Assembly: GCA_900473205.1 (NCBI GenBank)
Contig: UCLB01000012.1
Location: 124,001 to 188,000, forward strand
Source of the DNA: Hyphomicrobiales bacterium
GTDB taxonomy: Bacteria > Pseudomonadota > Alphaproteobacteria > Rhizobiales > Rhizobiaceae
Direction of reading: 5' to 3'
Length of the DNA: 64,000 bases
Shown: one piece after another, positions 1-64,000 of the stretch
Position numbering within the stretch: position 1 is the stretch's first letter
Layout of the letters: the number at the start of each line of letters is the position of its first letter
The notes under the pieces: model-generated
Told to the model about the DNA's origin: nothing
Database searches by the model: none
Seen by the model: only the letters and a program-made list of their open reading frames with translations
Position numbers and translations under genes: made by a program

Positions 1-279
1 AATGTCATCGGTAAAACCAACCACGGCGAAGATGTCGGGTACTGCATCGAAGGGAAGAATGAAATATCCGAGTGCCGCCAGAAGAATACCCTTGGCGCGG
101 AACGGCGTGTCGCGGTCCATGGCGCAGTAGTAAGCGGCAGCCGCATCGCGCGCGAAAGGCACCTTGCTGATTACCCGCTTCATCTTCGGCCAGAATTTGG
201 CACGCACCTGCTGTTCGCGCTCTTCCTGATGGTCGGGCTCTCCCGGCAGCAGGATTTCACCAATCTTCACGTCATCCAT
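1..279 (-). CDS. DUF1232 (YkvA-like) membrane protein, 3' end cut off by window
   Basis: The first 93 codons of a minus-strand gene run off the left edge, so the C-terminus is missing. The visible part has a charged N-terminus with a Glu/Gln-rich stretch, then a hydrophobic segment followed by the motif LPFDAVPDIFAVVGFTDD. That match to the (L/I)P.D..PD..P..G..DD core is the hallmark of the DUF1232/YkvA family. Members are small proteins with one or two membrane segments and no settled function. The start is the ATG whose first base is at 279; a second ATG-like triplet four bases further on is out of frame. The assignment to the family is firm; the role is unknown. Confidence 0.8.
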   Translation of the reverse strand, partial: MDDVKIGEILLPGEPDHQEEREQQVRAKFWPKMKRVISKVPFARDAAAAYYCAMDRDTPFRAKGILLAALGYFILPFDAVPDIFAVVGFTDDI

Positions 280-331
280 GGTTGTGTGTCCTTTGGTCAT
301 GGACATTTATATAGGGCAGGACGCAGCCCGT

Positions 332-637
332 TCAATCATGTCTGCCCGCCGCTGCCTTCTGCATGGCAGTCGCCAGAAGAAAGTCCCGTTCGGTGACGCC
401 TTGAGAATCATGCGTCGTCAGGCACACCTTGACCCGGGAATAGACATTCGACCATTCGGGATGGTGGTTCAGCTTTTCCGCCACCAGCGCGCATTGCGCC
501 ATAAAGCCGAAGGCTTCGGCGAAGTTTGCGAATTTGAATGCCTTGACGATGGCAAGCCCATCTTCGCGCAAAGACCATCCTTCCAGCTTGGCAAGCTCAG
601 CATCGATGGCGTCTCTGTCGAGTTTGGGGTAATTCAT
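332..637 (-). CDS. phhB: pterin-4a-carbinolamine dehydratase
   Basis: The 101-residue product has the DCoH/PhhB signature [15 protein letters not shown], which carries the active-site histidines, and a C-terminal [13 protein letters not shown] segment. The length is normal for the family. The enzyme dehydrates 4a-hydroxytetrahydrobiopterin so that the pterin cofactor of phenylalanine hydroxylase can be recycled; in bacteria it may also act on molybdopterin or other pterins. I chose the ATG at 637 because AGAGGTG lies 7 bases upstream. An in-frame GTG at 646 lies within that ribosome-binding site and is a less likely start. The gene is divergent from the phosphatase gene next to it. No phenylalanine hydroxylase gene is visible in the window. 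Confidence 0.92.
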
Positions 638-666
638 GGGCGTCACCTCTTTCTGGCTATGGTTTT

Positions 667-1173
667 ATGAAACGCACAGCAGTCCTATTTGTTTGCATGG
701 GAAATATCTGCCGCTCACCTCTGGCAGAGGGCATCTTCGCACATCTGGTCGAAAAACAGCAGGGCGATCATCATTTCGTGATCGATTCCTCTGGCACCGG
801 TGGCTGGCATGCAGGCAATGCGCCCGATCCACGCGCCGTTGCCATTGCAAAGCTGCACGGCATCGATATTTCAGGCCAGAAGGCCCGTCAGGTCAGACCC
901 GCCGATTTCGAAGTCTTCGATATCATTCTGGCCATGGATGAAGACAATCTGGAAAAACTCAAGGCATCCTGCCCGAAGCAGCATGCGCATAAGCTTCACC
1001 TTTTCGGCCAATATGCGTCAGGCCGCCGCGAAAGCGTGCCTGACCCTTATTATGGTGGCGAAGACGGCTTTCAGACCGTCTACAACATGCTCTTTGCCGG
1101 TTGCAAATCCGCGCTGGAAAAGCTGGAGACAGGCCAAGCCTCACTCAGCGGGAATGCCTCTTCAACGATATAG
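667..1173 (+). CDS. low-molecular-weight protein-tyrosine phosphatase
   Basis: The product is a cytoplasmic LMW-PTP of 168 residues. The N-terminal phosphate-binding loop FVCMGNICRSP has the C-x5-R-S catalytic motif, and the DPYYGG segment near residue 125 carries the general-acid aspartate. Both essential parts are present, so it should be active on phosphotyrosine or acid phosphate esters. Such enzymes usually act with tyrosine kinases of polysaccharide export, but no kinase or polysaccharide gene is next to it here. The last 31 codons overlap the 3' end of thpR on the opposite strand. The C-terminal tail past GCKSALEKLE is Ser/Ala-rich and probably not conserved. Confidence 0.9.
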   Translation: MKRTAVLFVCMGNICRSPLAEGIFAHLVEKQQGDHHFVIDSSGTGGWHAGNAPDPRAVAIAKLHGIDISGQKARQVRPADFEVFDIILAMDEDNLEKLKASCPKQHAHKLHLFGQYASGRRESVPDPYYGGEDGFQTVYNMLFAGCKSALEKLETGQASLSGNASSTI

Positions 1174-1673
1174 GGGCCGCCGCCGACCGATTCCTTCGAG
1201 GACATCAGCACAAAGCGTCCGACCGTGAAGGGAGAGGTGCGAAAATCGCCGCGCCCGGAGAGGTAATGGACCACATCGTCCAGCCGCGAGTTGCGGAGCC
1301 GGGCCAGTGTCACATGGGGCGTGAACTTGCGCGGATCTGGCGGCAGGCCGAGGCGCTGGCAAATGCGCTCGATCTCGCCTTGCAGGGCGGTCATCTCTGC
1401 GGAGGGAGACACTCCGGCCCAGATGGAGTGCGGCTTCTTGGAGCCGAACGAGCCGATGCCGGTGAGATTGACCTGAAATTCCGGTCTGTCGATCCGGTCA
1501 AGCCTGTTGACCACCTCGTCGGCGGTACGGTTATCGATATCGCCGATAAAGCGCAGGGTGATGTGATAATTCTCCACATCGATCCACCGGGCACCCGGCA
1601 GACCACCGCGCAACAATGATAGGCTCATCGCCGCATTGCGCGGAATTTCGAGGGCGGTAAACAGTCTCGGCAT
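1080..1673 (-). CDS. thpR: RNA 2',3'-cyclic phosphodiesterase (LigT/ThpR family)
   Basis: This 197-residue protein has the two H-x-T-L motifs of the 2H phosphoesterase family: HITLRFIGD near residue 38 and HVTLARL near residue 120. They supply the paired catalytic histidines that open 2',3'-cyclic phosphates on RNA ends. The start at 1673 (MPRLFTALEIP) fits the conserved N-terminus and has GGGGAG upstream. A longer frame reaching 1718 adds 15 residues unlike the family. The C-terminus extends about 20 residues past the conserved EEAFPL and runs 94 bases into the convergent phosphatase gene. The biological substrate in bacteria is not settled. Confidence 0.88.
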   Translation of the reverse strand: MPRLFTALEIPRNAAMSLSLLRGGLPGARWIDVENYHITLRFIGDIDNRTADEVVNRLDRIDRPEFQVNLTGIGSFGSKKPHSIWAGVSPSAEMTALQGEIERICQRLGLPPDPRKFTPHVTLARLRNSRLDDVVHYLSGRGDFRTSPFTVGRFVLMSSKESVGGGPYIVEEAFPLSEAWPVSSFSSADLQPAKSML

Positions 1674-1741
1674 GGCGAGCTCCCCGAATCTTTTGGCAGA
1701 ACAATTGTAGCGAATCATGCAACGCTGCTTGGCGCAAGCGC

Positions 1742-2392
1742 TTATTTTTTTTGCGCACCGATAGTCTTAATGAAGGCTTCTACCGTTGGCATGGATTTTT
1801 CGACCATCACGGCTATACCTTTGGTATTGGGATGCATTCTGTCCTCCAGTTGCAGGGATTCATCCAGGACGACGCCGTCCAGAAAGAACGGGTAAAGCGG
1901 AAGCCCATGTTTTTCTGCAAGGCGCTGGTAGATCGGGTTGAAGCGCTTGGCATAATCGTCACCCATATTCGGTGGCGCCATGATGCCGATCAGCAGGACC
2001 GGAATGTTGCGCTTCTGAAAACCTGAAATCATCGCCTCGAGGTTCTTTTCCGTCTCCTCCGGTGAAATGCCGCGCAAGGCGTCATTGGCTCCCAACTCCA
2101 AAATCACGCCATCCGTTCCATCCGGCACTGACCATTCGGCCCGTGCCAGTCCGCCGGAACTCGTGTCGCCGGAAACACCGGCATTGGCGATGGTCACGTC
2201 AATGCCCTTGGCCTTCAATGCGGCCTCCAGCTGGGCGGTGTAACTGTCGGTCGGCGGCAGCTGGTATCCGGCCATCAGACTGTCGCCGAAGCCCACCAGT
2301 TGCACCGGTTTATCCTGAGCCTGCGCAAAGCTGGCGGTCAGCACCGCAGTGCAGATGACGATGAATTGAGCGGCGACGGCTTTAAAACGCAT
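1742..2392 (-). CDS. tesA: SGNH-family arylesterase / acyl-CoA thioesterase I
   Basis: The 216-residue product begins with a signal peptide (about residues 1-25, cleavage near AQA-QD), so it should be periplasmic. The SGNH blocks follow in order: GDSLMAGY (nucleophile Ser), NAGVSGDTS (Gly), LGANDALRG (Asn) and a C-terminal D-x-x-H (DRMHPN). Family members hydrolyse aryl esters, lysophospholipids and acyl-CoA. The gene is divergent from an ABC transporter pair, the same arrangement as tesA-ybbA-ybbP in Escherichia coli, which supports the name. AGGAAGG lies just upstream of the ATG at 2392. The 83-base divergent spacer probably holds both promoters. Confidence 0.92.
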   Translation of the reverse strand: MRFKAVAAQFIVICTAVLTASFAQAQDKPVQLVGFGDSLMAGYQLPPTDSYTAQLEAALKAKGIDVTIANAGVSGDTSSGGLARAEWSVPDGTDGVILELGANDALRGISPEETEKNLEAMISGFQKRNIPVLLIGIMAPPNMGDDYAKRFNPIYQRLAEKHGLPLYPFFLDGVVLDESLQLEDRMHPNTKGIAVMVEKSMPTVEAFIKTIGAQKK

Positions 2393-2475
2393 GACGGCCT
2401 TCCTAATTTGTCTGGCAATGTCAGGATATTTTTGAATTCCCGATTGCCCTTCTCCTTCATATAGGAACGCGAATT

Positions 2476-3186
2476 GTGACGAAAAGCATCATCGAGCTGA
2501 ATAAGGCGGATCTGACCCTGGGCAACGCCGCCGCTTCCGTCCACGTTCTCAAAAGCATCGACCTCAGTATTGCAGAAGGTGAGGCAGTTGGCATCGTCGG
2601 GCCTTCCGGCTCGGGAAAATCCACGCTTTTGATGGTTCTGGCCGGGCTTGAGCGGCTCGATAGCGGTGAGATCACAATTGCGGGAACGGAGCTTCACAAT
2701 CTCGGAGAAGATGCTCTTGCGGAGTTTCGCGGGCGCAATGTCGGGATCGTATTCCAGTCGTTCCACCTGATTGCCAATATGACCGCTTTAGAGAACGTTG
2801 CCGTTCCTTTGGAACTGGCCAATGTCGCCAACCCGTTCGAAATCGCCAAAAAGGAGCTCGTGGCCGTCGGGCTTGGCGAAAGGCTCAATCACTACCCGGG
2901 CCAGCTTTCCGGCGGTGAGCAGCAGCGCGTTGCCATTGCCCGTGCTCTTGCGCCTTCACCCGCCGTGCTGATCGCGGATGAGCCGACCGGCAATCTGGAT
3001 ACGGATACCGGCAAGCAGATTGCCGATCTTTTGTTTTCCAAACAGGCCGAACGTGGCATGACAATGATCCTCGTCACCCACGATGTTTCGCTTGCCGCCC
3101 GATGCTCGCGCCAGATCAAGGTGCGCTCGGGTCAGATCGAAGGCGATAGCGCGATATCGACGCCTGCACAGGCGGTTTTGGCATGA
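2476..3186 (+). CDS. ybbA: ABC transporter ATP-binding protein (YbbA/LolD-like)
   Basis: The 236-residue ATPase has all ABC motifs: Walker A GPSGSGKST near residue 43, Q-loop FQSFHL, signature LSGGEQQRVAIARAL, Walker B VLIADEPTGNLD and the switch histidine in LVTHD. The sequence is of the LolD/MacB class, which powers FtsX-type permeases. It is translationally coupled by an ATGA overlap to the permease gene downstream. The start is a GTG at 2476, with AGGAA about 10 bases upstream. By analogy with E. coli YbbA-YbbP the pair sits in the inner membrane; the substrate is not known and export of lipid or hydrophobic compounds is inference. Confidence 0.9.
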   Translation: MTKSIIELNKADLTLGNAAASVHVLKSIDLSIAEGEAVGIVGPSGSGKSTLLMVLAGLERLDSGEITIAGTELHNLGEDALAEFRGRNVGIVFQSFHLIANMTALENVAVPLELANVANPFEIAKKELVAVGLGERLNHYPGQLSGGEQQRVAIARALAPSPAVLIADEPTGNLDTDTGKQIADLLFSKQAERGMTMILVTHDVSLAARCSRQIKVRSGQIEGDSAISTPAQAVLA

Positions 3187-5741
3187 GTCGCTTCGTGCCG
3201 TCGCTGTTCAACATCCGCAACGCGCTGCGCCTTGCCCGGCGTGAAATTCGCGGCGGTTTTCGCGGCTTTTACATCTTTCTGGCCTGCATCGCTCTGGGAA
3301 CCGGGGCCATTGCCGCCGTCAATTCCGTTTCCCGCGCCGTCACCAGCTCCATCGCCACCGAAGGCCAATCCATTCTGGCGGGCGATGTGCGCTTTGAACT
3401 GCGCAACCGCGAAGTAACCACGGATGAGCGCGCCTATCTGGATGGTCTTGGCCAAGTTGCCGTCTCCACCGGTCTGCGTTCCATGGCACGGTTGGCGGAT
3501 GGGTCGCAACAGACGCTCGCAGAGGTCAAGGCCGTCGATGGCGCTTATCCGCTTTATGGCACCTTCGAAGCAGAACCTGCTGCGCCTCTCTCGCAATTGC
3601 TGGCAAAGCAGGGTGATGCTTATGGCGCTGTCGCCGCCCCGCTGCTGCTCGAACGGCTTGGTATCAAGGTCGGTGACGAATTGCTGCTCGGCAATGTTCG
3701 ACTCAAACTGTCAGGCACCGTCGTCAACGAGCCGGATGCTCTGTCTGATGGCTTTGGCTTTGCGCCGCGGCTGCTTATCAGCCGTGATGCGCTCTTCGCA
3801 TCGGGCCTTGTGCAGACCGGCAGCCTTGTCGAACATGGCTACAAAATCCGTCTGAACGACCCGTCCAAACGCGCCACGATCACCGAAGATACCAACCGGG
3901 AGTTCCCCAATGCGGGCTGGTCTATCCGTACCAGCGATCGCGCCGCGCCTTCGCTTACCGAAAACGTCAACCGTTTCTCGCAGTTTCTGACGCTTGTGGG
4001 GCTGACGGCTCTCATCGTTGGTGGCGTTGGCGTTGCCAATGCCGTGCGTGCTTTTCTCGATTCCAAACGCACGACCATCGCCTCGCTGAAATGCCTCGGC
4101 GCACCGGCGAGCGTCGTCACCATGACCTATCTGTTCCAGATCGCCTTCATTGCCTGTATCGGCATCGTCATCGGGCTGATGCTCGGTGCGGTCACGCCGC
4201 TGATTGCCATGCGGTTTCTGGAAGGTGTGCTTCCCGTTCCCAATGAGCTGGCGATCTATCCCGGTCCGCTTTTTCTGGCAGGCATCTTCGGTCTGCTGAC
4301 GACGCTTGCCTTCGCCGTTATGCCGTTGGGGCAGGCGAGAGAAGTGCCAGCAACGGCGCTGTTTCGGGAGCAGGGTTTCGAGGAAAACCGCCTGCCGTCC
4401 TGGCCCTATCTTCTTGCCACCGCTGTTCTTCTGGCTGCACTCGCTGGTCTTGCCATTTTCTCTGCGGAAGAGCGCTATATCGCCTCGGTGTTTCTGGCGG
4501 CGGTCGCTTTTGCCTTCGTGGTGCTGCGTCTGGTTGCCTGGGGCATCAAGGCCATTGCCAGGAGAAGCCCGCGTGTTCATTCCGCTGCCCTGCGGCTCGC
4601 CATCGGCAACATCCACCGCCCCGGCGCACTGACACCCTCCGTCGTTTTGTCTCTCGGTCTCGGCCTCACGCTCCTTGTCACGCTGACGCTGATCGATGGA
4701 AATCTGCGCCGTGAACTGACGGGCAGTCTGCCGGACAGGGCACCCAATTTCTTCTTCGTAGATATTCAGGGCGCAGATCGCGATGGCTTTCGTGATCTCG
4801 TTCAGAAACAGGCGCCGGAGGGCGTGCTGACCGAAGTACCGATGCTGCGCGGCCGTATTCTGGCGCTCAACGGTCAGGATGTCACCAAGATCGACGTACC
4901 ACCCGCAGGCCGCTGGGTTCTGCGTGGTGATCGGGGCATTACCTATGCGCAGGACATGCCCGAAAATGCCAAGCTGTCGCAGGGCAGCTGGTGGGACAAG
5001 GATTATAGCGGCGAGCCGCTCGTGTCCTTTGCATCGGAAGAGGCGGGTGAGCTTGGACTGAAGATCGGCGATAGCGTCACCGTCAATGTTTTAGGTCGCA
5101 ATATCACCGCCAAGATTGCCAATCTGCGCGATGTGCAGTGGGAATCGCTGTCGCTCAACTTCGTCATGGTCTTTTCGCCCAATACGTTCCGCGGTGCGCC
5201 GCATGCATGGCTCGCGACGTTGTCCGACCCATCCGCCACGGCTGCCAAGGAAGGCGAAATCCTGCGCGCCGTTACCAATGCCTATCCGACCATCACCAGT
5301 GTGCGGGTGAAGGATGCGCTGGATGTGGTCAACCGCCTTGTCGATCAGCTTGCCACCGCCATTCGCGCCGCCGCCGCCGTTGCCCTCATCGCCTCGGTGC
5401 TGGTGCTGGCTGGCGCTCTGGCTGCCGGAAATCGCGCCCGCACGCATGACGCGGTCATTCTCAAGACCTTGGGCGGCACACGCGCAATGCTGATCCGCGC
5501 CTTCTCCTACGAATATATGATGCTGGGTCTGGCGACGGCCATTTTTGCGCTGTTTGCCGGTGGCGTTTCCGCATGGTTCGTCATTGCCCGCATCATGAAA
5601 CTGCCCTCCAGCTTCTTGCCGGATGTCGCCATCGGCACCATCGTTGTGGCTCTCGTTATGACTGTCGGCATCGGCCTCATCGGCACATGGCGGATACTGG
5701 GGCAAAAGGCAGCGCCGGTTCTGCGGCAGGCAGGAGAGTAA
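3183..5741 (+). CDS. ybbP: FtsX-family ABC transporter permease (YbbP-like)
   Basis: This 852-residue membrane protein has a first helix near residues 28-48, a large periplasmic region, three helices (about residues 260-390), two more near 410-450, a second periplasmic region and three C-terminal helices (about 720-840). That duplicated FtsX arrangement is typical of YbbP. The ATG overlaps the stop of the ATPase gene (ATGA), so the two form one unit. Motifs such as GGVGVANAVRAFLDSKRTTIA match the FtsX coupling region. Its transport substrate is unknown. The downstream 268 bases before the Bax-inhibitor-like gene hold no clear gene. Confidence 0.9.
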   Translation: MSRFVPSLFNIRNALRLARREIRGGFRGFYIFLACIALGTGAIAAVNSVSRAVTSSIATEGQSILAGDVRFELRNREVTTDERAYLDGLGQVAVSTGLRSMARLADGSQQTLAEVKAVDGAYPLYGTFEAEPAAPLSQLLAKQGDAYGAVAAPLLLERLGIKVGDELLLGNVRLKLSGTVVNEPDALSDGFGFAPRLLISRDALFASGLVQTGSLVEHGYKIRLNDPSKRATITEDTNREFPNAGWSIRTSDRAAPSLTENVNRFSQFLTLVGLTALIVGGVGVANAVRAFLDSKRTTIASLKCLGAPASVVTMTYLFQIAFIACIGIVIGLMLGAVTPLIAMRFLEGVLPVPNELAIYPGPLFLAGIFGLLTTLAFAVMPLGQAREVPATALFREQGFEENRLPSWPYLLATAVLLAALAGLAIFSAEERYIASVFLAAVAFAFVVLRLVAWGIKAIARRSPRVHSAALRLAIGNIHRPGALTPSVVLSLGLGLTLLVTLTLIDGNLRRELTGSLPDRAPNFFFVDIQGADRDGFRDLVQKQAPEGVLTEVPMLRGRILALNGQDVTKIDVPPAGRWVLRGDRGITYAQDMPENAKLSQGSWWDKDYSGEPLVSFASEEAGELGLKIGDSVTVNVLGRNITAKIANLRDVQWESLSLNFVMVFSPNTFRGAPHAWLATLSDPSATAAKEGEILRAVTNAYPTITSVRVKDALDVVNRLVDQLATAIRAAAAVALIASVLVLAGALAAGNRARTHDAVILKTLGGTRAMLIRAFSYEYMMLGLATAIFALFAGGVSAWFVIARIMKLPSSFLPDVAIGTIVVALVMTVGIGLIGTWRILGQKAAPVLRQAGE

Positions 5742-6009
5742 GATCAACGAGAGCCCGGAACCGAAGAGCATTCTGAAAAGTTGTACGCCACTTAACTTTA
5801 ACGATTAAATCTCTGTAATGATCGCCAAAACGTTATCGATTTTCGCGCATACGGTGTTTTTTCGGTTCTGAAAGCTCTTGTATCTATGAAACGATATCAT
5901 CATATTCTTCGGTAGGCTTGCTGTAGCTCCGCAGCGGCGCCTGGGATATAGTTGTGAAACGACGATATGCCCGACACCGTAGCAATTTCGGAGCTCAAAA
6001 GAGGTAACA

Positions 6010-6747
6010 ATGTCTGACTTCAACAATTACCAGAACCGTATGGCCCAGGGTCATGCACAGTCTGGTGCCATGATCGACCAGGGTCTGCGCACCTATATGC
6101 TGAAGGTTTATAACCTGATGGCACTTGCGCTGGTAATTACCGGCGTAGCGTCCTTCTTCACCTATACAATGGCGGTCTCCAACCCCGCTTTCGCGCAGCT
6201 GCTCTATGGCTCCCCGCTGAAATGGGTGGTGATGTTTGCGCCGCTGGGTCTGGTGCTATTCCTTAGCTTCCGCATTCAGAACATGAGTGTCCCTGCCGCG
6301 CAGGCAACCTTCTGGGGTTACGCCGCGCTGATGGGTATCTCGCTGTCGTCGATCTTCCTGGTCTATACCGGCCAGAGCATCGTACAGACGTTCTTCATCA
6401 CGGCTGCTTCCTTTGGTGCGCTGTCGCTTTACGGCTACACCACCAAGAAAGACCTGTCCGGCATGGGCTCATTCCTGATCATGGGTCTGTTCGGCCTGAT
6501 CATTGCGTCGCTCGTCAACATCTTCCTGCAGTCGTCTGCCATGGGCTTTGCGATCTCCGCCATCGGCGTGCTGATCTTCGCTGGTCTGACGGCCTATGAC
6601 ACGCAGAAGATCAAGGAAATGTATTTCGACGGTGACGATGTTGCGACTGCTGGCCGTAAAGCCATCATGGGCGCATTGACGCTCTACCTCGACTTCATCA
6701 ACCTCTTCATGTTCCTGCTGCAGTTCCTCGGAAACCGCGACAAGTAA
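6010..6747 (+). CDS. Bax inhibitor-1/YccA family membrane protein
   Basis: The 245-residue product has about seven hydrophobic segments between residues 30 and 240 and the family stretches GYTTKKDLSGMGSFL and LTAYDTQKIKEMY. These mark the BI-1 (TMBIM, UPF0005) family, to which E. coli YbhL and YccA belong. Bacterial members are proton- or calcium-leak type inner-membrane proteins, and YccA binds the FtsH protease; which role applies here cannot be told from sequence. AGAGGTAAC precedes the ATG at good spacing. The gene stands alone and is followed directly by a strong terminator hairpin. Confidence 0.92.
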   Translation: MSDFNNYQNRMAQGHAQSGAMIDQGLRTYMLKVYNLMALALVITGVASFFTYTMAVSNPAFAQLLYGSPLKWVVMFAPLGLVLFLSFRIQNMSVPAAQATFWGYAALMGISLSSIFLVYTGQSIVQTFFITAASFGALSLYGYTTKKDLSGMGSFLIMGLFGLIIASLVNIFLQSSAMGFAISAIGVLIFAGLTAYDTQKIKEMYFDGDDVATAGRKAIMGALTLYLDFINLFMFLLQFLGNRDK

Positions 6748-6770
6748 GACCTGATGAGATAGACATCGAA

Positions 6771-6797
6771 AAGGCGGCTCTCGGGCCGCCTTTTTTG
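6771..6797 (+). terminator. rho-independent terminator after BI-1 gene
   Basis: An 8-bp perfect stem (AAGGCGGC / GCCGCCTT) with a 6-base loop is followed by a T-run. It lies 24 bases past the stop of the Bax-inhibitor-like gene. Confidence 0.9.
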
Positions 6798-6825
6798 TTG
6801 TCTGTATCTCTCGCTATGCTGGGGA

Positions 6826-7218
6826 TCACTCGATCAGCTTCAGCACCTTGTCGAAGACTTTAAGCACCTGCGGCAACTCATGCCCGCGCTTCAAAATACG
6901 GCCATTGACATTGACGACGCTGAACGCGCCCTGCTTGGCCGCAAGCTTGGGGTTCTTCTCAATGCGGAACAGAGGCATCTCGCCGGACCGTTTGAAGACG
7001 GAGAACACGGCCTTGTCCTTCAAATGGTCAATGGCATAGTCGCGCCATTCTCCTTCACCCACCATGCGCCCATAGATGCGCAATATCGCATCCAGTTCGC
7101 GGCGATGGAAGGTGATCGGCAAGGGGTCCTTGCTCTGCTTGTATTCACGGAGATCGATGACGGATGAGCTATCTCTGTGAGATGAACCTGCGCGCTGCAA
7201 ATCCGGCTGATCGGTCAT
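6826..7218 (-). CDS. DUF2794 conserved protein
   Basis: This 130-residue soluble protein fits the DUF2794 family, which is found almost only in Alphaproteobacteria. Recognisable stretches are ITFHRRELDAILRIYGRMV, then GEWRDYAIDHLKD, and a C-terminal GHELPQVLKVFDKVLKL. No catalytic motif stands out and the function is unknown. I place the start at the ATG at 7218 (MTDQPDL), with AGGTTG 6 bases before it; an upstream in-frame start at 7248 would add ten unlike residues. It is convergent with the BI-1 gene across the terminator. Confidence 0.85.
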   Translation of the reverse strand: MTDQPDLQRAGSSHRDSSSVIDLREYKQSKDPLPITFHRRELDAILRIYGRMVGEGEWRDYAIDHLKDKAVFSVFKRSGEMPLFRIEKNPKLAAKQGAFSVVNVNGRILKRGHELPQVLKVFDKVLKLIE

Positions 7219-7431
7219 CAGGCAACCTCGCTCAACTGCAAATGACATTTGTACGACAGTCTGCCGCCACGCTGGCGAAATTGCAAGCCTTGGCGCAGCC
7301 CTTCAAAAAATGCTTCGCAGGTAATAATTTAGGCAGATCTTAAAGGTGCAATTGCCCTATTTCGGTCAAACCATGGCCCGAATTGGGTGGAATATTGCTG
7401 AAGTCAATTGATGCCTAGGCACCAAGATGAC

Positions 7432-7481
7432 CCGGTCCGGTGCATTGACCCTTTACCCCCAGCCCCCAATGCCCGGACCGG
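7432..7481. repeat. imperfect inverted repeat between DUF1223 and DUF2794 genes
   Basis: CCGGTCCGGTGCATTG at 7432-7447 is answered by CAATGCCCGGACCGG at 7467-7481, with one unpaired base and a 19-base C-rich spacer. It lies 25 bases beyond the stop of the DUF1223 gene. There is no T-run, so it may be a small mobile palindrome or an mRNA 3'-end hairpin rather than a classic terminator. Confidence 0.6.
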
Positions 7482-7505
7482 ATCTCCTCACCCCTCAGGG
7501 TGAAC

Positions 7506-8258
7506 TCAATTCCCGGATGGTAAAAGAACGCTCGCGCCAATGATGGCAGCCGGATTGCCCTGCGCATCCGTCGTCTGCAACAGAACCGCGCATCCGCCAT
7601 TCTGCGCCTTGCTCATGATGCTGGCCGGCAGCTTCACAGCCATCGACTTTCCATCCCACATACCCACCGTCTGAACGTCATAGACGCTGTGCCAGTAGGA
7701 AATCTTTTTTCCCTGATTTTCGCCCTTCTGGACATCCACGATCTGTTCGCGGGTGAAATAGGCAACGACGACATCCGCCTTGCCATGGCCTTCGCCAATA
7801 TCGATGGCGATCTCATCGTTGATGCGCTGTGCCTTTACCGGCACGCTCAAACCTTCGCCCGCGTTCTTGAAGGCATCCAGGCGGCTGTAGATGGCGTTCA
7901 TATCGGCGCCCTTGACGTGGTCGCGACCATTCACCACCGCCTGCGGCGTGTAGACATTGTTGCGGCCCAGAGCCCGCGCATAGCCATATTGCCGCTCGGT
8001 ATTTTCCTTAGACGCCAGCGAATCCGCCCAGCCGAGATAGTTCCAGTAATCGACATGGTAAGACAGGCCGATTACGTCGCCCTTCTGGATGAGTTTGCGC
8101 ATTGCCTCATCTGCGGGCGGGCACGACGCGCAGCCCTGTGAGGTGAAAAGCTCCACAACGCCCTTTACCGTCTCCTGCGCCTGTGCGGAGACCGCCGCAA
8201 CGGTGCTGAGCACACACAGTGAAAGACCAAATGTCAAAGGTCCATATTTAAAAGACAT
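7506..8258 (-). CDS. DUF1223 thioredoxin-like secreted protein
   Basis: The 250-residue product has a signal peptide (about residues 1-28, ending AQAQE) followed by VELFTSQGCASCPPADE. The C-x-x-C within that stretch and the following HVDYWNYLGW block define DUF1223, a family related to thioredoxins and found in proteobacteria. An oxidoreductase role in the periplasm is likely but unproven. The start at 8258 (MSFKYG) gives a proper signal peptide; the open frame reaches back to 8399 but those 47 residues are Arg-rich and not credible. Several family members sit next to aconitase genes, as here, without a known link. Confidence 0.85.
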   Translation of the reverse strand: MSFKYGPLTFGLSLCVLSTVAAVSAQAQETVKGVVELFTSQGCASCPPADEAMRKLIQKGDVIGLSYHVDYWNYLGWADSLASKENTERQYGYARALGRNNVYTPQAVVNGRDHVKGADMNAIYSRLDAFKNAGEGLSVPVKAQRINDEIAIDIGEGHGKADVVVAYFTREQIVDVQKGENQGKKISYWHSVYDVQTVGMWDGKSMAVKLPASIMSKAQNGGCAVLLQTTDAQGNPAAIIGASVLLPSGN

Positions 8259-8420
8259 TGCGAAACCCTTGTCTGGACGCCTATCCAGACCATTGATGCT
8301 ATCAATACATGTCGGGACGCGACGGCGAAAATAGCGCCGAAATCCCTTCAATAGAAAGTCACGATGGGGTGAGTGCCGATCACGAAGCGTGCCCGCCATT
8401 TCACTCCCGTCATCTTACGC

Positions 8421-8450
8421 AAAAACGCCGGGATTGCTCCCGGCGTTTTT
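8421..8450 (-). terminator. rho-independent terminator of acnA
   Basis: A perfect 13-bp stem (AAAAACGCCGGGA / TCCCGGCGTTTTT) has a 4-base loop. On the minus strand it lies just past the acnA stop and ends in a T-run; the sequence is symmetric and could work in both directions. Confidence 0.92.
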
Positions 8451-8470
8451 CTGTCTCGATGATCGATGGC

Positions 8471-11164
8471 TTATGCAGCCAGATCGCGAAGAACGGTTTG
8501 CAGAATGCCACCATTGTTCATGTAGATCACTTCGTCCAGCGTATCGATGCGGCAAAGGATTGGGATTTCCTTCACTGTGCCGTCGCCATAGGTCACCTTA
8601 GCGATCTTCTTCTCACGTGGCTTGATGTCGCCTTCGAGACCATCGATCTCGACCGTTTCATCTCCCTTGAGGTTAAGGCTTGCCCATGTCGTATCTTCTT
8701 CGAAGACGAATGGGACAACGCCCATGCCAACGAGGTTGGAACGGTGGATACGCTCGAAGGACTGCGCGATGACAGCCTTGACACCGAGCAGGTTGGTGCC
8801 CTTGGCAGCCCAGTCACGCGAAGAGCCGTTGCCGTATTCCACGCCTGCGAAGATGACGAGCGGAACGCCCTCGGCCTTGTACTGCATGGCCGCATCGTAA
8901 ATCGACATCTCTTCCTTGGACGGATAGTGGATGGTGTAGCCACCTTCCTTGCCGTTTGGCCCAAGCATGTGGTTGCGAATACGGATATTGGCGAATGTGC
9001 CGCGCATCATCACTTCGTGGTTGCCACGGCGTGTGCCGTACTGGTTGAAGTCGGCAACGCCCACGCCATTTTCGGTGAGGTATGCACCGGCAGGGGAAGC
9101 AGCCTTGATCGAACCGGCCGGAGAAATATGGTCGGTGGTGATCTTGTCGCCGAAGAGACCGAGAACGCGAGCGCCCTTGATGTTCTTTAGGCCGGTGCCT
9201 GTCTTGCCCATGCCCACGAAGTAAGGCGGGTTCTGAACATAGGTCGACTTGTCGTCCCAGGCATAGGTCTGGCCCGGAGGAACCTGAACGGCCTGCCAGT
9301 TCTCGTCGCCCTTGAACACGTCGGCATATTTGGACTCGTAGAGTTCGCGCGTGACGTATTTCAGGATGAATTCCTGAATTTCGGCAGAGGTCGGCCAGAT
9401 GTCCTTGAGGTAGACAGGCTGTCCATCGGAACCCATGCCGAGTGGCTCGGTGGTCAGGTCCTTCTGAACCGTGCCAGCCAGCGCGTAAGCGACGACGAGC
9501 GGCGGGGAAGCGAGGTAGTTCGCCTGAACGTCGGGCGAGATACGGCCTTCGAAGTTACGGTTGCCGGAGAGAACGCCAGCGGTGATCAGACCCTTGTCGT
9601 TGATAGTCTTGGAGATCGGCGCAGGCAGCGGACCGGAGTTACCGATGCAGGTCGTGCAGCCGAAGCCGACGAGGTTGAAGCCGATGGCATCCAGATCCTT
9701 CTGCAGACCGGATTTTTCCAGATATTCGCCAACAACCTGAGATCCCGGTGCGAGCGACGTCTTGACCCAAGGCTTGGATGTCAGACCCTTGGCAACCGCA
9801 TTGCGGGCCAGAAGTCCAGCCGCAATCAGAACCGATGGGTTGGACGTGTTGGTGCAGGAGGTGATGGCGGCAATGGCAACGTCGCCATGGCCGAGATCGA
9901 AATCCGTGCCTTCGACGGGGTAACGGTTGTCGAGCTGGCCGGGCTTCTTGTAGTCGGCTTCCAGTGCTGTCGCAAAGCCGGAGGCAATACCTTCCAGCGA
10001 GATGCGGCCTTCAGGACGCTTCGGACCGGCCATGGATGGCACGACGTCGCCGAGGTCGAGTTCCAACGTGTCGGTGAAGACAAGCTCGGAGCCGTCTCCC
10101 GTGCGCCACATGTCCTGCGCCTTGGAATAGGCTTCAACCAGCGCGATGCGGTCCTTGGTGCGGCCAGACATGGTCAGGTAGTTGATGGTTTCGCCGTCAA
10201 CCGGGAAGAAGCCGCAGGTCGCGCCATATTCCGGGCCCATGTTGCCGATGGTGGCACGGTCGGCCAGCGTCATCGAATCAAGGCCGGGGCCGAAGAATTC
10301 AACGAATTTGGAAACAACGCCCTTCTTGCGAAGCATCTGAACGACTGTCAGCACGAGGTCGGTGGCGGTCACGCCCTCCTTGACCTTGCCCGTCAGCTTG
10401 AAGCCGATGACTTCCGGCAGAAGCATGGAAACCGGCTGGCCGAGCATGGCCGCTTCGGCTTCGATACCGCCCACGCCCCAGCCCAGGACGCCCAGACCAT
10501 TGATCATGGTCGTGTGGCTGTCGGTGCCGACGCATGTGTCGGGGTAAGCGATGGTTTCGCCGTCTTCTTCCTTGGTCCAGACGGTCTGGCCAAGATATTC
10601 GAGGTTCACCTGGTGACAGATGCCGGTGCCGGGTGGAACGACGCGGAAGTTCTTGAATGCCTGCTGGCCCCACTTCAGGAAGCGGTAACGCTCGCCGTTG
10701 CGCTCATATTCCAGCTCGACGTTGCGGGCAAAAGCCGTCGGCGTGCCGAATTCATCGACGATAACCGAGTGGTCGATGACCAGATCGACGGGAACCAGCG
10801 GGTTGATCTTTTCAGGATCGCCACCCAGAGCCACCATCGCATCGCGCATGGCGGCAAGATCGACCACGGCTGGAACGCCGGTGAAGTCCTGCATCAGAAC
10901 GCGGGCAGGGCGGTAGGCGATTTCGTTTTCGACGCGGCCCTTGTTGTTCAGCCAGTCGGCAACGGCCGTGATGTGCTCCTTGGTAACGGTTTGGCCATCT
11001 TCAAAGCGCAGCAGGTTCTCAAGCAGAACCTTCATCGAGTAGGGAAGTTTCGAAACGCCCGTCAGGCCGTTCGCTTCCGCCTTCGGCAGACTGAAATAAA
11101 CATAGTCCTTACCGTCAACGGTAAGAACGGAACGACAATTGAAACTGTCTAGAGATTTAGCCAC
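8471..11164 (-). CDS. acnA: aconitate hydratase A
   Basis: This 897-residue cytoplasmic enzyme isomerises citrate to isocitrate in the TCA cycle. Cluster-ligand cysteines are seen in SCTNTSNP and [10 protein letters not shown], and the C-terminal swivel domain carries [13 protein letters not shown]. Length and motifs fit the AcnA/IRP type rather than AcnB. The start is a GTG at 11164 ([10 protein letters not shown]) with a GCGGGG ribosome-binding site; the open frame extends to 11230 but those 22 residues are not family-like. It is divergent from ccmA across a 274-base spacer that must hold both promoters, and it ends at a strong terminator. Confidence 0.97.
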
Positions 11165-11438
11165 GGATAAAAACCCCGCTTCCTCTGAGTAGCCAACACG
11201 CGCGTGCGGACCCCTGTGCAACACGTGCACATCAGGATGCGGGTACGGTCATTTCCGCTGTCCGCACGAGAAGGCAATTTTCACAACCTTCAGGCCCGGC
11301 GCTATATGATGATCACGCCGACCGCTGGCGTGGTTGAAAGTCATATAGATAATTTCATCGAAACGTGCCAGACCGGAAAAAGCCCTAAATCGATTTTTTT
11401 GCCATCGAGATGATTAAAATCTTAAACGAGATGATCCC

Positions 11439-12080
11439 ATGCTGCTGACAGCAGAAAATCTCGCCGCCCGCCGCGGCGAAGATTTGATATTCATGAATGT
11501 TTCCTTCAAGTTAACGAGCGGGCAGGCGCTGGTGCTGACCGGGCCGAACGGCTCTGGAAAATCCACGCTTTTACGCGTCATGGCGGGTCTGCTGCGCCCG
11601 GAAAAAGGCACTGTAAAGATAGCCGGCGAAGGGATTGAAAACGGCACCCACGCGTCAGAAGCCAGCCACTATCTCGGCCATCGCAACGCCATGAAACAGG
11701 AATTGAGCGTGTTCGAAAATCTCTCCTTCTGGAAAGATTTTTTGGGTGATTTCAACCATGGTCCCTCCATGGGGATAGAAGAGGCTGTCGAAACCGTCGG
11801 CCTGTCCGGCATCACCCACCTGCCCTTCGGCTATCTCTCAGCAGGCCAGCAACGCCGATTCGCGATGGCCAAACTTCTGGTGGCGTGGCGGCCGATCTGG
11901 ATATTGGATGAGCCGACGGCGGCGCTGGATGCCAGTGCGGATGTGATGTTTACGGGGTTGGTGGAATCGCATCTTGCAAAGGGCGGCATTGTGATGGCCG
12001 CGACGCATCAGCCGCTTGGGTTGGATGGTGTGCAGGAGTTGCGGATGACGGGGTTTGCTGGGGTGGAGATAGCGTGGTGA
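11439..12080 (+). CDS. ccmA: heme exporter ATP-binding protein CcmA
   Basis: The 213-residue ABC ATPase has Walker A GPNGSGKST near residue 35, a CcmA-like signature LSAGQQRRFAMAKLL and Walker B WILDEPTAALD. CcmA works with CcmB, CcmC and CcmD to release heme from CcmE during system I cytochrome c maturation at the inner membrane. It is the first gene of the cluster ccmA-B-C-D-G. Family and neighbours agree fully. The rest of the pathway (ccmE, F, H, I) is not in the window and in rhizobia is normally at a separate locus. Confidence 0.96.
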   Translation: MLLTAENLAARRGEDLIFMNVSFKLTSGQALVLTGPNGSGKSTLLRVMAGLLRPEKGTVKIAGEGIENGTHASEASHYLGHRNAMKQELSVFENLSFWKDFLGDFNHGPSMGIEEAVETVGLSGITHLPFGYLSAGQQRRFAMAKLLVAWRPIWILDEPTAALDASADVMFTGLVESHLAKGGIVMAATHQPLGLDGVQELRMTGFAGVEIAW

Positions 12081-12099
12081 TCGTCGAGTATGCCGCTAC

Positions 12100-12251
12100 C
12101 CCCCTCTGCCCTGCCGGGCATCTCCCCCTCAGGTGGGGAGATCGGCAAGATGCGCTGACCTCGCCTCTGCCTCGACACATGCGTTGGCCGACACTTCGCC
12201 ACGAGTCGATCTCCCCCCTTGTGGGGGAGATGCCCGGCAGGGCAGAGGGGG
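12100..12251. repeat. RIME-like mosaic palindromic element between ccmA and ccmB
   Basis: A perfect 29-bp inverted repeat has arms at 12100-12128 and 12223-12251, each beginning or ending with CCCCCTCTGCCCTGCCGGG on the outside. Each arm also belongs to a smaller palindrome: ATCTCCCC facing GGGGAGAT on the left and ATCTCCCCCC facing GGGGGAGAT on the right. The pattern matches rhizobial intergenic mosaic elements (RIME-type repeats). It fills most of the 241-base ccmA-ccmB spacer, which is normally short, so it probably inserted there. Exact family naming is from memory. Confidence 0.85.
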
Positions 12252-12321
12252 AACGCCACACCCACCCAACCTATCCATCATCCGCCCAGCGCGATCTGAC
12301 CTACGCTGGGAGCACCACCCC

Positions 12322-12981
12322 ATGACCGCCCTCTTCCTCCGCGACCTCAAACTCTCCATCCGCGCGGGCGGCGGCGCGCTCATCGGCGTCCTCTTCTTCA
12401 TGACCGTCGTTGCCGTCATCCCCTTCGGTGTCGGCCCGGACCTCAATCTCCTGTCCCGCATCGGCCCCGCCATCGTCTGGATCGGCGCTCTTCTCGCCGC
12501 TCTCCTCGGCCTCGACCGGCTGTTTCAGGCAGAGCGCGACGACGGCTCGCTCGATCTTATTCTGATGCAGGAAAACCCGCTTGTGCTGACGGTTCTGGTG
12601 AAGTGCCTGGCGCACTGGACAGCCACCAGCCTGCCCCTGGTCATCGCATCGCCGCTGCTGGGTCTATTCATGAATATGAGCGAAGTCGCCATCGGCGCTG
12701 TCATGGTGACGCTTCTGGTCGGCTCACCGGCACTGACCTTCATTGGGGCAGTGGGTGCGGCGGTGGCCGTCGCTCTGCCGCGTGGCGGGCTGCTGGTGTC
12801 TATCCTCGTCTTACCACTTTGCATTCCCGTTCTGATTTTCGGTGTCAGCGCGTCCTACGCCGCCGTTCAGGACCCCGCACCCTTCATGCCGCCATTCCTC
12901 ATTCTCATCGCCATCACGCTTTTTTCATCGGTCGTCGGTCCGTTCTTTGCCGCTTTGGCATTGCGCAGTTCCATGGATTGA
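12322..12981 (+). CDS. ccmB: heme exporter permease CcmB
   Basis: This 219-residue membrane protein has six hydrophobic segments and the CcmB stretches FLRDLKLSIRAGGGAL, DRLFQAERDDGSLD and LMQENPL. It is the permease partner of CcmA. The start at 12322 follows the family's N-terminus; the frame is open back to 12133, but that part lies inside the mosaic repeat and is not coding. Its separation from ccmA by the repeat means translation is not coupled as it often is in other bacteria. ccmC follows after 45 bases. Confidence 0.95.
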   Translation: MTALFLRDLKLSIRAGGGALIGVLFFMTVVAVIPFGVGPDLNLLSRIGPAIVWIGALLAALLGLDRLFQAERDDGSLDLILMQENPLVLTVLVKCLAHWTATSLPLVIASPLLGLFMNMSEVAIGAVMVTLLVGSPALTFIGAVGAAVAVALPRGGLLVSILVLPLCIPVLIFGVSASYAAVQDPAPFMPPFLILIAITLFSSVVGPFFAALALRSSMD

Positions 12982-13026
12982 TAAGGATCAATTGCAGCCG
13001 TGCTGCTCTCGCTGTAGAAAGACGCC

Positions 13027-13797
13027 ATGAACGATACGAGCCTCGCCATTACCAAATTCAGCGATCTTGCCAACCCGACGCGGTTTCTGGCATTGGCCTC
13101 TCGCATTCTACCGTGGATGGCGGGGCTGTCGGCACTCTGTCTTGCCATCGGTCTCTATCTCGCCTTTACGACGGATAGCGATTACCAGCAGGGCAATACG
13201 GTGCGCATCATGTATGTGCATGTGCCCGCTGCATGGCTGTCGATGATGTGCTATACGGTCATGGCTGCCTCTGCCATCGGCACATTGGTCTGGCGGCACC
13301 CGTTGGCGGATGTCGCTCACCGGTCCGCCGCCCCGATCGGCGCTGCCTTCACGCTGATTGCTCTGGTCACCGGCTCCCTCTGGGGTAAGCCCATGTGGGG
13401 CACGTGGTGGGTTTGGGATGCGCGGCTGACTTCCGTCTTCATTCTGTTTTTGATGTATCTGGGCTTGATTGCCTTCAACAAGGCCATGGATGATCCTTCC
13501 AGGGCTGCCCGCGTCAGCGCAGTCCTGATCCTCGTCGGGTTCGTCAACATTCCCATTATCAAATTCTCGGTCGAGTGGTGGAATACGCTGCATCAGCCCG
13601 CGAGCGTCATTCGCATGAATGGCCCGGCCATCGCATCGGAGTTTCTCTGGCCGCTGCTCATCATGGCGCTCGGCTTTACGCTTTTATTCTTCACCCTTCA
13701 CATCGCCGCCATGCGCAATGAAATCTGGCGCAGACGCATTGCGGCTCAACGCCGTCTGGCTGCCCGCATGGCAGGCCGGGAGAGTGCCAAGCCATGA
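13027..13797 (+). CDS. ccmC: heme exporter protein CcmC
   Basis: CcmC loads heme onto the CcmE chaperone. The 256-residue product has six membrane segments and the tryptophan-rich heme-handling motif WGKPMWGTWWVWDARLT near residue 120, flanked by histidines in MYVHVPAAW and WWNTLHQP. These are the conserved residues of the heme-handling protein family. Its stop overlaps the ccmD start (ATGA), which marks translational coupling. Length and motif are normal. Confidence 0.96.
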   Translation: MNDTSLAITKFSDLANPTRFLALASRILPWMAGLSALCLAIGLYLAFTTDSDYQQGNTVRIMYVHVPAAWLSMMCYTVMAASAIGTLVWRHPLADVAHRSAAPIGAAFTLIALVTGSLWGKPMWGTWWVWDARLTSVFILFLMYLGLIAFNKAMDDPSRAARVSAVLILVGFVNIPIIKFSVEWWNTLHQPASVIRMNGPAIASEFLWPLLIMALGFTLLFFTLHIAAMRNEIWRRRIAAQRRLAARMAGRESAKP

Positions 13798-13970
13798 GCC
13801 ACGCTTTTTATATAGGAATGTCTTACGGTCTGACCGGTGTGATCGTTTCGGTCCTGATTGCCTGGATCTGGTTTGATGGACGCGCTCGCCGCAAGGAAAT
13901 GGCGCAGCTTGAGGCCTCCGGCGTCCGCCGCCGGGCGCGCGCCGCGCCGTCAGACGGAGCATCCGCATGA
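13794..13970 (+). CDS. ccmD: heme exporter small subunit CcmD
   Basis: A 58-residue frame sits exactly between ccmC and ccmG, with ATGA overlaps at both ends. It encodes one membrane helix (about residues 11-27, LTGVIVSVLIAWIW) followed by an Arg/Ala-rich cytoplasmic tail starting DGRARRKEM. Size, single helix, basic tail and position all match CcmD, which stabilises the CcmABC complex and helps free holo-CcmE. The sequence itself is weakly conserved in the family, so position carries much of the weight. Confidence 0.9.
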   Translation: MSHAFYIGMSYGLTGVIVSVLIAWIWFDGRARRKEMAQLEASGVRRRARAAPSDGASA

Positions 13971-14569
13971 CCAAGGATAGCCAGATCGCTCCCGCTTCCT
14001 CGGGTAAAAAAGCGCGCGTGCTTCTTGCCCTTCTACCCTTGCTGGCCTTCGCAGGCTTTGCCGCCATCGCCGCCAAGATGCTGTATGAGCAGGACGTCAA
14101 TGGCCTAGACGTCAGCGCCATCCCGTCTGCCTTGATCAACACCAAGGCACCATCCCTGGCATTGCCGCCTCTGGAGGGCTCCGGCCTTCCCGCGCTGACC
14201 GATGCGGCCATCAAAGACAAGGTGACCTTGGTCAATGTCTTTGCTTCGTGGTGTGTGCCGTGTCGGCAGGAGCATCCGATGCTGACGGAAATGTCGAAAG
14301 ACGAGCGGCTGAATGTCGTCGGCATCAATTACAAGGACAAGTCGGACAACGCCCTGCGCTTCCTCGGTGAACTCGGCAATCCCTATGATGCCATCGGTAT
14401 CGACCCGAATGGCAAAGCCGCCATTGACTGGGGTGTCTATGGCATTCCCGAGACCTATCTCGTGGATAGAAACGGCATCATCGTCTACAAAAAGGTTGGT
14501 CCCATCGATGCCGCGACCTATGAGCGGGACATCATCCCGGCCATCGAAAGAGCGATCGCCGGAGACTGA
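13967..14569 (+). CDS. ccmG: thiol:disulfide interchange protein CcmG (DsbE/CycY)
   Basis: The 200-residue protein has an N-terminal membrane anchor (about residues 22-43), then a periplasmic thioredoxin fold with the active site FASWCVPCRQEHP near residue 90 and the cis-proline region YGIPETYLVD near residue 160. CcmG keeps the apocytochrome c CXXCH cysteines reduced for heme attachment. Its start overlaps the ccmD stop by four bases. It is the last gene of the cluster and is convergent with the diguanylate cyclase gene only 17 bases further on. Confidence 0.95.
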   Translation: MTKDSQIAPASSGKKARVLLALLPLLAFAGFAAIAAKMLYEQDVNGLDVSAIPSALINTKAPSLALPPLEGSGLPALTDAAIKDKVTLVNVFASWCVPCRQEHPMLTEMSKDERLNVVGINYKDKSDNALRFLGELGNPYDAIGIDPNGKAAIDWGVYGIPETYLVDRNGIIVYKKVGPIDAATYERDIIPAIERAIAGD

Positions 14570-14586
14570 AAGCTCCAACGCGCAAA

Positions 14587-15801
14587 TCAGGATTTCGGCA
14601 CGGCCTTGAGTGCGGGTGCGGCTTTCGCCGCCTGAACATGCATGCCCTCCTGCACGACCTCGTTTCGGCCCGCCTGCTTGGCCCGGTAGAGGAAACCGTC
14701 AGCGCGGCCAATCGCATCATGAATGGAGTGATCCCCCCGCGCCACGGAGGATATGCCGAAGCTGGTGGTGATCTGCCGATTCATGCCGATCTCGCTCCAA
14801 TCGCGCGCGGCAAAGGCGCAGCGCACCATATTGGCCAAAACCGCCGCCTCCGAGGCTTTCAGGTTGGGAATAAAGACGACGAATTCCTCACCGCCGAAGC
14901 GCGCTATCTTCGCATTGTCAGGCAGTCTTTCCCGCAACAGCTCCGCCACCGCGATGATGACGAGATCGCCGGTCGCGTGGCCGAAGTCGTCATTGACCTG
15001 CTTGAAATGGTCGATATCGCCCATCAGCACGACGCCTGAAGGCGGTTCCGAGGCGCGGAAGTCAGGGGCAGCAAGATCGAAGCCGCGCCGGTTGAGCAGC
15101 CCCGTGAGTGGATCGTGATCCGCCGCAAAGCGATGCTGCGCCAGAATATGCGCCGCCGCACTGGCCAGCACCGCAAGCGCCAGCAGAAAGCCGAAAATGC
15201 TGGCGGCAAACTGCATGAGATAGGCATAGTCTGATGTCAGATAGTCATCGACGCTTTGCAGGGAGTTGCTGCTGGTCATCGACAGCAGCACGACGACACG
15301 CGTCATGGTTTCCAGCACAACGGCGGAAACGGCGGCCAGCAGCAGCCTGTCCATGCCGTGCCGCAATTTCTTGCGCACCAGCCAGATGGATGGCGCCAGC
15401 AGGGCGGCGCACATGGTGTCGCTGAGGGCAAGGCCGAGGCGTAAGTCAGGCTGCAAGAAAATGAAGAAACAGACGCCCAGAAACGCAAAGACGGCCAGCG
15501 CTACGCGCGGCCATACATACGGTTTTGCGTTGAAATACAGCAGCAAGGCGTGGCCGTAGCAAAAAAAGGCTGCGAAAAACACAATGTTGGACAAGACGGC
15601 CTGCGTTAGCGCAAAATTGTCCTGCAGCACCATGGGAATGGCAAAGCCGCTGGCTGCGCAGATATAGCCGATGCCCCAGTAACGGCCGGAGCGGAAGCCA
15701 ATTGTTTGCAGGCTGATGAAGATCAGCCCGAAGGTCAGCATGATAAAGGGCAGCAGATAGGCAAAATTATCCTGCAAGATATCGACCCTTATGCAAAACA
15801 A
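14587..15801 (-). CDS. membrane diguanylate cyclase (7TM-GGDEF)
   Basis: About seven hydrophobic segments (residues 12-215) are followed by a GGDEF domain (about residues 225-385). The active site reads FGGEEF near residue 299, and DPLTGLLNRRGFD and LMGDIDHFKQVNDDFGHATGD are intact, so it should make cyclic di-GMP. The inhibitory I-site (R-x-x-D five residues before GGEEF) is replaced by PDNA, so product inhibition is probably weak. The listed start is a TTG at 15801; another TTG eight codons in, with AAGGG upstream, is equally possible. The membrane part matches no sensor domain I can name. There is no EAL domain. Confidence 0.88.
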   Translation of the reverse strand: MFCIRVDILQDNFAYLLPFIMLTFGLIFISLQTIGFRSGRYWGIGYICAASGFAIPMVLQDNFALTQAVLSNIVFFAAFFCYGHALLLYFNAKPYVWPRVALAVFAFLGVCFFIFLQPDLRLGLALSDTMCAALLAPSIWLVRKKLRHGMDRLLLAAVSAVVLETMTRVVVLLSMTSSNSLQSVDDYLTSDYAYLMQFAASIFGFLLALAVLASAAAHILAQHRFAADHDPLTGLLNRRGFDLAAPDFRASEPPSGVVLMGDIDHFKQVNDDFGHATGDLVIIAVAELLRERLPDNAKIARFGGEEFVVFIPNLKASEAAVLANMVRCAFAARDWSEIGMNRQITTSFGISSVARGDHSIHDAIGRADGFLYRAKQAGRNEVVQEGMHVQAAKAAPALKAVPKS

Positions 15802-15869
15802 TAAAGCACAACCTCTAATGAGGCTTCGTTAAAAAAGTATCCGCTTATAATTAGATTTCATACAACGGT

Positions 15870-16466
15870 TCAGGAGGCAGGCAGCGCATTCTGCCATTCC
15901 TTGATGGCATCGATGGGAGCGACCAGCATCAACACGTTCAAGGTCAGATTATCGCGGATCAGCCAGCCGGTGAAAATCTCGAAAAAGATTGCGACGACAA
16001 TGGTAACCCAGATCGGCATGCGGGCGGCGAAGAAAAAGCCGACCACCATGAACACCGTGTCCATGGCCGAGTTCAGAATGCTGTCACCGGTATAGCCAAG
16101 CGCCATCGTCGCGGTACGGTAGCGGTCGATGATGATGGGCGAATTTTCGAGCAGCTCCCAAGCCGCCTCGATGAGAACGGCGAAGGACAGCCGCATTCCG
16201 ATATTCCGCTTGCGAAACAGCAACCAAGCAAAGCCATAAAACAGGAAGCCATGAATGATGTGGGAGGGCGTGTACCAGTCGGCCAGATGCTGCGAATTGC
16301 CCGGCGTATTTACGCCCGGCTCGAACAGCTTGACGTAACCGCATTCGCAGATTGGAACACGGCCCATGAAGTACAGAATGACAATCTGCGCGACGAGCAA
16401 AGCTGCGGCGACACCGAACCATTTGTAGGACGTCGAACGCGACGCAGACATGTCAGCAACTGTCAT
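15870..16466 (-). CDS. DUF2585 (UPF0314) membrane protein
   Basis: The 198-residue product has about five hydrophobic segments and the stretches [36 protein letters not shown] and [18 protein letters not shown]. These are the conserved blocks of the UPF0314/DUF2585 family, found in Alphaproteobacteria and of unknown function. The conserved His, Cys, Glu and Asp residues in the membrane region hint at metal binding or catalysis, which is inference. The ATG overlaps the stop of ispZ (ATGA), making it the last gene of the dapF operon. Confidence 0.88.
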
Positions 16467-17119
16467 TTCTTGTCTTTCGTCAGCGGTTCGGTGGAGTGGC
16501 GCATGATGAGCGGCATCTGCGCCATGGTGAAGATGATGGTGATGGGCATGGTGCCCCAGACCTTGAAGGCAACCCAGGTATCGGTAGAAAATCCGCGCCA
16601 GACGACTTCGTTGAGGACGGCGAGGAACAGGAAGAAGAAGCCCCAGCGGAAGGTCAGCTTGCGCCAGCCTTCATCGTTGAGCTTGAAGGCGGAGTTGAAG
16701 ACGTAGCCGAGAAGCGATTGGCCGAACAGCAGGCCACCCAGCAGGATGACGCCGAACAGGGTGTTGACGATGGTCGGCTTCATCTTGATGAAGGTATCGT
16801 TCTGCAGATAGAGCGTCAGCGCCCCGAAGACGAGCACGACGATGCCCGAGATGAGCGGCATCATCGGCAGGGTGCGCGTCAATATCCAGGAGACGGTCAG
16901 CGCAACGATCGTCGCGATCATGAACAGGCCGGTGGCGATGAAGATCGGGCCACCGAACTCGGTCAGAACCGGGAACGTCGTTGCCAGCCACTCGCCTTTG
17001 GAATTGGCGAAGAAGAAAATCAGCAGCGGCCCCAGCTCGAGCGCGAATTTCAATAGCGGGCTGATTTCCCGCACCATTTTTTCGCTTTCGCGCTGATTGC
17101 TTTCCACGTCCATACTCAT
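16463..17119 (-). CDS. ispZ: inner-membrane septation protein A (YciB/IspZ family)
   Basis: This 218-residue inner-membrane protein has five to six helices and the family blocks [30 protein letters not shown] and [20 protein letters not shown]. YciB/IspZ proteins affect septum formation and envelope integrity; the molecular activity is unknown. The start codon overlaps the ftsY stop (ATGA) and its own stop overlaps the next gene the same way, so the three are translationally coupled. A second in-frame ATG two codons in could also serve. Confidence 0.92.
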
Positions 17120-18579
17120 ACTCCCGCAATCGCTTTGGCGAAATCTTCCGCCTCGAAGGGCTCCAGATCGTCCACGCCTTCACCGACGCCGATGAAATAC
17201 ACCGGCAGCTTATGTTTCGCAGCAATGGCAACGAGGATACCGCCGCGCGCCGTGCCATCCAATTTTGTCATAATCAGGCCGGAAACGCCCGCGATGTTGC
17301 GGAAAATTTCGACCTGGTTCATCGCGTTCTGGCCGGTGGTCGCATCCAGCGTCTGCAACACGGTGTGCGGAGCATCCGGATCGAGCTTGCCCAGCACGCG
17401 CACGATCTTTTCCAGCTCAGCCATTAATTCGGTCTTGTTCTGCAAGCGGCCAGCGGTGTCGATGATGAGAACATCGCTCTTTTTGGCCAGCGCCTGCTCG
17501 TAAGCATCATAGGCAAGGCCTGCCGCATCGGCGCCGAGCTTGGTGCCGATGAATTCCGAACCGGTGCGATCCGCCCAGATTTTCAGCTGCTCAATGGCTG
17601 CGGCGCGGAACGTATCGCCCGCCGCCAGCATGACCTTGAGGCCGGAGCCCGACAGCTTTGCTGCCAGCTTGCCGATGGTCGTCGTCTTGCCCGTACCATT
17701 GACGCCGACGACGAGGATGACATGCGGCTTGTGCGATAGATCGAGCTCCAGCGGCTTGGCGACCGGGGCAAGAACCTTGGTGATTTCACCGGCCATGATG
17801 CGTGCCACGTCTTCGCCGCTCACATCCTTGCCATAACGTTCGGATGACAGCGCGCCGGTGATGCGCATGGCGGTTTCCAGCCCGAGGTCCGACTGGATCA
17901 ACAAATCTTCCAGCTCATCCAGCGTGTCTTCATCCAGCTTGCGCTTGGTGAAGAGGGCCGAAATCTGGCTGGTCAGCTGCGATGAGGTACGAGAAAGGCC
18001 GGCGCGCAGACGCTGGAACCATGTCAGTTTCGGCTCCGGCAGCGCCTCGACGGGCTCGACCCGGTCGTTTGCTGAGGCAAATCCCTTGGGAAGTACGGTC
18101 GGCGCAGGGGGAGCATCGGCAAGCTCTGGCCCCGTCGCTTCCTCCGCCTCTTCCAGCAACTTATCCATAGCGGCATCATCGAGCGGCGCGTCGGGAGCGA
18201 CCTGCTCCTGCTCTAAGGCGGCGCTATCGTCCTGCGCTTCGGCTTCGGCCTGCAGCAGCGAAAGCGGCACCATGCCGATATCGCCGACCTGCTCGGTGCC
18301 GGGAAGCAGCGGTGCTTCTTCTTCCTCTGCGTCGGTTTCCTGCGGGCTGGGCTCGCTCTCGACCAAGCTGTCGGGGGCGGGGCCGCCTGCGGTTTCCATT
18401 TCGACGTCGGAAACAGGATCATCAGCCACGGGCGCATGCGCCTCGGCCTCGCTCAGCACATCTTCGAAGGTGGTGGGGTGATCGCTCGTGGGGAGAGGCG
18501 TCTGGTCCGCGTCCGGCTTGTCCGTTTCGGCCTTATCCTTGCCGAAGGAAAAAACTTTTTTGATGAAGCCGAGGGCCAT
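17116..18579 (-). CDS. ftsY: signal recognition particle receptor FtsY
   Basis: FtsY docks ribosome-SRP complexes at the membrane. The 487-residue product has an acidic, low-complexity N-terminal region of about 180 residues (rich in Asp, Glu, Ala, Pro) and then the NG domain. GTPase motifs are clear: [14 protein letters not shown] near residue 295, the DTAGR box near 378 and [10 protein letters not shown] near 440. The SRP partner ffh lies at 23.6 kb. The start at 18579 begins [13 protein letters not shown], a basic amphipathic lead suited to membrane contact. mtaB ends 20 bases upstream. Confidence 0.97.
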
Positions 18580-18599
18580 GACGATTCCGTATCTTTAAG

Positions 18600-19874
18600 T
18601 CACGCAGCGTGTGCTGCCAGACATTGCATACTCAAGTGTTTTCCGTTGTGACCGGTAATCACAACCTGCGCAAGGGTGCGGGGTGCAAGATCGGCTGCGG
18701 CAACGAGGGTGAAATTGTCGGTATGGGCAAAGCCGTTATTCTCGACAAGGATGGTCTGCGTGGTGCCGACCATGTCGGTCAGATGCGCATCCCGCAAGGC
18801 TTCGCCGCGTTGGCGCAGCCGTGCCGCCCGCTGCTTGATCAGTCCACGGTCCAGTTGCGGCATGCGCGCCGCTGGCGTACCGGGGCGCGGGCTGTAGGGG
18901 AAGACATGCAGGTTGGAAATGCCGCATTCTTCCGCAAGGGTCGCGGCATTTTCGAACATCTCCTCGGTTTCGGTCGGGAAACCGGCGATCATATCTGCCC
19001 CAAACGCCATGTCAGGGCGCAGCGCCCTGACCTGATGACAGAAGGCGACGGCATCGGCGCGCATATGGCGGCGCTTCATGCGTTTCAGGATCATGTCATC
19101 GCCGTGCTGGAGCGACAGATGCAGATGCGGCATGAAGCGCGGTTCATCGGCGATGAGGTCCAGCAGATGCCGGTCGACCTCGATGCTGTCGATGGAGGAG
19201 AGCCGCAAACGCAGTATATCGGGCACCTGTTTCAGAAGCGTCTTGGCCAGATAGCCCAGCGAGGGTTCGCCCGGCAGATCGGCGCCGTAGCTGGTGGCAT
19301 CGACGCCTGTCAGCACGATTTCGCGGTATCCGTTTTCCGTCAGCTTGCGGGCCTGATCCACCACGGCACCCATCGGCACCGAACGGGAATTGCCGCGCCC
19401 ATAGGGAATGACGCAGAAGGTGCAGCGATGGTCGCAGCCATTCTGCACCTGAATGAAGGCGCGCACATGCCCATCAATATGCTTGATCATCTGTGGCGCG
19501 GTGGCGCGCACGCTCATGATATCGTTGACGCGCAGCTTTTCTTCCGCCGATACGCCAAAATCGGGCAGGGAGCGGTAGGAGGCGCTTTTCAGCTTCTCCT
19601 CATTGCCCAGCACGGCATCGACTTCCGGCATTTCGGCAAAGGTTTCTTTTTCCGTCTGCGCGGCACAGCCGGTGACGATGATGCGGGCATGCGGGTTTTC
19701 GCGCCGCGCACGGCGAATGGCGGAACGCGCCTGCCGCACCGCTTCGCCTGTCACGGCGCACGTGTTGACCAGCACGGCATTGTTCAGCCCCGCCTTCTCG
19801 GCCTCCGCCCGCATCACTTCCGATTCGTAGGTATTGAGGCGGCAGCCGAAGGTTATGACCTCGACGCCACTCAT
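18600..19874 (-). CDS. mtaB: tRNA t6A37 methylthiotransferase MtaB
   Basis: This 424-residue radical-SAM enzyme adds a methylthio group to t6A at position 37 of tRNA. It has the N-terminal UPF0004 domain ([27 protein letters not shown] cysteines) and the radical-SAM motif CDHRCTFC near residue 150, followed by a TRAM-like C-terminus. NTCAVT with CRLN points to MtaB rather than MiaB or RimO. The start at 19874 ([10 protein letters not shown]) overlaps the dapF stop (ATGA). The open frame runs further back into dapF but those residues are spurious. Confidence 0.93.
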
Positions 19875-20773
19875 AAAGCCGCCTGTTCCGGTGCCGCATC
19901 GCGAGCCCAAGTGCCGGTTACGGGATCGACAGTGCCGGACCATTCCCATTCGGCAGGGCCGGTCATGATGACATGGTTGTCTTGCCGCCATTCGATGGTG
20001 AGCGGGATTCGCACCGGGCTGGAGGCGACATCGATTTCGACGGTGCGGCCTGTGCGGCCCGTGCGGGCGGCGGACACGGCGGCAGCACAGGCGGCGGAAC
20101 CGCAGGCCAGCGTCAGGCCCGCGCCACGCTCGAAGGTGCGGGTGCGCAGTGCGGTGTCAGATATGACCTGCGCGAGCGTGATATTGGCCTTTTCCGGAAA
20201 CATCGGGTGGCTTTCAAGCAGGGGGCCGAAGCGTTCCAGATCGAATTCCATCGGGTCACGGTCCACCCAGAACACCGCATGCGGATTGCCAATCGACATG
20301 ACGGCGGGCGAATGCAGCACGGGCTCGTCGATCGGCCCGATCTGAAGCTCGATGCGGCTGGTATCGTGGAATTCTTCCGCTAGCGGAATGTCGCTCCAGC
20401 GGAAGTGCGGTAGACCCATATCGACGGAAATCATGCCATCTTCACGCTCGGAGGCATTGAGAATGCCAGCCACGGTCTGAAAGGTGAATGCCTTTTTACC
20501 AGTCTCGGCAGCCAGTGCCTGCACCACGCAGCGGGTGCCATTGCCGCAGGCCTGCGCCTTGGTGCCATCGCAATTGAGGATATCGATATAGGCATCGGTG
20601 CCATCGATCTTGGGATCGTGAATGGCCATGATCTGATCGAATGCGGTCTCGGGATCAGCATTCAGCGCAATCGCCGCCTGCGGTGTGACCATATCCTTGC
20701 GACCGCGCATATCGACAACAAGGATCTTGTTACCAAGCCCGTTCATCTTCGCAAATTCGACCGTATTCGACAT
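19871..20773 (-). CDS. dapF: diaminopimelate epimerase
   Basis: DapF interconverts LL- and meso-diaminopimelate for lysine and peptidoglycan synthesis. The 300-residue product has both catalytic cysteines: ACGNGTRCV near residue 78 and ACGSAACAA near residue 225, plus [12 protein letters not shown] at the N-terminus. It heads a five-gene minus-strand operon dapF-mtaB-ftsY-ispZ-DUF2585 in which nearly every junction overlaps. The promoter should lie in the 539-base upstream spacer. Family assignment is secure. Confidence 0.97.
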
Positions 20774-21312
20774 GATCCTGAACCTGTTTGGGGTGTTTGC
20801 GCAGCATGGCTGACGCGTTTGCCCCTATATGGCGGAATTGAGGGGGAATTACCAGTGCGTGGTGAGGTGTTGGGTTTGGTAGGGGGATGGCTGGCGTTGG
20901 AGCAATCGCGCCTCTCTGTCCTGTAAGCAGGGGGGGCTACGGCTTGCTGGACGCTATTATAAGGAGGCCCGCCACACCCACCGCCCTCATGCTGAGGTGC
21001 TTTGACTGAAGGGCAAAGCCTCGAAGCATCAGCCACGGACTCTGCCCTAAGGCCGCACCCCCCGTCCTTCGAGGCCCCTGCGGGGCACCTCAGGATGAGG
21101 GTTGCTCCGTTGTGCCTAGACTGACTTCCCGCTTCACAACGATATTGGTGTACCGTGCTAACGCTGCAGCCAAAGCTCCCCAGCCTCAAACCCACAAAAC
21201 ACAACCGTCCCCACCGCATCCGCCCAACCAATCAAACCCCACCATCAGAAACCGCTTGCCTTTGCCGGTCAGATAACCGCTAAGATGGGGGCGCAGAATG
21301 GGAGTATAGATC
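20774..21312. other. 539-base intergenic region with a palindromic repeat
   Basis: No credible gene was found between the dapF start and the small Lys-rich gene. The middle holds a rhizobial palindromic repeat at 20984-21101 (listed separately). The dapF promoter and a promoter for the small plus-strand gene must lie at the two ends, but no unambiguous -35/-10 pair could be assigned by eye. Confidence 0.7.
20984..21101. repeat. rhizobial palindromic repeat, full copy
   Basis: The outer arms are 17 bases each, at 20984-21000 (CCCTCATGCTGAGGTGC) and 21085-21101, with one mismatch. A nested pair is at 21018-21026 (GCCTCGAAG) and 21066-21074. The first 46 bases (20985-21030) recur with a single change at 50487-50532, which shows this is a dispersed element. 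Confidence 0.85.
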
Positions 21313-21441
21313 ATGGCCAAGGGTCAGGTTCGTAGCAATAAAGAAGTCAGGAAACCCAAGAAGGACAAGGTGGCGCCTGCGGCGGCTCCCACGCTTGGGT
21401 CGCAGGTGAAGGCCAGCGAGAGCACGACCAAGAAGAAGTAA
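21313..21441 (+). CDS. small Lys-rich protein, 42 residues
   Basis: A 42-residue frame begins MAKGQVRSNKEVRKPKKDK and ends TTKKK. It is strongly basic with Ala/Pro in the middle and no hydrophobic segment, so it is probably cytosolic, perhaps nucleic-acid or ribosome associated (inference). Support for it being real: GGGAGT lies upstream, the base composition fits coding DNA, and a strong terminator follows 52 bases after the stop. I recall similar tiny proteins starting MAKGQ in rhizobia but could not check. Function unknown. Confidence 0.65.
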   Translation: MAKGQVRSNKEVRKPKKDKVAPAAAPTLGSQVKASESTTKKK

Positions 21442-21493
21442 GCATTTCGCTGTTGTGCAGTGGGATGATGCCCCGGGGCGATGTTCTCGGGTT

Positions 21494-21526
21494 AGGGCGC
21501 TTTCGGCATGGCCGAAGCGCCCTTTT
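21494..21526 (+). terminator. rho-independent terminator after the small Lys-rich gene
   Basis: AGGGCGCTTTCGGC pairs with GCCGAAGCGCCCT across a 3-base loop with one bulged T, and a T-run follows on the plus strand. The minus side has no T-run, so it mainly serves the small plus-strand gene. Confidence 0.9.
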
Positions 21527-21530
21527 TCAT

Positions 21531-22601
21531 TCATGGCATCGGCACGTCGAAGACTTCGCTGGGGTGCATCGGGCGGAAGCGGTCTGGGGAGACGTCGTGT
21601 TCTGTCAGCGCCGCCTTGAGCGCAATGATCGGGGCGTCGATGGCCTCGTCGGTGAGTTGGACCGTGCCCCAATGGTGACCGCAGGCATAGGTTGCGCCGC
21701 AAATCTTCATGCCTTCCACCGCTTCTGACGGGTTCTGGTGCTGGCCTTTCATGAACCAGCGGGGCTCGTAAGCGCCAAATGGCAGGTTGGCAAGGCGGAA
21801 GCCGCCGTGCTTCTTATGGGCGGCGTGGTAATTGAGGCCGCTGTGAAAGCCGGTATCGCCGATGTGATAGATCTTGCCACCCGGCGTTTCGATGACGAAG
21901 GCCGCCCAGAGCGCCATACGGCGATCATTGAGGCCGCGGGCCGACCAGTGATGGCAGGGCTCGAAATGGATTTTCACATCGGGCGAGACGGCCAGCACAT
22001 CGCCCCAGTCTCCCGTTGAAATTTTTGCCGCCTCTACGCGAGTGCGGATGACCACATCATTGCCGAGCGGCGTGACGAAATGCGGCTTGTGGTGGATGTG
22101 CAGCTGTTGCAGCGTTTCCAGATCGAGATGGTCGTAATGATTATGCGTGACCAACACGATATCGATGGTCGGTAGATCCTTGAACTGGATGCCGGGCGGA
22201 TTGACGCGCTTGGGACCAGCGAAGCTGAAGGGGCTTGTGCGTTCCGACCAGACGGGATCGACCAGAATATTCAAGCCCGCCGTCTGGATGAGGAAGGATG
22301 CGTGGCCGATAAAGGTGACGCGCAGATCGGTGCCGTTCACGCGCTCATCCGGCTTTACGAAGGGGAAGGGGCTGGGATAGGCGTCCGGCCATGTGGCCTT
22401 GTTGCCATCGAACCGCCACTTCATGAGATCGAGAAACCCATTGGGCGCTTCACCGCCGGGATTGAAGAACCGCGCGCCATCGAAATGGTCGGAGAGCGGG
22501 CCTCTATAATAGGCGCTTGCACTGGACTGGCGTGCATAAAGACCGCCGCCCGCCAGAAGCGCGCCGAGGAAGGAGAGTTTGAAGAGGGTGCGTCTTTTCA
22601 T
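21531..22601 (-). CDS. metallo-beta-lactamase-fold hydrolase (NAPE-PLD/UlaG-like)
   Basis: The 356-residue product has an N-terminal KRRTLFKLSFLGALLAGG segment that resembles a twin-arginine signal or membrane anchor, then an MBL-fold domain. Metal-binding motifs visible are THNHYDHLDLE near residue 165, the downstream EPCHHWSARG, and HIGDTGFHSG. The DPVWSERTSPF and AYEPRWFMKGQHQNP stretches are typical of the NAPE-PLD-like group, which hydrolyses phosphodiesters of lipids. The substrate here is unknown. I chose the ATG at 22601 since it gives the signal-like N-terminus; the frame is open to 22673. Confidence 0.85.
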   Translation of the reverse strand: MKRRTLFKLSFLGALLAGGGLYARQSSASAYYRGPLSDHFDGARFFNPGGEAPNGFLDLMKWRFDGNKATWPDAYPSPFPFVKPDERVNGTDLRVTFIGHASFLIQTAGLNILVDPVWSERTSPFSFAGPKRVNPPGIQFKDLPTIDIVLVTHNHYDHLDLETLQQLHIHHKPHFVTPLGNDVVIRTRVEAAKISTGDWGDVLAVSPDVKIHFEPCHHWSARGLNDRRMALWAAFVIETPGGKIYHIGDTGFHSGLNYHAAHKKHGGFRLANLPFGAYEPRWFMKGQHQNPSEAVEGMKICGATYACGHHWGTVQLTDEAIDAPIIALKAALTEHDVSPDRFRPMHPSEVFDVPMP

Positions 22602-22752
22602 ACTCTCTCTCATAGGCCTGAGGCGGGCGACATTCAACAAAGCCGCATGTGATCGCGATAATTTCATCGTCAATTACAAATCAAGGTTGTTTTCGCCATT
22701 TAAAAATCGCATTTGCTGTAAAAATCTTCGCATCATCAGTCTGGAGACCGGT

Positions 22753-23334
22753 ATGCGCACCATCAAACTGCTTGGCCTATCCCTGCTTCTTTCGGCATCT
22801 CTGGCATTGCCGGTTCTGGCAGAAACCCTGCCTGCCCCCGTCAATGGAGTGACCTTCGAGGAATGGGCATCTGCCAATGGGCGAATCGCCAACAATCAGG
22901 ACAAGGCGAAGGTCATCGCCGTTCTGGGTTTGAACAACGCCGCCTATGAGGCGGTCGATGTTGCCTTTACCGAGGCGCTGAAGACCTCCGGTTCGAATGG
23001 CGGTATCATGCGCGTTTTCGGTGAGGCATTCGGCGATCCCAATCGTGGTCGTTTTGCTGCGACCGAACAGGTGGATATCGAAGGCAAGCTGGCAACGCTC
23101 GATGATTATGCGCGGGTACAGGGCCACTTGCAGGCGGCGACGCAACTCAAGATTGATCCCGCCGCAGTTCTGGAAGAGCATAATCTGACGCCCTATGAAT
23201 ATTCCCAGGAGGCGGGTCGCTGGGTCCGCGTGATCGCCATGGAAGCCAAAAAGGATTCGAGCAATACGATCAAATACAATGCTGCCATCCAGCGCTACCA
23301 GCAGGAATATCTCGACAAGCTTTCGAAAAAATAG
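22753..23334 (+). CDS. secreted protein of unknown function
   Basis: The 193-residue product starts with a clear signal peptide (about residues 1-23, ending LAE) and is otherwise hydrophilic and probably alpha-helical. I do not recognise the family. The start at 22753 is the methionine that begins the signal peptide; the open frame reaches back to 22579, but that part overlaps the divergent hydrolase start. Two loosely similar blocks occur around residues 35-80 and 105-150. No cysteines are present, and there is no catalytic motif. It stands alone between the divergent hydrolase gene and ffh. Confidence 0.75.
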   Translation: MRTIKLLGLSLLLSASLALPVLAETLPAPVNGVTFEEWASANGRIANNQDKAKVIAVLGLNNAAYEAVDVAFTEALKTSGSNGGIMRVFGEAFGDPNRGRFAATEQVDIEGKLATLDDYARVQGHLQAATQLKIDPAAVLEEHNLTPYEYSQEAGRWVRVIAMEAKKDSSNTIKYNAAIQRYQQEYLDKLSKK

Positions 23335-23574
23335 GTTCGACTGGCCGCGTTGGAGTGCTTTGCGCTGGCGAATGCGAGCTTTTCCTTGACTCGGCAGGCG
23401 GTTTCATGTTTACCCGCGCCCATCAGCTGGCAGTTTCATGACCGCAGCCGCCGACCGGGACCCGCAAGGTATAGATGATCCCGGAGGCAAACATCCGACA
23501 GCGCGATGCGCCCTCGGGTGCTTTTTGGCTATGCCCTTTGCCGGGCGTCTTGTTTTTGACAGCAAAAGAACCGA

Positions 23575-23602
23575 CGTTTCGGTGACCCCGAAACGAAGAA
23601 GG
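23575..23602 (+). promoter_or_regulatory. hairpin abutting the ffh ribosome-binding site
   Basis: CGTTTCGG (23575-23582) pairs perfectly with CCGAAACG (23588-23595) across a 5-base loop, and the AGAAGGA ribosome-binding site follows directly. The short distance suggests that the hairpin could affect ffh translation or mRNA 5'-end stability. This is inference from position only. Confidence 0.45.
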
Positions 23603-23610
23603 ATGACGCG

Positions 23611-25188
23611 ATGTTTGAAAACCTCCAGGACCGCCTTGGCTCCATTCTGAATGGACTGACCGGCCGTGGCGCGCTTTCGGAAGCCGATGTGACGGCTGCC
23701 CTGCGCGAGGTTCGCCGTGCGCTTCTGGAAGCGGACGTGGCGCTCGAAGTCGTGCGGTCCTTCACCGACAAGGTGCGTGAAAAGGCCGTTGGTGCCTCGG
23801 TTCTCAAAGCCATCAAGCCCGGCCAGATGGTCGTCAAGATCGTCCATGACGAGCTGGTCGAGATGCTGGGCTCCGAAGGCGTGGCCATCGACCTGCATGC
23901 GGCTGCCCCCGTCGTCATAATGATGGTGGGTCTGCAGGGCTCTGGTAAGACGACCACGACAGGCAAGATCGCCAAGCGCCTGACCGACCGCGACAAGAAG
24001 AAGGTGCTGATGGCATCTCTCGACACGCGTCGTCCGGCAGCGCAGGAGCAGTTGCGCCAGCTCGGCGTGCAGACGGGCGTCGATACGCTGCCGATCATTG
24101 CAGGACAATCGCCGACCGATATCGCTTCGCGCGCTGTGCAGGCTGCCAAGCTCGGCGGCCACGATGTTGTGATCCTCGATACCGCCGGTCGTACCCACAT
24201 CGACGAACCGTTGATGATGGAAATGGCGGATATCAAGAAAAACGCCAAGCCGCATGAAATCCTGCTGGTCGCGGATTCGCTGACCGGTCAGGACGCCGTC
24301 AATCTGGCGCGCAACTTCGATGAGCGCGTTGGCATTACCGGCCTCGTGCTGACCCGTATGGACGGCGATGGCCGTGGCGGTGCTGCCCTTTCGATGCGTG
24401 CCGTGACCGGCAAGCCGATCAAGCTGATCGGTACCGGCGAGCGCATGGGTGAGCTGGACGAGTTCCACCCGCGCCGCATCGCTGACCGTATTCTCGGCAT
24501 GGGCGACATTGTTTCGCTGGTCGAAAAAGCTGCTGAAAACATCGATGCGGAAAAAGCCGCGGCGATGGCCAAGAAGATGCAGTCCGGCAAGTTCGATCTG
24601 AACGATCTCGCCGACCAGCTTGGCCAGATGAAGAAGATGGGCGGCATGGGCGGCATTATGGGCCTGATGCCCGGCATGGCTGGCATGAAGGACAAGATGG
24701 CGGCATCCGGTATGAACGACAAGATGTTCGACCGCCAGATCGCCATCATCTCCTCCATGACCAAGGCCGAGCGCGCCAACCCTGACATGCTGAAACACAG
24801 CCGCAAGAAGCGCATCGCTGCCGGTTCCGGCACGGACGCTGCCGAAATCAACAAGCTGCTCAAGATGCATCGCGGCATGGCCGACATGATGAAAGCCATG
24901 GGCGGCAAGGGCAAGGGCGGCATCATGAAACAGATGATGGGCGGTCTTGCAGGCAAGATGGGCCTTGGCGGTGGAATGGGCGGCATGCCTGATCTCGCCA
25001 ATATGGACCCCAAGCAGCTGGAAGCGCTTCAAAAGCAGGCGGAAGCCGCAGGCCTCGGCAAGCCGGGCGGTATGCCTCCCGGTCTTGGTGGCATGGGCGG
25101 AATGCCCGGTCTTCCCGGTTTGGGCGGACCGAAGCTTCCGGGTCTGGGTGGTCTTCCCGGCCTGCCCGGTTTTGGCAAGAAGAAGTGA
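23611..25188 (+). CDS. ffh: signal recognition particle protein Ffh
   Basis: Ffh binds 4.5S RNA and signal peptides and targets inner-membrane proteins to FtsY. The 525-residue product has an N domain, a G domain with GLQGSGKTTTTGKIA near residue 107, DTAGRTHID near 190 and TRMDGDGRGG near 247, and a methionine-rich M domain. The C-terminus past residue 440 is a long Gly/Met/Pro/Leu-rich tail with GLGG and GLPG repeats, longer than in enterobacteria. AGAAGGA precedes the ATG. Chorismate mutase follows 8 bases later. Confidence 0.97.
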   Translation: MFENLQDRLGSILNGLTGRGALSEADVTAALREVRRALLEADVALEVVRSFTDKVREKAVGASVLKAIKPGQMVVKIVHDELVEMLGSEGVAIDLHAAAPVVIMMVGLQGSGKTTTTGKIAKRLTDRDKKKVLMASLDTRRPAAQEQLRQLGVQTGVDTLPIIAGQSPTDIASRAVQAAKLGGHDVVILDTAGRTHIDEPLMMEMADIKKNAKPHEILLVADSLTGQDAVNLARNFDERVGITGLVLTRMDGDGRGGAALSMRAVTGKPIKLIGTGERMGELDEFHPRRIADRILGMGDIVSLVEKAAENIDAEKAAAMAKKMQSGKFDLNDLADQLGQMKKMGGMGGIMGLMPGMAGMKDKMAASGMNDKMFDRQIAIISSMTKAERANPDMLKHSRKKRIAAGSGTDAAEINKLLKMHRGMADMMKAMGGKGKGGIMKQMMGGLAGKMGLGGGMGGMPDLANMDPKQLEALQKQAEAAGLGKPGGMPPGLGGMGGMPGLPGLGGPKLPGLGGLPGLPGFGKKK

Positions 25189-25196
25189 GAGCTGGC

Positions 25197-25514
25197 ATGA
25201 CCGATGCAGAGATAAAGGCCCAACTTTCGCAATACCGCCAGTCCATCGACAATATCGATGCGGCGCTGGTGCACATGCTGGCAGAACGGTTCCAACGCAC
25301 CAAGGCGGTTGGCGTTTTGAAAGCAACCCACGAATTGCCGCCGGCAGACCCGGCGCGCGAGGAATACCAGATCGAACGCCTGCGCCGTCTGGCAAAGGAC
25401 GCCAATCTGGACCCGGATTTTGCTGAGAAGTTCCTGAACTTCATCATCAAGGAAGTCATCCGGCATCATGAAGCAATTGCCGCTGAACACAACGGCACCG
25501 ACAAGACCGCCTGA
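25197..25514 (+). CDS. chorismate mutase (AroQ class)
   Basis: A 105-residue all-helical protein with the AroQ pattern: [21 protein letters not shown] (Arg in the first helix), then [12 protein letters not shown] and a C-terminal [16 protein letters not shown]. This fits the monofunctional chorismate mutase that makes prephenate for phenylalanine and tyrosine. The ATG at 25197 has GAGAG in front of it. A GTG at 25185 that overlaps the ffh stop is an alternative. It sits between ffh and rpsP in what looks like one transcription unit. Confidence 0.9.
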
Positions 25515-25546
25515 CCGGCGGGCAAGCCATTATAAGGAGAACTCAC

Positions 25547-25924
25547 ATGGCACTGAAAATTCGTCTCGCACGCGGTGGTTCCAAGAAGCGCCCGTACTAC
25601 CAGATCGTCGTTGCAGACGCCCGTTCGCCACGCGACGGCCGTTTCCTCGAGAAGGTCGGTTCCTGGAACCCAATGCTTGCCAAGGACAACGCTGATCGCA
25701 TCCAGATCAACGCTGACCTCGTCAAGGAATGGATTGAAAAGGGCGCACAGCCAACCGATCGCGTTCTGCGCTTCCTCGCAGAAGCTGGCATCGCAACCCG
25801 CGATGCACGCAGCAACCCTGAAAAGGCAAAGCCAGGCAAGAAGGCTCTCGAGCGCGTTGCCGAGAAGAAGCAGAAGGCTGACGACGCCGCTGCTGCTGCC
25901 GCAGAAGCATCTGCTGCCGAATAA
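25547..25924 (+). CDS. rpsP: 30S ribosomal protein S16
   Basis: The 125-residue product starts [24 protein letters not shown], the S16 hallmark, with [17 protein letters not shown] following. The first 80 residues are the S16 core; the remainder is a Lys/Ala-rich tail typical of Alphaproteobacteria. AAGGAG lies 8 bases upstream of the ATG. It is followed by a strong hairpin before rimM. Confidence 0.97.
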
Positions 25925-25944
25925 TTCCGGCCTGTACGGTTATG

Positions 25945-25988
25945 AAACGGGTGGCGTGGTTTTCCGCGCCACCCGTTTATGTTTATTT
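25945..25988 (+). terminator. hairpin after rpsP, probable (partial) terminator
   Basis: A 12-bp perfect stem (AAACGGGTGGCG at 25945-25956 and CGCCACCCGTTT at 25967-25978) is followed by a T-rich stretch. It lies between rpsP and rimM and would lower transcription of the tRNA/ribosome-modification genes relative to rpsP. Confidence 0.75.
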
Positions 25989-26044
25989 TGACCGCAACAT
26001 GCCGTACATAGATTTTTAAAGACGAACACCGAAACGGACGACCG

Positions 26045-26620
26045 ATGGCAAAGCTGGAAAACCCCATTCTCATGGCCAAGATTGGCGCGGCGCAGGGACT
26101 GCGTGGCGAGGTGCGGGTGAGTTCCTATACGGACGATCCGACGGCGCTGGGCGATTATGGCAACCTGATTGCCGCCGACGGGCGCGTGTTCGAGATTCTC
26201 GAGATTCGCGAAGCCAAGACCGTCGTCATCGTGCGCTTTCGCGGGATTAACGACCGCAATGCGGCGGAAGCTTTGAATGGTATCGAGCTGTTCGTTGACC
26301 GCGACAATCTGCCGGATGACGATCTGGATGATGACGAATTCTATTATACCGATCTGGAAGGGCTGGAGGCAGTGGATGCCGATGGCAAGAGCTATGGTTC
26401 GGTCACTGCCGTGCATGATTTCGGTGCGGGCGATCTTCTGGAACTGAAGGGTGCGGGCCGACGCCCGGCGCTCATTCCCTTTTCCGAGGCTGCTGTTCTG
26501 GAAATCGATCTCGACGGCGGAAAAATCCTAATCGATCCCTTTGCTGCCGGGCTGATCGACAATCCCGAAGACGGCAAGGATGACCCGGATCATCCGATTT
26601 TCGGCAAGAGCAAGAAATAA
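26045..26620 (+). CDS. rimM: 16S rRNA processing protein RimM
   Basis: RimM binds S19 and helps mature the 30S head. The 191-residue product has the N-terminal domain ([14 protein letters not shown]) and the PRC-barrel domain from about residue 95 ([27 protein letters not shown] near 140). Length is slightly above usual because of an acidic tail. It is followed by trmD after 4 bases, the usual order rpsP-rimM-trmD. Confidence 0.95.
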
Positions 26621-26624
26621 GCCG

Positions 26625-27326
26625 ATGAGCTTCAAGGCAACGGTGCTGACGCTCTACCCGGACATGTTTCCAGGGCATCTTGGTCATTCGCTAGCGGGCA
26701 AGGCGCTGAAGCGCGGCCAGTGGCAGATCGAGCCGGTGCAAATCCGTGATTTTGCCACCGACAAACACCGCAGCGTGGATGACACGCCCGCCGGTGGCGG
26801 TGCGGGCATGGTGCTGAAGCCGGATGTATTGGCGGCGGCCATCGATGCCGTCTCAAAGGATGATACGCGTCCGCGCCTGCTGATGAGCCCGCGTGGGCGA
26901 CCGTTGACACAGGAACGGGTGCGCGAGATTGCCGCCGGGGATGGTGTGATCATTATCTGTGGCCGTTTCGAGGGCGTGGACCAGCGGGTGATCGATGCGC
27001 GTGAGCTCGAAGAAGTCTGCATCGGCGACTATATTCTCTCCGGTGGTGAACCGGCGGCGCTGACGCTGCTGGATGCGGTGGTGCGCATTCTGCCGGGTGT
27101 TATGGGCAACGATCTATCGGGCGTGCATGAGAGCTTCGAAGGTGGGCTGCTGGAGCATCCGCATTATACCCGCCCGCAGGTCTGGGAAGAGCGCGATATT
27201 CCCGCTGTTCTGACCTCCGGCAACCACAAGGCCATTGACACGTGGCGGCATGAGCAGGCGCTGGCACTGACGAAAGAGCGCCGCCCAGACCTTCTGGCTA
27301 AGCCAACTCAGGTCGAGACGAAATAA
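26625..27326 (+). CDS. trmD: tRNA (guanine-N1)-methyltransferase
   Basis: TrmD methylates G37 of tRNA with a knotted SPOUT fold. The 233-residue product shows [47 protein letters not shown] and [12 protein letters not shown], all conserved. The start at 26625 is 4 bases past the rimM stop. Its last 19 bases overlap the convergent TSUP permease gene, and rplS does not follow directly. Confidence 0.96.
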
Positions 27327-28054
27327 TAGACCGACAGCAGCAAGCCGACCGAGATCACCAAGGCGCGGATGATCCACTGCGGCACGCGGCGCGCAATATA
27401 GACGCCGCTATAGCCGCCAATGGCCGAGGCCGGGATCATGATCAGCGCGGCAGGCCATGCCACCACACCGCCACCGACGAAAACGACGATGGCAACGGCG
27501 GCGATGACGACCGCGAGCAGGTTTTTCAGCGCATTGAGGTGGTGGTAGCTACCGCCTGCCGTCAGGCCCAGCACGGCCAGCATCATGATGCCCATGCCCG
27601 CGCCGAAGAAGCCACCATAGATGGATGTGAAGAACTGACCGGTGAGGCTAGCGGCATTGCCGGGGGAGCGTTCGGCGATTGTGCGCGGGCGCAGCCACGG
27701 GCCTGCGGCAAACAAAAGCGTAGCGGCCAGCAGAAGCCATGGCACGAGCTGGCGGAAAGAGGGGTTATCCAGCGACAGAAGCAGGAGCGCGCCTGCGGTC
27801 GATCCGGCGATGGAAAGAATGGCGAGAAAGATCGCGCCTTTCCAGTGAGCGCGGATTTCCGGCCAGTAGGCGATGACGGATGTGACATAGCCGGGAAATT
27901 GTACAATGGAGGAGGTGGCATTGGCCGAAATCGGCGCGATGCCGACAATCGTCATGGCACCGAAGGTCAGAAACGTGCCGCCGCCTGCGATGGCATTGAC
28001 GGCGCCGGACAGAAAGCCGCTGGCAAGCAGCAGCAGAATGATGAAGAATGACAT
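27308..28054 (-). CDS. TSUP (TauE/SafE) family membrane permease
   Basis: The 248-residue product has about eight hydrophobic segments. The N-terminal [20 protein letters not shown] matches the TauE/SafE duplicated motif, with [12 protein letters not shown] as its second-half partner. Members carry sulfite, sulfonates, sulfoacetate or similar anions; the substrate here is unknown. The start is the ATG at 28054 (MSFFIIL); the open frame continues to 28183 without family likeness. It sits inverted between trmD and rplS. Confidence 0.88.
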
Positions 28055-28391
28055 GGCCCCTCCCGGCGCGTCTTTGAGAGCGCCTGCGTTCTTGCGGACG
28101 CATAGGACGCTCTCATTCTTTGTAATTTCGCGCCGATGCGCTACGCCTGAAACCTCCATATCCGTTGACGGGATGGACGACAATCAGGCAGCGACCGACA
28201 AAATAATGTCACAAGAGGGATGACAAATGCGCCGTCTTGCTGTAATGGCCCGCGTGGAACTGGGGTTTACCCCTTTAACCGCAAGCAAAGAATGGTGAAC
28301 CCGCTCCTGCCGCAAGGCATGGTCCCGAGACATGGTTTCAAGGGATGACAGTTGAGCGCTCTGGCTGTTTCAGAAGAACTCAGAGGTTAAC
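28055..28391. other. 337-base intergenic region upstream of rplS
   Basis: This spacer must hold the divergent TSUP promoter and a separate rplS promoter. A possible 23-codon frame at 28227-28298 (MRRLAVMARVELG start, with GAGGGATG upstream) could be a leader peptide but is weakly supported. No terminator or riboswitch was recognised. Confidence 0.5.
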
Positions 28392-28937
28392 ATGACCAAC
28401 ATTATCGCACAGCTGGAAGCCGAACAGGCTGCCAAGATCGAAGCGAAGCGTACGCTTCCAGAATTTTCCCCAGGTGACACCGTTCGCGTCAACGTACGCG
28501 TAACGGAAGGCAACCGTACCCGCGTACAGGCCTATGAAGGCGTTTGCATCGCCCGTTCCGGCGGCGGCATCAACGAAAGCTTCACCGTTCGCAAGATCTC
28601 CTACGGCGAAGGCGTAGAGCGCGTATTCCCGGTTTACTCGCCGCTGGTTGAAGGCGTTGAAATCGTTCGCCGCGGTAAGGTTCGCCGCGCGAAGCTCTAC
28701 TACCTGCGCGACCGTCGCGGTAAGTCCGCTCGTATCGTTGAAGACACCGGCGTTCGCGCTCGCAAGCTCAACGACGCTGAGCGTCAGGCCGCTGCCGAAG
28801 AAAAGGCACGCATCGAAGCTGAAAAGGTTGCAGCAGCACAGGCTCTGGCCGCTGAAAAGGCCGCAGCAGAAGCTGCTGAAGCCAAGGCAGCTGAAGAAGC
28901 CGCAGCAGCAAAGGCCGCTGAAGGCGCAGCTGAATAA
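28392..28937 (+). CDS. rplS: 50S ribosomal protein L19
   Basis: L19 lies at the subunit interface. The 181-residue product has the L19 core in its first 120 residues ([51 protein letters not shown]). The remaining 60 residues are a Lys/Ala/Glu helix-forming tail with [16 protein letters not shown]-type repeats, found in rhizobial L19 and absent in E. coli. AGAGGTTAAC precedes the ATG. It is monocistronic and ends at a strong terminator. Confidence 0.96.
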
Positions 28938-28960
28938 GCTTTTCCTCTCATCGAAAATTA

Positions 28961-28993
28961 AAAAAAAAGGCGGTCTTCGGACCGCCTTTTTTT
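28961..28993. terminator. bidirectional terminator after rplS
   Basis: A run of nine A precedes the stem GGCGGTC/GACCGCC (28970-28976 and 28980-28986) with a 3-base loop, and seven T follow. It should stop transcription from either side. Confidence 0.92.
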
Positions 28994-29048
28994 GTTGGAA
29001 ATTCGCCCCGGTTGCGTGGTATTATTAATGCAATCTTTGGGGGGAGGT

Positions 29049-29261
29049 ATGGCAAAAGTTACTTTGGAAATTTACACGACAGAACTAGAGGGTGACTACA
29101 ATAACTCTGTCGATGGCCTCCATGCTACGTGCAGCAAGTGCGGACACTCCGTGGAGATTTTTGGTACGTCAATAGCGTCAGCGAGGCGTGCCGCTGTAAA
29201 AATGAAAGAGGAATGTCCTCTTAATCTATCAAACTATTACGACGTTGGCAGTTGGGGATAA
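29049..29261 (+). CDS. small cysteine-containing protein, 70 residues
   Basis: The 70-residue product begins MAKVTLEIYTTELEGDYN and contains CSKCGH near residue 33 and a further Cys near residue 61, a possible zinc knuckle. A very strong ribosome-binding site (GGGGGAGGT) lies 1-9 bases upstream of the ATG at 29049. Codons are AT-rich and unlike the neighbours (for example TTA, ATA and AAT), which suggests foreign origin. No family is recognised. It lies isolated between the rplS terminator and the leuC 3' end. Confidence 0.65.
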   Translation: MAKVTLEIYTTELEGDYNNSVDGLHATCSKCGHSVEIFGTSIASARRAAVKMKEECPLNLSNYYDVGSWG

Positions 29262-29365
29262 TAAGGAGATGCCTGTCCACGCCTAATCATTAGAGTAAGG
29301 GCAGGCAGAATAAATTTTCCCCTCGGATTTTGCAAAAGGGTAGGAATACTCAGCGCAGGCCGAAG

Positions 29366-29392
29366 GACCGAAAACCCGCAGGGCTTTCGGTC
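29366..29392 (-). terminator. hairpin past leuC
   Basis: GACCGAAA at 29366-29373 pairs with TTTCGGTC at 29385-29392, with a further CCC/GGG pair inside. It lies 17 bases after the leuC stop on the minus strand. No clear T-run follows, so termination strength is uncertain. Confidence 0.5.
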
Positions 29393-29408
29393 GATCATCA
29401 TGGCCTGT

Positions 29409-30818
<1,410 letters not shown>

Positions 30819-31243
30819 GGCTATATCCATCAGATATTGAAAAGGATTTGGGTTCGCGAAAAGACTGACAGCGAGGGGCTATCAGGCGAACGTAAGTCGC
30901 GTATTCAGCGCGCCGGAAATATCCGCGAAAAAGCGTGCCGGCAGACGCTTGTGGTCCTGCAGCACGAAAATGTTTTGCGCGAGACATCCGAATTTCGATC
31001 CCATGAATCTTTCATAGCAGATCGGCTTTTCCACGGCAATATTGCCGCGCCGAATGAAATCCGCCTGACCGCGTGGTTTCGCTGTTGCGAGATAGATCAG
31101 CCGGTGCGGGATAAAAACGCCGTCTCGCGCGTTACGCTCTCGCGCAGTTGTGATCTCACGACGCCGTAACGCTTGCGTGAAGGGCTGCGCTCTCGATTGT
31201 ATTCGGCCTGCATGTTCATGCAGCTGACAGGGGAGGATACGTT
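30819..31243. other. 425-base divergent spacer between leuC and MFS gene
   Basis: No credible gene. An 8-bp inverted repeat GCGTTACG (31129-31136) / CGTAACGC (31165-31172) with a 28-base spacer lies 72 bases before the MFS start and could be an operator. The GGGGAGGA ribosome-binding site of the MFS gene is at its end. Confidence 0.5.
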
Positions 31244-32536
31244 TTGGTATCTGAAAAAGCACTCATTTCAAAAATCACCTGGCGGTTGATGCCGTTTCTG
31301 GGGCTTCTCTACCTCATCGCCTATATCGACCGGCAGAATGTGAGCTTTGCCAAGCTGCAGATGGTGGGCGATCTGGGGTTGAGCGAATATGCCTATGGCC
31401 TTGGCGCATCGCTGTTCTTCATCGGTTATTTCATCTTCGAAGTTCCCAGCAACCTGCTGCTGACCCGGTTCGGGGCCAGTCGCTGGTTTGCGCGCATCAT
31501 CATTTCGTGGGGACTGGTGACGATTGCGCTGGCCTATACCAGCAGCCAGACGATGTTCTATATTCTGCGCTTTCTGCTGGGCGCCTGCGAAGCGGGTTTC
31601 TTTCCCGGCGTTCTCTATCTCCTGACCCTGTGGTTCCCGAGGGATTACCGCGGACGGATGGTCGGGCTGTTCATGATTTTCAGCGCGCTGGCCAATGCCG
31701 TGGGCGCACCGTTGGGCGGTATGCTGCTCGATCTCGACGGGCTGTTCGGTTATGCGGGTTGGGAATGGGTGTTTCTTGCCACGGGCGTTCCGGCCGTCAT
31801 CGCCGGTATCTTCACCATCTTCTATCTGGACGACACGCCTGAGAAGGCGAAGTTCCTGACCCAGGAGGAAAAGGACTGGCTGAAAAACCGCATCGCGTCT
31901 GAAAACTCCGACATGGAAGAACATGCCGAAAACGGTTTCAAGGCATTGATCAACCCGCGTGTGTTGTTCATGTCGCTGTGCTTCGTCGGCTTCCCGCTGG
32001 CGGCTTATGGTCTCAGCTACTGGCTGCCGACCATCGTCAAGGGCTTTGGCGTTTCCAACACCACCAATGGCTTCATCAACATCATTCCGTGGATCGTGGT
32101 GGCGGTTGCGCTCTACGTCATTCCAGCGGCTGCCGACCGTGCGGAAAACAAGACGCCCTACATCGTCGGCCCAGCCTTCCTCGGCGCGTTCTGCCTGTTG
32201 ATGTCGGCGCTGGTGACGATGCCGGTTCTGCAATTTGCCTTCCTGTGCATCGCAGCCGCTGGCATTTTTGCAGGCCAGCCGGTGTTCTGGAGCCTGCCGG
32301 GCCGGTTCCTCAAGGGTGCCGGTGCGGCGGCGGGTCTTGCCGCCATCAATTCGGTGGGCAATCTCGGCGGCTTCGTGGCGCAAAATGTGGTGCCATGGAT
32401 CAAGGATCAGACGGGCAGCACGATTGCGCCGATGTTCTTCCTGTCCGCCTGCCTGGCGGTGGCGGGCGTGCTCGTCATCATTGCCGGTCGTATGATTGCG
32501 GCACAAGCGAAGAAGCAGGCTGAAGCACACGCCTGA
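31244..32536 (+). CDS. MFS transporter, anion:cation symporter type
   Basis: The 430-residue carrier has twelve hydrophobic segments. YIDRQNVSFAKLQM, FFIGYFIFEVPSNLLLTRFG and LGACEAGFFPGVLYLLTLWFP are classic for the anion:cation symporter group (phthalate, tartrate, glucarate and related permeases). The start is a TTG at 31244, with GGGGAGGA 6 bases before it; no in-frame ATG is close. A secreted NTF2-like protein follows 120 bases later. A carboxylate or sugar acid is a likely substrate by group; the exact one is unknown. Confidence 0.9.
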   Translation: MVSEKALISKITWRLMPFLGLLYLIAYIDRQNVSFAKLQMVGDLGLSEYAYGLGASLFFIGYFIFEVPSNLLLTRFGASRWFARIIISWGLVTIALAYTSSQTMFYILRFLLGACEAGFFPGVLYLLTLWFPRDYRGRMVGLFMIFSALANAVGAPLGGMLLDLDGLFGYAGWEWVFLATGVPAVIAGIFTIFYLDDTPEKAKFLTQEEKDWLKNRIASENSDMEEHAENGFKALINPRVLFMSLCFVGFPLAAYGLSYWLPTIVKGFGVSNTTNGFINIIPWIVVAVALYVIPAAADRAENKTPYIVGPAFLGAFCLLMSALVTMPVLQFAFLCIAAAGIFAGQPVFWSLPGRFLKGAGAAAGLAAINSVGNLGGFVAQNVVPWIKDQTGSTIAPMFFLSACLAVAGVLVIIAGRMIAAQAKKQAEAHA

Positions 32537-32543
32537 CGCCTCT

Positions 32544-32581
32544 TTCCACCGCTGGTTCCCTGCATGTGACCAGCGGTGGAA
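32544..32581. repeat. strong hairpin between MFS and NTF2-like genes
   Basis: Perfect 13-bp stem TTCCACCGCTGGT / ACCAGCGGTGGAA with a 12-base loop, starting 7 bases past the MFS stop. There is no T-run, so it is probably an mRNA-stability hairpin or a weak terminator. Confidence 0.65.
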
Positions 32582-32656
32582 AAACTGCCTGCTTCCGGCA
32601 GCGTTCTCCGCGTTCTATGGTCCGGCATCCACTGCCCGCATCCATGAGGAGAACCC

Positions 32657-33172
32657 ATGATCCGCTTCATCAGACATATCGCGCTTGGTTGCGCTCTTTC
32701 GCTGCCCGCATTTGCGCTGGCCTCTCTGCCAGCCCAGGCTCAGGAAGCCGTCGTCAAGGCGCCCGACGCCGAGGCGCTGTTCACCAGCCCGGACCCGAAG
32801 CTGAATGCCAACAAGCAGGTGACCTACAAGATCATCCGCGATCTGCTGGAAGCCGGCCATTGGGACAAGGCGGATCAATATCTGACCGAGCGTTATATCC
32901 AGCACAATCCCAATGCCGCATCGGGCCGTGACGGTGTGATCAAGTTCTTCACCGAGGTGCTGAAAGTGCCGAAGAAGCCCATTCCGGACAAGATCAGCTC
33001 GCCCGTCGCTTTCGTGACCGCCGAGGGCGATCTGGTGACGGTTGGTTTCGTGCATGAGGTCAAGGACCCGAAAGACCCGTCCAAGACCTACACGACGACA
33101 TGGTTCGACACATGGCGTTTCGTGGATGGCAAGGCGGATGAGCATTGGGATTCGGCGCTCAAAGGCCAATGA
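32657..33172 (+). CDS. secreted NTF2-like (SnoaL-type) protein
   Basis: A signal peptide (about residues 1-29, cleavage after AQAQ) is followed by a single NTF2/SnoaL-like domain. Typical blocks are DLLEAGHWDKADQYLTERYIQHNP and VGFVHEVKDP, with a closing WRFVDGKADEHWDSAL. Proteins of this kind bind small ligands or act as lyase/isomerase-like enzymes; activity cannot be inferred from sequence. The family is often found with polyketide or catabolic genes. It lies behind the MFS gene and ends 1 base before the convergent ABC permease gene. Confidence 0.8.
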   Translation: MIRFIRHIALGCALSLPAFALASLPAQAQEAVVKAPDAEALFTSPDPKLNANKQVTYKIIRDLLEAGHWDKADQYLTERYIQHNPNAASGRDGVIKFFTEVLKVPKKPIPDKISSPVAFVTAEGDLVTVGFVHEVKDPKDPSKTYTTTWFDTWRFVDGKADEHWDSALKGQ

Positions 33173-33173
33173 T

Positions 33174-33989
33174 CTACCCGCGTGGGCTGCGGCGCAGGGA
33201 TTTTTCCACGCGCCGTAGCGCCAGCGACAGCCCGAGCGTCAGGATGAGGTAGATATAGGCGACGATGGAATAGGTTTCGAAAAACCGGAACGAGCCAGCA
33301 GCATAGACCTTGCCGAGCTGGGTGATATCCATGACGCCCAGCACCGAGACCAGCGAACTGTCCTTGACCATGGACACGAAATCATTGGAGAGCGGCGGAA
33401 AGATCGTGCGGATCGCCTGCGGAAAGGTGACGAGGCGAAAGCGCTGAAAGCGGTTGAGACCGAGTGCCTTCGCGGCTTCGATCTGCCCCTCATCCACCGC
33501 CTCGATACCGGCGCGGAAGATTTCTGCGATAAAGGCGGCGTAGCAGATGGTCAGTGCCAGAATGGCTCGCCATGTCAGCGAAAAATCGCGAACCAGCATC
33601 TCCTCCACCCATTCGGCCTGAATGAGCGGGGTGATAACCCAGTTGAACAGGCTGACGAAGGCGGGTGCGCCGACAAAGGCGATGTAGAACAACACGACGA
33701 GAACGGGGATGCCGCGCACCGTTTCGATATAGAAACGGGCAATCTGGCGCAGCACGAGCGTATCGGCCATGCCCATGATGGCGATGAGCAGACCCCAAAG
33801 CGAGGCGAGCGCGAAGGCGACCAGCGTGACGAAAACGGTCATGCCGATGCCCTTGACGACGGTGGCAAAGACCTGCGCGTAGATGCCGTTGACCGCAATG
33901 ACCACGGCCAGCACGAGCCCGATGCCGACGAGCGCCACCAGCCACCATGGAAAATCATCCGTGGGAGTGGATCTGCGCCTCTGGCTCAC
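33174..33989 (-). CDS. amino acid ABC transporter permease
   Basis: This 271-residue inner-membrane protein has five to six helices and the HisM-type signature: FYIETVRGIPVLVVLFYIAF and the EAA loop EAAKALGLNRFQRFRLVTFPQA. SLVSVLGVMDITQLGK is typical of polar amino-acid permeases. It is downstream of the substrate-binding gene (33 bases apart) and both are on the minus strand. No ATPase gene is next to them, so the transporter must borrow one from elsewhere. The substrate is unknown. Confidence 0.9.
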   Translation of the reverse strand: MSQRRRSTPTDDFPWWLVALVGIGLVLAVVIAVNGIYAQVFATVVKGIGMTVFVTLVAFALASLWGLLIAIMGMADTLVLRQIARFYIETVRGIPVLVVLFYIAFVGAPAFVSLFNWVITPLIQAEWVEEMLVRDFSLTWRAILALTICYAAFIAEIFRAGIEAVDEGQIEAAKALGLNRFQRFRLVTFPQAIRTIFPPLSNDFVSMVKDSSLVSVLGVMDITQLGKVYAAGSFRFFETYSIVAYIYLILTLGLSLALRRVEKSLRRSPRG

Positions 33990-34022
33990 GCTGTCGTCTT
34001 TCTGTCATTGCCAAGCATGGGT

Positions 34023-34817
34023 TTACTGGCCGAGCTTGTAGTCCAGAAACCACTTCTTATCGAGCGCGGTAAAGGTACCGTCTGCCTTTAGCGCGGCAAT
34101 GGCGGCATTGACGGGTGCGACCAGATCAGAGCCCTTCTTGAAGATGAAACCGAAATCATCACCGCCCAAGGGGCCGCCGATCAGCTTCAGTGTGCCGCCG
34201 GATGCATCGACATAGCCTTTGCCAGCCACGCCATCCGTCAGCACAAGATCGACATCGCCGGTTTTCAGCGCCTGAACGGTTGCTCCGAAGGTTTCCATCA
34301 GTTTCACCCGCGGATTCTGCTCATTGCCGTCGAGAATGTCGTAGACGGCGGTATAAAAAGGCGTCGTCCCAGCCTGCGCGCCGACCAGCCCCTTGTCGAA
34401 GGCGGCGAAGCTCTTGGCATCGGTAAAGCGTGTCTCATCGGCGCGCACCAGCATGAACATTTCCGAGCGCATATAGGGATTGGAGAAATCCACCTTCTGC
34501 TTGCGCTCGTCCTTGATGCTGATGCCGGTCATGCCGATGTCGTATTGACCATCGGACACGGCCTGGATCATCGCATCCCAGGATGTGTTCTGATACTCGA
34601 CCTTGAAATTCAGCCGCTTGGCGATCTCACCCACCGCATCATATTCCCAGCCGATTGCCTTGCCGGAGGCGGGATCGACGAATTGCAGCGGCGGATAGGC
34701 ATTTTCCGTGACCACGACCACGGTTTTGCCCTTCAGGTCCGGCAGGTCGGCGGCGAAGGAAAGGGCAGGCGACAGAATGGTCGCGGCAATGGCGATGAAA
34801 AACGAGCGTCTGAGCAA
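34023..34817 (-). CDS. amino acid ABC transporter substrate-binding protein
   Basis: The 264-residue product is a family-3 solute-binding protein. A signal peptide (about residues 1-22, LRRSFFIAIAATILSPALSF region) is followed by VVVVTENAYPPLQFVDP, DAMIQAVSDGQYDIGMTGIS and KQKVDFSNPYMRSEM. The start is a TTG at 34817 with AGGAG 9 bases before it; the open frame reaches back to 35333 over a divergent gene and is not used. Paired with the permease downstream. Ligand unknown; polar amino acid is the family default. Confidence 0.88.
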   Translation of the reverse strand: MLRRSFFIAIAATILSPALSFAADLPDLKGKTVVVVTENAYPPLQFVDPASGKAIGWEYDAVGEIAKRLNFKVEYQNTSWDAMIQAVSDGQYDIGMTGISIKDERKQKVDFSNPYMRSEMFMLVRADETRFTDAKSFAAFDKGLVGAQAGTTPFYTAVYDILDGNEQNPRVKLMETFGATVQALKTGDVDLVLTDGVAGKGYVDASGGTLKLIGGPLGGDDFGFIFKKGSDLVAPVNAAIAALKADGTFTALDKKWFLDYKLGQ

Positions 34818-34980
34818 TGTCGTATCTCCTGCTGGCAATGCGGGAAAATGACATGGTTTGAAGTGGGAGAGCAAGAGCGCATTGCGCGGGCTGCGCGCCC
34901 CAGCGAACCGCGCCGAGCCCAAACGCCCTTTCGGAGAGGATGGTAATGTGCACATTGAAACCAATTCGGGAGGAATGACG

Positions 34981-35877
34981 ATGACCAAAGACAATAGCCG
35001 CGTAATCGCCTTTATCGGCACTGGATTGATGGGCGGGCCCATGGCGCGCAATCTCCTGAAAGCTGGATTTACCGTGCGTGTCTGGAACCGCAGCATTGAG
35101 AAGGCGCAGGCGCTGGTGGCCGATGGTGCGGTGCCGGCCTCGTCTCCGGCGGACGCTGCCAAGGGTGCCGATATCGTCATCACCATGTTGAGCGATGGCA
35201 AGGCGGTGGGCGACGTACTGTTCGAAAGCGGCGTTGCGCAGGTGCTGGAAAAAGGCGCGGTCGTTATCGACAGCAGTTCGATTGCCCCACCCATCGCGCG
35301 CGACCATGCTGGCAGGCTGAGCGCACTCGGCATCGGTCACATCGATGCGCCGGTGTCCGGTGGTGTCGTCGGCGCAAGTGCGGGCACGCTGGCCATCATG
35401 GCAGGCGGTGATGAGGGGTTGGTTGAAAGCCTTTCGGATGTCTTTGCCGCCATGGGCAGGCTGACCTATGTTGGCCCCTCGGGTGCCGGGCAACTCTGCA
35501 AGCTGGCCAACCAGCAGATCGTGGCCATTACCATCGGTGCGGTTGCCGAGGCGATGATGCTGGTGGAGGCAGGCGGTGCCTCGCGCGAAGGGTTCCGCAA
35601 TGCCATTCGTGGCGGTTTTGCCGAAAGCCGGATATTGGAACTGCACGGTGAGCGCATGGTCAAACGCGACTTCGTGCCAGGCGGTCCTTCCAAATTCCAG
35701 CTGAAGGATCTGAACGGCGTGCTGGCGACGGCGAAAGACCTGTCGCTGGATTTGCCGCTGACGCAGAAGATTACCGAGGAATTCGATCATTTCGTCGGTG
35801 ATGGCGGTGCGGATATCGACCATAGTGGCCTCCTTCTGCACCTCGAAAAAATGAACGGTCGGCAGCGTTCTTCATAA
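34981..35877 (+). CDS. beta-hydroxyacid dehydrogenase (3-hydroxyisobutyrate / tartronate semialdehyde reductase family)
   Basis: The 298-residue NAD(P)-dependent enzyme has the Rossmann motif FIGTGLMGGPMARN at its start, the substrate loop DAPVSGGVVGA near residue 122 and the catalytic lysine in GAGQLCKLANQQIV near residue 170. This marks the 3-hydroxyisobutyrate dehydrogenase family; GarR-like tartronate semialdehyde reductases belong to the same group and cannot be told apart by motif. The ATG at 34981 has GGGAGG 7 bases before it; an ATG two codons earlier is too close. An aldehyde dehydrogenase gene follows, consistent with oxidation of semialdehydes. Confidence 0.9.
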   Translation: MTKDNSRVIAFIGTGLMGGPMARNLLKAGFTVRVWNRSIEKAQALVADGAVPASSPADAAKGADIVITMLSDGKAVGDVLFESGVAQVLEKGAVVIDSSSIAPPIARDHAGRLSALGIGHIDAPVSGGVVGASAGTLAIMAGGDEGLVESLSDVFAAMGRLTYVGPSGAGQLCKLANQQIVAITIGAVAEAMMLVEAGGASREGFRNAIRGGFAESRILELHGERMVKRDFVPGGPSKFQLKDLNGVLATAKDLSLDLPLTQKITEEFDHFVGDGGADIDHSGLLLHLEKMNGRQRSS

Positions 35878-35883
35878 AATCTG

Positions 35884-35893
35884 ATAATATTAT
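35884..35893. promoter_or_regulatory. AT palindrome upstream of aldehyde dehydrogenase gene
   Basis: ATAATATTAT is a perfect palindrome, set in TGATAATATTATGATATGG, directly after the hydroxyacid dehydrogenase stop. Such AT-rich dyads are common operators of GntR-type repressors; that reading is inference. Confidence 0.35.
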
Positions 35894-36040
35894 GATATGG
35901 TGACTTTTCCAGACAGATAAGATGACATAAGGTCGCGACCAATTTTGCCGCTTATCCGCGCGGCTACCTTTTTGGCCGGTTGGCCTTGGACGAAAGAGGG
36001 TGACGAGATGGTCGCCGCTCGACATCACAGGGAGCACTTC

Positions 36041-37474
36041 ATGACAGTTCACCAGAACCTTATCAACGGCGAGTGGATCGGCGCCGATACGTCGAAGAAC
36101 ATCAACCCGTCCGACACCAACGAGGTTGTTGGTCTTTATGCGCAGGCGAGCGCAGACGATGCGAAAGAGGCGATTGCCGCCGCCAAGGCCGCCTTTCCGG
36201 CATGGTCGCGATCCGGCATTCTGGAACGCCACGCGATCCTGAAAAAGACCGCTGACGAAATTCTGGCCCGAAAGGAAGAACTCGGCGCGCTTCTGGCCCG
36301 CGAAGAGGGCAAGGTTCTGGCCGAAGGCATCGGCGAAACCATCCGCGCCGCGCAAATCTTCGATTTCTTTGCCGGTGAAGCGCTGCGCCTTGCTGGCGAA
36401 GTCATTCCGTCTGCCCGCCCGAATATCGGCGTCGAAGTCACCCGCGAGCCGCTGGGCGTCATCGGCATCATCACGCCATGGAATTTCCCGATTGCCATTC
36501 CGGCCTGGAAGATTGCGCCAGCGCTCTGCTACGGCAACACCATCGTCTTCAAGCCTGCCGATCTGGTTCCGGGCTGCTCCTGGGCGATTGTCGATATTCT
36601 CCACCGCGCTGGTCTGCCGAAGGGCGTGCTGAACCTGGTGATGGGTCGCGGCTCGGTCGTCGGTCAGGCCATGCTCGACAGCCCGCATCTGTCCGGTATC
36701 ACCTTTACCGGCTCCACCGGCACCGGCCAGCGCGTTGCCGCGTCGTCGCTGCCCTTCAACCGTAAATTCCAGCTGGAGATGGGCGGCAAGAACCCCTTCG
36801 TCGTGCTTGACGATGCCGACCTCAACGTCGCCGTGGAAGCGGCGGCCAATTCCGGTTTCTACTCCACCGGACAGCGCTGCACGGCGTCGTCGCGCATCAT
36901 CGTGACCGAAGGTATTCACGACAGGTTCGTTGCCGCCATGACCGAGCGTCTGGCCAAGATCAATGTTGGCCACGCCATGGACAAGGAAACCCATGTCGGC
37001 CCGGTCGTCGATGAAAAGCAGCTGAAGCAGGACACCGATTACATCGAGATCGGCAAAAAGGAAGGCGCTAAGGTTGCCTTCGGTGGCGATCTCGTCAAGC
37101 GCGAAACACCCGGCTTCTTCCTTCAGCCGACGCTGTTTACCGAAGCCACCAACAGCATGCGCATTTCGCAGGAAGAAATCTTCGGACCTGTCGCAGCCGT
37201 CATCCGCGTGAAGGATTATGACGAGGCGCTGGCCGTTGCCAATGACACGCCATTCGGCCTGTCTTCCGGCATCGCCACCACCAGCCTCAAGCATGCGACC
37301 CACTTCAAGCGCAATGCAGAGGCGGGCATGGTGATGGTCAACCTGCCGACCGCAGGCGTGGACTTCCACGTTCCCTTTGGTGGCCGCAAGGCATCCTCCT
37401 TCGGCCCGCGTGAGCAGGGCAAATATGCGAGCGAGTTCTTCACCACGGTGAAGACGGCCTATACGCTGGCCTGA
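36041..37474 (+). CDS. NAD(P)-dependent aldehyde dehydrogenase
   Basis: The 477-residue enzyme has the family blocks TPWNFPIAIPAWKIAPAL, the glutamate motif FQLEMGGKNPF near residue 250 and the catalytic cysteine in GQRCTASSR near residue 283, plus EEIFGPVAAVIRV. Overall it resembles 2,5-dioxovalerate (alpha-ketoglutaric semialdehyde) dehydrogenases of sugar-acid pathways. The ATG at 36041 has AGGGAGC upstream; the frame is open further but not family-like. It ends at a strong terminator. Confidence 0.92.
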   Translation: MTVHQNLINGEWIGADTSKNINPSDTNEVVGLYAQASADDAKEAIAAAKAAFPAWSRSGILERHAILKKTADEILARKEELGALLAREEGKVLAEGIGETIRAAQIFDFFAGEALRLAGEVIPSARPNIGVEVTREPLGVIGIITPWNFPIAIPAWKIAPALCYGNTIVFKPADLVPGCSWAIVDILHRAGLPKGVLNLVMGRGSVVGQAMLDSPHLSGITFTGSTGTGQRVAASSLPFNRKFQLEMGGKNPFVVLDDADLNVAVEAAANSGFYSTGQRCTASSRIIVTEGIHDRFVAAMTERLAKINVGHAMDKETHVGPVVDEKQLKQDTDYIEIGKKEGAKVAFGGDLVKRETPGFFLQPTLFTEATNSMRISQEEIFGPVAAVIRVKDYDEALAVANDTPFGLSSGIATTSLKHATHFKRNAEAGMVMVNLPTAGVDFHVPFGGRKASSFGPREQGKYASEFFTTVKTAYTLA

Positions 37475-37495
37475 TATCGGTATCTGACGAAAACG

Positions 37496-37523
37496 ATCCC
37501 CGGCACTGTCCGGGGATTTTTTT
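37496..37523 (+). terminator. rho-independent terminator after aldehyde dehydrogenase gene
   Basis: ATCCCCGG (37496-37503) pairs with CCGGGGAT (37510-37517) across a 6-base loop, followed by a T-run, 21 bases past the stop. Confidence 0.92.
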
Positions 37524-37590
37524 GCCTCTTTTCCGGCGACGATTTCTGCCTATGGTGAGAGCGCAAAACAGGCAGAGAGACAGGGACAGC

Positions 37591-38568
37591 ATGACAGATA
37601 TTTCGATGATCGAGGCGGCACGCCAGCGTATTGGTTCCGAGGCGGTTCGCACACCGTTGCTGTCATCGCCCTTTCTGGATGAGATTGCCGGACGCAGAAT
37701 TCTGGTAAAGGCCGAATGCCTGCAACGCACCGGCTCTTTCAAATTTCGCGGCGGCTGGTCTGCTGTTTCAGGCATTGCTGAGGATGTGCGCCAGCGCGGC
37801 GTCATCGCCTTTTCCTCCGGCAACCACGCGCAGGGCGTGGCGCTGGCCGCAGCCCTGCACGGCGTGCCCGCCGTTATCATCATGCCGCAGGATGCGCCGA
37901 AGATAAAAATCGACAATACCAAAGCCTATGGGGCCGAAGTCGTTCTGTTCGACCGCTCCAAAGACGACCGCGACGCCATCGGCGCGAAGCTTTCGCAAGA
38001 GCGCGGCCTGACGCTGATCAAGCCCTTCGATGAACCCCTGGTCATTGCCGGGCAGGGCACGGTGGGTCTGGAAATTGCCGAGCAGGGGCGGGAACTGGGC
38101 ATCGATCAGGCCGAGGTTCTGGTTCCCTGCGGTGGCGGCGGCCTGACATCGGGCATCGCGCTGGCGCTGGAAGCTAGAGCACCGCGTTACACGGTGCGGA
38201 CCTGCGAGCCGGAAAAATTCGATGACGTTGCCCGCTCGCTGGCATCGGGCAGAATAGAGCGCAATGATGCACTGTCCGGCTCCGTCTGCGATGCGATCAT
38301 TACGCCGCAGCCCGGCAACATCACCTTCCCGATCATGGCCAGCCACTGCGGCACCGGCATTGCGGTGACGGAAGAGGAAGCCCTGCGCGCCATGGTGCTG
38401 GCCTTTCTGCGCCTGAAGGTGGTGGTCGAGCCCGGCGGTGCGGTGGCGCTGGCCGCTGCCCTGTTTCATGGTGCAGCGTTGCAGGCGCAAACGGTCATCG
38501 CGGTCGCCTCCGGCGGCAATGTCGATCCCGAAGTAATGGCGTCTGCCTTGTCCCGCTTCGCGGATTAG
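37591..38568 (+). CDS. threonine/serine dehydratase-like PLP lyase
   Basis: The 325-residue fold-type II PLP enzyme has the cofactor lysine in RTGSFKFRGGW near residue 51, SSGNHAQGVA near 78 and the phosphate-binding CGGGGLTSG near 180. It lacks the C-terminal ACT-like regulatory domain of biosynthetic IlvA, so it is catabolic in type. Candidates are threonine dehydratase, serine dehydratase or hydroxyaspartate ammonia-lyase; they cannot be separated by motif. The start at 37591 has CAGGGA upstream. Its stop overlaps the convergent oxidase gene by four bases. Confidence 0.88.
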   Translation: MTDISMIEAARQRIGSEAVRTPLLSSPFLDEIAGRRILVKAECLQRTGSFKFRGGWSAVSGIAEDVRQRGVIAFSSGNHAQGVALAAALHGVPAVIIMPQDAPKIKIDNTKAYGAEVVLFDRSKDDRDAIGAKLSQERGLTLIKPFDEPLVIAGQGTVGLEIAEQGRELGIDQAEVLVPCGGGGLTSGIALALEARAPRYTVRTCEPEKFDDVARSLASGRIERNDALSGSVCDAIITPQPGNITFPIMASHCGTGIAVTEEEALRAMVLAFLRLKVVVEPGGAVALAAALFHGAALQAQTVIAVASGGNVDPEVMASALSRFAD

Positions 38569-39665
38569 GTGAGGCGGCGCGACACTTCTGCGGCAATCGC
38601 CAGAGAGGCCGTCAGACCCGGGCTTTCGATGCCGAAGAGATTGACGAGACCGTCTATGCCGTGGGTTTCCGGTCCGTCGATGCGGAAATCCATGGCTGGA
38701 TCGTCAGGGCCTGAAATCTTTGGCCGAATGCCGGAATAGGCAGGCACTAGCGCATTGTCAGGAAGACCGGGCCAGTAGCGCCGGATCGCCTCATCGAAAC
38801 CTTTCGAGCGGCGGGAATCGACGGCATATTCGATCTCATCGACCCATTCCACATCCGGCCCGAAGCGCGCCTGCCCGCCGAGATCGATCGTCAGGTGAAC
38901 GCCAAGGCCGTGGCTGTGAGGTGCGGGATAGATCAGCCGCGAGAAGGGTGATTTGCCCGACAGCGAAAAATAGGAACCCTTGGCGAAACGCGGAACGGGT
39001 ATGTGATCGGGGGCGAGACCTTCGATGTTCTGGGCCATATGGGGCGCGGTGAGCCCTGCCGCATTGACCAGCAGCCGGCAGGTCAGTTGCATCGGTTCTT
39101 TTCCGCCAACATTGACGCGGAAGCCGCCATCGGTCGGTTCGGCGCGCAGGAACGGCGCATGGTAGGCGATCACGGTTCCCGCATCTTCCGCATCGCCCAG
39201 AAGCGCCAACATATAGGCATGGCTGTCTATGATGCCGGTGGAGGGTGAGAAAAGGGCCGCCTCGCCGCTAAGTGCAGGCTCCATGCGCTTCGCCTGCGCC
39301 GCATCGATCAGCGTCAGGTCATCGCAGCCGTTTTCGAGGCCGCGCGCCCGCAGGTTTTCCAGAAGCGGGACTTCTTCGTCAGTCGTTGCAACGATCAGCT
39401 TGCCGCAGCGGCGGTGACCGACGCCATGGCTTTCACAGAAAGCATAGAGTTCGTGCCTGCCTTCGACACAGAAACGAGCCTTCAGACTGCCTTTGGGGTA
39501 ATAGAGCCCGGCATGGATGACCTCGCTGTTGCGCGACGAGGTCTGGGTGCCGAATTCGCTCTCACGTTCCAGAACGATGGTGGAGAGCCCCGCCTGAGAC
39601 AGGGTGCGTGCCGTGGCAAGCCCGACCACGCCTGCGCCGATGATGATGATGTCGATATCTGCCAA
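38565..39665 (-). CDS. FAD-dependent oxidoreductase (L-2-hydroxyglutarate oxidase-like)
   Basis: The 366-residue DAO-family flavoprotein begins with IIIIGAGVVGLATARTLSQAG and has SSRNSEVIHAGLYYPKGSLKA, the stretch typical of L-2-hydroxyglutarate oxidase/dehydrogenase (LhgO) and related enzymes. The C-terminal GIRPKISGP and GLVNLFGIESPGLTASL blocks also match. It oxidises a 2-hydroxyacid; L-2-hydroxyglutarate is likely but not certain. The start is a TTG at 39665 with CGGAAAG upstream, giving a proper FAD-binding N-terminus. The frame further upstream is not family-like. Confidence 0.85.
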   Translation of the reverse strand: MADIDIIIIGAGVVGLATARTLSQAGLSTIVLERESEFGTQTSSRNSEVIHAGLYYPKGSLKARFCVEGRHELYAFCESHGVGHRRCGKLIVATTDEEVPLLENLRARGLENGCDDLTLIDAAQAKRMEPALSGEAALFSPSTGIIDSHAYMLALLGDAEDAGTVIAYHAPFLRAEPTDGGFRVNVGGKEPMQLTCRLLVNAAGLTAPHMAQNIEGLAPDHIPVPRFAKGSYFSLSGKSPFSRLIYPAPHSHGLGVHLTIDLGGQARFGPDVEWVDEIEYAVDSRRSKGFDEAIRRYWPGLPDNALVPAYSGIRPKISGPDDPAMDFRIDGPETHGIDGLVNLFGIESPGLTASLAIAAEVSRRLT

Positions 39666-39890
39666 GTGACTTTCCGTTAACTTTTGTGTTGAACCGGAAA
39701 TGGTGCTGCGCGTTGATACTGCAAATCGGGTAGATCGATGCGTGTTGGGAGGCAAGTGACGATCAGTATTTTTCCCGATTTCGGCAAATAATGGAAAATC
39801 ATCTCTACAGAAAGACTAGAGAATAAAGCTATTCTAGCATCCACAGTCGAGAGGCCGGTTCATCCGGCAGTGTCAACGAGGGAGGGTTCG

Positions 39891-40034
39891 ATGTCTTATT
39901 CCAAAGCCGGAAAAATCAAAGATTTCACACCATCGCCCGCGCCATCGCGCAGCTGGCAGGCCACCATCCATACGGCCATCGTCGGCGTCAGCTTTGCCTT
40001 TGTCGGCGCAGTCATTCTTGGTCTGGTTCCCTAA
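39891..40034 (+). CDS. small single-helix membrane protein, 47 residues
   Basis: A 47-residue frame has a hydrophilic N-terminus (MSYSKAGKIKDF, then Pro/Ser-rich) and one C-terminal membrane helix (about residues 28-46, HTAIVGVSFAFVGAVILGL). GAGGGAGGG lies upstream with good spacing, and a strong terminator follows 31 bases after the stop. That context argues for a real gene. The family is not recognised; it may be an inner-membrane accessory protein. It stands alone. Confidence 0.7.
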   Translation: MSYSKAGKIKDFTPSPAPSRSWQATIHTAIVGVSFAFVGAVILGLVP

Positions 40035-40065
40035 TTCTACCAAAATTCTCCCAAGCCCGATCACG

Positions 40066-40095
40066 AAAGGCCGGTCACTGACCGGCCTTTTTGCG
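40066..40095 (+). terminator. rho-independent terminator after small membrane protein gene
   Basis: AAAGGCCGGT (40066-40075) pairs perfectly with ACCGGCCTTT (40081-40090) with a 5-base loop, followed by TT. It also faces the amidohydrolase 3' end and, being symmetric, may serve both. Confidence 0.88.
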
Positions 40096-40101
40096 TAATG
40101 G

Positions 40102-41283
40102 CTATTGAGCCTTCAGGTAATCTTCCACCAACTCGACCCAGAATGCCGTGCCCACAGGCAGGATATCGTCATTGAAATCGAATTTGGGATGGTGCAGCGG
40201 CGGATCGTTTTCGGTTCGCTGGGTGCCGAGGAAGAAATAGGCGCCGGGGCGCTCTTCCAGCATATAGGCGAAATCTTCCGCACCCATGGTGGGGCGGGGC
40301 ATCTCCATGACCTTGTCGGCACCGGCAAAGCGGGTGGCGAGATCGACGATGTAATTCGTCTCGGCCTTGTGGTTGACGGTCGGGTTGTAGCCGCGCTGGT
40401 AATCGAGGGTCACGCTCATGCCGTAGCTTTCTGCCTGTCCTTCCGCGATGAGACGGATGCGCTTTTCCAGTTCGTCGCGGGCGTCGGCATCAAAAGAGCG
40501 GATGGTGAGCAGCATTTCCGCTTTTTCAGGAATGACATTGCTCGCCACCCCCGCATGGAAAGCGCCCACGGTCACGACCGTCGGTGTCAGGGGGTGAATG
40601 TTGCGCGACACGATGGTCTGCAGCGCCATGATGATGCTGGCACCGGCAACGATAGGATCGAGCGCGCTTTGCGGTTCCGCACCGTGACCGCCATAGCCAT
40701 TGACGGTGATCTTGCACTCGTCCACCGCCGCCATGATCGGTCCGTCGCGCAGCACGAAATGGCCGAAGGGCAGGCCGGGTTCGTTGTGAAGCGCAAAGAC
40801 CGCATCACACGGAAAGCGCTCGAACAGGCCGTCCTCGATCATGATGCGCGCGCCGCCGAAATTTTCTTCCGCTGGCTGGAAGATCAGGTGTACCGTCCCA
40901 TCGAAATTGCGGCGTTCCGCAATGATCTTGGCTGCGCCCAGCAGCATGGCCGTATGTCCGTCATGGCCGCAGGCATGCATGACGCCGGGAGTGAGGCTGG
41001 CATAATCAGCGCCGGTGTCTTCAACGATCGGCAGCGCATCGATATCGGCGCGGATGCCGACGGTCTTGCCGCCCGTGCCATTGCGCAGGGTTGCGACGAC
41101 GCCGGTTCCGGCAAGCCCGCGCGTCACCTCATAACCCATCGCTTCCAGTTGGGCGGCAACGAAATCCGAGGTCTTGAATTCCGACAGTCCGATTTCCGGG
41201 TTGCGATGCAGGTGATGACGGATCGCCCGGACATCCGGCATGTGGTTGGCGAATGCGGCGGCGTTTTTCGGCTGTATCGTCAT
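40102..41283 (-). CDS. M20 family amidohydrolase (hippurate hydrolase-like)
   Basis: The 393-residue metallo-enzyme has the M20D blocks GIRADIDALPI, HACGHDGHTAMLLGAA and QPAEENFGGARIMIEDGLF, and the C-terminal MGAEDFAYML with its metal-binding region. It belongs to the hippurate hydrolase / N-acyl-amino-acid amidohydrolase / IAA-amino-acid hydrolase group. The substrate is probably an N-acylated amino acid. It is oriented away from ndvB, and the following 572 bases have no gene. Confidence 0.92.
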   Translation of the reverse strand: MTIQPKNAAAFANHMPDVRAIRHHLHRNPEIGLSEFKTSDFVAAQLEAMGYEVTRGLAGTGVVATLRNGTGGKTVGIRADIDALPIVEDTGADYASLTPGVMHACGHDGHTAMLLGAAKIIAERRNFDGTVHLIFQPAEENFGGARIMIEDGLFERFPCDAVFALHNEPGLPFGHFVLRDGPIMAAVDECKITVNGYGGHGAEPQSALDPIVAGASIIMALQTIVSRNIHPLTPTVVTVGAFHAGVASNVIPEKAEMLLTIRSFDADARDELEKRIRLIAEGQAESYGMSVTLDYQRGYNPTVNHKAETNYIVDLATRFAGADKVMEMPRPTMGAEDFAYMLEERPGAYFFLGTQRTENDPPLHHPKFDFNDDILPVGTAFWVELVEDYLKAQ

Positions 41284-41855
41284 GTTTCAGGTCCGGCATG
41301 TTGTCATGAAATGGCTATTTTGCGTCTGCCGTGTTTAGCAGCATTACCGGCCCCTGATAAGGGTCGGGGTGTGCATGAGGCGGCATGATTCAAGCCTGAC
41401 AATTTCGGCGCTTGCGCAGAAGCACGACAGGTGGCATGGAACTGATGACGCCTTAAACCATTCCCTCCTTTAGGTAGCTTCTTGTCTTTCAAAAAGATGC
41501 GGCCATCCAAGGGGTTCAGTGACGAAACGGGATAGGGCACAACATGACGTGTTTTCGCTTTGGGGGAGTGTGCGAAGTGTTTCATGAAAGGCATGGCGCG
41601 ATGACGCGCCCGACCTGCCAATTCAGTGTCAAATAGTTGATTTTCTTGAGATGTGAAGCCTCCTGCCCAAAAATGCCATGTTGATGGGCGAGCAGGTTTC
41701 ATGTCGATCATCGTGTGCTGGTTCGCGGTGGTTCAGCAAAGGTTCAGGATCAGCAAGAAATAAAGCTGCCAAAGTTGTTTCAATTTCCAAAAGCAATCTG
41801 AAACAAGTTCCGGTTAAATAGACCAGATCCTCACCAGAGTGCAGAATACGAGCCG
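41284..41855. other. 572-base intergenic region upstream of chvB/ndvB
   Basis: No credible gene was found; open frames on the minus strand here lack family likeness and a ribosome-binding site. The length suggests a long 5' leader or regulatory region for the large glucan synthase gene and a promoter for the amidohydrolase gene. No clear promoter consensus or riboswitch was recognised. Confidence 0.6.
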
Positions 41856-44800
41856 ATGTCATTTCATATTACGCCAACCGCCGCCGCCCGTGATTCAGAA
41901 GCAAAGCAGATCGATCACAATGATTCGATCCGCTCCGTCTACTTCACAATCGAGGAGTTGAGGGACTGTGGAGCCGAGTTCTCCAAATCTGGCGCCGAAG
42001 GCCTGCCGGGTTTCATGGAGTTCGACTTTTTCGCGCGCCATCGTGAAAACGAAAAGGAAATCCTGCGCGTCTACAGAACCACGGCTGTCGATGCCGAGAA
42101 TGGTGCGACGATCACACCGGCGGCCGAATGGCTGCTGGACAACCACTATGTGATCGAAGAGGCCATTCAGGAGGTCCGCCGCGACTTCCCGCGCAAATTC
42201 TATCGCCAGCTACCGACGGTGAAGATCGGCAATGTCGAGATACCGCGCGTCATGGCGCTGGCCTGGATCTATGTCGCGCATACGCACAGCACGATTTCGC
42301 GCGAAAGCATGACGGCGCTGGTCGAGGGCTACCAGACATCAAAAACCTTGCAGATCGGCGAGTTGTGGGCGCTGCCATCGATCCTGCGTTTCGTGCTGAT
42401 CGAGAACCTGCGCCGCATCTCCATCCGCGTCGAGCGGTCGCGTCGCATGCGCCAGCGGGCCAACGAGGTGGTCGATGAGATCATCCGCCTCAACGATGCC
42501 GAGGCGTCCGCCGAACTTCTCAAGCAGATCGACAATCTGGTCGATGACCCGACCTTCTCCACCCAGTTCCTCTACCGCCTGAGAAATGGCTCGCAGACCT
42601 CCGGCTTTGCGCTGAACTGGCTGGAAGAGCGCCTTCGCAGCGCTGGCACCGATGCCGAAAACATCATGATGGCCGAGCATAACCGCCTGGCTTCCGGCAA
42701 TGTGACGATGGGCAACATCGTCAAGAGCCTGCGTGAGATAGACGACACGGAATGGTCGGTCTGGTTCGAGGAAGTCAGCCATATCGACAAGGTTCTGCGT
42801 GAGCAGACCGATTACGAAACGCTGGATTTCGGTTCGCGCAACACCTATCGCAACACCATCGAGCTTCTGGCCCGCCGTTCGCCCAAGACCGAAATCGAAG
42901 TGGCACAGGTCGCTGTCGATATGGTGACGGAAACCGCCAATTCCGATGAGAAGCACCCGCATGCGCCCAATGTCGGCAGCTTCCTGATAGGCCAGCGCCG
43001 CGAAGAGCTGGAAGAGCGTATCGGCTACGAGCCGCTGTTTTCGCAAAGTGTCGTGCGCATCATGCGCAAATTCAACTGGATGTCGGTGGCGGTTCCCGTC
43101 ATCGCGCTGACGGCGCTTGCCATGCTTGCAGTCGGCTGGTTCCTCGCCGATGCCGGGATGCCCTGGTATGTGGTGACCGCATTCCTGCTGATGTTTGCCC
43201 TGCCGGCATCCGAAGGGGCCACGGGTCTTTTCAACACACTCGTGACGTTCTTCGTCAAGCCGTTCCGTCTGGTCGGATACGAGTTCAAGGAAGGCATACC
43301 TGAAGGCGCAAGAACTCTGGTTGCCGTGCCTTGCATGCTGACGAGCCGCGACAGCGTGGACGAGATGGTCCGCAATATCGAGGTTCATTACCTCGCCAAC
43401 CCGCATGGCGACATTTCCTTTGCGCTGATCAGCGACTGGCGCGATGCGTCCTATGAGCAGTCGGCGGAAGACGTTGAGATTCTGGAATATGCCAAGCGCG
43501 AAGTGGCGGCCCTTTCGGCCCGTTACGCTTTTGATGGCAAGACGCGGTTCTTCCTTCTGCACCGCCGCCGCCTCTACAATCCGGCGGAAGATTGCTGGAT
43601 GGGTTGGGAGCGCAAGCGCGGCAAGCTGCATGAGCTGAACATGCTTCTGCGTGGCGACAAGGACACGACCTTCCTCAACGGCGCCAATATGGTGCCTGAG
43701 AACGTCAAATACGTCATGACGCTGGATGCCGACACGCGCCTGATGCGCGATGCCGTGACCAAGCTCGTCGGCAAGATGCACCACCCGATCAACCGTCCGG
43801 TACACGACCCTGAAACGGGCCGCGTGATCCATGGTTACGGCCTGCTGCAGCCGCGCGTGACGCCATCGCTGACGACAGGCAAGGACGCATCGGTCTTCCA
43901 GCGTGTCTTCTCCATCAATCGTGGTATCGACCCTTACGTCTTCACCGTTTCCGACGTCTATCAGGATTTGACCTCCGAAGGCACCTTCACCGGTAAGGGT
44001 CTTTATGACGTCGATGCCTTCGAGACAGCCCTCAAGGGTCGGATCGATGAAAATGCCGTCCTGTCGCACGACCTTCTCGAAGGCTCGTTTGCGCGTTGCG
44101 CGCTGGTGACGGATGTCGAGCTGGTCGAAGACTTCCCGACCCGTTACGAAGTCGAAGTTTCGCGTCAGCATCGCTGGGCGCGTGGCGACTGGCAGCTTCT
44201 GCCCTACATCATGGACATGAAGCGCGGCGTGACCGCCATAGGTCGCTGGAAGATGATCGACAATCTGCGTCGTTCGCTGACACCGATTGCCTGGTTTGCC
44301 GCTTCCATTCTGGGCTGGTATTTCATGGGCCCGCTGGGTGCGCTGATCTGGCAGATCCTGCTGATCTTCTCGCTCTTCGTTGCCCCCACGATTTCGCTTC
44401 TGTCCGGCATCGTTCCACGTTCCACGGATATCGTGCCGCAGGCGCATTTCCACACATTGTGGTCCGAGGTTCGTGCCACCAACGCGCAGGTCGCGCTGCG
44501 AATCGTCTTCATCGCCGACAGCGCCTGCATGATGGCCGATGCGATCGTCCGTTCGCTCTACCGCCTGTTCGTCAGCGGCAAGCTGATGCTGGAATGGCGC
44601 ACCGCCGCCTCTATCCAGTCCAGCGCGCAGGGCAGCATTCTCGATTATTATCGCCAGATGTGGCACGCCCCGGTGGTGTCGCTGCTCGGTCTGCTGTTTG
44701 CTTCGCTTCCGGGTGACAATGCGTTCCTGGTCGGCATTCCCTTTGCGCTGCTGTGGATATTTTCGCCAGCCGTTGCATGGTATGTGAGCCAGTCGGCTGA

Positions 44801-47800
44801 AACCGAAGACCGACTGTTCGTGTCCGAACATGTGTCGAGCGAACTGCGCAAGATCGCGCGTCGCACATGGCGTTATTACGAAGCCTTCGTCACATCGGGC
44901 GAAAACTACCTGCCGCCTGACAACTATCAGGAAACGCCGGAGCCCATCGTCGCCAGCCGCACCTCGCCGACCAATATCGGCGTTTACCTGTTGTCGGTGA
45001 TTTCGGCTCGCCAGTTCGGCTGGATCAGCTTCTCGGAAACCGTCGAGCGGATGGAAAAGACCATCGAGACGGTCGAGAAGATGGAGAAATATCGCGGCCA
45101 TCTCTACAACTGGTATCACACCGATACTCTGCAGACGCTTGGCCCCCGCTACGTCTCCGCCGTCGATAGCGGTAACCTTGCCGGTCACCTGATCGCCATA
45201 TCCTCGGCCTGCCGCCAGTGGGCGGAGGCGCCATCTGCGCATCTTCAGGGCAATCTCGATGGTATCGGCGATGTCGCCGGTATTCTGCGCGAAACGTTGA
45301 AGGAATTGCCGGATGACCGCAAGAACCTGCGGCCCCTGCACCGCCGGCTGGAAGAGCGCATCATCGGCTTCTCCAACGCCCTTGCCTCAGTCAAGCGCGA
45401 GCATGAATTCGCCTCGATCCGCGTCATCAATCTGGCCGTGCTGGCCCGCGATATCCAGAAGCTGGCCTCCAACCTCAATCTGGAAGTCAAGTCGGAGCAG
45501 AGCGCCGAAGTAACACGCTGGGCGCAGTCGCTGGTCGATTGCTGTGAAGCGCATATTTCCGACAGCGCTTTCGATCTCGCCACCATCGATCCATTGCGTG
45601 ACCGGTTGAACTCGCTGCGTGACCGCAGCCGTAACCTCGCTTTCTCGATGGATTTCGGCTTCCTCTATCGCAAGGACCGTCGCCTTCTGTCGATCGGCTA
45701 CCGCGTCGATAGCAAGGAACTGGACGAAGCCTGCTACGACCTTCTGGCATCCGAATGCCGTCTGACCAGCCTGTTTGCGATTGCCAAGGGCGATCTGCCG
45801 ACGGAGCACTGGTATCGTCTGGGCCGTCAGGTCGTGCCGATTGGCGCACAGGGTGCGCTGGTCTCCTGGTCTGGCTCGATGTTCGAGTATCTGATGCCAC
45901 CGCTCGTCATGCAGGAGCGTCACGGCGGCATTCTGAACCAGACCAACAATCTGATCGTCAAGGAACAGATGAACCATGGCCGTCGTCTCGGCACGCCATG
46001 GGGCATTTCCGAAGCAGCGTTCAACGCCCGCGACCACAATATGAACTATCAGTACACCAACTTCGGTGTGCCGACGCTGGGCCTGAAGCGTGGCCTTGGC
46101 CAGAACGCGGTCATCGCGCCTTATGCCTCGATCCTCGCGTCGCAATATGATCCCGATGCTGCGCTGGAAAATCTACAAAAGCTGCGCAAACTCGGTGCAA
46201 TTGGACAGTTCGGTTTCTACGATGCCGTCGATTTTACCCCAACCCGCGTGCCGGATGGCAAGGTGTGCGCCGTCGTTAACAACTACTATGCCCACCACCA
46301 TGGCATGTCGATTGCAGCGGTCGCCAACGTCGCTCTGGACGGCATCCTGCGTGAACTCTTCCACGCCGACCCCGTGATTGAAGCTGCCGAACTGCTTCTT
46401 CAGGAAAAGGCTCCGCGCGAAGTCCCGGTCGTCAGCTCCAAATACGAACCGGAAACGCCCGGCAAGGAACAGGCCGATCTCCTACGGGCCGAAGTGCGTA
46501 CCATTGCCGACCCTTCCGTTCGCGACCGCGAAGTCGTGTTCCTGTCCAACGGCCATTATTCCACAATGCTGACCTCCACGGGTGCGGGCTATTCCAAGTG
46601 GAACGGTCTGGCGATTTCCCGCTGGAAGTCCGATCCAACCGAAGATCGCTGGGGCACGTTCCTGTTCCTGCGCGATACCGTATCGGGCGACTGGTGGAGT
46701 GCGACCGCAGAGCCGCGTGTTGCCGTGGGCGAAAAGACCAAGACAGTCTTTACCGACGATAAGGCTGAGTTCCACAAGACGGTTGGCGATCTGCAAAGCG
46801 TGGTCGAATGCATTGTTGCCACCGAGCACGATGCCGAAGGTCGCCGCGTCACGCTGCTCAATGTCGGCTCGGAAGATCGCTACATCGAAGTGACCTCCTA
46901 TATGGAGCCCGTCATTGCCAATGAGGATGATGACAACGCCCATCCGCTGTTCTCGCGCATGTTCGTGCAGACGGAAATCGGCAAGCGTGGCGATGTGATC
47001 CGCGCCTGGCGCAACAAGCGGTCTCCGAGCGAACCAAGCACCGTCATCGCGCATCTGGCCGCAGACAATGCGGGCCCGGCGCGTCCGACCGAATTCGAGA
47101 CCGACCGCGCCAAGTTCATTGGTCGTGGCCGTTCTCTGGGTGAGGCCGCAGCCTTCGATGCGGGTGCCGCGCTTTCCGGCACGGATGGCTTCACGCTCGA
47201 TCCGATTCTGTCGCTGCGACGCATGGTGCGCGTTCCCGCGGGCAAGAAGGTCAGCGTCATTTTCTGGACGATTGCCGCACCAAGCCGCGAGGACGTGGAC
47301 AAGGCCATCGACCGTTACCGCCACCCCGATGCCTTTGCGCATGAGCTGGTGCATGCCTGGACGCGAACACAGGTGCAGATGCGCCATGTGGGCGTGACCT
47401 CGCAGCAGGCGGCAGCCTTCCAGCATCTGGCCCGCTATCTCGTCTATCCCGACATGCATCTGCGTGCGGATGCCGATACGCTGAAAACCGGTCTCGGTTC
47501 GCAGCGCTCGCTCTGGCCGCTGGCGATTTCGGGCGACTTCCCGATCTTCAGCCTGCGTATCAATGACGACATGGACATGGATATCGCCAAGGAAGCCCTG
47601 AGTGCGCATGAATATCTGCGCGCCCGTGGCGTCATTTTCGATCTCGTCATCGTCAATGAACGCGCCGCTTCCTATGCGCAGGACATGCAGCACGCGTTGG
47701 ATTACATTTCCGAAGCGCAGCGCCGCATCAATCCTGCCGATGGCGGCAGACCGCATGTCTTCTCCGTTCGTCGCGACCTGATGGACGAGGAAACATGGTC

Positions 47801-50348
47801 GGCTCTACTGGCGGCATCGCGTGTCGTTCTTCACGTTCGTAACGGAAAGATCGTCGATCAGGTTAACCGTGCCGTGTCCCTGTTTGCGGCCCATCGTGGG
47901 CCGGAAGGCAGCGATCTGGCACAGGCACGCCTGCCCGCACCGGTCTTCCCGCAGGGCGAGCCGGTGGAAGATGCGCATGATCTGGACTTCTGGAACGGCT
48001 TTGGCGGTTTCACCAAGAGTGGCGACGAATATGTCGTGCGTCTGCATGGTGGACAATCGACGCCGCAACCATGGATCAACGTCATCTCCAACGAGACATT
48101 CGGCTTCCACATCTCCGCCGAAGGTGCGGGCTTCACCTGGAGCCGCAACTCGCGCGACTATCAGCTGACGCCATGGAGCAATGATCCGGTCGTCAACCGT
48201 CCGGGTGAGGCGATCTATGTTTCGGATGTCGAAAGCGGCAAGCTGCATTCGCCATTCGCCGCACTCTCACGCAATCCGGAAGCGGTTTTCGAAGCCCGTC
48301 ACGGTCTTGGATATTCCGTCTTCAGAAGCGTGGATGACGGTCTCGATATAGAGGTCACCCAGACGGTGGACCGCGAAAAGCCGGTCAAGCTCTCGCGTTT
48401 GACCGTGCGCAATGTCGGCACGCAGAACCGTCGCCTCAAGACCTACGGTTATGTGGAGTGGGTTCTGGGTAACAATCCCCAGAAGTCGGCACCGTTCATT
48501 CTCAGCAGTCATGATGAGGAAACCGGTGCGCTGTTTGCGTCCAATCCTTACAGCATCGACTACAATGCCCGCACCGCCTTCCTGTCTCTCGATGGTCCGG
48601 TCGGAAGCTTCACCACCAGCAAGCGGGAATTCATCGGCCGTCACGGTTCGGTGCATGCACCGCAGGCCGTGGTTTCCGGTGCTGCCCTGTCCGGAAGCGT
48701 GGAGCTGGATGGTGCGCCTTGCGCCGCCATCATGCAGGAAATCCACCTGAAACCCGGTGAAGAGCGGCATGTGCTGTTCTACATGGGTGATGCCGATACC
48801 GCTGACGAGGCACGCGCCCTCGTCAAGGATATCCGCCAGAGCGATTTCGATGCGGTTTTGAGCGCCAACAAGACTTTCTGGAGCGGCTTTAGCGGCCAGT
48901 TGCAGGTGTCCACACCGGATGCCGGCTTCAACCACATGGTCAACAACTGGTTGCCTTACCAGGCACTGGCCTGCCGTATTCTGGCACGCACCGCCTTCTA
49001 CCAGTCCAGCGGTGCCTTCGGCTTCCGTGACCAGTTGCAGGATACGCTGGCGTTCCTGCTCTATCAGCCGGAACTTGCCCGCGAACAGATCCTGCGTGCA
49101 GCCGGACGCCAGTTCCCTGAAGGCGATGTCCAGCATTGGTGGCTGCCGCTGACGGGCGCAGGCGTTCGCACCACCATCTCCGACGATGTGGTGTGGCTGG
49201 CCTATGCGGCGCATCAGTATATCGCTGCCACCGGCGACAAGGCGATCCTCGAGGAGAACATTCCGTTCCTCAAGGGTCCGGCACTGACGCCCGGCCAGCA
49301 CGACGCCTTCTTCCAGCCGGAAACCAGCGACAAGACCGCGAGCCTTTATGAACATGCGGCACTGGCGCTCGATCTTGCCATTCATCGCACGGGTGAAAAC
49401 GGCCTGCCGCTCATTCTCGGCGGTGACTGGAACGACGGCATGAACCGCGTCGGCGTCGCTGGCAAGGGCACGAGCGTCTGGCTCGGCTGGTTCCTCTCGG
49501 GCACGCTTCGCGATTTCATCGAGATTGCCGAAGAACGCCGTGATCTGGACCGGGTCGAGAAGTGGAAGACGCATCGCGACAAGCTGCGTGCTGCGCTGGA
49601 AACGGCGGGCTGGGACGGCGACTATTACCGTCGCGGCTACTTCGATGACGGCACGCCGCTGGGCTCCATTACCAGCGAGGAATGCCGCATCGATTCGCTC
49701 GGCCAGAGCTGGAGCGTGCTGTCAGGTGAAGGTGAGGATCAGCGATCCGGTCAGGCCATGGATGCGGTCATGAAGAACCTCGTCGATGAAAAGACGGGCA
49801 TCATCCGCCTCTTCACGCCTGCCTTTTCCCGCTCTCCGCAGGATCCGGGTTACATCAAAGCCTATCCGCCGGGTGTACGCGAAAACGGCGGTCAATATAC
49901 CCATGCCGCAACATGGGTCGTTCTGGCGCTGGCAAAGCTGGGCCGCAACGAAGACGCATGGAAATGCTTCTCGCTGCTCAACCCTGTTAACCACGCGCTC
50001 GACCGCCCGTCTTCCGAGACCTACCGTGTGGAGCCCTATGTGGTGACGGCGGATGTCTATGGAGAAGGTGCCTATGCGGGCCGTGGCGGCTGGAGCTGGT
50101 ATACGGGTTCTGCCGGTTGGCTCTACCGCGCTGCCGTGGAAGGCATTCTCGGCATCACCCGCATTGGCGGCACGCTGCACATCGCACCATCATTGCCTGA
50201 GGCGTGGGATGGCTTCTCCGCCAAGATCACGCTGGATGGCAAGGTCCGCGAAGTCGCGGTCAAGCGCACCGCCGGGACGCCAGACATCGAGGTCTCTCTC
50301 GATGGCAAGCCCCTGACAGGCAAGGACCGGGCGATCCCGTTCGATTAA
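41856..50348 (+). CDS. ndvB: cyclic beta-1,2-glucan synthase
   Basis: This 2830-residue inner-membrane enzyme (chvB in Agrobacterium) makes periplasmic cyclic beta-1,2-glucans from UDP-glucose, needed for osmoadaptation and plant infection. About 400 N-terminal residues precede two helices (about 409-460). The GT84 domain follows, with MTLDADTRL near residue 622 and SRQHRWARGDW near 770. More helices lie near 810-855 and 938-978. A large central region leads to the C-terminal GH94 phosphorylase-type domain, with GGDWNDGMNRVG near residue 2522, which controls ring size. Length is close to known homologues and no frameshift is seen. A terminator lies 33 bases after the stop. Confidence 0.97.
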   Translation: MSFHITPTAAARDSEAKQIDHNDSIRSVYFTIEELRDCGAEFSKSGAEGLPGFMEFDFFARHRENEKEILRVYRTTAVDAENGATITPAAEWLLDNHYVIEEAIQEVRRDFPRKFYRQLPTVKIGNVEIPRVMALAWIYVAHTHSTISRESMTALVEGYQTSKTLQIGELWALPSILRFVLIENLRRISIRVERSRRMRQRANEVVDEIIRLNDAEASAELLKQIDNLVDDPTFSTQFLYRLRNGSQTSGFALNWLEERLRSAGTDAENIMMAEHNRLASGNVTMGNIVKSLREIDDTEWSVWFEEVSHIDKVLREQTDYETLDFGSRNTYRNTIELLARRSPKTEIEVAQVAVDMVTETANSDEKHPHAPNVGSFLIGQRREELEERIGYEPLFSQSVVRIMRKFNWMSVAVPVIALTALAMLAVGWFLADAGMPWYVVTAFLLMFALPASEGATGLFNTLVTFFVKPFRLVGYEFKEGIPEGARTLVAVPCMLTSRDSVDEMVRNIEVHYLANPHGDISFALISDWRDASYEQSAEDVEILEYAKREVAALSARYAFDGKTRFFLLHRRRLYNPAEDCWMGWERKRGKLHELNMLLRGDKDTTFLNGANMVPENVKYVMTLDADTRLMRDAVTKLVGKMHHPINRPVHDPETGRVIHGYGLLQPRVTPSLTTGKDASVFQRVFSINRGIDPYVFTVSDVYQDLTSEGTFTGKGLYDVDAFETALKGRIDENAVLSHDLLEGSFARCALVTDVELVEDFPTRYEVEVSRQHRWARGDWQLLPYIMDMKRGVTAIGRWKMIDNLRRSLTPIAWFAASILGWYFMGPLGALIWQILLIFSLFVAPTISLLSGIVPRSTDIVPQAHFHTLWSEVRATNAQVALRIVFIADSACMMADAIVRSLYRLFVSGKLMLEWRTAASIQSSAQGSILDYYRQMWHAPVVSLLGLLFASLPGDNAFLVGIPFALLWIFSPAVAWYVSQSAETEDRLFVSEHVSSELRKIARRTWRYYEAFVTSGENYLPPDNYQETPEPIVASRTSPTNIGVYLLSVISARQFGWISFSETVERMEKTIETVEKMEKYRGHLYNWYHTDTLQTLGPRYVSAVDSGNLAGHLIAISSACRQWAEAPSAHLQGNLDGIGDVAGILRETLKELPDDRKNLRPLHRRLEERIIGFSNALASVKREHEFASIRVINLAVLARDIQKLASNLNLEVKSEQSAEVTRWAQSLVDCCEAHISDSAFDLATIDPLRDRLNSLRDRSRNLAFSMDFGFLYRKDRRLLSIGYRVDSKELDEACYDLLASECRLTSLFAIAKGDLPTEHWYRLGRQVVPIGAQGALVSWSGSMFEYLMPPLVMQERHGGILNQTNNLIVKEQMNHGRRLGTPWGISEAAFNARDHNMNYQYTNFGVPTLGLKRGLGQNAVIAPYASILASQYDPDAALENLQKLRKLGAIGQFGFYDAVDFTPTRVPDGKVCAVVNNYYAHHHGMSIAAVANVALDGILRELFHADPVIEAAELLLQEKAPREVPVVSSKYEPETPGKEQADLLRAEVRTIADPSVRDREVVFLSNGHYSTMLTSTGAGYSKWNGLAISRWKSDPTEDRWGTFLFLRDTVSGDWWSATAEPRVAVGEKTKTVFTDDKAEFHKTVGDLQSVVECIVATEHDAEGRRVTLLNVGSEDRYIEVTSYMEPVIANEDDDNAHPLFSRMFVQTEIGKRGDVIRAWRNKRSPSEPSTVIAHLAADNAGPARPTEFETDRAKFIGRGRSLGEAAAFDAGAALSGTDGFTLDPILSLRRMVRVPAGKKVSVIFWTIAAPSREDVDKAIDRYRHPDAFAHELVHAWTRTQVQMRHVGVTSQQAAAFQHLARYLVYPDMHLRADADTLKTGLGSQRSLWPLAISGDFPIFSLRINDDMDMDIAKEALSAHEYLRARGVIFDLVIVNERAASYAQDMQHALDYISEAQRRINPADGGRPHVFSVRRDLMDEETWSALLAASRVVLHVRNGKIVDQVNRAVSLFAAHRGPEGSDLAQARLPAPVFPQGEPVEDAHDLDFWNGFGGFTKSGDEYVVRLHGGQSTPQPWINVISNETFGFHISAEGAGFTWSRNSRDYQLTPWSNDPVVNRPGEAIYVSDVESGKLHSPFAALSRNPEAVFEARHGLGYSVFRSVDDGLDIEVTQTVDREKPVKLSRLTVRNVGTQNRRLKTYGYVEWVLGNNPQKSAPFILSSHDEETGALFASNPYSIDYNARTAFLSLDGPVGSFTTSKREFIGRHGSVHAPQAVVSGAALSGSVELDGAPCAAIMQEIHLKPGEERHVLFYMGDADTADEARALVKDIRQSDFDAVLSANKTFWSGFSGQLQVSTPDAGFNHMVNNWLPYQALACRILARTAFYQSSGAFGFRDQLQDTLAFLLYQPELAREQILRAAGRQFPEGDVQHWWLPLTGAGVRTTISDDVVWLAYAAHQYIAATGDKAILEENIPFLKGPALTPGQHDAFFQPETSDKTASLYEHAALALDLAIHRTGENGLPLILGGDWNDGMNRVGVAGKGTSVWLGWFLSGTLRDFIEIAEERRDLDRVEKWKTHRDKLRAALETAGWDGDYYRRGYFDDGTPLGSITSEECRIDSLGQSWSVLSGEGEDQRSGQAMDAVMKNLVDEKTGIIRLFTPAFSRSPQDPGYIKAYPPGVRENGGQYTHAATWVVLALAKLGRNEDAWKCFSLLNPVNHALDRPSSETYRVEPYVVTADVYGEGAYAGRGGWSWYTGSAGWLYRAAVEGILGITRIGGTLHIAPSLPEAWDGFSAKITLDGKVREVAVKRTAGTPDIEVSLDGKPLTGKDRAIPFD

Positions 50349-50381
50349 GGGTTTGGGGCGTCAGTCCCGACTACTCAGCGA

Positions 50382-50416
50382 AAAGCCACGGCTCTGGAAA
50401 GATGCCGTGGCTTTTC
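50382..50416. terminator. terminator after ndvB
   Basis: Perfect 12-bp stem AAAAGCCACGGC / GCCGTGGCTTTT (50382-50393 and 50405-50416). A-run and T-run flank both sides, so it may stop transcription in both directions. Confidence 0.9.
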
Positions 50417-50486
50417 TGTTTGGTAAGCTCTGTCTGGACGCAACATATAGCGGCGGCTGGCTCGTGACGTTAAGCCACACACTCCA

Positions 50487-50532
50487 CCTCATGCTGAGGT
50501 GCTTTGACCGAAGGGCAAAGCCTCGAAGCATC
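50487..50532. repeat. rhizobial palindromic repeat, half copy
   Basis: 46 bases identical, but for one base, to 20985-21030. The answering right arm of the full copy is not seen here, so this copy is truncated. It lies between the ndvB terminator and the yggS 3' end. Confidence 0.85.
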
Positions 50533-50577
50533 CTTGGTTGGCGGACTTTGCCCGCAGCGCCCTGACCCGAAAAGCGC

Positions 50578-51237
50578 TCAGCGCGTACCGAAAATGGCCG
50601 ATCCTACCCGCACGCTGGTTGCGCCAAATTCGATGGCGGTCTCGAAATCGCCCGACATGCCCATGGAGAGCTTTTCCAGGCCGCATTCCTTGGCAAGCTT
50701 GGCCAGAAGCGCAAAATGCGGGCCGGGATATTCTTCCGCTGGCGGAATGCACATCAGGCCTTCGACGTTGAGCTTCAGTTCTTTCTGGCACAGAGTAACG
50801 AAGGCTGCCGTTTCGCGTGGGTCGAGACCCGCCTTTTGCGGCTCCAGCCCGGTATTGACCTGAATGTAGAAGCGTAGCGACTTGCCCTGCTTCTGGCATT
50901 CATCGGCAAGCGCCCGGGCGATCTTTTCACGGTCGATACTCTGGATAACATCGAACAATGCCACCGCATCGGCAGCCTTGTTGGATTGCAGCGGCCCGAT
51001 CAGATGGAGTTCGATATCGGGTGTCTTTTCTTTCAACGCTGGCCACTTGCCCTGCGCTTCCTGCACGCGGTTTTCACCAAAAATGCGCTGGCCGCAATCG
51101 ATCACCGGCTGGATGGCATGGGCATCGAATGTCTTGGAGACGGCCACAAGATTGACGCTGCCGGGCTTACGACCGGCTTTTTCCGCAACTTCTGCAATGC
51201 GCTGCGTGACATCGGCAAGACGCGCTTCGATTTCCAT
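50578..51237 (-). CDS. yggS: YggS family pyridoxal-phosphate homeostasis protein
   Basis: The 219-residue single-domain PLP-binding protein has the cofactor lysine in VAVSKTFD near residue 33, GENRVQEAQ near 55, HLIGPLQSNKA near 77 and the closing SMGMSGDFETAIEFGATSVRVGSAIFG. This is YggS/PROSC, which buffers free PLP and affects amino-acid pools; no enzymatic activity is known. The ATG at 51237 (MEIEARL) fits the family; the open frame runs back to 51921 on the opposite side of leuS. It is divergent from leuS. Confidence 0.94.
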   Translation of the reverse strand: MEIEARLADVTQRIAEVAEKAGRKPGSVNLVAVSKTFDAHAIQPVIDCGQRIFGENRVQEAQGKWPALKEKTPDIELHLIGPLQSNKAADAVALFDVIQSIDREKIARALADECQKQGKSLRFYIQVNTGLEPQKAGLDPRETAAFVTLCQKELKLNVEGLMCIPPAEEYPGPHFALLAKLAKECGLEKLSMGMSGDFETAIEFGATSVRVGSAIFGTR

Positions 51238-51429
51238 GACCAGACCTTCGTTTGATAGAGGAGAAGGGTTCAGTAGCCGCCAAGGGGCTTGATGCCAAGC
51301 GCCATTGTCACCATTTGAACGCTGTCGACCAAGATTGCACCCTGACAAGCCCTGCCAAACTTGACGCCCCGGTCGTTTCGTGGTGAAGGTCAGCGCGAAT
51401 TTTCCCCTTGATACCCGGATTACACAAGT

Positions 51430-54060
51430 ATGGCCATCGAACGTTATAATCCTCGCGACGCCGAGCCGCGCTGGCAGCAAAAATGGAACGAAGACAATGT
51501 CTTCGTGACCGACAACAGCGATGCCCGCGAGAAATATTACGTTCTTGAGATGTTTCCCTATCCATCGGGCCGAATCCACATGGGCCATGTGCGCAATTAT
51601 GCCATGGGTGACGTGGTTGCACGCTACAAGCGTGCGCGCGGTTTCAACGTGCTGCACCCCATGGGCTGGGACGCTTTCGGCATGCCTGCGGAAAATGCGG
51701 CTATGCAGAACAAGGTTCACCCCAAGGACTGGACCTATCAGAACATCGCCACCATGCGCGGCCAGCTGAAATCCATGGGCCTGTCTCTGGACTGGACCCG
51801 TGAATTTGCGACCTGCGACGTGGAATATTATAGCAAGCAGCAGGCGCTGTTCGTTGATTTCATGGAAAAGGGCCTGGTCTATCGCAAGCAGTCCAAGGTC
51901 AACTGGGACCCGGTCGATCACACGGTTCTGGCCAATGAGCAGGTCATCGACGGTCGTGGCTGGCGCTCCGGCGCGCTGGTGGAACAGCGCGAACTGACGC
52001 AGTGGTTCTTCCGCATCACCGATTTCAGCCAGGACTTGCTGGACGAACTGGATGTGCTGGACCAGTGGCCGGAAAAAGTCCGGCTGATGCAGAAGAACTG
52101 GATCGGCAAGTCCGAGGGACTGTCACTGCGCTGGCAGACGGTGGCGTCCACCGCGCCAGCCGGTTTTGACGACATCACGGTTTACACGACCCGACCCGAC
52201 ACGCTGTTCGGCGCGTCCTTCCTCGCCATTGCGGCAGACCATCCGCTGGCCAAGACCCTGTCGGAAAACAACCCCGAGATTGCCGAGTTCTGCGACGAAT
52301 GCCGTCGTCAGGGCACGTCTCTGGCTGCGCTGGAAACGGCGGAAAAGCGTGGTCTGGACACCGGCGTCAAGGTTGTCCATCCGCTTGACCCATCCTGGGA
52401 ACTGCCGGTTTACATCGCCAATTTCGTGTTGATGGATTACGGCACAGGCGCGATCTTCGGTTGCCCGTCCGGCGACCAGCGCGATTTGGATTTCGCTCGC
52501 AAATACGATCTGCCTGTCGTGGCAGTGGTCATGCCGGAAGGCGAGAACGCCGAGACCTTCACCATTGGTGCGGATGCTTACGTCGATGACGGCGTTATGA
52601 TCAATTCGCAGTTCCTTGATGGTATGACGACGACGGATGCATTCGAGGCTGTGGTGTCGAGGCTGTCTACACAAACGCTGGGTGCTGAACCGCAGGCTGA
52701 GCGCAAGGTGAACTTCCGCCTGCGCGACTGGGGTATTTCCCGCCAGCGCTATTGGGGTTGCCCGATCCCGGTCATCCATTGCGAAGTCTGCGGCGTTGTA
52801 CCGGTTCCGAAGAAGGACCTGCCGGTCAAGCTGCCTGACGATGTGACTTTCGACGTGCCCGGCAACCCGCTGGATCGCCATCCGACATGGCGGCATGTCT
52901 CCTGCCCGCAATGCGGCCATGCCGCGCGTCGCGAAACCGATACGATGGACACCTTCGTCGATTCCAGCTGGTACTTCACGCGCTTTACAGCGCCGTGGGA
53001 AGAGCAGCCGACCGACCCGAAGGTTGCCAGCCACTGGCTGCCCGTGGATCAGTATATCGGTGGTATCGAACACGCGATCCTGCATCTGCTCTATTCGCGT
53101 TTCTTCACCCGCGCGATGAAGGCCACCGGCCATGTGGACGTGAAGGAGCCCTTCAAGGGCCTGTTCACGCAGGGCATGGTGGTGCACGAAACCTACCGTC
53201 TGGGCGAAGGCCAGAACGGCCAGTGGATCGTGCCTGCCGATATCCGCATCGAGGAAGTCGATGGCAAGCGCCGCGCCTTCCTGCTGTCGGGCGGTGACGA
53301 GGTTCAGATCGGCTCGATCGAAAAGATGTCGAAGTCGAAGAAGAACGTGGTCGACCCGGACGATATTATCGCGTCCTATGGTGCCGATACGGCCCGCTTC
53401 TTCGTTCTCTCGGATAGCCCGCCGGATCGCGACGTCATCTGGTCGGAGGCCGGTGTCGAAGGCGCGCATCGCTTCGTCCAGCGCGTCTGGCGTATCATCG
53501 GTGAAGCTGCCGACGAATTGAAGTCGGTCAAGCCTGCCCCTGCAAGTGAGGGCGAAGGTCTCGTCGTTTCCAAGGCTGCGCACAAGACGCTGAAGGCGGT
53601 TCAGGATGATCTGGACAAGCTTGCTTTCAACAAGGCGATTGCCCGCATCTATGAGCTGGTCAACACGCTGGCCGGTCCTTTCGCTGAGGTGGCCAATGGC
53701 GGCAAGCCTGACGATGTGAAGGCCGCAGCCCGCGACGCTGCCGAAATTCTGATCCGCATGATTGCACCGATGACGCCGCATCTTGCCGAGGAATGCTGGA
53801 CGGCGCTGGGCAATGACGGTCTTGTCGCCCAGAGCGCATGGCCGGTTTTCGCGCCCGCGCTGATCGAAGAAAATGACGTGGTGATGCCGGTTCAAATCAA
53901 CGGCAAGAAGCGTGGCGAATTGACAATCGCGCGCGATGCGGATCAAGATGCCGTCCGCGCGGCGGTGATTGAACTGGATGCTGTGAAAGCGGCTCTGGCC
54001 GGTGCCGAGCCGAAAAAAATCATTGTGGTTCCACAAAGGATTGTGAACATTGTTGTCTGA
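51430..54060 (+). CDS. leuS: leucyl-tRNA synthetase
   Basis: The 876-residue class I synthetase charges tRNA-Leu. The HIGH-type motif is [15 protein letters not shown] near residue 40, the editing domain lies at about 225-420 ([23 protein letters not shown]), and the KMSKS loop is [16 protein letters not shown] near residue 630. The anticodon-binding domain and the small C-terminal domain are complete. Its last 11 bases overlap lptE, so leuS, lptE and holA form one operon. Confidence 0.97.
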
Positions 54061-54598
54061 TGCCTATTCCAGATGGGGCCGCGTTGCAGCCGCAATTTCC
54101 GTCGTTCTGTTTGCCGGCATTCTTGCCGGATGCCAGGTGCGCCCGCTTTACGGAGAGGCCTCCGGTACGCGCCAGAAGCTCGAGACCGTCAATTTTGCCT
54201 CGGCAAGTGACCGCGTCACGCAGGAAGTCCGCAATCATCTGGTCTTCCTGGCCTATGGTGGTGCCGGTGCGCCAACCAGCAAGGAATACGAGGTCAAGAT
54301 CACCGTGACCTCCAGCGCGACCTCGACGGAAGTCACCGACGATACCAGCCTGTCCATCGGCAAGAACAATTATGACGGTCCTTATCCCGGTCGCGTGAAC
54401 ATGAAGGGCTCCTATGTCCTGACGCGCATTTCCGACGGTCAGGTTCTGCGTGCGGCCACCCGCACCGTAACTGCGATGCTCGATCTGCCGCAGCAGGAAT
54501 TCGCCAAGATCCGCGCCGTGCGTGATGGTGAAAACCGTGCCGCCCGTGAGCTTGCCGAGATCATCGGTACGGATATCGCCGCCACTCTCAGCCGCTGA
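54050..54598 (+). CDS. lptE: LPS-assembly lipoprotein LptE
   Basis: The 182-residue lipoprotein has a lipobox [11 protein letters not shown] at about residues 25-35 after a signal peptide, the typical LptE opening. LptE plugs the LptD barrel to insert lipopolysaccharide in the outer membrane. The start is a TTG at 54050 (or the next TTG), overlapping leuS by 11 bases, with AAAGGA 9 bases upstream. The leuS-lptE-holA order is conserved across proteobacteria, which supports the name beyond the weak sequence conservation. Confidence 0.9.
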
Positions 54599-54608
54599 GA
54601 GCCGTTTT

Positions 54609-55646
54609 ATGACGGAAATAAAGTCGCATGAATTCGAACGCTTCGCCGAGAGACCGGCGGAGCGTTTTCGCGTTTTCGTGCTCTATGGTCCTGATCGCGG
54701 CCTCGTATCCGAACGCGCCTCGCTCATCGCCTCCAAGACCGGCATTGACCCCAACGACGCCTTTGCCTCGCTGAAGCTGACGGCATCCGACCTACAGGGC
54801 GATCCCGGTCGTTTGCTGGATGAAATCAATTCCATCGGCCTGTTCGGTGGCGAAAAGCTCGTCTGGGTCAAGGGTGCCGCCAATGAGAAGGCGCTGGTGG
54901 ATGCGTTGCAGGTTCTCTCGGACAATCCGCCCGAAGCAAGCTTCCTGATCATCGAAGCAGGCGACCTGAAAAAAGGAACCGGCCTTCGCAAGATCGCTGA
55001 GCCCTCCCGCGCCATCGCCGCCATACCCTGTTACGCCGATGATGCGCGGGCGCTGAATGCGCTGATCGACCAGGAACTTTCGACGGAAAATCTGCGCATC
55101 GCACCTGCTGCGCGTCAGCGGCTGGCCGAATCGCTCGGCGGCGACCGTATCGCCTCGCGCAACGAGGTGCGCAAGCTGGCGCTCTATTGCCGAGGCCATG
55201 ATGTTATCGAAGAGGACGATGTCATGGCGATCATCGGCGATGCCAGCACGGTGTCTGCCGATGACGCGGTGGATGCCATTCTGAAGGGCGACCGCAACGC
55301 CTTCTTTCACGCCACGCAGAAGATCATCGCCTCCAAGACGTCGATCTTTCTGGTGCTGCAAGGCTGCCTGCGGCAGTTCCAGTTGCTGGACCAGATGCGT
55401 GCGGAAATGGACGAGAAGAAATTGCAGGCGGGTCAGGTCATGCAGACCATGGGACGCGGTGTCCACTTCCGCCGCAAACCCGTTATCGAACGGGCGCTGC
55501 GTACATGGCAGCCAGCAGCGATTGCGCGCGAGATGAACCGTCTACAGGCAGCGATCCTGCAAAGCCGTCAGCGGCAAAGCCTGGAGGAAAGCGTGGCATT
55601 GCTGACGCTGCTGTCCACCACGTTGCAGTCGGGTCGCGCTGGATAG
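54609..55646 (+). CDS. holA: DNA polymerase III subunit delta
   Basis: HolA is the clamp-loader wrench. The 345-residue product shows FVLYGPDRGLVSERA near residue 21 and EEDDVMAIIGD in the third quarter, typical of the three-domain delta subunit without ATPase motifs. The start at 54609 follows lptE by 10 bases. Position behind leuS-lptE is the conserved one. It ends in front of a multi-hairpin repeat. Confidence 0.93.
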   Translation: MTEIKSHEFERFAERPAERFRVFVLYGPDRGLVSERASLIASKTGIDPNDAFASLKLTASDLQGDPGRLLDEINSIGLFGGEKLVWVKGAANEKALVDALQVLSDNPPEASFLIIEAGDLKKGTGLRKIAEPSRAIAAIPCYADDARALNALIDQELSTENLRIAPAARQRLAESLGGDRIASRNEVRKLALYCRGHDVIEEDDVMAIIGDASTVSADDAVDAILKGDRNAFFHATQKIIASKTSIFLVLQGCLRQFQLLDQMRAEMDEKKLQAGQVMQTMGRGVHFRRKPVIERALRTWQPAAIAREMNRLQAAILQSRQRQSLEESVALLTLLSTTLQSGRAG

Positions 55647-55666
55647 GTGCTCTACCGGCAATAAAA

Positions 55667-55694
55667 AGCCTCCGAAAGCATAGGCTCGGAGGCT
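55667..55694 (-). terminator. terminator between holA and fdxA
   Basis: AGCCTCCGA (55667-55675) pairs with TCGGAGGCT (55686-55694). On the minus strand the hairpin is followed by TTTTTAT, so it best serves the fdxA transcript; it lies beyond the repeat, 142 bases past fdxA. It also sits 20 bases after holA. Confidence 0.75.
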
Positions 55695-55708
55695 CAGTTC
55701 TCTCTTCC

Positions 55709-55820
55709 GTCATGCCGGGCTTGACCCGGCATCCAGTAGCACCGCGTCTGCGGTGCAAAATAATCTATTTCGATCAAGGACTTGATCGAAATAGACCCCG
55801 GATCAAGTCCGGGGTGACGA
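55709..55820. repeat. composite element of four hairpins between holA and fdxA
   Basis: Four perfect stems occur in a row: ATGCCGGG/CCCGGCAT (55712-55732), GCACCGC/GCGGTGC (55739-55756), a 14-bp stem CTATTTCGATCAAG (55765-55778) / CTTGATCGAAATAG (55781-55794), and CCCCGGA/TCCGGGG (55796-55814). The first and last also answer one another as outer arms (CGTCA...GTGACG). This is a mosaic palindromic element of the kind scattered in alphaproteobacterial genomes. Confidence 0.85.
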
Positions 55821-55835
55821 AGGAAAAATGGACAA

Positions 55836-56174
55836 TCAGTCGCCCTTGCCGGGCTCTGCCGAGAAATAGAGGTCGAGCTTGCCCGAAACGCCGTCCATTT
55901 CCTTGGCTTCAGGCATGGGATCGCGCTTGATGGTGATGTTGGGCCAGATGGCGGCATATTCGGCGTTGAGCGTCAGCCACTTGTCGAGACCCGGTTCCGT
56001 GTCCGGCTTGATGGCTTCTGCGGGACATTCCGGTTCGCATACACCGCAATCGATGCATTCATCGGGATTGATCGCCAGAAAGTTCTCACCCTCATAGAAG
56101 CAATCGACAGGGCAGACCTCGACGCAGTCGGTATATTTGCAGCGAATGCAGTTATCGGTCACGACATACGTCAT
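55836..56174 (-). CDS. fdxA: ferredoxin with [3Fe-4S] and [4Fe-4S] clusters
   Basis: The 112-residue ferredoxin has [18 protein letters not shown] at its start and [15 protein letters not shown] near residue 40, which matches the 7Fe FdxA type. The start at 56174 (MTYVVTDNC) is that of the family, and the upstream frame is not. It is an electron carrier whose partner is not known from context. It is the last of the minus-strand group helicase, S4 protein and fdxA, though a 242-base gap suggests its own promoter. Confidence 0.95.
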
Positions 56175-56416
56175 GATGGACTCCAGATATGCAGGCCGGG
56201 TCAAAGGGCTTGAAAGACAAGCCGTCGCCCGGAATTCAGACAGGGCATTTTGGCAAGTGAGGTAATGCCTTTGACCCAATATAGCAAGGATAAACCATAC
56301 TGAAAAAGCCGCGCTTCTTGGTGGTTTATTCCAAGCAACCGATGCGATTTGCCGGAAAGTCTTTTCACGACGGGGCTGAGTTTTGCCACAGGCGCTGGCG
56401 CACAGGGCGCGTGGCG

Positions 56417-56827
56417 TTATTCGTCGCCGCTCTCGGTCATGAATCGGTCGAGTGCCCGGCGCTCCTTCTTTGTCGGGCGGCCGCTGCCAGGTTCGCGTAC
56501 TGCCTGCTCCAGAAGCGTCAAACGGTCGCCCGGAGGGCGCGGCGGTGTTTCATCGTCATAGAGAAGCTTTGCTTCTTCAAATGGCCCGCGCCTTTCCCCA
56601 GCCGCCTTGACCACGAGAATGCGGTCCATTCGCTCGAAGCTGATGTTCAGCCGGTCGCCGATCTTTACCATATGGCTTGGCTGGCGCACGGGCGCACCGT
56701 TGACGCGAACATTGCCGGACTGGATATAACTCTGGGCAAGCGAGCGGGATTTTGCCATGCGGGCGAAGAAAAGCCATTTATCGAGGCGCTGACGCCCTGC
56801 GTCCTGTGGCTGTTGCTTCTCACCCAT
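56417..56827 (-). CDS. S4-domain RNA-binding protein (HslR-like)
   Basis: The 136-residue product carries an S4 RNA-binding domain ([19 protein letters not shown], then [22 protein letters not shown], about residues 14-60) and a basic tail ending [12 protein letters not shown]. This is the architecture of HslR/Hsp15, which binds stalled 50S subunits carrying nascent peptidyl-tRNA. It lies 101 bases downstream of the helicase gene, with a terminator in between. Confidence 0.9.
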
Positions 56828-56887
56828 CGAGCATTCCAGAAACTACGCTGTGGTTTTCCGTTCAGATATGCGTTGGAATATAAATGG

Positions 56888-56922
56888 AAAAAGCCCCCTG
56901 CTTTTACGACAAGCAGGAGGCT
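56888..56922 (-). terminator. terminator after the helicase gene
   Basis: On the minus strand AGCCTCCTGCTT pairs with AAGCAGGGGGCT (one G-T wobble), with a loop of 7 bases, followed by a T-run, 7 bases beyond the helicase stop. Confidence 0.88.
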
Positions 56923-56928
56923 CTGATC

Positions 56929-59900
56929 TTACTTCTTCAGCTGTTCCTTGAGAGCAGCCAGTTTCGCGAAAGGTGAATCCGGATCAAGCGGCTTCTCCTT
57001 GCGGGGTGGTTTTGCCTCGAAACGCTGCTGACCCTGCGGCTTGCCGCCACGGTCGTTGCGATCTGGGCGATCCTTGCGCTCGCCACGGTCATGGCGATCG
57101 TTGCGATTATTATTGCCGCCATTGCGGTCTGGGCGGGCACCCTCGCGCTTACGGTCGCCGTCACGCTTGCGATCACCATCGCGGCTGGCATTGCCACGCG
57201 GCTGGCCCTGACGCTCTTCGCCGCCTTCTGCACGACGTTCGCCATGGTTGCGGTTGGCTGGGCGGCGGTTGTCGCTGCGCTGATTGTCGTTGCGGCCACC
57301 TGGGCGCCACAGAAGAACAGGCTTCGGCTCGACAGCTTCGGTCGCAACGGCGTCCGTTGCAGTCGCGTCGTCGGCCTTTGCCTCGACCGCTGCTTCAGCA
57401 ACAGCCTCGGCAGGAGCGGCAGCTTCTTCCGAGGTCGTCTGCGTGTCGGCATCGTCCTGAGAGGTTTCGTCGGCAGAGGCTTCTTCGGTGCCTGCAGCCT
57501 CCTCAGCAACGGTCTCGCCAGCATCTGCGCCCGGCTTGGCCGCATCGGCAGTCTGGCCACCGAGGAAGGCCGCAGCTTCTTCGGCGCTCACCTGATCGGC
57601 ACGGTAGCCGAGGCCCTTGAGGATTTCTTCCATGTCATCGAGCGTGGCACCCAGAATGGAGAGCATGGCTGTCGTCGTGGTGAAACGACGGCCGTCATAG
57701 GCACCTTCCGGACGCGGCTGCGTACCTGGCTTCCACTGCAACAGCGGACGGATGAGATCGGCCAGACGCTCGAGAATGTCGATACGCACCGCACGCTTGC
57801 CGAGGAAACGGAAGCCTGCGAGCTTGTAGAACATGCGCTCATAGCTGCTGTCGGTCACGACGGATGTGCGGCCAGCGGCCAGCACGGGAATAAGATCGCC
57901 GTAACCGGGCTTGCCCAGACCGTCATTCTTCAGGGCCCAAAGCAGCGTTACCAGCTCGGCAGGAGCGGGCTTGAGCAATGCAGGCAGGAAGACGTGGTAA
58001 GCGCCGAAGCGGATGCCATAGCGGCGCATGGAGGCGCGCGCATCCTGATCCAGCGTCTTTACCTCTTCGGTCACGTCGCGACGGAACAGCACGCCGAGAT
58101 TTTCCACCAGCTGGAAGGCGAGACCCTTTGCCAGACCCTGAAGGTCTTCGGCGCGGGAAATATCGTCCAGCGGCTTCAGCACAGTTGCGATCTGGTGGTT
58201 GACGAAGCGTTCGATACGGGCAACCGCATGGTCACGCGCATTTCCGCTCAACTGTTCATCCGCCAGGATGATGACGCGCGGCTTCATGATGTTGTCGCCA
58301 GCCGAAAGGCGTGCAACGGGCTCACCCAGCCAGCGCACAAGCCCATCCGAGCTTAACGCAAGATCGCCATTGCCGCTGGCATGCAGGCGCGCAGCCCGCG
58401 CCTCGTATTCCAGCGCAAGCGCCTTCTGCGCTGCTCCTTGCACAGCCTTGGCATCTGGCCCTTCAGCTCCGGCCACCGGTGTAAACCGGAAACCCGCCAA
58501 TTGGCCGACATGATGTCCTTCAACGAAGACATCACCATTCACACTGATTTCAGCTTCAAGCATCGCATTCTCTCTTAGGCGCCTCATGAGCACAGATGTC
58601 CTGCGATCAACAAAGCGTTTCGTCAACCTTTCATGTAGAGCATCGGACAATCGATCTTCGATTTCCCGCGTCTTTTCTTGCCAGTGTGTCGGATCGGCAA
58701 GCCATCCTGGGCGGTTTGATACATACGTCCATGTTCTGATCTGCGCAATCCTTGCAGAAAGCGTATCGATCTCTCCGTCGGTGCGGTCCGCCCGGCGCAC
58801 CTGTTCGGCCATGAAATCCTCGTTGACGGCACCGCGTTTGACGAGGTCGAAGTAGAGTGTCGAAATCAGGTCGGCATGTTGTGCAGGCGCGATGCGGCGA
58901 TAATCCGGCAACGCGCAAGCCTCCCACAGTTTTTCCACCCGCTCGGCATTGGTGGTGACGTCGATGATCTCAGGGTAACGCGACAGATATTCTAGCGCCT
59001 GCTGGTCGATGGCGGGCAAAGCGCGCGACAGTCCCTGAACGGTCGGGGCCGCATCGAGACTTCCGCGCAGATTGGCGATGGAGGAATAATCGAAATTCTT
59101 GGTGCGCCATTGCAGCACTTTGACCGCATCGAACTGATGCGATTCGACACGTTCGACCAGTTCGTCATCCAGCGGATCGACCCGACCCGTCACACCAAAG
59201 GTGCCATCGCGCAGATGGCGACCGGCGCGACCGGCGATCTGGCCCATTTCACCGGGATTGAGATTGCGGAACTGATAACCGTCGAATTTGCGGTCCTGCG
59301 CAAAGGCCACATGATCGACGTCGAGATTGAGGCCCATGCCGATGGCATCCGTCGCCACCAGATATTCGACGTCTCCATTCTGATAAAGCCCGACCTGCGC
59401 GTTGCGGGTGCGCGGCGACAGAGCGCCCAGCACAACGGCAGCACCGCCGCGCTGACGGCGCACCAGTTCGGCAATCGCGTAGACCTCTTCTGCGGAAAAG
59501 GCGACGATGGCCGTGCGCTGTGGCAGGCGGGTGATTTTCTTTTGTCCGGCATAAAACAGCTGTGACAGCCGGGGCCGCTCCACCACGACGATGCCGGGCA
59601 GCAGCTTTTCCAGAATGGGCCGCATGGTGCCGGCGCCCAAAAGCAGCGTTTCCTCGCGTCCGCGCAGATGCAGAATGCGGTCTGTGAAGATGTGGCCGCG
59701 CTCGAGGTCGCCAGCAAGCTGCACCTCATCTATAGCGACGAAGGCTGCGGTCGTTTCGCGCGGCATGGCCTCGACGGTGCAGACGGAATATTTCGCTTTG
59801 GGTGGAGAAATCTTCTCTTCACCGGTGACGAGCGCCACATTGGGCGCGCCGACCTTTTCCACCAGCCGCGTATAGACCTCGCGGGCAAGCAGCCGCAGGG

Positions 59901-60027
59901 GCAGGCCGATGACACCGCTTCCATGCGCGACCATGCGTTCAATGGCATAATGCGTCTTGCCGGTATTGGTCGGGCCAAGAACGGCCGTAACACCGCGGCC
60001 GCTCAAGATCATGGGGCGAAAATTCAA
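56929..60027 (-). CDS. SUV3-like RNA helicase with long low-complexity tail
   Basis: The 1032-residue product has superfamily-2 helicase motifs: Walker A GPTNTGKTH near residue 20, IDEVQLAGD (DEAD-like) near 97, LLLGAGT and QIAGRAGR near 260-270. This matches the SUV3/MgpS RNA helicase group found in Alphaproteobacteria. From about residue 830 the protein becomes low-complexity: first Ala/Glu/Thr-rich, then Asn/Asp/Arg-rich (NRNDRHDRGERKDRP-type), and it ends in FAKLAALKEQLKK. The start is a TTG at 60027; an ATG five codons further is an alternative. Its role is probably RNA turnover or ribosome-linked. Confidence 0.88.
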   Translation of the reverse strand: MNFRPMILSGRGVTAVLGPTNTGKTHYAIERMVAHGSGVIGLPLRLLAREVYTRLVEKVGAPNVALVTGEEKISPPKAKYSVCTVEAMPRETTAAFVAIDEVQLAGDLERGHIFTDRILHLRGREETLLLGAGTMRPILEKLLPGIVVVERPRLSQLFYAGQKKITRLPQRTAIVAFSAEEVYAIAELVRRQRGGAAVVLGALSPRTRNAQVGLYQNGDVEYLVATDAIGMGLNLDVDHVAFAQDRKFDGYQFRNLNPGEMGQIAGRAGRHLRDGTFGVTGRVDPLDDELVERVESHQFDAVKVLQWRTKNFDYSSIANLRGSLDAAPTVQGLSRALPAIDQQALEYLSRYPEIIDVTTNAERVEKLWEACALPDYRRIAPAQHADLISTLYFDLVKRGAVNEDFMAEQVRRADRTDGEIDTLSARIAQIRTWTYVSNRPGWLADPTHWQEKTREIEDRLSDALHERLTKRFVDRRTSVLMRRLRENAMLEAEISVNGDVFVEGHHVGQLAGFRFTPVAGAEGPDAKAVQGAAQKALALEYEARAARLHASGNGDLALSSDGLVRWLGEPVARLSAGDNIMKPRVIILADEQLSGNARDHAVARIERFVNHQIATVLKPLDDISRAEDLQGLAKGLAFQLVENLGVLFRRDVTEEVKTLDQDARASMRRYGIRFGAYHVFLPALLKPAPAELVTLLWALKNDGLGKPGYGDLIPVLAAGRTSVVTDSSYERMFYKLAGFRFLGKRAVRIDILERLADLIRPLLQWKPGTQPRPEGAYDGRRFTTTTAMLSILGATLDDMEEILKGLGYRADQVSAEEAAAFLGGQTADAAKPGADAGETVAEEAAGTEEASADETSQDDADTQTTSEEAAAPAEAVAEAAVEAKADDATATDAVATEAVEPKPVLLWRPGGRNDNQRSDNRRPANRNHGERRAEGGEERQGQPRGNASRDGDRKRDGDRKREGARPDRNGGNNNRNDRHDRGERKDRPDRNDRGGKPQGQQRFEAKPPRKEKPLDPDSPFAKLAALKEQLKK

Positions 60028-60330
60028 CGTACTATCCGTGAAATCGACTAACTGATTGTTTTACAACACATTCGGAAAACATTCCTCCGCGTCGTCCACC
60101 ACACATGGCAATCGCGGCGCGCAAAGGCAAGGAAGGAATGCATCAAAGCTGAATTTGCCGCGATTTTTGCGTCATAAACACGCAAAATGACGATTCGGAA
60201 CAGGCTGCGAACGAATCAGCGACGAATCGCAGACTCCGTCTGATTCAGCTTTTGTTCACGGCTATATCTGGGCGGCAGTGGTTCGACGCTCCACCAGATC
60301 GTGAATCGCGTTGTTTCAGGCTTTGTCATA
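60028..60330. other. 303-base intergenic region upstream of the helicase gene
   Basis: No gene. It has several inverted repeats. AATCGCGGC (60110-60118) pairs with GCCGCGATT (60157-60165) across 38 bases and is followed by a T-run on the plus strand. CGTCAT/ATGACG is nearby, and GAATCAG (60213-60219) is answered by CTGATTC (60240-60246). The helicase promoter must lie in here on the minus strand. Confidence 0.55.
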
Positions 60331-61545
60331 TTAGAGCGGTTGGCCAGCCAGCAGGCGTGGACCGTTGGGATCGGCAGTGCCTGCCGCCTGACCGATGAAA
60401 TAGGATTTGAGGCCCGGAATCCGGTCCACGATGCCAAGGCCGAAATCGCGCGCGATCCTGATCGGGCCGACATCGTTGGAAAACAGTCGGTTCAGCACAT
60501 CCGTGGTGATACCCATGCGCACCGTGTCAAACCGCCGCCAGGACTGGTAGCGCTCAAGCACGTTGAGCGATCCGATATCGAGACCAAGGCGATCTGACTC
60601 CACGATGGTTTCCGCCAAAGCGGCGACATCCTTGAAGCCGAGATTGAGGCCCTGGCCGGAAATCGGGTGGATGCCATGGGCGGCATCGCCCGCCAGCGCT
60701 AGACGCGGCGCCACGAAAGCCCGCGCCAGCGTGAGGCCGAGCGGAAAGGCCCGCCGTGGGCTGACTGGCCTGATCGGGCCGAGCTTGTGGCCGAAGCGGC
60801 GCTCCAGCTCTTCTTCGAACAGCAGATCGTCTGCGGCTACCAACAGGTCGGCGTCTGCGGTGCGTTCCGTCCAGACCAGCGACGAGCGATTGCCCTTGAG
60901 CGGCAGAATGGCGAAAGGGCCGGATGGAAGGAAATGTTCTTCGGCACAGCCATTGTGCGGGCGTTCATGCTCCACGGTCGTGACGATGCCAGATTGATCA
61001 TAGGCCCAGTGCACGGTCTTGATGCCAGCCATATCGCGCAGGGCCGAGCGAACGCCATCGCAGGCCACCAGCAACCGGGTCTCGAAGGTCGAGCCATCGG
61101 ACAGGGTGACCACATTGCTGCGATGTTGCGCTTCGAAGCCGGTGACACTGAGGCCATGGCGAATGGTAATGCCAAGCTTTTCGCAAACGCCACGCAGGGC
61201 GCCGACCATTGCGACATTGGGAATCATATGGGCAAAAGGCTGGCCCTCTGCGACTTCGCCATCAAAGGTCAGGAAGACGGGGCGCACGGGATCTGAGGTC
61301 TTAGAATCCGTCACGATCATTTTGTTGATGGGCTGGGCTTCCGGCAGAAGCTCGTCCCAGATTCCGAAGACTTGCAGCATGCGGGTGGCGGCGGCGATGA
61401 TGGCGGAGGCGCGCATGTCCTTTTTCCAGACATCCTTGGGGGCGGCCTCGATGACCTGCACATCCAGATGTGGAGCAGCCTGCTTGGTGGCCACCGCAAC
61501 GCTCAATCCGACATATCCGCCGCCGGCAACCACCACATCGAACAT
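60331..61545 (-). CDS. FAD-dependent ubiquinone hydroxylase (UbiH/Coq6 family)
   Basis: The 404-residue flavoprotein has the FAD motif VVVAGGGYVGLSVAVA at residue 4, the ACDGVRSALR block near 155 and LAGDAAHGIHPISGQGLNLGFKDV near 280. That is the UbiH/UbiF/UbiI/UbiL family, which hydroxylates the ubiquinone ring; which carbon is attacked cannot be said from sequence. The ATG at 61545 has GAGGAGA upstream. It is divergent from tesB. In Alphaproteobacteria one such enzyme can do more than one step. Confidence 0.88.
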   Translation of the reverse strand: MFDVVVAGGGYVGLSVAVATKQAAPHLDVQVIEAAPKDVWKKDMRASAIIAAATRMLQVFGIWDELLPEAQPINKMIVTDSKTSDPVRPVFLTFDGEVAEGQPFAHMIPNVAMVGALRGVCEKLGITIRHGLSVTGFEAQHRSNVVTLSDGSTFETRLLVACDGVRSALRDMAGIKTVHWAYDQSGIVTTVEHERPHNGCAEEHFLPSGPFAILPLKGNRSSLVWTERTADADLLVAADDLLFEEELERRFGHKLGPIRPVSPRRAFPLGLTLARAFVAPRLALAGDAAHGIHPISGQGLNLGFKDVAALAETIVESDRLGLDIGSLNVLERYQSWRRFDTVRMGITTDVLNRLFSNDVGPIRIARDFGLGIVDRIPGLKSYFIGQAAGTADPNGPRLLAGQPL

Positions 61546-61623
61546 CGCGTCTTCTCCTCGCATTCTTGTGAATATCACGCCTGCACTATAGATCATTCAT
61601 TTAGGTCTTCCTACAGCCGGAGC

Positions 61624-62517
61624 ATGTCGAAAATGTCGCGCCCTCTTGAAAATGCAGCCCCGCTCGAAAAACTGATTTCCACGCTGGATCTCGAAAAGCT
61701 CGAGGAAAATCTGTTTCGCGGTACAAGCCCGCAGGTTGGCTGGCAGCGCGTTTTCGGCGGGCAGGTCATCGCCCAGGCCCTGATGGCGGCGCAGCGCACC
61801 GTGAGTGACGACCGTTTCGTCCATTCGTTGCACGCCTATTTCATGCGCCCCGGCGACCCGAAAGTGCCGATCATCTATCAGGTCGATCGCATTCGCGATG
61901 GGGCGAGCTTTGCCACACGACGTATCGTCGCTATCCAGCACGGCCACGCGATTTTTTCCATGTCAGCGTCTTTCCAGATCGATGAGGGCGGTTTTGACCA
62001 TCAGGCTTCGATCCCCAAGGTGCCGCAGCCCGAGGACCTGATGAGCGAAGACCAGATGCGCGATGCGTTTCTCGCCAAGGCCCCGCCCGCAATCCGCAAA
62101 TATTGGGAAAACAAGCGCCCTATCGAGATCAGGCCGGTATCGCTGACCCATTACATCTCCAGGGAAAAGCTGGAGCCGCATCAGGACATTTGGGTGCGGG
62201 CCGTGGGCGATGTGCCTGCCGACCGGCATTATCAGGCCGCCGTTTTGGCCTATCTCTCGGATATGACGCTGCTCGATACCTCGCTTTACGCCCATGGCAC
62301 GACGATCTTCGACCCGGCCGTTCAGGCCGCAAGCCTTGACCATGCCATGTGGTTTCACCGCCCCTGCAAGCTGGATGACTGGCTGCTCTACACGCAGGAT
62401 AGCCCCAGCGCATCCGGCGCACGCGGGCTGACACGCGGCAGCCTGTTTACCCGCGATGGTGTGCTTGTGGCCTCCATGGCGCAGGAAGGTCTGATTCGCA
62501 AATTGGCAAATGATTAA
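61624..62517 (+). CDS. tesB: acyl-CoA thioesterase II
   Basis: The 297-residue double hot-dog enzyme has NLFRGTSPQVGWQRVFGGQV and HSLHAYFMRPGDP near the N-terminus and TRGSLFTRDGVLVASMAQEG at the C-terminus, the TesB signature with its catalytic Asp/Gln/Thr set. It hydrolyses medium- to long-chain acyl-CoA. The start at 61624 gives MSKMSRP; an ATG three codons later is an alternative. Open frame further upstream overlaps the ubiH-like gene and is spurious. Confidence 0.94.
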   Translation: MSKMSRPLENAAPLEKLISTLDLEKLEENLFRGTSPQVGWQRVFGGQVIAQALMAAQRTVSDDRFVHSLHAYFMRPGDPKVPIIYQVDRIRDGASFATRRIVAIQHGHAIFSMSASFQIDEGGFDHQASIPKVPQPEDLMSEDQMRDAFLAKAPPAIRKYWENKRPIEIRPVSLTHYISREKLEPHQDIWVRAVGDVPADRHYQAAVLAYLSDMTLLDTSLYAHGTTIFDPAVQAASLDHAMWFHRPCKLDDWLLYTQDSPSASGARGLTRGSLFTRDGVLVASMAQEGLIRKLAND

Positions 62518-62549
62518 ATAGTGGGCAATTTGTAAATTTTGCATATTAA

Positions 62550-63080
<531 letters not shown>

Positions 63081-63108
63081 GCACGGCTGACAGGGGAGTT
63101 TTCAAACC

Positions 63109-64000
63109 ATGCAATTCAACAAGATTTCCACACTCAGCGCGCTTGGCGCCAGTGCGGCGGCCCTTCTGGCCCCGATTGCAGCCTTCGCGCAGGATGCAGC
63201 GGCTCCAGCGGTAGCAGCAGCTGCTGCGGCACCCGTGCCTGACAAGGGCGACACCGCCTTCATGTTCCTTGCCACCATCCTCGTGCTGTTCATGATCATT
63301 CCGGGTCTGGGCCTGTTTTACGGTGGTCTGGTTCGCAGCAAGAACATGCTGTCGGTGCTGATGCAGGTCACGGTCATTGCTGCCAGCGTCATGATCATCT
63401 GGGTCGTCTACGGTTATTCCTTTGCCTTCGGCGGTTCCGAAAGCCCGTTCTTCGGTGGCTTCGCCAAGATGTTCCTGTCTGGCGTAACGAAGGACAGCAC
63501 GGCTGCGACCTTCTCGCAGGGCGTCGTCATTCCGGAATTCATCTTCGTGATGTTCCAGATGACATTTGCTGCCATCACACCGGCGCTGATCATCGGTGCC
63601 TTTGCTGAGCGCATCAAGTTCTCCGCTTCCATCCTGTTCTGCATTCTCTGGGTCACCTTCGTCTACTTCCCGATTGCCCACATGGTTTGGGACGCAAAGG
63701 GCTACCTCTTCGGCCTCGGCGCTCTCGACTTCGCTGGCGGCACGGTCGTTCACATCAACGCCGGTGTTGCCGGTCTGATCGGTGCGATCATGGTTGGCAA
63801 GCGCACGGGCTTCGGCAAGGACATGATGGCGCCTCACTCCATGACGCTGACCTATGTCGGTGCAGCCATGCTCTGGGTCGGCTGGTTCGGCTTCAACGCC
63901 GGTTCCAACCTCGAAGCTTCCAGCGGTGCGATGCTCGCAACCGTCAATACCTTCGTTGCAACGGCTGCTGCTATCCTGTCGTGGTGCGTGGTTGAAACCT
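63109..64000 (+). CDS. amtB: ammonium transporter AmtB, 3' end cut off by window
   Basis: The first 297 codons are visible and run off the right edge. A signal peptide (about residues 1-29, AFAQDAA) precedes the transporter, which shows LGLFYGGLVRSKNMLSVLM, TPALIIGAFAERIKFSA, FAGGTVVHINAGVAGLIGA and MLWVGWFGFNAGSNL. These include the periplasmic-vestibule and pore residues of the Amt/Mep/Rh family. It carries ammonium and is blocked by GlnK under high nitrogen. It is coupled to glnK in the same operon. The end of the gene is outside the window. Confidence 0.96.
   Translation, partial: MQFNKISTLSALGASAAALLAPIAAFAQDAAAPAVAAAAAAPVPDKGDTAFMFLATILVLFMIIPGLGLFYGGLVRSKNMLSVLMQVTVIAASVMIIWVVYGYSFAFGGSESPFFGGFAKMFLSGVTKDSTAATFSQGVVIPEFIFVMFQMTFAAITPALIIGAFAERIKFSASILFCILWVTFVYFPIAHMVWDAKGYLFGLGALDFAGGTVVHINAGVAGLIGAIMVGKRTGFGKDMMAPHSMTLTYVGAAMLWVGWFGFNAGSNLEASSGAMLATVNTFVATAAAILSWCVVET

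Follow-up and report, generated by a model that had tools for sequence, protein, structure and literature searches.

The helicase gene and its neighbours

The window, that is, the whole stretch of 64,000 nucleotides of Hyphomicrobiales DNA that was analysed, carries on its reverse strand a gene for a Suv3-like helicase with a long C-terminal extension, followed downstream by a hairpin, a gene for an S4-domain protein and a ferredoxin gene. The features are the following:

56929..60027 (-), Suv3-like helicase gene, 1032 aa, start TTG at 60027
58606..59997 (-), residues 11-474, motor and Suv3-type C-terminal domain (Pfam and VIA fold match)
57589..58605 (-), residues 475-813, alphaproteobacterial C-terminal module without a Pfam family, tentatively tandem winged-helix
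57319..57588 (-), residues 814-903, acidic segment between predicted strands 808-813 and 904-909 (composition, AlphaFold2)
57295..57318 (-), residues 904-911, strand with an invariant Trp (W907) and the turn after it (dN/dS, alignment, pLDDT)
56992..57294 (-), residues 912-1012, basic Arg/Gly/Asn/Asp-rich linker (composition, dN/dS, pLDDT)
56932..56991 (-), residues 1013-1032, putative C-terminal docking helix, with SPFAKLAAL at 1018-1026
56890..56924 (-), terminator-like hairpin right after the helicase stop codon, 14 pairs and then a T run
56417..56827 (-), S4-domain (Hsp15-like) gene, conserved downstream neighbour, PF01479 at 57.4 bits
55836..56174 (-), FdxA-type 4Fe-4S ferredoxin gene, next downstream, Fer4 and DUF3470

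Translation of the helicase could also begin at an in-frame ATG at 60012. Its motor belongs to the Suv3 family, which is known from mitochondria: Pfam detects a DEXQ-box Suv3 motor domain (PF22527, 92 bits against a cut-off of 27) and a Helicase_C domain (PF00271, 34.9 bits against 23.5), and the nearest solved structures by sequence are yeast mtEXO Suv3 (6f4a) and human SUPV3L1. An AlphaFold2 model of the protein, built on 57 Hyphomicrobiales sequences (mean pLDDT 81.4), aligned in VIA with yeast mtEXO Suv3 6f4a_B at Z 33.2 (408 aligned, rmsd 2.8) and with human SUPV3L1 3rc3 at Z 31.2 (447 aligned, rmsd 3.2), so that the Suv3-type fold, C-terminal domain included, covers residues 1-473 (the matches end at 472-473).

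The gene has a single match in its own genome and, counting that genome, is present in all 41 close-relative genomes drawn and in 136 of 193 genomes of the class. Elsewhere in the phylum, beyond the class, the matches listed stop by position 296 of the 796 of the profile, which is inside the motor, and no viral relatives of the helicase were confirmed. Some class genomes have second Suv3-like motors (L235-L238), and the frames seen there lack the end motif described below at their terminus. At one locus (L042 / L269, G080:C2) the helicase frame is open for about 830 aa upstream of the motor, giving 1746 aa in total, an extension that is probably due to chance in high-GC DNA and not to a fusion.

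The gene known in rhizobia and Brucella as mgpS is probably the same as the helicase gene of the window. The Sinorhizobium meliloti helicase gene SMc03877 (mgpS) is reported to be up in acid (PMC4941405), and mgpS of B. melitensis is among the genes listed for attenuated mutants (PMC4070974). A literature search that mostly covered papers outside subscription returned no molecular role for the alphaproteobacterial relatives of Suv3.

The S4-domain gene adjoins the helicase or its module in 198 of the 216 loci with at least 700 bases downstream. Its product scores 60.5 bits against the NCBIfam Hsp15 model, under the cut-off of 148; Hsp15 binds 50S subunits. A hairpin lies between the two genes in the window, and the conserved adjacency may thus not mean a single transcript here; the hairpin argues against a simple helicase-S4 operon at this locus, where terminator-like sites number 8 in 4.8 kb against 4.4 in shuffles. 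Of the 154 loci with at least 1600 bases downstream, 117 have the ferredoxin gene there, in the same orientation. Between the ferredoxin gene of the window and the gene ending at 55646, positions 55709-55825 hold intergenic sequence that looks palindromic by eye and that we take to resemble a dispersed repeat of rhizobia. No Rfam element reached its gathering score in 55600-60400.

A C-terminal module of the class

Residues 475-808 of the window protein have no Pfam match at E<=10, and PHROGs and NCBIfam gave only non-significant entries (E 0.25 and E 0.12, respectively); yet among 386 class genomes, 258 have a match to a profile of residues 557-808. Predicted alone, the module region is modelled with confidence (pLDDT mostly >90). 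Searched against known folds, it gave no Foldseek match at E<=0.001 and no VIA match at Z >=5, a lack that does not show the fold to be new. Within residues 617-910, examined for a winged-helix fold, the best VIA match was 7o72 chain W (Z 4.7, 66 aligned, rmsd 3.0), followed by SelB-type proteins (Z 4.4-4.5), Pol I A49 (4.4) and TFIIH p52 (4.3), all of them below the caution level of 8; SelB, Pol I A49 and TFIIH p52 are winged-helix proteins. The predicted order of elements (helices 749-764, 786-792 and 796-805, strand 808-813, strand 904-909) might fit, as a guess from the model, a winged helix with the acidic segment inserted inside its wing.

Two charge blocks separated by a conserved strand

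The initial annotation had described a shift from about residue 830 to Ala/Glu/Thr-rich sequence and then to Asn/Asp/Arg/Gly-rich repeats. Composition bears out the shift, over residues 830-1032, and the richness in Asn, Asp, Arg and Gly; as repeats, the tail DNA holds only weak arrays, one of 36 bp (2.3 copies, 70% matches) and one of 15 bp (1.9 copies). From residue 809 to the WRP motif the protein is 33% Ala, 27% Asp+Glu and 11% Thr, with a net charge of -21, and after that motif the tail is 24% Arg, 16% Gly, 12% Asn and 12% Asp, the basic part having a net charge of +13 when counted from VLLWRP up to the last 20 residues. Both parts are predicted to be disordered, with pLDDT <50 at residues 831-899 and 917-1010. 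Between them, residues 901-910 reach a pLDDT of about 89 and contain W907, invariant in the 57 aligned sequences, which divides the acidic from the basic half and was absent from the initial annotation.

Substitution rates were obtained with our own script (Nei-Gojobori counts) on 25 sequences of the same genus. The dN/dS ratio is 0.03-0.04 in motor and module; the acidic part stands at 0.29 and the basic part at 0.15, and the ratio falls to 0.015 at residues 901-911, 0.014 at residues 1001-1012 and 0.042 at residues 1013-1032. Moreover, all 124 tails of the order with the Trp strand are net negative before it and net positive after it, a 48-aa tail (L241) standing outside this count. The disordered parts thus drift with their charge kept, while the constraint on the short motifs is as strict as that on the enzyme. 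An antisense frame of 421 aa at 57091-58356 (+), over tail and module, was set aside: it mirrors the composition of the tail, dN/dS supports the sense frame, and it is probably a by-product of codon composition.

An end motif conserved beyond the low-complexity tail

The helicase of the window ends in FAKLAALKEQLKK. This short end, noted in the initial annotation as conserved-looking, proved to be conserved, and far more widely than the sequence alone could tell. The strict form SPFAxLxxL was found in 199 of 234 usable orthologues, while in 200 shuffles of the last 110 residues of those tails it never occurred (mean 0.00, maximum 0), so that the motif is not a product of chance. It is present in 124 of 125 loci in the order and in 75 of 109 outside it, and a looser form raises these figures to 125/125 and 99/109.

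The 234 loci remained from 252 after 7 truncated at a contig end (L054, L107, L113, L119, L121, L129, L171) and 11 that lack the LGY anchor or are broken (L041, L052, L109, L144, L148, L168, L173, L175, L176, L225, L231) were dropped; eight of the latter (L041, L052, L144, L148, L168, L173, L175, L176) have the strict motif. The second Suv3-like copies L235-L238 and the duplicates L031, L061, L062, L248, L259 and L262-L265 had been left out before the 252, and two motor-less modules (L239, L240) are counted within the 234. Sampling is uneven, as 25 usable loci come from one genus and 74 from the best 80 matches of one scan.

The low-complexity part is distributed differently. Tails in the order measure 48-363 aa (median 249, 125 loci) against 37-299 aa outside it (median 61, 109 loci), where 73 of 109 have 80 aa or fewer. 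Acidic 40-residue windows occur in 123/125 loci in the order and 19/109 outside. Of the 110 loci placed outside the order by the grouping of a separate count, 108 have a net positive charge over the 40 residues that precede the motif. The initial annotation had set a complete absence of the tail from relatives as counting against its proposal, and this objection holds by half: the majority of relatives beyond the order do not have the long low-complexity part, and they retain the end motif. These lengths and counts suggest that the low-complexity tail is for the most part a tether that was lengthened in one lineage, and that the end motif is the wider feature and probably also the older one; the finding is weightier than the initial annotation had supposed, for the end motif more than for the low complexity. 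Within the same order, a genome of 1.4 Mb (L241, G027) lacks the long tail and has a tail of 48 aa ending in NPFSILSSMNNASN, with a degenerate motif NPFSILSSM. A comparison of the motif with the carboxy-terminal tag of the SSB type was rejected, as the strict motif can end up to 45 residues before the C-terminus.

With regard to the S4 protein as a candidate partner of the motif, the strict form is present in 171 of 198 loci with an adjacent S4 gene and in 10 of 18 without (Fisher p 0.003), and outside the order in 66 of 93 and 5 of 12, respectively (p 0.05), in both cases among related genomes that are not independent. Four loci (L185, L188, L217, L222) have the S4 gene and tails without the motif. 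The association is weak and may do no more than mark distant lineages.

Modules without a motor

Two genomes of one family (f120) gave matches only to the C-terminal half of the helicase profile, and a profile of the module run over 386 class genomes led to two more, making four in all with a module match. With the full core profile and E up to 10, the match in these four starts only at position 530-544. The module frames are open for 362-404 aa, the match in G143 crossing one TGA. The stand-alone modules are the following:

L267:2443-3594 (-), L268, L272 and L273, stand-alone C-terminal modules without motor in four f120 genomes, each ending in the motif

All four proteins consist of the module, an acidic stretch (short in G552) and a strand ELA(V/T)F(R/A)LK(K/R)GKA, after which come a Lys-rich stretch and (S/N)PFA(I/V)LxQL, also in all four. 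In the two f120 genomes tested, no member of the Suv3 motor family exceeded the cut-off. Because this family keeps module and tail without a motor, both would seem, judging from these sequences, to be useful on their own. One genome with the motor-less module only has a sub-threshold Suv3-motor match of 58 positions interrupted by two stops (L270, G217:C5:240881-241060), possibly a relic or a product of chance.

A motif shared with YceD

A search of the genome of the window with the motif profile (E<=10) rendered only the helicase and a frame of 17 aa, and no second motif protein; as a DNA pattern, SPFAxLxxL occurs there in three places, and the helicase copy alone closes a long frame. When the profile was run on ten other genomes, each of them gave the helicase or the module, and there were eight further matches at E<=1. 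Seven of these eight were examined: two belong to short frames, of 16 and 46 aa, two lie inside unrelated proteins (cytochrome b-like and MutS-like, by reading), and three, from 3 of the 10 genomes, at the end of open frames of 179-228 aa that are all YceD/DUF177 by Pfam. The eighth lies in a frame of 26 aa. YceD is the sole further family that ends in the motif among these seven matches.

The ends of alphaproteobacterial YceD proteins read RPFASLAALR and KPFAALAALK, and that of Escherichia coli YceD reads NPFAVLASLKRK, the C-terminal stretch of the K-12 protein (NC_000913) being EEAQKPNPFAVLASLKRK. The helicase, with xPFAxLxxLK near its C-terminus, has an end motif of the YceD type. The E. 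coli tail, which had not been picked by the profile, scores 18.4 bits against it, a value reached by none of 20,000 pooled shuffles, and three YceD tails fetched by homology score 13.0, 8.3 and 1.9 bits (reached by 0, 15 and 1153 of 20,000 shuffles, respectively). An hhalign comparison of helicase and YceD tails covers 21 columns with a probability of 90.6 and an E of 1.3e-6 for one comparison, a score that is partly circular because three of the seven YceD tails had been chosen by the motif profile. In six of the seven proteins the match to the Pfam profile of YceD takes in the motif and extends to the last or second-last position of the profile. Outside the motif the two families do not overlap in Pfam: at E<=1 the helicase gives only PF22527 and PF00271, with no YceD domain (PF02620), and the three YceD proteins give no helicase domain. 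In one genome of the window's genus, YceD was not found in 40 stretches of 20 kb (800 kb) placed by a guess at the map.

YceD is reported to be a nearly universal bacterial protein encoded beside rpmF, and 23S rRNA to be lowered both when yceD is knocked out in E. coli and when plant plastids lack DUF177A (PMC5049393). The position beside rpmF is also seen in the E. coli sequence (NC_000913). The literature surveyed named no binding partner for the YceD end. Among papers screened by title and start of abstract, mostly outside subscription, none dealt with the tail, the module or the shared motif, a screen that leaves their absence in print unproved.

Possible role of the helicase

The elements computed here are a Suv3-type motor, a module, split charge blocks, a class-wide end motif, motor-less modules and a YceD family ending in the same motif. 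The reading that we favour, with a rough probability of 0.45, is that of a Suv3-type helicase with an uncharacterised module and a flexibly tethered helix, SPFAxLxxL, that docks at a site shared with YceD. It is favoured because of the motor, the spread of the motif, the dN/dS values, the motor-independent modules, the link to YceD, the effect of YceD on 23S rRNA and the S4/Hsp15-like neighbour. The end helix would dock on the site that is also used by the end of YceD, on a pre-50S particle or a partner in 23S rRNA processing; the basic linker would hold RNA weakly, the acidic stretch would act as its counterbalance, and the motor would then remodel or clear structures of the 23S rRNA. The tether would have become long in the Hyphomicrobiales; it has 80 residues or fewer in most other alphaproteobacteria sampled. 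A helicase bearing the YceD tag suggests, at the level of sequence, that both proteins dock at one place, close to 23S rRNA or to the large subunit. Against a shared site stand the single motif protein in the helicase's own genome and the matching of YceD in only three of ten others; furthermore, nine residues can converge for unrelated reasons.

A bolder form of this reading, which we regard as rather doubtful, takes xPFAxLxxLK as a portable tag that directs its bearers to a single site on the large subunit during maturation, the bearers being YceD in the proteobacteria and a Suv3-type helicase in alphaproteobacteria at large. The latter would be a motor for large-subunit assembly or 23S rRNA quality control, and the helicase of the mitochondrial degradosome would descend from, or be kin to, a ribosome-linked helicase. 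If this were true, the motor-less modules of the f120 family would be stripped adaptors at the same site.

It could also be the case that the end helix docks in cis, on its own module or on that of a second copy, so as to control activity or form a dimer. The helix reaches a pLDDT of 70-84 in the full chain and of 84-88 when the C-terminal half is modelled alone (AlphaFold2), the motor-less copies retain both module and helix, and the tail of human SUV3 (722-786) is reported to be required for dimerisation (PMC10253155). Such a docking is judged, however, on pLDDT, which holds no inter-domain error, and is hence unproved; a short amphipathic helix can reach such values alone, and YceD bears the motif though Pfam shows only the YceD domain there. 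Docking in cis seems to us unlikely.

The initial annotation had placed the helicase in an assembly like the RNA degradosome. In that case it would be a degradosome helicase as mitochondrial Suv3 is, with a tail that recruits PNPase or RNase E and concentrates RNA. The proposal keeps in its favour the Suv3 motor and the disordered, charge-segregated tail, whose acidic and basic blocks resemble those of the RNase E of the same genome (L266, G000:C6:114223-116025), a protein that ends in KGGWWQRRGFF. Human and yeast Suv3 act in degradosomes (PMC5818665; PMC10253155), and the mitochondrial members of the family are RNA-degradosome helicases (PMC5818665). It fares worse in the details: the GWW end of Caulobacter RNase E binds PNPase (PMC3376730), and the helicase has no GWW motif; its own end motif was found on YceD and not on RNase E; the motor-less modules keep the whole tail; and in the available text of a Caulobacter RNase E pull-down, RhlB, RhlE, CCNA_01546 and Rho are named and the word Suv3 is absent (PMC5472812). 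A degradosome helicase is thus a reasonable and partly supported reading that we nevertheless hold to be unlikely. Since the tail would tether a docking helix of the YceD type and loss of yceD lowers 23S rRNA, we infer that work on the large subunit or 23S rRNA is likelier than work in an RNase E degradosome.

Lastly, selection might act on nothing but the composition of the low-complexity part, as a tail that forms condensates or binds RNA, and the end motif would be incidental. This agrees with a charge pattern kept in 124/124 tails of the order while the sequence drifts and with the acidic dN/dS of 0.29, and is nevertheless improbable, as the long part is missing in most loci outside the order (73/109 tails <=80 aa) and the motif mostly stays.

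Comparison with known systems

The helicase resembles Suv3/SUPV3L1 of mitochondria over residues 1-473, where the motor domains agree both in sequence and in predicted fold; to these the window protein adds the module 475-813 and a tail ending in SPFAxLxxL. When the motif profile was run against a PDB set (E<=10), no Suv3 chain was found, the sole match being CHMP4B at chance level (E 4.6). With the tail of alphaproteobacterial RNase E, the helicase shares the arrangement of acidic and basic blocks followed by a short conserved docking motif, which is GWW in RNase E and has no counterpart of that type in the helicase. With YceD/DUF177 (PF02620), the large ribosomal RNA subunit accumulation protein, it shares the C-terminal motif itself, though YceD is a protein of about 170-230 aa. 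The shared motif offers a direct, testable bridge between the helicase and 23S rRNA accumulation, and may in turn give YceD a binding site to look for.
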